From Oscillospiraceae bacterium (GTDB lineage Bacteria; Bacillota; Clostridia; Oscillospirales; CAG-272): 32,570 nt of DNA. The DNA lies in the NCBI GenBank assembly GCA_015063455.1, contig SVUC01000011.1:1-32570 (forward strand), read 5' to 3'. Made by a program: the position numbers and the translations under genes. The notes below the pieces were generated by a model. It did no database searches, had not been told where the DNA came from, and was given only the letters and a program-made list of their open reading frames with translations. Shown piece after piece: positions 1-32,570 of the stretch. Each line of letters starts with the position of its first letter. The stretch's first letter is position 1.

Positions 1-3
1 TAG

Positions 4-118
4 AAAAAGTCATTCAAGAATATGCACCTTTAGCTCAGTTGGTAGAGCAACTGACTCTTAATCAGTGGGTCCCGGGTTCGAATCCCTGAAGGTGCACCAT
101 TCCTTGAATGACTTTTTT
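4..118 (+). repeat. Inverted repeat enclosing tRNA-Lys, right arm acting as probable terminator
   Basis: AAAAAGTCATTCAAG at 4-18 is the exact reverse complement of CTTGAATGACTTTTT at 103-117. The right arm ends in six T residues, as a rho-independent terminator would. Its pairing partner lies upstream of the tRNA rather than directly next to it. Transcript pairing would put the tRNA in a closed loop with an asymmetric internal loop at the processing sites. Confidence 0.75.
24..99 (+). tRNA. tRNA-Lys (anticodon CTT)
   Basis: This is a full cloverleaf. The acceptor arms GCACCTT and AAGGTGC pair perfectly, and the 3' end ACCA is encoded. The T arm contains GGTTCGAATCC. The anticodon stem ACTGA/TCAGT encloses the loop CTCTTAA, which gives anticodon CTT and lysine (AAG codon). 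The gene sits inside a 15-bp inverted repeat (bases 4-18 with 103-117), so the primary transcript could form a long helix around the mature tRNA. Its promoter must lie before the window. Confidence 0.97.
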
Positions 119-234
119 CGTTTTATTATTGATATTTACATTTATATAGGTTGCGTGGTGGAATTAACAGTCCGCGTGACTGCAAACCGAAAACACGAGC
201 TGTAAACTGATTTCAAAGCACATAATCAATATTA

Positions 235-275
235 GCCGCAGATATTTACTGAGGGATATCTGCGGCATTTTATAT
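235..275 (+). terminator. Hairpin followed by T-rich tail (terminator or attenuator)
   Basis: GCCGCAGATAT (235-245) pairs perfectly over 11 bp with ATATCTGCGGC (256-266), with a 10-nt loop. ATTTTATATTTT follows. The hairpin stands just before the ribosome binding site of the small ORF at 288. It could therefore attenuate that gene, or it may be a relic of mobile-element regulation. The rest of 119-287 shows nothing recognisable. Confidence 0.6.
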
Positions 276-287
276 TTTGGAGGAAAT

Positions 288-413
288 ATGGAAGAGAATA
301 AATTGGAACTAAAACAAATTGTAGATTACCCACGCTATCGTATGTACATGCAGTTTATCTTGAACTTAATTAGTAACACAAGTCTGAGAGACAATGGAAA
401 TAAATATACTTGA
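288..413 (+). pseudogene. Remnant of a mobile-element (ICE/plasmid-type) replication or helix-turn-helix protein, N-terminal fragment
   Basis: The ORF has 41 codons and is too short for the supplied track. It is preceded by a GGAGG ribosome binding site with a 4-nt gap to ATG. The translation carries KQIVDYPRYRMY and ends in SLRDNGNKYT. From memory, this resembles the first 40 or so residues of a family found in Clostridia integrative elements (KQIVDYPRCRIYR...). Those proteins are much longer, so this copy would be truncated, perhaps by the rearrangement that left it beside tRNA-Lys. The 414-645 stretch that follows is AT-rich and shows no further in-frame continuation that I can recognise. 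The alternative is a genuine small protein. Confidence 0.4.
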
Positions 414-645
414 ATATTCGTAATTTGTCATTTTTATTTCTCCTTATAGCTTGTTTTTTGAGCGCGTTCACATATAAAAGAGATATTGAAATGAAATATG
501 TAAACATCATTTTAAAATTTATCGTATTTTTTAAATCACAAACACCCATTCACTGTTCTTATTCTTCTCTGATCTTCCCACTAGGAGATCAAGTCATTAA
601 GAGTCTATTAGTAAATTCTGTGCTTACTCAATTATTTTGCAAACA

Positions 646-2175
646 TCATTCACCAACAGATGCTTCGATAGAAATTGAAAAGCTCCCCTCGATATCAGTA
701 ATACTCTTGCCATCTGTTACAAAATATGGGTTTGCCGGGTCAATGTTTACCCTTTCAAGTGACGGAAGTCCTGAGAATGCCTTTCCTGATATTTTCTCCA
801 CTTTCGGCCCAATGTTGATCTCGGTGATTTTGTCAGCCACAGAACTACTTGAAAATGCATTGTCAGCAATACTCTTTATTGCATCCGGAAGATAGAGCAC
901 GGTATCCTCACCATTATATGCACAAACCTCAAGTTCAACTGATGTATCATAATAAACGCGTCTAGAGCTCCAGTAATCGTAAGGATTTTCCTTGTTAAAC
1001 TGATACATCTCTTCAAGCGAATCAAACTCGAACAATACAAACTCATCAAACCACTCTTCCATAGTCATTTCGTGTCGATAAGTTATATAGTCCTCAACCG
1101 TATAGGTTATCTCCGGAATAAACATATACTCTCCTTGAACTATATCTACTCTTCCGTCCTCTCCGAAATAGAAGTCTGGTCCTGTTATTATAGATGAAAA
1201 CGGGTCAGCAGTTTGACGACTCTCCGATGCAAATTCACCATTCTCTTTGTGGTAACACAAGCTGCCGTTTTCATCGCAAGACAAGGTTACCGCGCCATTT
1301 TCTCTGACGTTTCCCCAAGGCAATGTGATTATACCGTCTTTTGTAAATATATACGCATCATCAGTGGTCGAACGGCGCGTAAATACATATCCGTCAGCGA
1401 AGTTAAACGAGTATACGCTAAAGTTTCCTGTCAATGAAAAGGGTTCATCGAACTCTAAAACCTGCTCCCCATATTTTATTGAATGAAGTCTCGCACTATA
1501 ATTGCCGGTATAATCTTCTGTAACAAACGATATTTCAAGCTCGGCTCCGTCGCATAGCACGGTAACCACTTCATCCGGGGATTCAGTGTGAATTTTGTTG
1601 ACCCGCATTGGCAACGGATAATTAGAATTATCTTTTCTATAGATAGCCGCATCCGCACCTTCCTTGAACCAGGCCCAGTATGAGCAGGTGTATATTCCTT
1701 CTCTGGTGGAGCTGAGGAACACATCTATAAAGGAATATTTCGGGTTGTCAGTCGCCACATTCACACAACCTATCTTATTTAGATTGTCAAAGGCCCTGGG
1801 AGAGATCTCCGTCACATTTGCACCAATGTTGATTTCGGTTATTTCGTCAGCAACCGGGCTGTCCCCGAAAGCGTTTTCTGCAATTTCCGTAACCGAATCG
1901 GGAAGATAAACAACAGTATTTGTACCGAGATAGCTTGTGAGAACTCCATCGGTAATTATGTAATCAGCCTCGTTGATTACTGTCGTCTCTTCCGCTTCTA
2001 TCTCCGGGGCATCAGTTTCCCTTGTTGCTGATTCACCCGATTCGGATATAGGTGTATTTGTTGGAACATCGGCATTAGGATTGGTCTCGTCAATTCTAAC
2101 ACCATGATCACATCCACACATAACAGTTAATACAACTACCGCTACAGCAGCAAGAATTAGTTTTTGTCTAAACAT
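646..2175 (-). CDS. BspA-type leucine-rich repeat (LRR_5) lipoprotein
   Basis: This is a predicted surface lipoprotein of 509 residues. The N-terminus is basic, then hydrophobic, and ends in MCGC; Cys22 with Gly at -1 is the likelier lipidation site. A linker rich in Thr, Glu and Ser follows. Two LRR_5-like blocks are visible, at about residues 88-150 and 425-488. They share wording such as YLPD, IA-NAF, VAD-ITEINIG and a closing NP. Roughly 270 residues of beta-rich sequence of unknown family separate them. The blocks are also alike at the DNA level, which points to internal duplication. The start has a GGAG site six bases upstream. The gene follows the M56 receptor on the same strand after a 260-bp gap. 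LRR_5 proteins often bind partners at the cell surface, but no ligand can be inferred. Confidence 0.8.
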   Translation of the reverse strand: MFRQKLILAAVAVVVLTVMCGCDHGVRIDETNPNADVPTNTPISESGESATRETDAPEIEAEETTVINEADYIITDGVLTSYLGTNTVVYLPDSVTEIAENAFGDSPVADEITEINIGANVTEISPRAFDNLNKIGCVNVATDNPKYSFIDVFLSSTREGIYTCSYWAWFKEGADAAIYRKDNSNYPLPMRVNKIHTESPDEVVTVLCDGAELEISFVTEDYTGNYSARLHSIKYGEQVLEFDEPFSLTGNFSVYSFNFADGYVFTRRSTTDDAYIFTKDGIITLPWGNVRENGAVTLSCDENGSLCYHKENGEFASESRQTADPFSSIITGPDFYFGEDGRVDIVQGEYMFIPEITYTVEDYITYRHEMTMEEWFDEFVLFEFDSLEEMYQFNKENPYDYWSSRRVYYDTSVELEVCAYNGEDTVLYLPDAIKSIADNAFSSSSVADKITEINIGPKVEKISGKAFSGLPSLERVNIDPANPYFVTDGKSITDIEGSFSISIEASVGE

Positions 2176-2281
2176 AACTTACTCCTATCAAAACATGATT
2201 ATTATTTCAAACATTTACACTTGCTAAGAACTTTTGTCTTATGAAGTCCAAGTACATCTAATAATAAGTACTATTTTTAAC

Positions 2282-2294
2282 TGTAAATCTTACA
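2282..2294. promoter_or_regulatory. Short inverted repeat TGTAA-ATC-TTACA upstream of the LRR lipoprotein
   Basis: This is a 5-bp inverted repeat in the 260-bp AT-rich gap between the receptor gene and the lipoprotein gene. It could be an operator, but it is short and such repeats are common in AT-rich DNA. I found no convincing sigma-A promoter in this gap, so the lipoprotein may be read through from the receptor gene. Confidence 0.2.
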
Positions 2295-2435
2295 AGAATT
2301 AGTTTTTTTATTGCTCAAAAATTTGTGTCCTTGGATATTCCATAACCAGAGGAGTTTGATAGAGGGAAGAGCTTTATATTTTGAAGGTAACCTAATCTAA
2401 TAGATGTAAAAGCATCGACACGTAATCCCAATTTT

Positions 2436-5400
2436 TTAGTTATTCTTTTGCAGACTGTCCAAGTATGCAACTACTTTAGTCCAACTATCATTAGTCAATG
2501 CGCCCGCATATTTTTGGGTGTTAAGAGCATTATTTGCAGCGTCTTCGGGAAACACAGTACGAATATCACTCTCGTAATTCGAATCGTTTCTTGGTGTCCA
2601 ATAGTTTTTCAATGTATACTCGCCGTTTTTATCTATTGTGAAGGTGATTGCTGTTGGAACAAAATCACCTTCGACTTCTTCAATCTGCCCTTCGTTAACA
2701 GCATACTTCGTATGATATACGATCAAATAAACAGTTACTTCATCAAAGTTCTCAGTATTAGCGAACGCTTTTGCTACTCCTTCAGTTTCAATGTCAAGCA
2801 AACAATACGATTCAACATGAATGAGTCCGTCCGGATATTCACTGCGGTATTTATCTTTTAACACACTTGATATAGCATCGTTTATTTCAGATGTATCTAA
2901 AGACCATCTCCACGCCGCATCGGGTTTCTTGCTTTGATTTACAACGTAGTTTTCATAATCGGCTTTTGAGACCTCTCTGTTCTCTATGTAATACAACGTT
3001 ACATTATTTTCGTAGTCTACGCGGTAATAAGCAATTTTAATTATTCTGTCATCATTTCTCGATAGGTCCAATTTTCCTATTCCGGAAATCGATCCACCTA
3101 AGTCCCAGCTGAAAGTTCCGTCTGCTTTTAAGTTATTAAACGTTCTGTATGGCTCAGGAAGTGCGTATACTTTGTTATCCTTATAGTAGAGTATCAGGAA
3201 ATTACCACACGAAATTTCCAAAACCATCTCAGATTGACCGTCTCCGTCAAGATCAATTATCGCATATTTTTCGAGAGTGTATCCGTTATAGTCAAGCCAT
3301 CTGTCAAGTCCAATGCCTTCGGGTTGGTCAAAAGTGTACATCGGGAGATGGTTTCGCAGAACTGACTGACATCTAAGCACGGATTCGTCGGTATCATAGT
3401 CAATTATGTATCCGTAAGATCTCAGCTCCGCAATACGTTTATCGTCCACTTCGCCACGATATTTGAATTCAAGGACAGTTTCGACGTAATCGAAGTTGTC
3501 GAACGAAACGTACCATGTTTTATTTCCTTTGGTCAGCTTTACGATGAATTCGCACTCACCACTTCCTCCGCCTCCTCCCGAATAAACAGGAGTTGCAGTG
3601 TCATAATCGACTGATTCGGGGAAGTGGATATTAAGAATACCAACACTTGAGCTGCCAGCAACGTGATAATATACATTGAAAGTGTGACGCTCTGCTTGGT
3701 CACTCGGTAATGAGAGAGTAGGATATGTGTAGAAGTAAAGATAAACGTTATTCATGAATATCTTGTCGTGGAAAAGAAATATCCGGTCTCCTGTGGGGAA
3801 TGACCCAAGCACCGATAAAGGATCAAAGTCATTCTCGGTAAGTATGTGTTTGATTGTGTACTTGCCCGAGTAATCCTGGAAGCCGAATGAACTTACAACC
3901 AATTCGCCTGCAATATATTGGTACTTCAATTCAAAATATCCGACTCCTTCATAAGGACCGTCCGAGAACACGTCTTTTTTGCATAGAATGTCCTTACAAG
4001 ATATCAGACAGCCATTTTCAACAGAGTAGTTTTCTGACCCATAGCAAAGAAAATCGTATGTTTCACTCGGGTTGGCTGGATCCTTGATCTTCGGAATGGT
4101 GTATTTGGTCAGATTTTGTTTGCCGAGTGTGATAATGTAGTCAGAATCTGTAGTTTCAAGATTAGTATATTCGTACACAAATGATGTGGGATTACTTACA
4201 ATGATAGAATCTCCTGTTCTGCCGTTTTTGACATCAACCCAATTATCCATCTCAAATGTATGGAGATTTGTTTCAGGATCATAATTCTCGCGGTATGTAA
4301 ATGTGTAGCTTTCCTCCACTCCGTCTGACGTGAAGTCTGCGTAATAAGTATCGGTGTATGAACAGGTCGTTTTGTTGTTAGAATAATATTTTACATCTGT
4401 TATTTCAAATTGTCCCGTAGTCTCTGAGTACCTGTGGTAAATATTTATTGTCCCGGGAATGCCTGCAGGAGAGAGGAAGAGATTTATTGGGCAATTTATA
4501 AAAACGTCTGAAACTGTGTAATTACAGAAAGGTTCGTAGCCGAGCTTATCAAAAAGGATTGTAGGATCTGTTCCGAGGCAGTCTTTTGCGATATAATATG
4601 TCCGATTTCCGTAAGTGATAGTGAACGCATATTCGTTTGCTCCGAAGACGACATTATCATTGAGAAACTCTATTGGATCGGGGAAAGAAATGGGTTCACC
4701 TGTTTTTCCGTTGACCGCATAAATATCTTCTTGCAAGATGCCCGTTCCGCTGCCTAAAACATTTGTTATTACTGTGTCAAGGACACCGTCTCCTGTGAAG
4801 TCGACAGAGTGTACTTTTGTGCGGTAACCATTTATCACCTCGGGAACATTTTCTTTATTGTAAACATTGTCGATTCCGCGGAACATAATGTGTTCACTTG
4901 TGGTATAGACAAGGGCTTTGCCGACAAGACCATTGAAATCCTCAGAATCAGACGATGTTACCGTTATACGAGCGTACTCGGTGTATCCGATATTGTACTT
5001 CATATTGGGGAATATATGTACCATAAGGGATATTTTGGCTGTCTTTCCGCTTCTTGCTTCTGTGAGTGTGGCGGTAATCAGACCATTCGAGTCTATCATA
5101 TACGGACCTTCGTATGCAAGTCCCCATTCGCTGTACATAAGACCTGATTTGTACTGCATTGTCTTGTTTTCCGTATCAAATGAGAAGCAGTCTACAGAAA
5201 CTCCGCTGTTGTAGGGTTCCTCTCCGAGATCGGTGTAGTAGTACCACGATTTTTCCGCGAGAATTGACATATCGATCGGTAATACCTTATGAGAATAGAG
5301 TCCGTCAAATATATTGGAGGTGTACGCATTTTTACCCCATTTATATACGGTGTCGCCGTATATAACAGCGTTTGCGGCAAACATTTCGCTGATTCCGTTC

Positions 5401-7517
5401 TTTACATAGTACAGAGCAATCGAATCGGTTTCTTCAAAATATTCTGCACAGATCTCGCTGATCTGTCCTGTTTTCATCGGTATAGTTACCTGATACATCT
5501 GACCGTCGATCAGCTTATAATAATGAGACTGCCGTACTTTGTCCACCATATGGACTCCGCTGGTCCATACGGCTTCAATCTCGCCGTCATGGTCTATGTC
5601 AGCGAAAGTAACGGCTGCGGCATTTGCTTTTGCTGAATCAAGGAATGTCTTGCCGCATTTTTCCTCAATTGTATCCCCTTCATCGAACCATTCGAGCGGG
5701 CAAAGCATATATTCGAGCCCCTCTTCTGTTGCATCTGACGGTATTCCTTCGGGAAGATCCGTGCGGTTTGCAGTGATCTTGATGTTTGCAATGATGCTGT
5801 TCATCACCTCTTCTTCGTTTGCAGGCTTTTCTCCCGAAGTGTCAGAAGGTGCGAGCGTTATCACTGAATAGAGATTGTGTCCGAGCTCGATCAGATACAT
5901 ATATTGACGTCTGCTTTTTTCCTTAAAAGCCTCTCGTTCAGCCTCAGCAATATTTTCGAGATAGTCATCGGGGACAACGTTGAAGTAGTTCAATGTCGGG
6001 TAATTCCAACCGTCATCTGCACCGTAAATTCCGTACTGATATATTTCATATGCGGGTGCATATCCCCAATGTGCGCGGTTGAAGAGAGCTTTCGGGTCGC
6101 AGCCGTCGTCACATAAAAGTGTCTGACAGTCTATTATGCTGTAATTCTCAGCATCCCCGGGGAATTGCAGCTCGATCATACTATCGCCGTATGAGAGTGT
6201 ATCTGCATCAATATAAACATCGTCACAATGATATATTTTGTGCGACATATATTGTGTGGTAACTTTATCGTTATTTGCAGGATCATCTGGGTCTGGATCA
6301 TTTGAATCATCCACTCCCGATTCATTATTTTCACCTGCGGGATCGTTATACACGATTTTTTCGCTTTCGTTTATGTCGATAAGAGAACATCCGACCGCAC
6401 AGAGCGATAGAAGTACTGCAATAATTGCAAGGATTAATTTGTGGTTGTTTTTCTTGGTAAGCATAGTGATCCTTTCTTTGATAGAACCACTGCCGAGTCC
6501 GATGGCATCCGTCTGCATGAACAGGCTGTTTTTTCTCGGAATTGTATCAATAATAATTCCAGCGTAATCGAGGCGCTGTCTTTCGTTCAGCTTAGCAGAT
6601 ACAGTATCGTCGCAAGCGAGTTCAGCATCCTGCTTCGACACATATGCTGCTATCCATACAAAAGGATTCCACCAATAAACTGCAATGGCGGCAAGGCGGA
6701 TAAGAGACCATATGTTGTCAAGATGCCTGAGATGAGTGTACTCGTGGATGATAATCATCGCGGGACTCTTAGCTTCGAGTGAACTAGGGGTTAGATAAAT
6801 TGCGGGAATAATGCCGCTGAGACAAGGCGAGTGTACGTTTTTTGAGATATAAACGTTAACGTTGTTTATTCTTTTGAAAAATACTCGATCTCGGCGGACG
6901 CTGAGCGTGAAGGCTATTCCCGACAAAATAAATGTCGCACCAATCACGCAGGAGACTATGACGCGGATCTTGTTCGCAGCGGAGATGAGTCCGTCTGTCA
7001 AATTGGGATTTTCTTTTCCGCTGTCATCAATCTTGTCGATTGGATCAATAATTTCCTGCGAGTCCGAGTTGTTTTGTGGATGGGAGATGATATCACCGAT
7101 GTTGACGTCAGGCTCATCGCTTACACCCGGGGTGACATTGTTCTCTGGAACGTCACTTAATTCGGGATTACTTGGGATGACAACTCCGGGAATTTCTGTG
7201 TCTCCCGTGAAAGATCCTGATGGACTTTGCGGTGTCGGAGTAATCGGAATCAGCACCTGACTTCCCGATACGTTGCCGGGAGATACAGGGATTTCGGGCT
7301 GATTTACTGTCGAATCATTGATGGATGACACTGGCGGATCAACAAAGATTTCTTTCTCAACATTTATTTCAATGGGAGAGAAGGGGATGAGCAGTTTTAT
7401 CACAACTGCGATCCATAGTGCGTAGATCAGCCTCGGTGACACGGAACGACGAAACAGAAGTCTGATCAGTAATATTATTACGATCAGTACTGAGAGAATA
7501 ATCGCATTTTTTAGCAT
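2436..7517 (-). CDS. Giant BlaR1/MecR1-type (M56) membrane metallopeptidase receptor
   Basis: The protein has 1693 residues; typical BlaR1/MecR1 has about 600. Residues 1-47 are hydrophobic membrane segments. Residues 50-180 form a Pro/Ser/Asn-rich loop, followed by membrane segments near 185-205, 274-292 and 361-377. The M56 zinc site is HEYTH at 258-262, with the further ligand in DAELACD near 297-303. After the last membrane segment come about 1300 residues predicted to lie outside the cell. That region holds four D-x-x-x-DG-type motifs, FADIDHDGEIE (~638), DFTGDGVLD (906), DFTSDGVEE (1061) and DLDGDGQSE (1422), which recall the calcium-binding loops of FG-GAP/VCBS-like repeats. I see no penicillin-binding SxxK/SxN/KTG arrangement, so beta-lactam sensing is unlikely. 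ATG lies 3 nt after the repressor stop, with AAAGGAG overlapping that stop, so translation is coupled. By family analogy it should trigger repressor removal on sensing an outer signal. Confidence 0.85.
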   Translation of the reverse strand: MLKNAIILSVLIVIILLIRLLFRRSVSPRLIYALWIAVVIKLLIPFSPIEINVEKEIFVDPPVSSINDSTVNQPEIPVSPGNVSGSQVLIPITPTPQSPSGSFTGDTEIPGVVIPSNPELSDVPENNVTPGVSDEPDVNIGDIISHPQNNSDSQEIIDPIDKIDDSGKENPNLTDGLISAANKIRVIVSCVIGATFILSGIAFTLSVRRDRVFFKRINNVNVYISKNVHSPCLSGIIPAIYLTPSSLEAKSPAMIIIHEYTHLRHLDNIWSLIRLAAIAVYWWNPFVWIAAYVSKQDAELACDDTVSAKLNERQRLDYAGIIIDTIPRKNSLFMQTDAIGLGSGSIKERITMLTKKNNHKLILAIIAVLLSLCAVGCSLIDINESEKIVYNDPAGENNESGVDDSNDPDPDDPANNDKVTTQYMSHKIYHCDDVYIDADTLSYGDSMIELQFPGDAENYSIIDCQTLLCDDGCDPKALFNRAHWGYAPAYEIYQYGIYGADDGWNYPTLNYFNVVPDDYLENIAEAEREAFKEKSRRQYMYLIELGHNLYSVITLAPSDTSGEKPANEEEVMNSIIANIKITANRTDLPEGIPSDATEEGLEYMLCPLEWFDEGDTIEEKCGKTFLDSAKANAAAVTFADIDHDGEIEAVWTSGVHMVDKVRQSHYYKLIDGQMYQVTIPMKTGQISEICAEYFEETDSIALYYVKNGISEMFAANAVIYGDTVYKWGKNAYTSNIFDGLYSHKVLPIDMSILAEKSWYYYTDLGEEPYNSGVSVDCFSFDTENKTMQYKSGLMYSEWGLAYEGPYMIDSNGLITATLTEARSGKTAKISLMVHIFPNMKYNIGYTEYARITVTSSDSEDFNGLVGKALVYTTSEHIMFRGIDNVYNKENVPEVINGYRTKVHSVDFTGDGVLDTVITNVLGSGTGILQEDIYAVNGKTGEPISFPDPIEFLNDNVVFGANEYAFTITYGNRTYYIAKDCLGTDPTILFDKLGYEPFCNYTVSDVFINCPINLFLSPAGIPGTINIYHRYSETTGQFEITDVKYYSNNKTTCSYTDTYYADFTSDGVEESYTFTYRENYDPETNLHTFEMDNWVDVKNGRTGDSIIVSNPTSFVYEYTNLETTDSDYIITLGKQNLTKYTIPKIKDPANPSETYDFLCYGSENYSVENGCLISCKDILCKKDVFSDGPYEGVGYFELKYQYIAGELVVSSFGFQDYSGKYTIKHILTENDFDPLSVLGSFPTGDRIFLFHDKIFMNNVYLYFYTYPTLSLPSDQAERHTFNVYYHVAGSSSVGILNIHFPESVDYDTATPVYSGGGGGSGECEFIVKLTKGNKTWYVSFDNFDYVETVLEFKYRGEVDDKRIAELRSYGYIIDYDTDESVLRCQSVLRNHLPMYTFDQPEGIGLDRWLDYNGYTLEKYAIIDLDGDGQSEMVLEISCGNFLILYYKDNKVYALPEPYRTFNNLKADGTFSWDLGGSISGIGKLDLSRNDDRIIKIAYYRVDYENNVTLYYIENREVSKADYENYVVNQSKKPDAAWRWSLDTSEINDAISSVLKDKYRSEYPDGLIHVESYCLLDIETEGVAKAFANTENFDEVTVYLIVYHTKYAVNEGQIEEVEGDFVPTAITFTIDKNGEYTLKNYWTPRNDSNYESDIRTVFPEDAANNALNTQKYAGALTNDSWTKVVAYLDSLQKNN

Positions 7518-7520
7518 CGT

Positions 7521-7907
7521 TTACTCCTTTCCTTGTTTTGCTTCCGCTTCGTCGAGTATCTTACGCAGCTCTGCGATGTCTTCTTCGGATAAAGCTTTGC
7601 GTCCTGCCATAGATGAGACCATAAGTCCGATACTTCCGTCGTAAACGCGTGAGAGAAAAGAATCAGTCTCTGCAGGAATTATTTCCTTTCTTTTGATCAT
7701 AGGATAATACTGCTGGACACGACCGCTGTCGTCAACCCTGACAGCACCTTTGCCGATCAGTCTTTTCAGCATAACAAAGATCGTGGTTTTTGACCAGCCC
7801 GTATCTTTTTCAAGAAGATTTACCATTTCCGAAATTGTCCTTGGAGATGACTTCCAAAGAAGGTTCATAAGCTTCCATTCTCCGTCGGATAGATTTATAT
7901 TTGCCAT
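7521..7907 (-). CDS. BlaI/MecI/CopY-family transcriptional repressor
   Basis: This is a winged-helix repressor of 128 residues, the usual size for BlaI/MecI. The start region NLSDGEWKLMNLLW and the recognition-helix region GWSKTTIFVMLKRLIGKG are typical of the family. The C-terminal half is the dimerisation part. The ORF track begins four codons earlier (7919), but that ATG lies only one base after GGAGG. The ATG at 7907 has GGAG six bases upstream and gives the usual short N-terminus, so I prefer it. It is the first gene of an operon with the M56 receptor, 3 nt upstream of it. It probably represses its own promoter through the two ACA-NN-TGT palindromes upstream. In known systems the receptor's protease activity leads to cleavage of this repressor. 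Confidence 0.92.
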   Translation of the reverse strand: MANINLSDGEWKLMNLLWKSSPRTISEMVNLLEKDTGWSKTTIFVMLKRLIGKGAVRVDDSGRVQQYYPMIKRKEIIPAETDSFLSRVYDGSIGLMVSSMAGRKALSEEDIAELRKILDEAEAKQGKE

Positions 7908-8057
7908 ATCATTCTCCATTCCTCCGCCAAATCAGCGGCACAAATATTTAGTGAAATTCAAATTAAAAAATTACCTTATCAAATATTTAATTTAAATTTC
8001 GCAGCGTGAACGTTTTTTCATTTACGTTAAATAAACTTTTACGCTGATTCTTGGGGT

Positions 8058-8069
8058 TAACAGCTGTTA
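8058..8069. promoter_or_regulatory. BlaI-like operator 2 (TAACAGCTGTTA)
   Basis: This is a perfect 12-bp palindrome with the ACA-NN-TGT core used by BlaI/CopY repressors. It lies just downstream of the predicted transcription start of the repressor gene, a position that would block initiation or early elongation. Confidence 0.65.
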
Positions 8070-8078
8070 TCTGATTAT

Positions 8079-8107
8079 ATGATAACACACAGGTTAACAG
8101 TTGTCAA
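8079..8107 (-). promoter_or_regulatory. Sigma-A promoter of the repressor/receptor operon
   Basis: Read on the minus strand, TTGACA (8107-8102) and TATCAT (8084-8079) are separated by exactly 17 bp. The -35 box lies inside operator 1. The predicted start near 8072 gives a leader of about 165 nt to the repressor gene. Within that leader, CAGCGT and ACGCTG could pair. Apart from the operators and the feo promoter, the 7908-8423 gap holds only AT-rich sequence. Confidence 0.8.
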
Positions 8108-8109
8108 CC
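8092..8109. promoter_or_regulatory. BlaI-like operator 1 overlapping the -35 box
   Basis: GGTTAACAGTTGTCAACC is an 18-bp palindrome with one mismatched pair. It contains the same ACA-NN-TGT core as operator 2, with its centre about 37 bp away. It covers the -35 box of the repressor promoter, which fits autoregulation. Confidence 0.65.
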
Positions 8110-8243
8110 CTATATTTGTTTTTTTATGAATTTTTTCATAAAGCTTATGTGGGTTATTTTTCTAAAAATAATCATTAAAACCTCTATAACAATAATATAA
8201 AATGACGAAAATGAATTTTTTTGTGTTTTTTTGTAAAAAACGA

Positions 8244-8272
8244 TTGACAAATCGTGCGAAAAGGTATATACT
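8244..8272 (+). promoter_or_regulatory. Sigma-A promoter of feoA
   Basis: TTGACA (8244-8249) and TATACT (8267-8272) are separated by 17 bp. The predicted start near 8279 is immediately followed by two GTTAG-N6-CTAAC boxes, so a bound repressor would block transcription. Confidence 0.85.
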
Positions 8273-8280
8273 TAATGTTG

Positions 8281-8330
8281 GTTAGCGAAGGCTAATCTAT
8301 ATTTTATGTATATAGTTAGCATATTCTAAC
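8281..8330. promoter_or_regulatory. Two GTTAG-N6-CTAAY operator boxes upstream of feoA
   Basis: GTTAGCGAAGGCTAAT (8281-8296) and GTTAGCATATTCTAAC (8315-8330) are inverted repeats with the same half-sites and spacing. A third copy precedes feoB. The placement right after a strong promoter suggests iron-dependent repression. The half-sites recall DtxR/IdeR-type boxes (TTAGGTTAGCCTAACCTAA) more than classical Fur boxes. The regulator itself is not in this window. Confidence 0.7.
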
Positions 8331-8423
8331 TTGATTTGGAATAAAAACATTTTCGGTGATTATTTGATTATTAAAATACTAAATAATGCCGCAGATAAAT
8401 GCAGATTGTTGTGGGGGAATCCA

Positions 8424-8645
8424 ATGAAAACATTAAAGCAGGTAAAAGTTGGTGACACAGCCAAGGTGGTAAAACTTCACGGAGAAGGTGCTGTAAGACG
8501 GCGTATTATGGATATGGGTATCACAAAAGGTGTGGAAATCTATGTTCGTAAGGTTGCACCACTCGGTGATCCCATCGAAGTAATGGTAAGAGGATACGAA
8601 CTTTCTCTCAGAAAAGATGATGCTGATATGGTAGAAGTTGAGTAA
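8424..8645 (+). CDS. feoA: FeoA ferrous iron transport accessory protein
   Basis: This is a 73-residue SH3-like FeoA protein. It has the family pattern TLKQVKVGDTAKVVKL, RRRIMDMGITKGVEIYV, APLGDPIEVMVRGYELSLR and a short acidic end. The ORF track starts at 8331, but those upstream codons cross the leader. The ATG at 8424 follows GGGGGA and gives a normal FeoA length. FeoA is a small cytoplasmic partner of the FeoB permease. It lies 220 bp upstream of feoB on the same strand, behind a strong promoter with two operator boxes. Confidence 0.95.
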   Translation: MKTLKQVKVGDTAKVVKLHGEGAVRRRIMDMGITKGVEIYVRKVAPLGDPIEVMVRGYELSLRKDDADMVEVE

Positions 8646-8695
8646 ATCTCACTTTTTTCGTAAAAACAGACTGTGTTTATTACAGATTATGTAAA

Positions 8696-8720
8696 AATGG
8701 GGTATTCCCCCATTCTCTTT
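8696..8720 (+). terminator. Possible terminator between feoA and feoB
   Basis: AATGGGG (8696-8702) pairs with CCCCATT (8708-8714) around a 5-nt loop, and CTCTTT follows. The T-tract is weak, so partial read-through into feoB is likely. Confidence 0.5.
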
Positions 8721-8728
8721 GACTTGTG

Positions 8729-8744
8729 GTTAGCATTCACTAAC
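8729..8744. promoter_or_regulatory. Third GTTAG-N6-CTAAC box, upstream of feoB
   Basis: GTTAGCATTCACTAAC matches the two boxes before feoA in half-site and spacing. TTGACT lies just upstream and TTGACA just downstream, but neither has a good -10 at proper spacing. The box suggests feoB has its own metal-controlled expression as well as read-through. Confidence 0.65.
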
Positions 8745-8865
8745 TCGATTGACAGAATGCTTGAATAAAAGTCTGCAAATATGAATATCACTGATTTTGG
8801 ATAAAATCGAATGATAATTCAGAAGTAAGAAACTTGCCGCGTTTATGCGGAATTTGGAGGTAAAT

Positions 8866-11025
8866 ATGTCAATACGCATTGCTTTGGCCGGAAATCCTAA
8901 CTGCGGAAAAACAACGCTGTTCAACGCTCTTACGGGTTCTAATCAATACGTAGGGAATTGGCCGGGTGTTACGGTAGAAAAGAAAGAAGGAAAGCTGAAG
9001 AAAAACAGTGATGTAATAATCACAGACCTTCCCGGTATTTATTCACTTTCTCCGTATACACTTGAAGAGGTTGTTGCGAGGAATTACCTTGAAGGTGAGC
9101 GTCCTGATGCAATTTTGAATATTGTTGACGGAACAAATCTTGAGCGAAACCTTTATCTCACGACACAGCTTATCGAGCTTGGAATACCGATAGTAATTGC
9201 GATAAATATGATGGACGTAGTCCGTAAGAACGGTGATACGATCAACATAGATGAGTTGTCTCGTATAATCGGTTACAAGGTTGTTGAAATATCGGCGTTG
9301 AAGGGAGAAGGAATTCTGGAGGCTGCTGATGCAGCAATTGAAGCTGCAAAGACAGGTCGTGTTATACAGAATCATCCGTTTTCCGGAACGGTTGAACACG
9401 CTATTGCACATATTGAAGAGGCACTTCTTCACGATCTTCCGGAGGAAAGACAGAGATGGTATGCTGTCAAGCTGTTTGAGAGAGATGCTAAGGTTATTGA
9501 GCAGCTTCGAATAGATAAAAAAATGATAGATCATATTGAGCACGACATTTCTGCAGTAGAGCGTGAAATGGATGATGATGCCGAAGCGGTAATTACAAAC
9601 GAAAGATATAATTACATAACATCGGTGATAAGCAAATGTTATAAGAGAAAATCATCATCAAGAATGACCACATCTGACCGTATTGACAGGATAGTCACAA
9701 ACAGAGTTTTGGCAATTCCGATTTTTGTTGTCGTAATGTGGCTTGTATATACGATCTCTATTGGAACAGTGGGCGACTGGACGGTAGATTTTATGAATAA
9801 TACATTGTTCGGTGAAACTATCATTCCTGCTGTTGCTGACGGTCTTACTTCTATCGGGTGTGCCGAGTGGCTTGTAAGCCTTGTGGCGGATGGTATTGTC
9901 GGCGGTGTTGGAGCAGTTCTCGGTTTTGTTCCTCAGATGCTTATTCTCTTCATTCTTCTCGCGCTTCTCGAGGATTGCGGATATATGTCACGAATCGCAT
10001 TTATTATGGACCGTCTCTTCAGAAAGTTTGGTCTGTCAGGAAAATCCTTCATCCCGATGCTCGTTGCAACAGGATGCGGCGTTCCCGGTGTAATGGCATC
10101 GCGAACTATAGATCAGGATCGTGACAGAAAAATGACGATTATGACAACCTGTTTTATCCCGTGCGGTGCAAAGATGCCGATCGTTGGTCTTATTGCCGGT
10201 GCACTTTTTGGCGGATCCGGACTTGTTGCAACAGCGGCATATTTCATTGGTGTCGCGGCAGTCATCATATCAGGCTTGATTCTTAAAAAATTCAAGGCAT
10301 TCTCGGGTGACCCTGCTCCGTTCGTTATGGAGCTTCCCGCATACCATGCTCCCGTTCCTTCAAACGTGCTTCGCGCGACATGGGAACGAGGCTGGTCATT
10401 CATCAAGCGCGCAGGTACTGTAATTCTCGCGGCTTCCGTTATCATTTGGGTTCTCAACAGCCTTTCATTCGAGGGCGGATTCCACTACATAACAGAAGAA
10501 AATCCCGGAACATCTATACTTGAGCTTATCGGAACACCTATTTCTTACCTCTTCATTCCTCTTGGATTCGGCGGATGGCAGGCAGCAGTTGCAACAATTC
10601 TCGGCCTCGTTGCTAAGGAAGAAGTTGTCGGCGTGTTCGGTACACTTTCTCAGATGCTCGGTGAAGGCGTTGACCTTCTCGGCGAGCTTGACGAAGGCTC
10701 TTACGAGAACGCAGTTCTTATCGGTAAGGAATTCTTCGGCGGATCTAAGCTTTCTGCCTTCTCATTCATGATATTCAATCTTCTCTGTGCACCTTGCTTT
10801 GCAGCAATGGGAGCAATCAGACGTGAAATGAACAACGGCAAGTGGACATTTGCTGCGCTTGGTTGGATGACAGCATTTGCTTACGCAACATCACTTATCG
10901 TTTATAATATCGGTATGCTCTTCACAGGTGCTTTCAGCGTATGGACAGTGCTTGCATTCATCGTTCTCGCGGTGATGGTTTACCTTCTTGTCAGAAAAAA
11001 CAAATACGATCAGAATTCACTTTAA
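8866..11025 (+). CDS. feoB: FeoB ferrous iron transporter
   Basis: This is the inner-membrane Fe(II) permease with an N-terminal G-protein domain, 719 residues from the preferred start. The G motifs are visible: GNPNCGKTT (residues 9-17), DLPG (54-57), NMMD (114-117) and a SALKG motif. The permease half follows, with the FeoB signatures GCGVPGVMASRT and CFIPCGAKMP and repeated hydrophobic spans. The ORF track begins at 8845, but the ATG at 8866 follows GGAGG and begins directly with the G domain, as in other FeoB proteins. feoA precedes it and a Cys-rich FeoB-associated gene follows 21 nt later. Confidence 0.97.
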   Translation: MSIRIALAGNPNCGKTTLFNALTGSNQYVGNWPGVTVEKKEGKLKKNSDVIITDLPGIYSLSPYTLEEVVARNYLEGERPDAILNIVDGTNLERNLYLTTQLIELGIPIVIAINMMDVVRKNGDTINIDELSRIIGYKVVEISALKGEGILEAADAAIEAAKTGRVIQNHPFSGTVEHAIAHIEEALLHDLPEERQRWYAVKLFERDAKVIEQLRIDKKMIDHIEHDISAVEREMDDDAEAVITNERYNYITSVISKCYKRKSSSRMTTSDRIDRIVTNRVLAIPIFVVVMWLVYTISIGTVGDWTVDFMNNTLFGETIIPAVADGLTSIGCAEWLVSLVADGIVGGVGAVLGFVPQMLILFILLALLEDCGYMSRIAFIMDRLFRKFGLSGKSFIPMLVATGCGVPGVMASRTIDQDRDRKMTIMTTCFIPCGAKMPIVGLIAGALFGGSGLVATAAYFIGVAAVIISGLILKKFKAFSGDPAPFVMELPAYHAPVPSNVLRATWERGWSFIKRAGTVILAASVIIWVLNSLSFEGGFHYITEENPGTSILELIGTPISYLFIPLGFGGWQAAVATILGLVAKEEVVGVFGTLSQMLGEGVDLLGELDEGSYENAVLIGKEFFGGSKLSAFSFMIFNLLCAPCFAAMGAIRREMNNGKWTFAALGWMTAFAYATSLIVYNIGMLFTGAFSVWTVLAFIVLAVMVYLLVRKNKYDQNSL

Positions 11026-11046
11026 TAATCTTGAAAGGAGTTTAGC

Positions 11047-11211
11047 ATGAACCCTCAGACAATTATCATTGCGGCAATAATCGCAGTAATCTTTATTGCA
11101 ATAGTAGTAAACGAAATCATTAAAAAGAAAAAAGGTCAAAGCTCCTGTGCATGCGGCGGTTCGTGCGACTGCTGCGGCGGTGGATGCCACCAAAGCAAAA
11201 CATCTGAATAA
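11047..11211 (+). CDS. FeoB-associated Cys-rich membrane protein
   Basis: This 54-residue protein is missing from the ORF track. It starts at ATG 11047 behind AAAGGAG, 21 nt after the feoB stop. One hydrophobic helix spans about residues 5-24 (QTIIIAAIIAVIFIAIVV). A KKKK stop-transfer segment follows, then a Cys/Gly-rich tail (CACGGSCDCCGGGC) in the cytoplasm by the positive-inside rule. This matches the FeoB-associated Cys-rich membrane protein family. It is thought to help iron transport, perhaps by binding Fe(II) at the exit of FeoB, but the function is not proven. Confidence 0.93.
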   Translation: MNPQTIIIAAIIAVIFIAIVVNEIIKKKKGQSSCACGGSCDCCGGGCHQSKTSE

Positions 11212-11216
11212 CAGAA

Positions 11217-11256
11217 AAATGTCCCTTACCATAGATAAGGGACATTTCTTTATATT
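11217..11256. terminator. Bidirectional terminator between the feo genes and the GH2 gene
   Basis: AAATGTCCCTTA (11217-11228) pairs perfectly over 12 bp with TAAGGGACATTT (11236-11247). T-rich sequence follows on both strands, so it can end the feo transcript and the convergent glycosidase transcript. Confidence 0.9.
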
Positions 11257-12944
11257 TTCAGCTTTTCTGCAATTGAGCGCATTTTTGCAGGATCTACCTT
11301 GAGCACTTTCCTGTCGTAGGAGAGCAGACCGTTTGTTTCATCCTCAACGTCAGAAAGCTGAGTGTAAATATCGCCACACAATCCAAGTGGGATCAGCGGA
11401 ATGATTTCTTCCTCGTAAAGCTTGATGAGAGCATTTTCGAATTCTTCTCTGACTTCGAAAAACTTGTACCCGTATGTCTGTGCAATATTGAATACGTGCT
11501 CCTCGGGTTTGAATGAATATCCTCCGAATTCCGAGAGAAGAATAGGCTTGTCTGACTTTTTGAGTTTCACAGGCTTGAAATAAACATGAGGACTCTCAAC
11601 GTCACTCTCAGCTCCCTTGAACCATCCCGATGCAGTATCGATAAATCTTGAGTTGTCGAGTGACTTTAATTTTTTGTACATTTTTTGGCTTTCAAACTGC
11701 CCCCATCCTTCGTTGAATATCGTCCAATAGCAGATACACGGATGGTTGTACAGCTGCTTTACCGTCGACTCCATTGCGCTGATAAATGCCTCTCTTGATT
11801 TACTGCTGCGGTGCAGGAATTTGTCTGAGAGCTTCTTCAGCCCAACCGTCGGGAGTGCAGTATCACGGATAAATGAGTACGAGCTGTTGTTCACCATATC
11901 TTGAAAAACGATCATCCCCAGCCTGTCGCAATCGTAATAAAACTGTTCAGGTTCAACTTTTATATGCTTTCTCAAGGTGTTAAAACCGAGATTTTTCATC
12001 GAGACGATATCGTTTTCATACGATTTCGGAGATGCAGGGGTGAAAATACCGTCACTGTAATAGCCTTGATCGAGAAGACCGTGGAAGAAATACGGTTTTC
12101 CGTTCAGACAGAGTCGTTTTGTTCCACAGACGGATTTAATCTCCAGGGTACGAAGCGCGAAATATGAGGTTACCTTGTCATTTTCAGACTCAACGGTGAA
12201 ATAATAAAGATAAGGATCCTCGGGTGACCACATTCTCGGGTTGCTGACGGGAAATGTTATTTTTCCGTCATTCAGCTCTCTTGTAATCTCGCCGTCGGGT
12301 GTTCTCAGCGTAACTTTTCCGCAGTCAATACCGTATACAGTAATTGCAGCGAAATCTTCTCCCGTCTCTGTTCTGATATCCTCGATATATTTTTCGGGAA
12401 CACTTTCGATCCATACTGTCTGCCAGATCCCCGATATCGGAGTGTACCACATTCCGCCTCGTTTTTCACATTGTTTACCGTAGGGGAGAACACGATTCTC
12501 AAGCTCATCGCGAACATAAACCTCAAGAATATTTTTGTCGGAAATCGAATCGGTGATATCAAAGGAAAAATGCTCGTATCCCCCTCGATGTTCTCCGAGC
12601 TTTTTTCCGTTCAGAAAGACTTCTGCAATCTGGTCAACAGCACCGAAGTGAAGCAGAACACGATCGCGTATGAATCCGTCGGGCAGTGAGAATTCTTTTT
12701 TGTAGTGCAGCTTAGGATTTTTGCCGAGCCGCTTTCCGATACCTGAGAGAAGAGATTCGGGCGGGAAGGGAACCCGCAATAATCCATTTATTTCTCCGCA
12801 CGAGAATTCCCAATCTCCGTTGAGACAGAAAAAAGAGTCTCGCTGCATCTGAGGTCTCGGATAAACATTCCATGGCATAGAACCGTTTTTTATAAGCTCT
12901 TCGCCTTCGGGAGTATAAAGATCCGCAAATTTTTTTTGCTTCAT
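11250..12944 (-). CDS. Glycoside hydrolase family 2 protein (beta-galactosidase/beta-glucuronidase type)
   Basis: The 564-residue protein has the GH2 order. The N-terminal sugar-binding jelly roll (about 35-185) includes LNGDWEF, VFLNGKKLGEHRGGYEHFSFDIT and SGIWQTVWIE. An immunoglobulin-like domain follows to about 268. The TIM barrel comes next, with NGKPYFFHG and LGFNTLRKHIK. The acid/base Glu is E412 in IFNEGWGQF. The nucleophile candidate is E472 in LLSEFGG. There is no signal peptide, so it probably acts on imported oligosaccharides in the cytoplasm. It is shorter than LacZ and closer in size to glucuronidases, and the exact sugar cannot be told. The start has GGAAGGG eight bases upstream. 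It diverges from the YuiD-like gene, with a 20-bp palindrome between them. Confidence 0.88.
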   Translation of the reverse strand: MKQKKFADLYTPEGEELIKNGSMPWNVYPRPQMQRDSFFCLNGDWEFSCGEINGLLRVPFPPESLLSGIGKRLGKNPKLHYKKEFSLPDGFIRDRVLLHFGAVDQIAEVFLNGKKLGEHRGGYEHFSFDITDSISDKNILEVYVRDELENRVLPYGKQCEKRGGMWYTPISGIWQTVWIESVPEKYIEDIRTETGEDFAAITVYGIDCGKVTLRTPDGEITRELNDGKITFPVSNPRMWSPEDPYLYYFTVESENDKVTSYFALRTLEIKSVCGTKRLCLNGKPYFFHGLLDQGYYSDGIFTPASPKSYENDIVSMKNLGFNTLRKHIKVEPEQFYYDCDRLGMIVFQDMVNNSSYSFIRDTALPTVGLKKLSDKFLHRSSKSREAFISAMESTVKQLYNHPCICYWTIFNEGWGQFESQKMYKKLKSLDNSRFIDTASGWFKGAESDVESPHVYFKPVKLKKSDKPILLSEFGGYSFKPEEHVFNIAQTYGYKFFEVREEFENALIKLYEEEIIPLIPLGLCGDIYTQLSDVEDETNGLLSYDRKVLKVDPAKMRSIAEKLKI

Positions 12945-13082
12945 AAGCTTATCCCTTCCGATTTTATAAATAGATTTTGCCTTGTATTAAAAATTAAAAA
13001 AAGATTAAAAAACACTTTGTTAATACTTTAGCAATAATTTGCTGACATTAGAAAAACAAATAGATGTTATAATAACTACGAT

Positions 13083-13102
13083 TTTTGCAGTATACTGTAA
13101 AA
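13083..13102. promoter_or_regulatory. 20-bp palindrome between the divergent GH2 and YuiD-like genes
   Basis: TTTTGCAGTATACTGTAAAA is palindromic except for one base pair (position 5 with 16). It lies in the 204-bp divergent gap, 47 bp before the GTG of the plus-strand gene. A TATAAT box lies nearby on the plus strand but has no -35 at good spacing. The size suits a dimeric repressor, identity unknown. Confidence 0.5.
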
Positions 13103-13148
13103 GATCTTTGTTTAATATCGAATATTCATCAAACAGGAGTGGTGTGAC

Positions 13149-13610
13149 GTGGGTTGGATTATTGATCTTCTGACAAATCCTTTTTTGATTATCAGTTTGT
13201 CATCTTGGTTTATCGCACAGGTTTTGAAAACAATAATTCATTGCTTAATTAACAGAAAGCTTGATATACACAGACTTGTTGGAGACGGCGGAATGCCAAG
13301 CGGGCACTCAGCGACTGTAACCTCCCTCGCGGTGACGAGTGCACTTGTTTATGGGACAGGTTCGTTTCAATTTGCGGTAAGCGCAGTTCTTGCACTTATC
13401 GTTTGTCACGATGCAATGGGAGTAAGACGTGAAACAGGTAAACAGGCGATTGTAATAAACGAGCTTGTCGAAGCGTTTGAGGCACTAAAGATCAAAGATC
13501 TTCCCGAGGTCAAGCTGAAGGAGTTTGTGGGCCACACACCCATACAGGTCCTTGCGGGAATTCTCGTCGGAGTTGTAAATTCATTTATACTGTACTACAC
13601 TATTATTTGA
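13149..13610 (+). CDS. Divergent PAP2 (YuiD/DUF212) family membrane protein
   Basis: This 153-residue membrane protein resembles Bacillus YuiD. The phosphatase-like signature is GDGGMPSGHSATVTSL near residues 45-60, followed by a second conserved stretch, CHDAMGVRRETGKQA. Hydrophobic spans lie at about 8-30, 58-80 and 130-152, and a C-terminal HTP motif precedes the last span. The PSGH motif is shared with PAP2 phosphatases, but activity in the YuiD branch is not well established. A lipid phosphate substrate is only an inference. The start is GTG behind CAGGAG, with no better ATG near. It overlaps or abuts the next small membrane-protein gene. Confidence 0.9.
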   Translation: MGWIIDLLTNPFLIISLSSWFIAQVLKTIIHCLINRKLDIHRLVGDGGMPSGHSATVTSLAVTSALVYGTGSFQFAVSAVLALIVCHDAMGVRRETGKQAIVINELVEAFEALKIKDLPEVKLKEFVGHTPIQVLAGILVGVVNSFILYYTII

Positions 13611-13621
13611 TCGAAACAAAA

Positions 13622-13954
13622 ATGATAAAAGAAAGAATTAAAAAAGTAATTCAGTTTATCTTAAATCCACGGCTTATTCTGTGTCTCGGAATCGCGTGGA
13701 TGATAACAAACGGCTGGGCATACGTTGTCCTTGGAATCGGAACAATTTTTGAGATCACTTGGATGATCGCAGTTGGAAGCGGGTATATTGCGCTTCTTTG
13801 GCTTCCGATCTCACCTGAGAAGATTCTGACCGTTGCAATTGCTATCGCTCTTCTTCACGCTATATTCCCGAATGACACCAAGACTCTCGGGGTTCTTCGT
13901 GAACTTAGCGAAAAAGTCAAGCTTAAAAAGAAGTCAAAGGATCCGGAGAAATAA
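13622..13954 (+). CDS. Small membrane protein of unknown function
   Basis: The protein has 110 residues from ATG 13622; the track's start is a TTG at 13607 that overlaps the previous stop. Three hydrophobic stretches are visible: LILCLGIAWMITNGWAYVVL, WMIAVGSGYIALLWLPI and ILTVAIAIALLHAIF. Basic ends flank them, and the tail is Lys-rich (KLKKKSKDPEK). There is no clear ribosome binding site, so translation is probably coupled to the YuiD-like gene 12 nt upstream. I do not recognise a named family. Confidence 0.75.
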   Translation: MIKERIKKVIQFILNPRLILCLGIAWMITNGWAYVVLGIGTIFEITWMIAVGSGYIALLWLPISPEKILTVAIAIALLHAIFPNDTKTLGVLRELSEKVKLKKKSKDPEK

Positions 13955-13986
13955 TTCTTTGCCAAGTAACTGAATTAAAAATATTT

Positions 13987-14016
13987 AGACACGTCTACGT
14001 GTCTTTTTATTTTTTG
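13987..14016 (+). terminator. Terminator after the small membrane protein gene
   Basis: AGACACG (13987-13993) pairs with CGTGTCT (13998-14004) around TCTA. The run TTTTTATTTTTT follows. It ends the YuiD-like operon just before the convergent radical SAM gene. Confidence 0.88.
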
Positions 14017-14018
14017 TG

Positions 14019-14888
14019 TCATTTTTGTGAGTCGCCTGTACGATAATAACTCGCCCTCATACATCGTCTGCATAGTTCTTCTGCACATTTGTGCCCCGAG
14101 AATCCATCATAGATCCTGCGCGCGCGGGGGGATGAGAGAATTATATCAAGATCTTCGTTGAAAAGATTGCCCAGTGCGAGATCTCCGTTGCGATCAAGAC
14201 AGCACGGCACAACAGTTCCGTCGCAGAGCACACCGATCTGATCGCGGAGTGCGTAACAGAATCCGCTGTCAGAGAGGCTCTCTCCCTGCATATCGGGCCA
14301 ATCGAACTTTTCACCCCATTCAAGAAATACTTTGTCGTGCAGTTTGTAACCTGTCCGCACCTTTTGCCATTCATCAGAAAACACAGTGTGCATTGCCTCG
14401 AGAATCTGATCGTTCTTTTCGTGAAGTGCACCGTCGGCACGTCCGTCAAGGTTCCATAGCCTTAGTGCAACAATGATACCGCGCTCAGCGGCATTTTTTG
14501 CGAAATTGAGACATCCGTCGATGTATTCGGAAAATGACATTCCGGGCGGATTTGCTTCAAAGGCGTGAAGGGAAATATTTACCTTGTACGGTGCCGCGTC
14601 GAGCAGAGAAGCGCCTTTTGTTCTGAGCAGAGTACCGTTTGTGGTAATAATGGACTTTAACCCTTTCTCAGAGGCTGCCGAAATAAATCGGGGAAGAAGA
14701 GGATGTGCTGTTGGCTCGCCCATAAGATGATAATACAGAAATTCTGCCCAAGAGCCGAGTTTGTTTATAAGGAGCAAAAATTCATCTTCATTCAGCGCTC
14801 GGCTGACTCTGTCAGTTCCGGGACAGAATGCACAGTTCAGATTACAGCGATTAGTTATCTCAAGATAAACTTTACGGTGAATTGCCAT
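14019..14888 (-). CDS. Radical SAM/SPASM domain protein
   Basis: This is a predicted radical S-adenosylmethionine enzyme of 289 residues. The 4Fe-4S motif CNLNCAFC (C15, C19, C22) lies near the N-terminus. Radical SAM core features follow: YHLMGEPTAHP, ITTNGT and VNISLHAF. A C-terminal SPASM-like region carries further cysteines in GFCYALRDQ, VLCDGTVVPCCLDRNGDLALGN and CAEELCRRC. SPASM proteins mature peptides or serve as anaerobic sulfatase activases and related enzymes. No peptide substrate gene is visible here, so the substrate is unknown. The track starts at 14930, but ATG 14888 has AAAGGAG five bases upstream and is preferred. Confidence 0.88.
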   Translation of the reverse strand: MAIHRKVYLEITNRCNLNCAFCPGTDRVSRALNEDEFLLLINKLGSWAEFLYYHLMGEPTAHPLLPRFISAASEKGLKSIITTNGTLLRTKGASLLDAAPYKVNISLHAFEANPPGMSFSEYIDGCLNFAKNAAERGIIVALRLWNLDGRADGALHEKNDQILEAMHTVFSDEWQKVRTGYKLHDKVFLEWGEKFDWPDMQGESLSDSGFCYALRDQIGVLCDGTVVPCCLDRNGDLALGNLFNEDLDIILSSPRARRIYDGFSGHKCAEELCRRCMRASYYRTGDSQK

Positions 14889-14942
14889 GGCAGCTCCTTT
14901 CTCAAGCATTTTTCTCAGACGGAAGGTCAATTGCGTAATAAA

Positions 14943-14970
14943 AAGAAAAAGCCGCTGATGCGACTTTTTT
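14943..14970 (-). terminator. Terminator of tRNA-Ser
   Basis: On the minus strand, AAAAAGTCGC and GCGGCTTTTT pair around ATCA, allowing one G-U pair. CTTTTTATT follows. It sits 3 nt after the tRNA-Ser gene. Confidence 0.85.
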
Positions 14971-14973
14971 TCA

Positions 14974-15061
14974 CGGAGAAGGAGAGATTTGAACTCTCGC
15001 GCCGGTAACCCGACCTACACCCTTAGCAGGGGCGCCTCTTCGGCCTCTTGAGTACTTCTCC
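14974..15061 (-). tRNA. tRNA-Ser (anticodon GCT)
   Basis: This is an 88-nt class II tRNA with a long variable arm. The acceptor arms GGAGAAG and CTTCTCC pair perfectly, with discriminator G. The anticodon loop CTGCTAA gives GCT, reading AGC/AGU serine codons. The T arm contains AGTTCAAATCT. The CCA end is not encoded, unlike in the tRNA-Lys of this window, so it must be added after transcription. Confidence 0.97.
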
Positions 15062-15120
15062 GTATCAAGTATGCGGGATGATCCCGACAGATGCAACCGT
15101 TTCATCACACCTGCCTGTTT

Positions 15121-15149
15121 ATTATATAATAATTGACCGTTTTTGTCAA
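15121..15149 (-). promoter_or_regulatory. Consensus promoter of tRNA-Ser
   Basis: On the minus strand, TTGACA (15149-15144) and TATAAT (15126-15121) are exactly 17 bp apart. Both are perfect consensus boxes. The tRNA starts about 53 nt after the predicted transcription start. Confidence 0.9.
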
Positions 15150-15187
15150 TAGTTTTTGAGAAAAAAATATATTTTATTAGATAATGA

Positions 15188-15216
15188 TTGACATTCGGCG
15201 TCAAATATATTACAAT
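15188..15216 (+). promoter_or_regulatory. Promoter of the transketolase operon
   Basis: TTGACA (15188-15193) and TACAAT (15211-15216) have a 17-bp spacer. The leader is about 60 nt. It holds a perfect 8-bp hairpin, GATGCTTA-TTA-TAAGCATC (15236-15254), just before the ribosome binding site, which might stabilise the 5' end or affect translation. Confidence 0.85.
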
Positions 15217-15285
15217 AAATATGTTCAAAATTTTTGATGCTTATTATAAGCATCTGTAATCAACCCAAAGAAAGGTATGGAAAAA

Positions 15286-16110
15286 ATGGACATTCAAAGA
15301 AAAACTGAACTCGCTGAAATTGCCCGCAAGATCCGCGTTGGTATCATCGACGCAGTATATTCGGCAAGCAGCGGTCATCCGGGCGGAAGTCTTTCCATCG
15401 CAGATGTACTTACTTATTTATATTTCGAGGAGATGAATATTGATCCCAAGAATCCCCAGTGGGAAGACCGCGATCGTTTTGTTCTCTCAAAGGGACACTG
15501 TGCACCCGGTCTCTATTCCGCACTCGCACAGAGAGGATTTATTCCCGTAGAAGATCTTAAGACATTCCGTAAGACTGACAGCTATCTCCAGGGTCACCCT
15601 GATATGAAGCATACTCCCGGTGTTGATATGTCATCCGGTTCTCTCGGTCAGGGCACATCCGTTTCCTGCGGTATGGCTCTCGCAAACAAGCTCAATGGTA
15701 CAAACGTTCGCGTTTACGCAGTTCTTGGTGACGGTGAAACTCAGGAAGGTCAGGTATGGGAAGCAGCTATGTTCGCTGCTCACTACAAGCTTTCCAATCT
15801 CTGCTGGCTCGTTGACTTCAACGGACTTCAGATCGACGGTCCTATCGCAGAAGTTATGAATCCTGCTCCTTATGACAAGAAGTTTGAAGCATTCGGCTGG
15901 AATGTTGTTGAGTGTGATGCTCACGATTTCGATTCTATCGAAGCTGCTTACAAGGCTGCTCGTGAATGCACAGACCGTCCTACAGTGATCATCTCTCACT
16001 CCACAAAGGGTAAGGGCGTATCATTTATGGAAAACAACGTTGCATGGCACGGTGCTGCTCCGAACGCAGAACAGTACGAGATCGCTATGAAGGATCTCGG
16101 AGAAAGATAA
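15286..16110 (+). CDS. Transketolase, N-terminal (thiamine diphosphate-binding) subunit
   Basis: This is the first half of a split transketolase, 274 residues. Transketolase moves two-carbon units between sugar phosphates in the non-oxidative pentose phosphate pathway. Visible signatures are SSGHPGGSLSIADVL, DRFVLSKGHCAP, the HTPGVDMSSGSLGQG region and the thiamine diphosphate and metal motif GDGETQEGQVWEAA, with the paired Asn further on (WLVDFN). The track starts at 15277, but that ATG is one base after AAAGG. ATG 15286 is ten bases away and gives a normal N-terminus. The second subunit follows 45 bp later, in the order usual in Clostridia. Confidence 0.95.
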   Translation: MDIQRKTELAEIARKIRVGIIDAVYSASSGHPGGSLSIADVLTYLYFEEMNIDPKNPQWEDRDRFVLSKGHCAPGLYSALAQRGFIPVEDLKTFRKTDSYLQGHPDMKHTPGVDMSSGSLGQGTSVSCGMALANKLNGTNVRVYAVLGDGETQEGQVWEAAMFAAHYKLSNLCWLVDFNGLQIDGPIAEVMNPAPYDKKFEAFGWNVVECDAHDFDSIEAAYKAARECTDRPTVIISHSTKGKGVSFMENNVAWHGAAPNAEQYEIAMKDLGER

Positions 16111-16155
16111 GTCTCGGATCACGGAAAAAGTTTATTATCGAAAGGAATTATAACA

Positions 16156-17097
16156 ATGGCTGATAAAATCGCTACCCGCGAAGCTTACGGTAAAGCTCTT
16201 GCGGAATTCGGCGCAATATATGAAAATCTCGTTGTTCTTGATGCAGACCTTGCTGCTGCTACTAAGACCGGCGTGTTCAAGAAGGCAATCCCCGAAAGAT
16301 TCTTTGACTGCGGTATCGCAGAAAACAATATGATCGGCGTTGCTACAGGTCTTTCTCTCTGCGGAAAGATCCCGTTCGCTTCTTCTTTCGCAATGTTTGC
16401 GGCAGGCAGAAGCTTCGAGCAGGTTCGTAACTCTGTAGGTTATCCTCACAACAACGTAAAGATCGGTGCAACTCACGCAGGTATCACCGTAGGTGAAGAC
16501 GGTGCAACTCACCAGTGCTGCGAAGATATCGCTCTTATGCGCACCATTCCCGGAATGGTAATTCTCAATCCTGCTGACGCTGTTGAAGCAAGACTTGCAG
16601 TTAAGGCTGCAATCGAATATAAGGGCCCCGTTTATCTCCGATTCGGAAGAATGGCTGTTTCCACTATCTTCGACGATTCTTATGAATTCCAGATCGGCAA
16701 GGGCGTGAAGCTCGCTGACGGTGACGATGTTGCAATTATCGCAACAGGTATTGAAGTTGAACAGGCCCTTCTCGCCCGCGATATTCTCGCTGAAGAAGGT
16801 ATTTCTGCATCTGTTATCAATATCGCAACAATCAAGCCCCTTGATGAAGAACTCATCGCTGCTGAAGCTAAGAAGTGCGGCGTAGTTGTAACCTGTGAAG
16901 AACATTCTGTAATCGGCGGTCTTGGTGCGGCTGTTTGTGAAAGCCTCGCTGAAAAGTGCCCCGTTCCTGTTCTCCGCGTTGGTATCAACGATGAATTCGG
17001 ACGTTCCGGTCCTGCAAAGGAACTTCTCTCCGTATTCAAACTCGACGCTAAGGCTATTGCTGAAAAGGCAAAGGCTGCTGTTGCTCTCAAGAAATAA
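16156..17097 (+). CDS. Transketolase, C-terminal (pyrimidine-binding) subunit
   Basis: This is the second half of the split transketolase, 313 residues. It carries the pyrimidine-binding domain, with FDCGIAENNMIGVATGLSLCG holding the conserved Glu that activates thiamine. THAGITVGEDGATHQ and PGMVILNPADAVEA follow. The C-terminal transketolase domain comes last (GDDVAIIATGIEVEQAL, SVINIATIKPLDEE, CEEHSVIGGLG, FGRSG). AAAGGA lies nine bases before ATG. It should form a heteromer with the upstream subunit. A large antisense ORF (16135-17352) in the track is only a shadow of this gene. Confidence 0.96.
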   Translation: MADKIATREAYGKALAEFGAIYENLVVLDADLAAATKTGVFKKAIPERFFDCGIAENNMIGVATGLSLCGKIPFASSFAMFAAGRSFEQVRNSVGYPHNNVKIGATHAGITVGEDGATHQCCEDIALMRTIPGMVILNPADAVEARLAVKAAIEYKGPVYLRFGRMAVSTIFDDSYEFQIGKGVKLADGDDVAIIATGIEVEQALLARDILAEEGISASVINIATIKPLDEELIAAEAKKCGVVVTCEEHSVIGGLGAAVCESLAEKCPVPVLRVGINDEFGRSGPAKELLSVFKLDAKAIAEKAKAAVALKK

Positions 17098-17119
17098 TCG
17101 AGAACATAAACAAAAAATT

Positions 17120-17162
17120 GCCGAGACGGTATCACAGAAGATACTGCCTCGGCTTATTTTAT
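17120..17162. terminator. Bidirectional terminator between the transketolase and NAT-fusion genes
   Basis: GCCGAGACGGTATC pairs with GATACTGCCTCGGC, with one mismatch and one G-U pair, around ACAGAA. T-rich sequence follows on the plus strand, and TTTTTTG follows on the minus strand. Confidence 0.88.
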
Positions 17163-18442
17163 TTTTCGTCTTCTTTTTCTTGCAAAATCCTGTCAAGGAT
17201 CTCAGCGGCAGAAGAGACAATATCAGCGCACGGTCTCTTTTTGTAGTAAGCCGCATCTCTCGCGGCAGGCGTCGGATCGGTACTCGACTCGATTCCCGCG
17301 AGAAGCTCGCGGCAGATGATCGAACCGTTTGCTTCTCTGAATTCTGCGGCAATTCTTTGTATCAGCGCGTAATGCGCGGCTTTTGCATCCTTGTCTCGCA
17401 CATCGGAGTAGCCCCAAAGAGCTCCCGCGACAGCGGCTGCACCTGACATTGCTCCGCATACCTCACGAAGCCGTCCGAGCCCTCCGCCGAACGAAGATAT
17501 CATTTTAAGGGATTCTTCCCTTGAGTATCCTGTGACGTCCTCAAACGAGCAGAAGACCGCCTGAGCGCAGTTGTAACCGTCGAGGAAATACTTGCGTGCG
17601 AGGGATGCGTGGTCGATCTTTTTCTGGTTTTTCGTTCCTTCCTCGTATCTCTTCACGCTGAGATTTTCAAAGTAGGGGAGTCCAAAGTATTTTCCGTAAG
17701 CTTCCCGAACTTCATCCTCGGTCAGATATTTTTCAAAAACATTGTCTCCGTCAAAAATGTGCAGAATGTTCCCGTCAAGAGTAATTCTTCCTGTGTCATT
17801 TTTGATCGAGAACATCTCGGTACGAGTAAACGGAGAATCTTTTGAATTCTCACACCAGAACGAAGGCATAATATAGTCTTTGTTGAGCTGCTTTTCCTCG
17901 GTGAATGAGTAGAAACGTCTCCATTCCCCCTTGTGCAGATCTGAGATTATCCATCCGAAAAATTCAGGTTCGTATTCAACTCGGTAGATCTCCCCGAACT
18001 GCTCCGATGTGTGACCATCCTCAAGCTTCAGCGGAAGGCGGAATGCAGACTGTCCGATACCGGCATCGCAGATCCACTTGCATCCTTCATTATCTGTAAC
18101 AACGCAGATCCTGTGACGTCTGACGGGAATTTCAGCCTCGCCTCTGAGAAAACGAGCCATATATTCCACAACTTCAAAGCCGAGGGAGCGGTAAAGCTCT
18201 GCGAGAAAGCCGTTGATCTCAAAACAGTAACCGCCGCGATGATCTGTCACGATTTTTTCGTAGAGATCGCCATAATCGAGGGAAAGGGGCTTGTGTCTGA
18301 TTATATCGAGATTTTCGTACGGTACATTTTTCTGAAAACCGTACTGTATGCTTGCGATGAGGGATGCGTTTTTGTCAAGCGAATCGGAATATTCAAGACC
18401 GATACGCTCAAATGTTTTTTTGATCTGTTCGATGCTGTACAT
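17159..18442 (-). CDS. Arylamine N-acetyltransferase fused to a C_GCAxxG_C_C domain
   Basis: The protein has 427 residues and two parts. Residues 1 to about 262 form an arylamine N-acetyltransferase of usual size. The catalytic triad is in place: C73 in RGGYCFE, H110 in VRRHRICVV and D126 in WICDAGIG. Such enzymes acetylate arylamines or hydrazines from acetyl-CoA. After a charged linker, residues about 275-425 match the C_GCAxxG_C_C family of probable redox proteins. Its cysteines are C292 (YNCAQAV), C329 (VCGAMSGA), C377 (IICREL) and C405 (RPCADIV). The reading frame is continuous across the junction. The start has GAGGA seven bases upstream. The gene lies 25 nt after the SGNH hydrolase gene, probably in one operon. 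Neither the substrate nor the role of the fusion is known. Confidence 0.88.
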   Translation of the reverse strand: MYSIEQIKKTFERIGLEYSDSLDKNASLIASIQYGFQKNVPYENLDIIRHKPLSLDYGDLYEKIVTDHRGGYCFEINGFLAELYRSLGFEVVEYMARFLRGEAEIPVRRHRICVVTDNEGCKWICDAGIGQSAFRLPLKLEDGHTSEQFGEIYRVEYEPEFFGWIISDLHKGEWRRFYSFTEEKQLNKDYIMPSFWCENSKDSPFTRTEMFSIKNDTGRITLDGNILHIFDGDNVFEKYLTEDEVREAYGKYFGLPYFENLSVKRYEEGTKNQKKIDHASLARKYFLDGYNCAQAVFCSFEDVTGYSREESLKMISSFGGGLGRLREVCGAMSGAAAVAGALWGYSDVRDKDAKAAHYALIQRIAAEFREANGSIICRELLAGIESSTDPTPAARDAAYYKKRPCADIVSSAAEILDRILQEKEDEK

Positions 18443-18467
18443 GATTTTTCCTCACATAGATGAGATT

Positions 18468-19520
18468 TTAATGCAGTATTGCGCTTATTCGCACTGCATA
18501 TCCGTTTGATTGTTCTTCTTTTGTGTCGGATATGCGGATATTTACGGTGTGTTTACCCGGGGTGAGTCCTTCGACCATAGTTCTTCCGTTTACACGATTG
18601 AATGAGAGACAGTAGTGGTCCCAAGTCTTCAGTTCAAATTCTTTTCCGCCGTCAACGGAGATCAGAGCGTTTCCTGAATCTGCGGCGAGTATGTAATAGA
18701 GACCGAATCTCTCTCCTTCAAACTCGAATGAGAAGCTGTCGCCCGGATTCTTTCCCTCGACAAACTCGCTGCAGTGATTGCAGATAGAGGCAGCCACATA
18801 TTCAAATCCGTTTGAATTGTAACTCGGCATATCTGAACAAAGAGTCATAACCGCATCGTCGTAGGTAGCGGGAGCGATCTTCTCGGAAATCGGGTGAATT
18901 ATCGGATCGGAGGAGATATTTTCCGCAAATTTTGCAAGGAAAGACTTGATCGTATCAAAATAGATCTTGTGTCCGATCTCATTGGGGTGAGTGAAGTCGG
19001 TGGTGTATTTTTTATAATCTCCGCCGTTTTTCAGAACTGCCGCGTATTGAACCGCTCCAACATCAATGGAGGGAATACCGTAGTGATAACACGCTGTCAG
19101 TGCCGCTGTGCGTGGGAAGTTGTCTGCACCGGTTTCAATGCTGTCAGCGACAAATTTTGAAGATGTAACAACGCAGACAATATCCGTCATGGGATCGTGC
19201 TTCAGTATCTTGCGGTATATCGTTTCAATAGTACAAAGAACTTTATGATATACGGATCCTCGGTCATTTACGCAGAATTCCACAAACACAAGATCGGGAT
19301 TGTGTGAGAGCAGATCGCGTTCACAGCGATACACACCGAGATCCGAGCCTGTTCCGCCGATTGCGGCGTTTACTTCAGTGATCTCAGCCTCGGGATAAGT
19401 TTCGCGGAACCAATCTGTCAGAAGTACACGATATCCCGGAGCTTCCGTAATAGACCCCCCAAAGTATCCGATCGTAAGCTTTTTGTCATTTTTGAGTTTG
19501 TTGAAGGTGTTGTCGAGCAT
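18468..19520 (-). CDS. SGNH/GDSL-family hydrolase
   Basis: The 350-residue protein has the SGNH blocks in order. The nucleophile is S23 in GYFGGSITE, the oxyanion Gly lies in IGGTGSD (about 54-60), Asn85 lies in EFCVNDRG, and the Asp/His pair D175/H178 is in DFTHPNEIGH. A beta-rich C-terminal region of about 130 residues follows and may bind carbohydrate. No signal peptide is seen, so it may be a cytoplasmic esterase or deacetylase acting on sugar or acyl esters. The start has AAGGAG seven bases upstream. It follows fbp by 85 bp and precedes the NAT-fusion gene by 25 bp. Confidence 0.88.
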   Translation of the reverse strand: MLDNTFNKLKNDKKLTIGYFGGSITEAPGYRVLLTDWFRETYPEAEITEVNAAIGGTGSDLGVYRCERDLLSHNPDLVFVEFCVNDRGSVYHKVLCTIETIYRKILKHDPMTDIVCVVTSSKFVADSIETGADNFPRTAALTACYHYGIPSIDVGAVQYAAVLKNGGDYKKYTTDFTHPNEIGHKIYFDTIKSFLAKFAENISSDPIIHPISEKIAPATYDDAVMTLCSDMPSYNSNGFEYVAASICNHCSEFVEGKNPGDSFSFEFEGERFGLYYILAADSGNALISVDGGKEFELKTWDHYCLSFNRVNGRTMVEGLTPGKHTVNIRISDTKEEQSNGYAVRISAILH

Positions 19521-19605
19521 AATAATTCTCCTTGTTTATTAAATCATCCGTATACTGCATCGCACACGGAATTTAAGCCGCTGTTCAAAGAAAAATATAT
19601 TTGTT

Positions 19606-21579
19606 TCAGTTGAATTTTTCGAGTATCGTTCCGTCACGGTAAGCTTCAAGCAGATGACGGAGGTCTGTTATTCTGAGAAGAAGCTCCTCTCCAAAGTCTA
19701 TATCGGCAATGTTGACACGCTTTTCCATTTTTACAACCACGCTGACGTTTGGAGTTATGTTTGCATCGTGACCGTCGTATGGCTTGTGCTCAGCGAGTCT
19801 GAGGCTGTGTGAGTCGTATATGAGCGTGTACCCTGCGATTCCTGTTTTGACTCTGTAAGCCTTTGAGATGCCTCCGTCGATGACGAAAAGCTTTCCGTTT
19901 GCTTTGATCGGACTCTCTCCGTCTCTGATAAGAACGGGAACGTGACCGTTGATGATGTGACCGTTTTTCGTGCAAAGACCAAATTCCTGAAGGATCATAT
20001 CACATATATCCTCACGGTTGTTGAGGTGATAGTACGGCTCATAGTGCTCGGATGAAATAATACCTGCATCTTTGCCGATCAAGGTTCTCTCGAAGAATGC
20101 CATTTTATCTTTTCCGTAGAGAGGGGAGTCTTTTCCGCACCAAAGATACCACATATAGTCAGCAGCTTCGCGCTGTTCATCTGAACCGTACGGAGCAAAA
20201 TATGCTCGATTGACAGCCTTGCCGATTCTGTCGAGGAGGGCTTTTCCGTGGTATGTTTTTTCTTCATCTCCTTTGAAGGGGAGCGTGATCTCACGGAAAG
20301 TACCATCTTCATTCATCGGGATACAGCCGTGGTAAAGGAGATTTCCGTTTGCACACTTGTACATTGATCCGTGAGCGTAAAGGAATTTGATGTGATTGTT
20401 GAGCCGTGTGCTGTGGTGGAATGACGCGTGAAGAATACGGACAAGCTCACTTTCCTCAGGGCTGAGAGTGAGAGGTGAATCGGGGTCAACAGTCGGGAAG
20501 TTTGTGTCCCTCAACTTGTACTCAACTCCGTCGATCTCGCAAACACCTCGTCTGAAATCGGTTTTCTCAAACAGACGTCTTGAATCGAGGTTATATTCGG
20601 GATGTGCCGCCATGAGCTGACCTTCAAGCTTGAACTGAATTACAGCGATAGCCTTGTGCATTTTCGCGGTCAGAGAATGTTCTACGCTGTCATAAAGAAC
20701 ATCGTCAAGAGTATGAGGATAGAAATATGTACACGGATCATCACGGTATACCTCTGTTGCGAAGATCGACAGCGGACGGAGATTCAAACCGTATCCGTCC
20801 TCGAGAATATCGTAGCTGTTGTATCCGAGCGCAATTCTGATAACATTTGCGATCAGCGCTGAGTTGCCGGACGCCGCACCCATCCAGGAGATGTCGTGGT
20901 TCCCCCACTGAATATCTATATGGTCAAACGTCATCAGCTCGTCAATGATACGGTCGGCGCGGGGGCCTCTGTCAAAAATATCACCGATTATGTGAAGTCT
21001 GTCTATCGTGAGACTTCTTATCAGGGAACATACCGCAATGATGAATTCATCCGCGATTCCCGTTTCAAGTATTGACGAGATGATCTCGGAATAATAATAC
21101 TCACGGTTGATGTCATCCGTTACATTGAGAAGCTCATCGAGAATGTAGTCGAAGCTTTTCGGCATTTTTTTGCGGACTTCAGCGCGCGTATATTTTGCGG
21201 AGACCGATTCACACACAAGGATAAGACGGTATATCGTAATACGTCTCCACTCGTCGTTCATTTCACCTGACTGAATGAGAGATTTTATCTCAGTCTCGGG
21301 ATAGTATATTAAAAGTGCAAGAGCGCTGCGTTCATTTGAAGAAATACTTTTTTCAAAAATCAGATCGATCTTTGCTTTTATCATACCCGACGCGCTTCTG
21401 ATAAGTCTGAGGAACGAGTCATATTCTCCGTGAAGATCACTGAAGAAATATTCCGTACCCTTCGGCAGACTTCTGAGTGCTGAGAGATTTATCATCTCCG
21501 ACGCAACACTTTCAATATTCGGATAATCGCGGGAGAGAAGCTCAAGATATCTGAGATCAGGTTTTTGATAATTGACCAT
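19606..21579 (-). CDS. fbp: Fructose-1,6-bisphosphatase, class III
   Basis: This is the 657-residue class III enzyme of Bacillota. It converts fructose-1,6-bisphosphate to fructose-6-phosphate in gluconeogenesis. The metallophosphoesterase-type metal motifs are FFSDLHGEYDSF (~47-58), IIGDIFDRGPRADRIID and IQWGNHDISWMGAASGN. Family stretches such as INGHVPV and FVIDGGISKAY lie in the C-terminal half. Length matches the family. The ribosome binding site is weak (GGATGG). A promoter with 17-bp spacing lies about 40 bp upstream. The metal-transport genes upstream are separated by a strong terminator. Confidence 0.96.
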   Translation of the reverse strand: MVNYQKPDLRYLELLSRDYPNIESVASEMINLSALRSLPKGTEYFFSDLHGEYDSFLRLIRSASGMIKAKIDLIFEKSISSNERSALALLIYYPETEIKSLIQSGEMNDEWRRITIYRLILVCESVSAKYTRAEVRKKMPKSFDYILDELLNVTDDINREYYYSEIISSILETGIADEFIIAVCSLIRSLTIDRLHIIGDIFDRGPRADRIIDELMTFDHIDIQWGNHDISWMGAASGNSALIANVIRIALGYNSYDILEDGYGLNLRPLSIFATEVYRDDPCTYFYPHTLDDVLYDSVEHSLTAKMHKAIAVIQFKLEGQLMAAHPEYNLDSRRLFEKTDFRRGVCEIDGVEYKLRDTNFPTVDPDSPLTLSPEESELVRILHASFHHSTRLNNHIKFLYAHGSMYKCANGNLLYHGCIPMNEDGTFREITLPFKGDEEKTYHGKALLDRIGKAVNRAYFAPYGSDEQREAADYMWYLWCGKDSPLYGKDKMAFFERTLIGKDAGIISSEHYEPYYHLNNREDICDMILQEFGLCTKNGHIINGHVPVLIRDGESPIKANGKLFVIDGGISKAYRVKTGIAGYTLIYDSHSLRLAEHKPYDGHDANITPNVSVVVKMEKRVNIADIDFGEELLLRITDLRHLLEAYRDGTILEKFN

Positions 21580-21618
21580 TTACACCATCCAATATATAGT
21601 TTAACTTTATCTGAATCA

Positions 21619-21647
21619 AGTATATCACGAACACCTGTAAATTTCAA
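21619..21647 (-). promoter_or_regulatory. Promoter of fbp
   Basis: On the minus strand, TTGAAA (21647-21642) and TATACT (21624-21619) are 17 bp apart. The predicted start is about 33 nt before the fbp ATG. Confidence 0.8.
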
Positions 21648-21683
21648 CATAAAATGTAAAAATGCCGTTTAAAAAGGTTCGTT

Positions 21684-21728
21684 GAAAAAACAAAAAAACT
21701 GCAGTCCTCTTTTGAAACTGCAGTTTTT
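21684..21728 (-). terminator. Terminator after the copZ-like gene
   Basis: On the minus strand, AAAAACTGCAG and CTGCAGTTTTT pair over 11 bp, with T-runs (TTTTTTTGTTTTTTC) following. It ends the copA-copZ transcript before fbp. Confidence 0.88.
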
Positions 21729-21742
21729 GATTGATTGTAAGA

Positions 21743-21961
21743 TCAGATGATCTCTGCCTTGAAACCGAGATTGTCGACAGCGGATATGATGTCAGCATCT
21801 GCGATCTTTTCCGGAACTTTGATTTCTGCGCGACCGAGCTTTAAGTCGATCTTTGCACTCCCGCCGAGCGCTTTGATCGCATTTTCAACCTTTGCGGAGC
21901 ACTTTTCACAGTGCATACCTGTTATCTTAAGCTTTACGATCTTCTTTTTTTGAAATAACAT
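21743..21961 (-). CDS. copZ: CopZ-like heavy-metal-associated (HMA) chaperone
   Basis: This 72-residue HMA-domain protein has the metal motif GMHCEKC. It probably carries Cu(I) in the cytoplasm and hands it to the CopA ATPase encoded upstream. The ferredoxin-like pattern is complete: KLKITGMHCEKCSAKVENAIKAL, an EIKVPE strand and a DADIISAVDNLGFKAE end. The track starts at 22015, overlapping copA, but ATG 21961 has AAAGGAG six bases upstream and a normal HMA length. The true gap to copA is about 50 nt. A strong terminator follows. Confidence 0.9.
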   Translation of the reverse strand: MLFQKKKIVKLKITGMHCEKCSAKVENAIKALGGSAKIDLKLGRAEIKVPEKIADADIISAVDNLGFKAEII

Positions 21962-22011
21962 AATATTCTCCTTTGGTATATGAAAAATGTAAGTATAAAC
22001 TGATTTTTGGA

Positions 22012-24294
22012 TCACAGATTCAGTGACCTGAGTCTGAGTGCATTACCGACAACGCAGATACTTGAGAGAGACATTGCCGCTGCCGCGATCATTGGTGTGA
22101 GAGCAATACCAAACGCAGGGAAGAGTACTCCCGCCGCTACAGGTATGCAAAGGATATTGTATCCGAATGCCCAGGCAAGATTCTGCGAGATATTCCTCAT
22201 AACAGCGTGGCTGAGCTTAACTGCACGGGCAGCATCTGTAAGATCGCTCTTGACGAGAACGACTCCTGCTGATTCGATTGCAATATCAGTACCGTGTGCA
22301 ACCGCTATTCCACAGTCTGCCATAGCAAGTGCAGGAGCGTCATTTACTCCGTCACCGATCATCACGACGTATCGTCTGTCGCTGTCAGAGTAGAATTCAC
22401 CTGTCATTATTTTCTCAATATAACTTGCTTTTTCATCAGGCTTGACGCCGGATATGACTTTGGAGATTCCAGCTTCTTTGGCGATTGCGCGTGCAGTTTC
22501 TTCACAGTCACCTGTGAGCATCACGGTATCAAGGCCGAGGGAGGTGAAATCCCGTACAGCATTGCAGCTTGACGGCTTGATCTTGTCAGCGAGAGCGATT
22601 ATCCCGATGACTTTTTGTTCCTCGGCAAAAATAACGGGAGTTTTTCCATCTGCCGCGAATTCGGTCAGCTTTGCGTGGAGCTCTTCTGAGATTTGAATTC
22701 CGCATTTTTCAATGAAATCCGCATTACCTCCGCAGATCGACTTGCCGTCAACTACGCCGCTTACTCCACCACCAAATGTCTGCCTGAAGTTGTCAACGGC
22801 AACGATATTTATACCCGATTCTTCTGCATTGGCAACGATTGCAGCTCCAATCGGATGTTCACTCATTGACTCAAGAGATGCGGCAACATTGAGCAGTTTC
22901 ACCTCGCTGCATCCGACGGGATACTTGTCCGATACACTCATTTTTCCTTCTGTTATTGTTCCTGTTTTGTCGAGAACAACGACGGAGGATTTAACAAGTA
23001 CGTCGATCGCCTCGGCTGATTTTATAAGAATTCCGTAAGACGCACCGCGTCCGACACCGCACATCACCGCGGTGGGAGTAGCAAGCCCGAGTGCACACGG
23101 ACAGCTTATCACAAGGACAGATATACCAAATCCGACAGCCTGATGAAGTGAATCACCGAAGATTGCCCACAGAACAAATGAAATCAGTGCAATGGAGCAG
23201 ACAATGGGAACAAACACACCGCTGATTTTTTCAGCGAGCTTTTGGATCGGGACTTTACTTGATGCGGCATCCTCGACAAGCTGTGTGATCTTTGATACAG
23301 TTGTATTTTCACCGACGTGTACTGCCTCAATTTCCGCATATCCTGATGTCAGAATCGTTCCGCATATTAGTGTGTCACCAGATTCCTTTTGAACTGGAAC
23401 ACTTTCACCTGTTATGAGACTCTCGTCTGCTGAGCCTCCGCCTGAGCAGATGACTCCGTCGCACGGTATGGCAGAGCCCGATCGGATCACAACACGGTCT
23501 CCTATCTCGAGCTCATCCGAGTTCACAGTAATGATCTCGCCGTTTCGGATTACTTCAGCTGTTTTTGGAGTGAGAGCCATAAGCTTTCGTACAGCATCAG
23601 ATGTGTGACGTCTTGCACGGGACTCAAGGGTTCTTCCGAGGGTGATCAGCGTGAGTATCATTGTAACCGATTCAAAATAAAGCTGCTCTGTGTAGTGATG
23701 TATGTCGTCTCCCGTTGAGAAACCGATGAACATAAGTATCAGAATATATATTCCGTAAATAAGAGATGCTGCCGCACCTGTCGCTACAAGAGTGTTCATG
23801 TTCGCACTCTTGTGTCGGACAGCGGCAAGACCGTCGATAAAGTAGCTTCTGTTGATTATTATTACAGGAACAGTAAGAACAAGCTGGGCAGCTGCGTAAA
23901 TTATCGGTGCTAATCCATCTCCGTGAGGCGACATAAATGACGGGAGCGGTAAGGAGAGCATATGTCCCATCGTGATGTACATCATCAGAATGGCAAAAAC
24001 TGCTGACACAACAAGTCTTTTCAGCATTGATCTATAGTTTTTTGCGTCGTCCTCAGAGTCTGAAGTGCGTTTTACCCAAACTCCCGCTGAATATCCTGCA
24101 TCTGACACTGTTTTGAATATGATCTCATCGTTTATAAGATTCTCGTCAAATGTGACCGTCATGGAGTTTGTCATAAGACTTACAGAGACTTCTTCTGTAC
24201 CGTTGATTGCACATACGGCTTTTTCGACCGCCGCCTGACAAGCTGCGCACGACATTCCGCCGATAGAATATTTTTTTGTTGTCTTTGTTGTCAA
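22012..24294 (-). CDS. copA: Copper-exporting P1B-type ATPase CopA
   Basis: This is a 760-residue Cu(I) export ATPase in the cell membrane. One N-terminal HMA domain has GMSCAAC (13-19). The actuator domain has TGES (295-298). The transmembrane metal site is CPC (398-400). The phosphorylation site is DKTGT (D442), the soft-metal P1B His-Pro is SEHP (480-481), and MIGDGVNDAPAL is the hinge. CPC plus HP supports Cu(I)/Ag(I). The start is TTG behind AGGTGA, with no ATG alternative nearby. A CopZ-like gene follows. No CsoR or CopY gene is adjacent. Confidence 0.96.
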   Translation of the reverse strand: MTTKTTKKYSIGGMSCAACQAAVEKAVCAINGTEEVSVSLMTNSMTVTFDENLINDEIIFKTVSDAGYSAGVWVKRTSDSEDDAKNYRSMLKRLVVSAVFAILMMYITMGHMLSLPLPSFMSPHGDGLAPIIYAAAQLVLTVPVIIINRSYFIDGLAAVRHKSANMNTLVATGAAASLIYGIYILILMFIGFSTGDDIHHYTEQLYFESVTMILTLITLGRTLESRARRHTSDAVRKLMALTPKTAEVIRNGEIITVNSDELEIGDRVVIRSGSAIPCDGVICSGGGSADESLITGESVPVQKESGDTLICGTILTSGYAEIEAVHVGENTTVSKITQLVEDAASSKVPIQKLAEKISGVFVPIVCSIALISFVLWAIFGDSLHQAVGFGISVLVISCPCALGLATPTAVMCGVGRGASYGILIKSAEAIDVLVKSSVVVLDKTGTITEGKMSVSDKYPVGCSEVKLLNVAASLESMSEHPIGAAIVANAEESGINIVAVDNFRQTFGGGVSGVVDGKSICGGNADFIEKCGIQISEELHAKLTEFAADGKTPVIFAEEQKVIGIIALADKIKPSSCNAVRDFTSLGLDTVMLTGDCEETARAIAKEAGISKVISGVKPDEKASYIEKIMTGEFYSDSDRRYVVMIGDGVNDAPALAMADCGIAVAHGTDIAIESAGVVLVKSDLTDAARAVKLSHAVMRNISQNLAWAFGYNILCIPVAAGVLFPAFGIALTPMIAAAAMSLSSICVVGNALRLRSLNL

Positions 24295-24329
24295 AATTTC
24301 ACCTGCTTTCTTACAAGTTGGCTCATTGA

Positions 24330-24345
24330 GTTAGCCGAGGGTAAC
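24330..24345. promoter_or_regulatory. GTTAG-N6-type box upstream of copA
   Basis: GTTAGCCGAGGGTAAC resembles the feo boxes in spacing and in the left half-site, but the right half reads GTAAC rather than CTAAC. It lies 36 bp before the TTG start of copA. It may be a degenerate operator or a chance match. Confidence 0.3.
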
Positions 24346-24362
24346 CTGGTGGTTCGTAAAAG

Positions 24363-24392
24363 GCGGAAAACCGTATGGATTCAGATTTCCGC
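24363..24392 (-). terminator. Possible weak terminator of the histidine phosphatase gene
   Basis: GCGGAAA (24363-24369) and TTTCCGC (24386-24392) can pair around a 16-nt loop. On the minus strand the short run CCTTTT follows. The stem overlaps the phosphatase stop. Read-through into copA seems likely. Confidence 0.35.
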
Positions 24393-25106
24393 TCCACTCA
24401 GAAGTATTTTTGTGATATATATAGCTGCATTTTCATTTTGGAGATTGTATGCAAGCGGGATCGGCTCACCAATACCTGCTGCAATACAGCTTACTCCGCA
24501 GTTTACGGTGAGTGTTTTGCCGGTTCCGATCTCACCTGATGTGAGTCGAGAGAATCCTGCATTTATAAGTCCACCGTGAGTTACACCGATTACCGTACGT
24601 CTGTCAGATACTTCAAGCATATCGTCGATTGCATTAAGCATACGAGAGGCGGCGGCAGGAACACTTTCCACATTTCCGGCTTGCTTTTCTCCGCCCGGAT
24701 AAAGACGTTTTCTCTCAGAGAGCGTCAGTCCCGAGAGGCTTCCGTAATCTCTTTCAATAAGACTGTCGAGAATATGAGGCTTCTCAAGTCCTATTGAAGA
24801 CGAAATATACTCTGCTGTATCGACGGCTCTTGAAAGAGGAGAGGTACATACTGCTGCAAAAGAAACACCGTTGTTTTTTGTCCCTTCAATAAGGCGTGAG
24901 ACGCCGACAGCTTGGGCGTGACCAACCTCGTTAAGTGGAACATTTTCTCGGCCTTGAAGTCTTTTTATCTGATTCCAATCTGTCTGACCGTGGCGTATAA
25001 GACAGACGAGAGTCCGTCCTTCAAGGAGATATCGCGCAGCTTGGGACGGATTTGCAATAATATAAGGGGACATAGGCAGTACTCTTCCGTGTGTGAATCG
25101 GCCCAT
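24381..25106 (-). CDS. Histidine phosphatase superfamily protein (phosphoglycerate mutase-like)
   Basis: This 241-residue enzyme has the catalytic LIRHGQTDWN motif with the phosphorylated His near residue 39. Further family signs are the Arg of LQGRENVPLNEVG, TSPLSRAVDTAE, the ERDYGSLSGLT acid/base region and the second His in GVTHGGLI. An N-terminal extension of about 30 residues precedes the domain. The true substrate could be a phosphoglycerate, an alpha-ribazole phosphate or another phosphomonoester. There are no cobalamin genes nearby, so I leave it unnamed. GGGGGA precedes the ATG. A perfect promoter drives it divergently from lepA. It lies 86 bp before copA on the same strand. Confidence 0.88.
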   Translation of the reverse strand: MGRFTHGRVLPMSPYIIANPSQAARYLLEGRTLVCLIRHGQTDWNQIKRLQGRENVPLNEVGHAQAVGVSRLIEGTKNNGVSFAAVCTSPLSRAVDTAEYISSSIGLEKPHILDSLIERDYGSLSGLTLSERKRLYPGGEKQAGNVESVPAAASRMLNAIDDMLEVSDRRTVIGVTHGGLINAGFSRLTSGEIGTGKTLTVNCGVSCIAAGIGEPIPLAYNLQNENAAIYITKILLSGAEI

Positions 25107-25150
25107 AATAATCCCCCTTTTTTATTTTATGATTTGTTTTTACATTAATT

Positions 25151-25179
25151 ATTATACATTATGCATCCGATAATGTCAA
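25151..25179 (-). promoter_or_regulatory. Consensus promoter of the histidine phosphatase gene
   Basis: On the minus strand, TTGACA (25179-25174) and TATAAT (25156-25151) are 17 bp apart. Both boxes are perfect. It may also drive copA and copZ by read-through. Confidence 0.9.
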
Positions 25180-25259
25180 CAATAATGTAAAAATTATAAT
25201 TTATACGTCAAAATATACGTTTGGAAGCGGCAAAAAAATTAAAAAGCGGAACGAGCTAC

Positions 25260-25289
25260 TTGATTTTTGTATACGTAATCTGATATAAT
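25260..25289 (+). promoter_or_regulatory. Promoter of lepA
   Basis: TTGATT (25260-25265) and TATAAT (25284-25289) have an 18-bp spacer. The predicted leader to lepA is about 30 nt. Confidence 0.75.
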
Positions 25290-25324
25290 ATATTGAATAA
25301 GTATTTTTTGTAACAGGAGTTTTT

Positions 25325-27145
25325 ATGCCTCTCAGCGAAAAACAGAAACATATAAGAAATTTTTCAATTGTAGCACACATTGACCACGGTAAATCTACTC
25401 TTGCTGACCGTATCCTCGAGTTTTCCAACACTGTTGAAAAGAGAGATATGGAAGAACAGCTCCTTGACGATATGGAGCTTGAAAAAGAAAGAGGTATTAC
25501 GATCAAGGCGCGTGCTGTCAGAATTGACTATACTGCTCCCGACGGAGAAGAATATGCGCTCAATATGATCGACACTCCCGGTCACGTTGACTTTAACTAT
25601 GAAGTATCCCGTTCGCTCAACGCGTGCGAAGGCGCGATACTCGTTGTCGATGCAACTCAGGGTATCGAAGCGCAGACTCTTGCGAACGCATACCTTGCAG
25701 TCGACGCAAATCTCGAGATCGTTCCCGTAATCAATAAAGCGGATCTTCCGTCAGCTATGCCCGACAGATGCAAGGCTGAGATTGAAGACATTATCGGTAT
25801 TCCCGCAGAGGATGCCCCTGTTGTGTCCGCAAAGACGGGACTTAATATTGCAGACGTAATGAAGGCGATCATTGAGCAGATCCCCGCTCCTGAAGGAGAT
25901 GCGGATGCTCCCCTGAAATGTCTGATCTTCGACTCGGTTTACAACAGCTACCTCGGTGTTGTTGTTTATATTCGAGTTGTGGAAGGTACTCTCAAGGTAG
26001 GAGACAAGATCAAGCTTATGCACACAGGTGCGGAATTTGATGTTGTCGAGGTCGGAGTTATGGATCCGTTTGGACTCAGATCTACGGGTGAGCTTTCAGC
26101 CGGCGAGGTTGGATATTTTACAGCTTCTATAAAAAACGTAAGCGATACCCGTGTCGGCGACACCGTAACTCACTCTGACAGACCTGCGGACGAGCCGCTG
26201 CCCGGATTCAAGAAAGCACAGTCAATGGTGTATGCGGGTATTTATCCGGCAGACGGCGCAAAATACAATGAAACAAAGGATGCACTTGAGAAGCTTCAGC
26301 TCAACGATGCCGCATTTACATTCGAGCCTGAGACATCAATCGCTCTCGGATTCGGATTCCGCTGCGGATTCCTCGGACTTCTTCATATGGAGATCATTGA
26401 AGAGAGACTTGAGAGAGAATTCAATCTTGATCTTATCACGACCGCGCCGAGCGTTATCTACGAGATAACGAAGAAAAATGGCGAGGTTATCCGTATTGAC
26501 AACCCGACGAACTATCCGGGACCCGATGAGATAGAAGTTGCTGCTGAGCCTGTTGTTGCTGCATCAGTAATCACGCCTACCGAGTATGTCGGCGGAATTA
26601 TGGATCTTTGTCAGGACAGACGAGGCGTGTTCATTGACATGAAGTACATTGATACCGAAAGAGTAGAGCTTCACTACAAGCTGCCGCTGAACGAGATCAT
26701 CTACGATTTCTTTGATGCGCTCAAATCGAGAAGCCGCGGTTATGCCTCTCTTGACTATGAGCTTGAGGGTTATGAGCCGTCAAATCTCGTTAAGCTCGAC
26801 TTCCTTCTCAACGGAGATATGGTTGACGCTCTTACGTTTATCGTTCACAACGATAAGGCATACGGCAGAGCGAGAAAGATCGCTGAAAAGCTCAAGGAAA
26901 ATATTCCGCGTCAGCTCTTTGAAGTACCGATCCAGGCTGCTATCGGCTCAAAGATCATCGCAAGAGAGACTGTCAAAGCGCTCCGCAAAGACGTTCTTGC
27001 GAAGTGTTACGGCGGTGACATCACCCGTAAAAAGAAGCTTCTTGAAAAACAGAAGGAAGGTAAAAAGAAGATGCGTCAGCTTGGTTCTGTTGAGGTTTCT
27101 CCCGAGGCATTCATGGCAGTTCTCAAGCTTGATGATGATAACTGA
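25325..27145 (+). CDS. lepA: Elongation factor 4 (LepA)
   Basis: This 606-residue translational GTPase acts on ribosomes, where it is linked to back-translocation and biogenesis. G motifs are AHIDHGKST (18-26), RGITIK (switch I), DTPGHVDF and NKADLP. Domain 2 ([16 protein letters not shown]), domain III/V and the LepA C-terminal domain ([21 protein letters not shown]) follow in normal order. Length is typical. ATG has AGGAG upstream. hemW follows 159 nt later on the same strand, a pairing common in Bacillota. Confidence 0.98.
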
Positions 27146-27251
27146 GTGGGAAAACGTACTTGTGTGAAGAGTTGCGAAATTGCAAGTGCCCCTTGAAGTA
27201 TCCGAGCATTTTTCCTTATGCAAAAAATCTCCGATGTTTCCCATCCCACTC
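27144..27251 (+). other. Possible structured RNA in the lepA-hemW spacer
   Basis: GAGTGGGA (27144-27151, overlapping the lepA stop) is an exact reverse complement of TCCCACTC (27244-27251). Between them lie smaller candidate stems, such as ACTTG with CAAGT and a GAG/CTC-closed T/A stem. The arrangement looks like a closed multibranch fold ahead of hemW. No known riboswitch class is recognised. Confidence 0.3.
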
Positions 27252-27304
27252 CCAATGCGTAGCACAAAAATGTTATCAAAAAACAAACGAAAGGCTGAAA
27301 TCTT

Positions 27305-28507
27305 ATGCAGATCAATCTGAATGAACGGAAACGTCTTGGACTTTACTTTCATATTCCGTTCTGCATATCGAAGTGCGCGTACTGTGACTTCAACTCAGCG
27401 CCGCCACAGAACGAAACAATAATATCAGATTATATCAGCGCGATGATCGCTCATATGGAGAGCTACAGGGTCGTTGCGGGAGCATATGAGCCTGATACGG
27501 TTTTCATCGGAGGCGGGACACCTACATCTATTCCGACATCTGAGCTTATAAGACTCATCCGTGCTATCAAGCATAATTTCAAGCTGACCAGACACGTTGA
27601 GTTTTCTATCGAGGCAAATCCTGCGACAGTGACATATCCGTCACTTCTGAAGCTTCACAGAGCAGGTGTGAATCGAATCAGCTTTGGGCTGCAGAGCGCA
27701 CACGAGAACGAACTGCAGATCCTCTCGCGAAAGCACACCCGTAAGGAATTCTATGCATCGTACCGTATGGCGCGTGACGCGAGATTTGATAACATCAATG
27801 TGGACCTGATGTTCGGAATTCCTCAGCAGACAATAGATTCTCTCCTTCATTCAATTCACTATGTAACAGGACTCAGACCTGAGCATATATCTCTTTACGA
27901 TTTGAAGATCGAGCCCGGAACTGCGTTTTATAATAATTACGCCGAGATAGCACCGTATCTTCCCGACGACGATACTGAGGCGGATATGTACCTTGCGGCG
28001 ATAGATCTTCTCAGAGACCGCGGATATTATCAGTACGAGATATCGAATTTTGCACTTCCCGGACGTATGTGTGCCCACAATCTGAAATATTGGAATTGCG
28101 ACGAATATCTCGGGTTCGGGGTATCAGCGCACTCGTTCTTCAACGGCAGCAGATTTTCATTTACTCCCGACATCAAAAAATATATTCAGGGAGTGACGGT
28201 AAAGGAGTCTAAGGTCAAGCTGACTGACAGCTGCGAGAAGGTTGAGGACAGAGAGCGAATGGGTGAGTATATAATGCTCAGACTCAGGCTCACCGCAGGA
28301 ATTGATTCCCGCGAATTTGCCCTCAGATTCGGTTTCTCATTCGAATCGCTGTACGGCAGAAAGTGCGAAATGTTTATAAGAAACGGATTTATGACAGCAA
28401 AAAACGGCATCTATGCTTTGACACCCGCCGGTATGTTTGTGTCAAATTATATTATTTCGGAAATACTTGAATTTGAGGATTTCGGAAAATATTATTTCGG
28501 CGGATGA
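27305..28507 (+). CDS. hemW: HemW, radical SAM heme chaperone
   Basis: This 400-residue HemN-like radical SAM protein has the motif CISKCAYCDF (C20, C24, C27). The fourth position is Phe, whereas HemN has Cys, which favours HemW, a heme-binding chaperone. YFHIPFC, FIGGGTPTSI, SIEANPATV, NRISFGLQS and NVDLMFGIPQQT are family stretches. The HemN C-terminal domain follows (EYIMLRLRLTAGID). AAAGG lies ten bases before ATG. It follows lepA. Confidence 0.94.
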   Translation: MQINLNERKRLGLYFHIPFCISKCAYCDFNSAPPQNETIISDYISAMIAHMESYRVVAGAYEPDTVFIGGGTPTSIPTSELIRLIRAIKHNFKLTRHVEFSIEANPATVTYPSLLKLHRAGVNRISFGLQSAHENELQILSRKHTRKEFYASYRMARDARFDNINVDLMFGIPQQTIDSLLHSIHYVTGLRPEHISLYDLKIEPGTAFYNNYAEIAPYLPDDDTEADMYLAAIDLLRDRGYYQYEISNFALPGRMCAHNLKYWNCDEYLGFGVSAHSFFNGSRFSFTPDIKKYIQGVTVKESKVKLTDSCEKVEDRERMGEYIMLRLRLTAGIDSREFALRFGFSFESLYGRKCEMFIRNGFMTAKNGIYALTPAGMFVSNYIISEILEFEDFGKYYFGG

Positions 28508-28523
28508 TTAAAAATTGTTTGAA

Positions 28524-28574
28524 TAAAAAAGACTGCTGCAATTTCACTTTGCGTGACTGCAGCAGTCCTTTTTT
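28524..28574. terminator. Bidirectional terminator between hemW and uppP
   Basis: GACTGCTGCA (28531-28540) pairs perfectly with TGCAGCAGTC (28558-28567). AAAAAA lies before and TTTTTT after, so both convergent transcripts can end here. Confidence 0.88.
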
Positions 28575-29406
28575 ATCTTGTGAAAATAAAGTAGATAAGA
28601 ACAACAGCTCCGAGTATGATCCTGTACCACCCGAACGATTCAAAGCTGTGACGGCGTACAAAGCCGATGAGGAATTTGATCGCCACAAGAGATACAACGA
28701 ACGCGGTGATGATTCCGACGATCATTACAACTATCTCAGTTGTCGAGAAAGCAACTCCGTAATCCGAGACGTATTTGACGATCTTGAGTAAACTTGCTCC
28801 GAACATTACGGGAATAGCGAGGAAGAACGAGAATTCCGCAGCGGCTGTTCTTGAAACACCGACACACATCGCACCGATGATAGTTGAACCGGATCGGGAT
28901 GTTCCTGGGATCAAGGAGAGCATCTGGAATGCGCCTACTTCAAGAGAGGTCAGATTTGACATATCGTGGACGGAATTTGTGCGGTAAACCTTGTTTTTGT
29001 GTTTTCTCTCGATCACAATGAACACGACACCGTAGACGATCAATGCGGCGGCAACGGTGACATAGTTGTAAAGATACTTGTCAAGGAGATCGTCGAACAA
29101 AAGTCCGACAATTGCAGCAGGGATTGCGGCAATTACGATCTTTAGCCACAACTTCCACGTTTTGTTCTGTTCATCCTTTGTTTTTCCGCGGCTCCACGGG
29201 AACAGCGTATTCCAATAGAGAATGAGAACGGCAAGGATCGAGCCAAATTGAATGACAACTCGGAACATTTCCATAAATTCGGGGGAGACATCGAGCTCGA
29301 CAAATTCATCGAACAGGATCATGTGTCCCGTACTAGACACGGGAAGCCATTCGGTAATTCCCTGAACGACTCCGAGAAAAAAAGCTTTTAATATTTCAAT
29401 AAACAT
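28573..29406 (-). CDS. uppP: Undecaprenyl-diphosphatase UppP (BacA)
   Basis: This 277-residue membrane enzyme recycles undecaprenyl pyrophosphate for cell wall synthesis; the family is known for bacitracin resistance. Signatures are VQGITEWLPVSSTGHM near the N-terminus and LIPGTSRSGSTI in the second half. Seven to eight hydrophobic spans are visible. The track starts at a TTG (29412), but ATG 29406 is two codons later and gives MFIEILKAFFLGVVQG, the usual start. There is no strong ribosome binding site. The gene begins 15 nt after the U32 stop, so coupling is likely. Confidence 0.94.
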   Translation of the reverse strand: MFIEILKAFFLGVVQGITEWLPVSSTGHMILFDEFVELDVSPEFMEMFRVVIQFGSILAVLILYWNTLFPWSRGKTKDEQNKTWKLWLKIVIAAIPAAIVGLLFDDLLDKYLYNYVTVAAALIVYGVVFIVIERKHKNKVYRTNSVHDMSNLTSLEVGAFQMLSLIPGTSRSGSTIIGAMCVGVSRTAAAEFSFFLAIPVMFGASLLKIVKYVSDYGVAFSTTEIVVMIVGIITAFVVSLVAIKFLIGFVRRHSFESFGWYRIILGAVVLIYFIFTR

Positions 29407-29421
29407 AATCAAATTATATTA

Positions 29422-30693
29422 TTATCCGAGACGGATAATGTCACCTTCGTGAACTTCAAAGGGTACTTTGAGGCGGAAATACATAGACGGATGAGGTGCT
29501 GACTCTATCGCTTCGTTTTCTTCGTTTCTCAGGTCATCAGCAATGAATGCTCTTCCGATTTTGCCGGGGGAGATCATCTCGACCGTATCTCCGCGAACGA
29601 GCTTGTTGCGCTGAATGAAAAGAACATCGTACATTCCGTCAGCATCGGGAACGGTAGAATCCTCAACAGCGGTTGCGATGTACGCTTTCTCTCGGATGTA
29701 TCCGAGCTCTTTTACACAAGCCGCATCCTCGTGGGGAGGACCGAAGAAGAATCCAGTGCCGTACTCACGGTGGCTGACTCCATCAAGCTCATTTGCCCAA
29801 TCTTCATTGAATTTATATGCTGAGGGATCACGGCGGTATTCGTCGATTGCGAGACGGTAAGTGTTAGTTACAACTGCGGTATAGTACGCACTCTTGACAC
29901 GTCCTTCGATCTTATAGCTTGAGATCCCCGCTTCTTCAAGCTCGGGAATGTGTCGTATCATACACATATCCTTTGACGCCATAAAGAATGTCTCGCCGTT
30001 CGGATCCTGTTCAGCCGTGACAACCGAGGGAATGTTGGGACGGTTAGCTTCACCGAGATCGATCGCTGTGGGAGAATACTTCCATCTGCAAGACTGAGCG
30101 CAAGCGCCGTGATTTGCGTCACGTCCTGTAAAGTAATTCGAGAGAAGGCATCGTCCGCTGTACGCAATGCACATAGCACCGTGCACGAAGGTCTCAAGCT
30201 CAAGAGAATCGGGAATATTTGCTCTGATCTCGCGAATGTCAGCGAGAGATAATTCGCGCGCGAGAACCACTCTTGATGCGCCGAGCTTGTGCCAAGCGAT
30301 ACACGCCTGAGCCGAGACTGCACTTGCCTGAGTAGAAATGTGGATCTCAAGATTCGGCGCGATCTCTCTGACGAGCATAACAACGCCGATATCCGCAACG
30401 ATTACTGCATCAACGCGGATATCGTCAAGGAATTTTATGTACTCTCTGAGCTCTCCGTACTCAGAGGTGTGCGGCATTACATTTACCGTAACATACAGCT
30501 TTACACCGTGCTTGTGACAGAATTCGAGGGCATGGGCGAGCTCTTCTCTGTCAAAATTTGTCGATGCGGCTCTCATTCCGAAGTTTTTTCCGGCGAGATA
30601 AACAGCATCGGCGCCGTAAATAACTGCGGATTTTAATTTTTCAAAATTTCCAGCGGGGGAGAGAAGCTCCGCCTTTTTATATTTTCCGCCCAT
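29422..30693 (-). CDS. U32-family peptidase-like protein (TrhP/YegQ type)
   Basis: This 423-residue protein carries the U32 signature region ETFVHGAMCIAYSGRCLLSN and the Cys-rich HGACAQSCRW. AELLSPAGNFEKLKSAVIYGADAVY is typical of the N-terminus. Members of this branch are involved in tRNA U34 hydroxylation (TrhP) rather than true proteolysis. I infer that role only by resemblance. The ORF track uses a TTG at 30723 that overlaps the upstream gene. ATG 30693 lies one base after the TGA of the Dabb gene (TGATATG) and is preferred. Confidence 0.88.
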   Translation of the reverse strand: MGGKYKKAELLSPAGNFEKLKSAVIYGADAVYLAGKNFGMRAASTNFDREELAHALEFCHKHGVKLYVTVNVMPHTSEYGELREYIKFLDDIRVDAVIVADIGVVMLVREIAPNLEIHISTQASAVSAQACIAWHKLGASRVVLARELSLADIREIRANIPDSLELETFVHGAMCIAYSGRCLLSNYFTGRDANHGACAQSCRWKYSPTAIDLGEANRPNIPSVVTAEQDPNGETFFMASKDMCMIRHIPELEEAGISSYKIEGRVKSAYYTAVVTNTYRLAIDEYRRDPSAYKFNEDWANELDGVSHREYGTGFFFGPPHEDAACVKELGYIREKAYIATAVEDSTVPDADGMYDVLFIQRNKLVRGDTVEMISPGKIGRAFIADDLRNEENEAIESAPHPSMYFRLKVPFEVHEGDIIRLG

Positions 30694-30694
30694 A

Positions 30695-30988
30695 TCAGAA
30701 ATCGAGGCAAAGTCTTGCTTCAACTACGGAACGGACATATCCGGCAGCTTCGAGGTGCTTGGGATTTGTCTGATAAGCTGCAAGAGCTTCTTCGGATACG
30801 AATTCGGAGTCAAGCATCATATCTGCGTTAGACGAGGGGAGACGGTCTGTTATGACTTTAAGTGAGATCATTCCGTCGATCTGACCGTTCAGCGCTTCAA
30901 GACGGTGCTTTGCTTCTGCACGAGCCGCAGCTTTTTCTTCTTCAGTGAACGATTCCTTTATCTTCCAAAGGATTATATGCTTAATCAT
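30695..30988 (-). CDS. Dabb (stress-responsive A/B barrel) domain protein
   Basis: This 97-residue single-domain protein starts MIKHIILWKIKESFTEEEK, the usual Dabb start. It continues with an alpha/beta pattern and the family end EALAAYQTNPKHLEAAGYVRSVVEAR. Dabb proteins form small ferredoxin-like dimers. The function in bacteria is mostly unknown. AAAGGA lies upstream of ATG. Its TGA is one base from the U32 start, so the two are translationally linked. RNase J lies upstream on the same strand. Confidence 0.9.
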   Translation of the reverse strand: MIKHIILWKIKESFTEEEKAAARAEAKHRLEALNGQIDGMISLKVITDRLPSSNADMMLDSEFVSEEALAAYQTNPKHLEAAGYVRSVVEARLCLDF

Positions 30989-31044
30989 AATTTTGTAATT
31001 CCTTTCGCAAATGTGTGACTGTAATTTGACGGTATATCTGTCCG

Positions 31045-32570
31045 TCAGACATTCATAATGATCGGGAGGATCATAGGCTTACGCTTTGTTTTTGAATAGA
31101 GGAACTTTGTAAGTGCATCCTTGACATTTGTTTTCATCTGAGTCCATTCGGTAACTCCCGAGTCGAGAGTATCGCAAAGAACATCGCGCACGAGATCGCG
31201 AACATTGTCCATAAGCTCTTCGCTTTCTCTGACGTAAACAAATCCGCGCGAGATGAGGTCGGGACCGGATATGATCGTCGCTTCATCAATGTCAACTGTA
31301 GCTACAACAACGATAAGTCCGTCCTGAGCAAGATGACGACGGTCACGAAGAACGATATTTCCGACGTCTCCCACGCCATATCCGTCAACGAGCATACGAC
31401 CGGAGGGAACTGTACCGTTTTTCTTGCAGGAGTCGCTTGTGAGCTCGAGTACCTGACCGATCTCCATAATAAAAATGTCCTTTGAATCCATTCCCATATA
31501 TTCCGCAAGCTCCTTATGCTGCATAAGGTGATGGTACTCACCGTGGATCGGCATAAAGAATTTCGGCTTTGTGAGGGCGTGGATCAGCTTCAGCTCTTCC
31601 TGGCAAGCGTGTCCCGATACGTGTACAACAGCTTCGTCGTGATATACACTGACACCCTTGCGGTACATTTCGTTTATGATTCGGGATACGAGCTTTTCGT
31701 TACCGGGGATAGCATGAGATGAGAGAACAACGAGATCCTTGGGAGTAAGCTCTACCTGCGAGTGATCTGAGAACGCCATCCTGTAAAGAGCTGACATCGG
31801 CTCACCCTGAGAGCCTGTTGTGATGATCGTGATCTGCTCGAGGGGATAGCGGTTTATATCAGCGATGTCGATAAGGGCACCGTCGGGAACCTCCATATAT
31901 CCGAGGCTGACCGCCGCGCCGACAACATTTATCATACTTCTTCCCGTGATAGCGACCTTGCGTCCGAACTTTACGCTGGAGTTGATGATCTGCTGAACTC
32001 GGTGTACGTTAGATGAGAACGTGGCGATGACGATACGGCGGTCCGTGTTTGTCATAAAGATGTGATCGAGAGATGCGCCTACCTTTCTCTCAGACGGAGT
32101 AAATCCGGGATTGTCAACATTGGTGCTCTCACACATAAGAAGGAGGATACCCTCACGTCCGTATTCGCCGATCCTTGTCAGATCCATCATCTCGCCGCCA
32201 ATGGGGGAAACATCAAGCTTGAAGTCACCTGTGTGCAGGATAACACCGGCAGGTGTGCGGATCGCGATCATACAAGCGTCGGCGATCGAGTGATTTGCGC
32301 GGATGAATTCGCATTTGAACACGCCGAGCTTGAGAATCGTTCCCGCTGTTACGGTGACAAGCTCACGCTCTCCGAGAAGCTTGTGCTCAGCGAGCTTGCT
32401 CTCAATAATTCCGAGGGTAAGACGTGTTCCGTATACTGGAACATCGATCAGCTTGAGAAGATACGGGAGAGAACCGATGTGGTCCTCGTGACCGTGAGTG
32501 ATAAGAATTCCTCTGATTCTATCTGCATTTTTTTCAAGATAAGTGAAATCAGGGATAACGAGATCAACGC
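31045..32570 (-). CDS. rnj: Ribonuclease J (5' end cut by the window edge)
   Basis: This is a metallo-beta-lactamase/beta-CASP ribonuclease of RNA decay and processing. The track begins at an internal GTG (32322), but the frame stays open to the window edge. The extension contains ITHGHEDHIGSLPYLL, the main zinc motif, giving 507 visible residues. Further motifs are FIRANHSIADA, LHTGDFKLD, CESTNVDNPGFTPSE, TGSQGEP, VHVSGHACQEELKL and PIHGEYHHL. The C-terminal end KRKPMILPIIMNV is typical of RNase J. Perhaps 45-60 N-terminal residues lie beyond the window. Confidence 0.95.
   Translation of the reverse strand, partial: VDLVIPDFTYLEKNADRIRGILITHGHEDHIGSLPYLLKLIDVPVYGTRLTLGIIESKLAEHKLLGERELVTVTAGTILKLGVFKCEFIRANHSIADACMIAIRTPAGVILHTGDFKLDVSPIGGEMMDLTRIGEYGREGILLLMCESTNVDNPGFTPSERKVGASLDHIFMTNTDRRIVIATFSSNVHRVQQIINSSVKFGRKVAITGRSMINVVGAAVSLGYMEVPDGALIDIADINRYPLEQITIITTGSQGEPMSALYRMAFSDHSQVELTPKDLVVLSSHAIPGNEKLVSRIINEMYRKGVSVYHDEAVVHVSGHACQEELKLIHALTKPKFFMPIHGEYHHLMQHKELAEYMGMDSKDIFIMEIGQVLELTSDSCKKNGTVPSGRMLVDGYGVGDVGNIVLRDRRHLAQDGLIVVVATVDIDEATIISGPDLISRGFVYVRESEELMDNVRDLVRDVLCDTLDSGVTEWTQMKTNVKDALTKFLYSKTKRKPMILPIIMNV

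Follow-up and report, generated by a model that had tools for sequence, protein, structure and literature searches.

A probable recent fusion of neighbouring arylamine N-acetyltransferase and C_GCAxxG_C_C genes in one Oscillospiraceae species

Arylamine N-acetyltransferases (NATs), with solved structures such as 1e2t, 2bsz, and 4nv7, share a fold, an RGGYCFE motif, and a Cys-His-Asp triad. All of these are also found in the NAT described here, but unlike known NATs, it bears a C-terminal C_GCAxxG_C_C (CGC) domain. CGC proteins (PF09719 / TIGR01909) form a widespread, uncharacterised family with a putative function. They are usually free proteins of about 150 aa, whereas the copy in the window, the whole stretch of 32,570 nucleotides that was analysed, is the C-terminal part of a NAT. 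The described protein closest in fold to the CGC domain is split-Soret cytochrome c (1h21), which has an iron centre and in which two of the four CGC cysteines are aligned in sequence. However, split-Soret cytochrome c has haems, a longer chain, and no acyltransferase. A literature search found no paper on the NAT-CGC combination.

The initial annotation described an in-frame fusion of these two families with both halves intact, and this description holds in each of its parts. The fused gene is one uninterrupted ORF of 427 aa (Table 1), and reading of the ORF (17159-18442) revealed neither a stop codon nor a frameshift in the linker region, where a frameshift had been named as a possible flaw. 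Both families score above their cut-offs: PF00797 reaches 161 bits against a gathering score of 22.8, PF09719 reaches 114 against 27 bits, and the NCBIfam model TIGR01909 reaches 75 against 47.4 bits. The triad C73-H110-D126 is invariant in 39 NATs and aligns with that of the Salmonella enzyme 1e2t. Cys292, Cys329, Cys377, and Cys405 are invariant in 30 CGC domains, and the motif CGAMSG is present. A selenocysteine form of the CGC domain was considered and rejected, as cysteine occupies all four positions in the fused protein. Neither half has any other match in the same genome, which belongs to an uncultured Clostridia-like bacterium and is a fragmented draft of 154 contigs, about 81% complete and with no second assembly.

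Table 1. Positions of the fused gene, its domains and key residues, and the flanking features in the window
Feature	Position	Strand	Basis
Hairpin and T run just past the fused stop codon	17120..17153	minus	-25.4 kcal/mol, z -7.4
Fused gene NAT-CGC	17159..18442	minus	Single ORF, ATG start, 427 aa
CGC domain PF09719, residues 290-419	17186..17575	minus	Pfam, E=6e-33
CGC Cys405	17228-17230	minus	Alignment
CGC Cys377	17312-17314	minus	Alignment
CGC Cys329	17456-17458	minus	Alignment
CGC Cys292	17567-17569	minus	Alignment
Linker GTKNQKKI, residues about 269-276 (the join)	17615..17638	minus	DNA alignment with three congeners; lower model confidence
NAT domain PF00797, residues 31-255	17678..18352	minus	Pfam, E=5e-47
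NAT catalytic D126	18065-18067	minus	Alignment
NAT catalytic H110	18113-18115	minus	Alignment
NAT catalytic C73	18224-18226	minus	Alignment
GAGG, likely ribosome-binding site of the fused gene	18450..18453	minus	Read from sequence
GDSL-type hydrolase gene, upstream, 25 bases from the fused gene	18468..19520	minus	Pfam
Firmicute-type fructose-1,6-bisphosphatase (FBPase) gene	19606..21579	minus	Pfam

The hairpin downstream of the fused gene is likely to be a terminator, perhaps a bidirectional one common to the convergent transketolase genes, although it is absent from the list of a simple terminator scan. Upstream, the order with the GDSL-type hydrolase gene is also seen in a congener (L021), and several species of the genus have the FBPase gene upstream of their NAT. 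Elsewhere in the window, a Radical SAM/SPASM protein is encoded at 14019-14930; none of its 25 listed NCBIfam matches reaches the cut-off.

The AlphaFold model of the full protein has a pLDDT of 93 and a pTM of 0.73, with confident domains and an uncertain relative placement. When compared with the PDB, the NAT model matches 1e2t with an E-value of 1.6e-19, and 40 NAT or amide-synthase chains are found at E < 0.001. Its score for the NCBIfam equivalog N-hydroxyarylamine O-acetyltransferase is far below the cut-off (108 vs 493 bits). Judging from its family and intact triad, the NAT half most likely acts as an ordinary NAT. It would transfer the acetyl group from acetyl-CoA to Cys73 and then to an amine or hydrazine by ping-pong acyl transfer.

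For the CGC model, the best structure match is 1h21 (probability 1.00, TM 0.61, E 0.0099). The same protein is the best, though weak, match in a single-sequence search (E 0.04), in which Cys292 and Cys329 fall on cysteines. A sequence-profile search of the CGC domain against the PDB gave chance matches only. The CGC half most likely works like its free relatives, as a small helical module in which the four cysteines would either hold an Fe-S or comparable iron centre or perform thiol redox chemistry.

The genomic neighbourhood of other CGC genes is consistent with such a role. Among 74 loci, which are related and were picked by similarity to the query so that the counts are not independent, the CGC gene directly follows a gene for an Mrp/ApbC-type (Mrp/NUBPL) Fe-S carrier P-loop ATPase (PF10609) in nine. 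The genes often overlap at these loci (L023, L033, L052, L055, L079, L089, L105, L112, and L117). Four of the Mrp/NUBPL genes were confirmed by Pfam and the remainder were assigned by similarity. At eight of the 74 loci (L002, L004, L083, L095, L097, L108, L111, and L121), the CGC gene directly precedes or overlaps an NrdG2 radical-SAM activase gene; one of these was confirmed by NCBIfam and the remainder by similarity.

CGC domains are also fused to other proteins. A fusion with a NifX-like Nitro_FeMo-Co domain (PF02579) is present in three genomes (L118:1123-1980, L123:514-1335, and L124:553-1374; Pfam was run on the first two). Single cases were found of a Lactamase_B (metallo-beta-lactamase fold) domain with CGC (L122:670-1887), a HAD hydrolase with CGC (L056:1474-2595), and CGC with NUDIX (L003:2309-3187). 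The variety of these partners marks CGC as a promiscuous domain. Taken together, fold, neighbours, and other fusions point to an Fe-S or metal-linked module with a tendency to fuse to neighbours, and CGC is more likely to be an Fe-S or redox module than an acetylation partner. The Fe-S assignment draws on three things: the weak match in sequence (E 0.04), a modest similarity in fold, and the neighbouring genes. The initial annotation had also suggested that acetylation is mechanistically linked to a redox-active cysteine cluster. This suggestion is unsupported: since CGC joins or adjoins many unrelated partners, its fusion to NAT is hardly informative on arylamine chemistry.

A whole-protein search found no second NAT-CGC fusion among about 1,300 genomes (1,308 as counted by the search tool), made up of 98 relatives and of 394, 25, 391, and 399 genomes from the order, genus, class, and phylum, respectively; a fusion whose NAT half has diverged much further could escape this query. 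No plasmid record gave a match spanning over 80% of the query. A pattern scan of GTDB contigs returned no fused case, and its best match, L021, is unfused. A conserved NAT-CGC fusion family was therefore rejected, as no second species among the genomes searched carries the fusion. The initial annotation had taken absence from all related genomes as a sign against the fusion. The fusion itself is indeed absent from the related genomes searched, but three congeners have the two genes adjacent and overlapping.

In these congeners, namely G022 (public MAG RGIG7288, L021/L002), G012 (L004), and G015 (L003), NAT and CGC are separate ORFs in the same order and at the same locus. The NAT stop and CGC start overlap as ATGA in L002 and L004 and as ATGCTTGA in L003. 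The two ORFs of a pair are in different frames, whereas the window gene has one frame, and in G015 the CGC is fused to the NUDIX domain instead. The halves of the fused gene are 60-70% identical to the unfused NAT and CGC of the congeners. Since the frame of CGC relative to NAT varies among congeners, the junction is labile.

In the NAT tree, the window NAT and the three CGC-adjoining NATs form a clade (100/99) within the NAT clade of the genus (100/99). In the CGC tree, the four CGC domains likewise cluster, with weaker support (85/93). Several other NATs of the genus adjoin the same FBPase gene and have no CGC after them, and most other congeners with such a NAT have no adjoining CGC gene. 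In one species (L061), a CGC gene directly follows the FBPase gene.

Alignment with the congeners delimits the join. Homology of the NAT tail holds in frame 0 to about residue 268 (LPYFENLSVKRYEE vs LPYYEGLNIRRYTEE), and CGC homology resumes past the 8-residue linker (IDHA vs LDHA in L003 and TDHA in L004). The window gene has lost both the NAT stop and the start codon of CGC. In it, AAG stands roughly at the ATG of L003, and the gap exceeds that of L003 by 11 bases. These losses and the longer gap imply that several changes were needed, not one.

We consider it likely that the gene arose when two neighbouring genes fused, recently and in this species only, and that the halves have retained their separate functions. 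The restriction of the fusion to the window species and the overlapping pair in its congeners both lead to this reading, in which the neighbours were translationally coupled. In much of the genus, the NAT gene is located downstream of the FBPase gene. In one sub-clade, the CGC gene directly follows NAT, and the end of the one overlaps the start codon of the other. In the window species, both signals were probably erased by small indels and substitutions in this overlap, leaving one frame. The join would ensure equal amounts and a common location for the two halves, and it would require no chemical coupling. However, the fusion is known from one genome only, a fragmented draft. The same circumstance favours an assembly or sequencing error, by which there would truly be two genes, a NAT that stops near residue 258-262 and a CGC that begins with GTG263. 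When all single-base changes were simulated, it was mainly one inserted or deleted base in codons about 241-262, together with the GTG start, that gave two plausible adjoining genes. Against this, these codons align to L003 in frame 0 without an indel, and in its present frame the tail NLSVKRYEE is homologous to the NAT tails of relatives. Errors confined to the linker restore no relative-like pair, because the stop and ATG are both gone. From these alignments, a single-base error appears less parsimonious than a fusion, and we give this explanation a low probability.

That NAT and CGC lie together in four species might alternatively reflect a genuine functional link, in which CGC gates or serves NAT. 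It could, for example, protect Cys73 as a redox or Fe-S switch, or supply arylamines to NAT by reducing nitro or azo compounds. The three nearest congeners all have the two genes side by side, the fourth species has them fused, both halves are intact, and NAT uses a reactive cysteine. However, NAT adjoins only four of the 74 CGC loci, the pair was not seen outside the sub-clade, and most NATs of other congeners are without a CGC neighbour. CGC also joins unrelated enzymes, and the domain orientation in the model is uncertain (pTM 0.73). Functional coupling is therefore unlikely in our estimation. More doubtful still is a functioning enzyme of two domains whose Fe-S or thiol redox module would regulate or feed NAT, as in redox-switched acetylation in an anaerobe. 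The confinement of the fusion to one species would also fit a decaying or non-functional by-product. This is very improbable, as the triad and four cysteines are intact at 60-70% identity to relatives, and a likely ribosome-binding site and a terminator-like hairpin are present. For CGC, where dS could be estimated (that of NAT is saturated), dN is 0.32-0.37 against a dS of 1.8-2.7, values that mostly reflect the time before the fusion.

The join thus probably reflects gene adjacency, not new enzyme chemistry, and as an enzyme the product of the fused gene is probably ordinary. The locus provides a snapshot of gene fusion, with overlapping, coupled genes in sister species and a single frame in the window species. 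It is also a warning that a single fusion is a poor guide to function. What the comparison suggests for the CGC family, a by-product of the analysis, is more useful than the fusion itself: the Mrp-type carriers, NrdG2, the NifX-like fusion, and the split-Soret cytochrome c fold provide a testable idea for PF09719, namely that it may be an iron-sulfur linked module.
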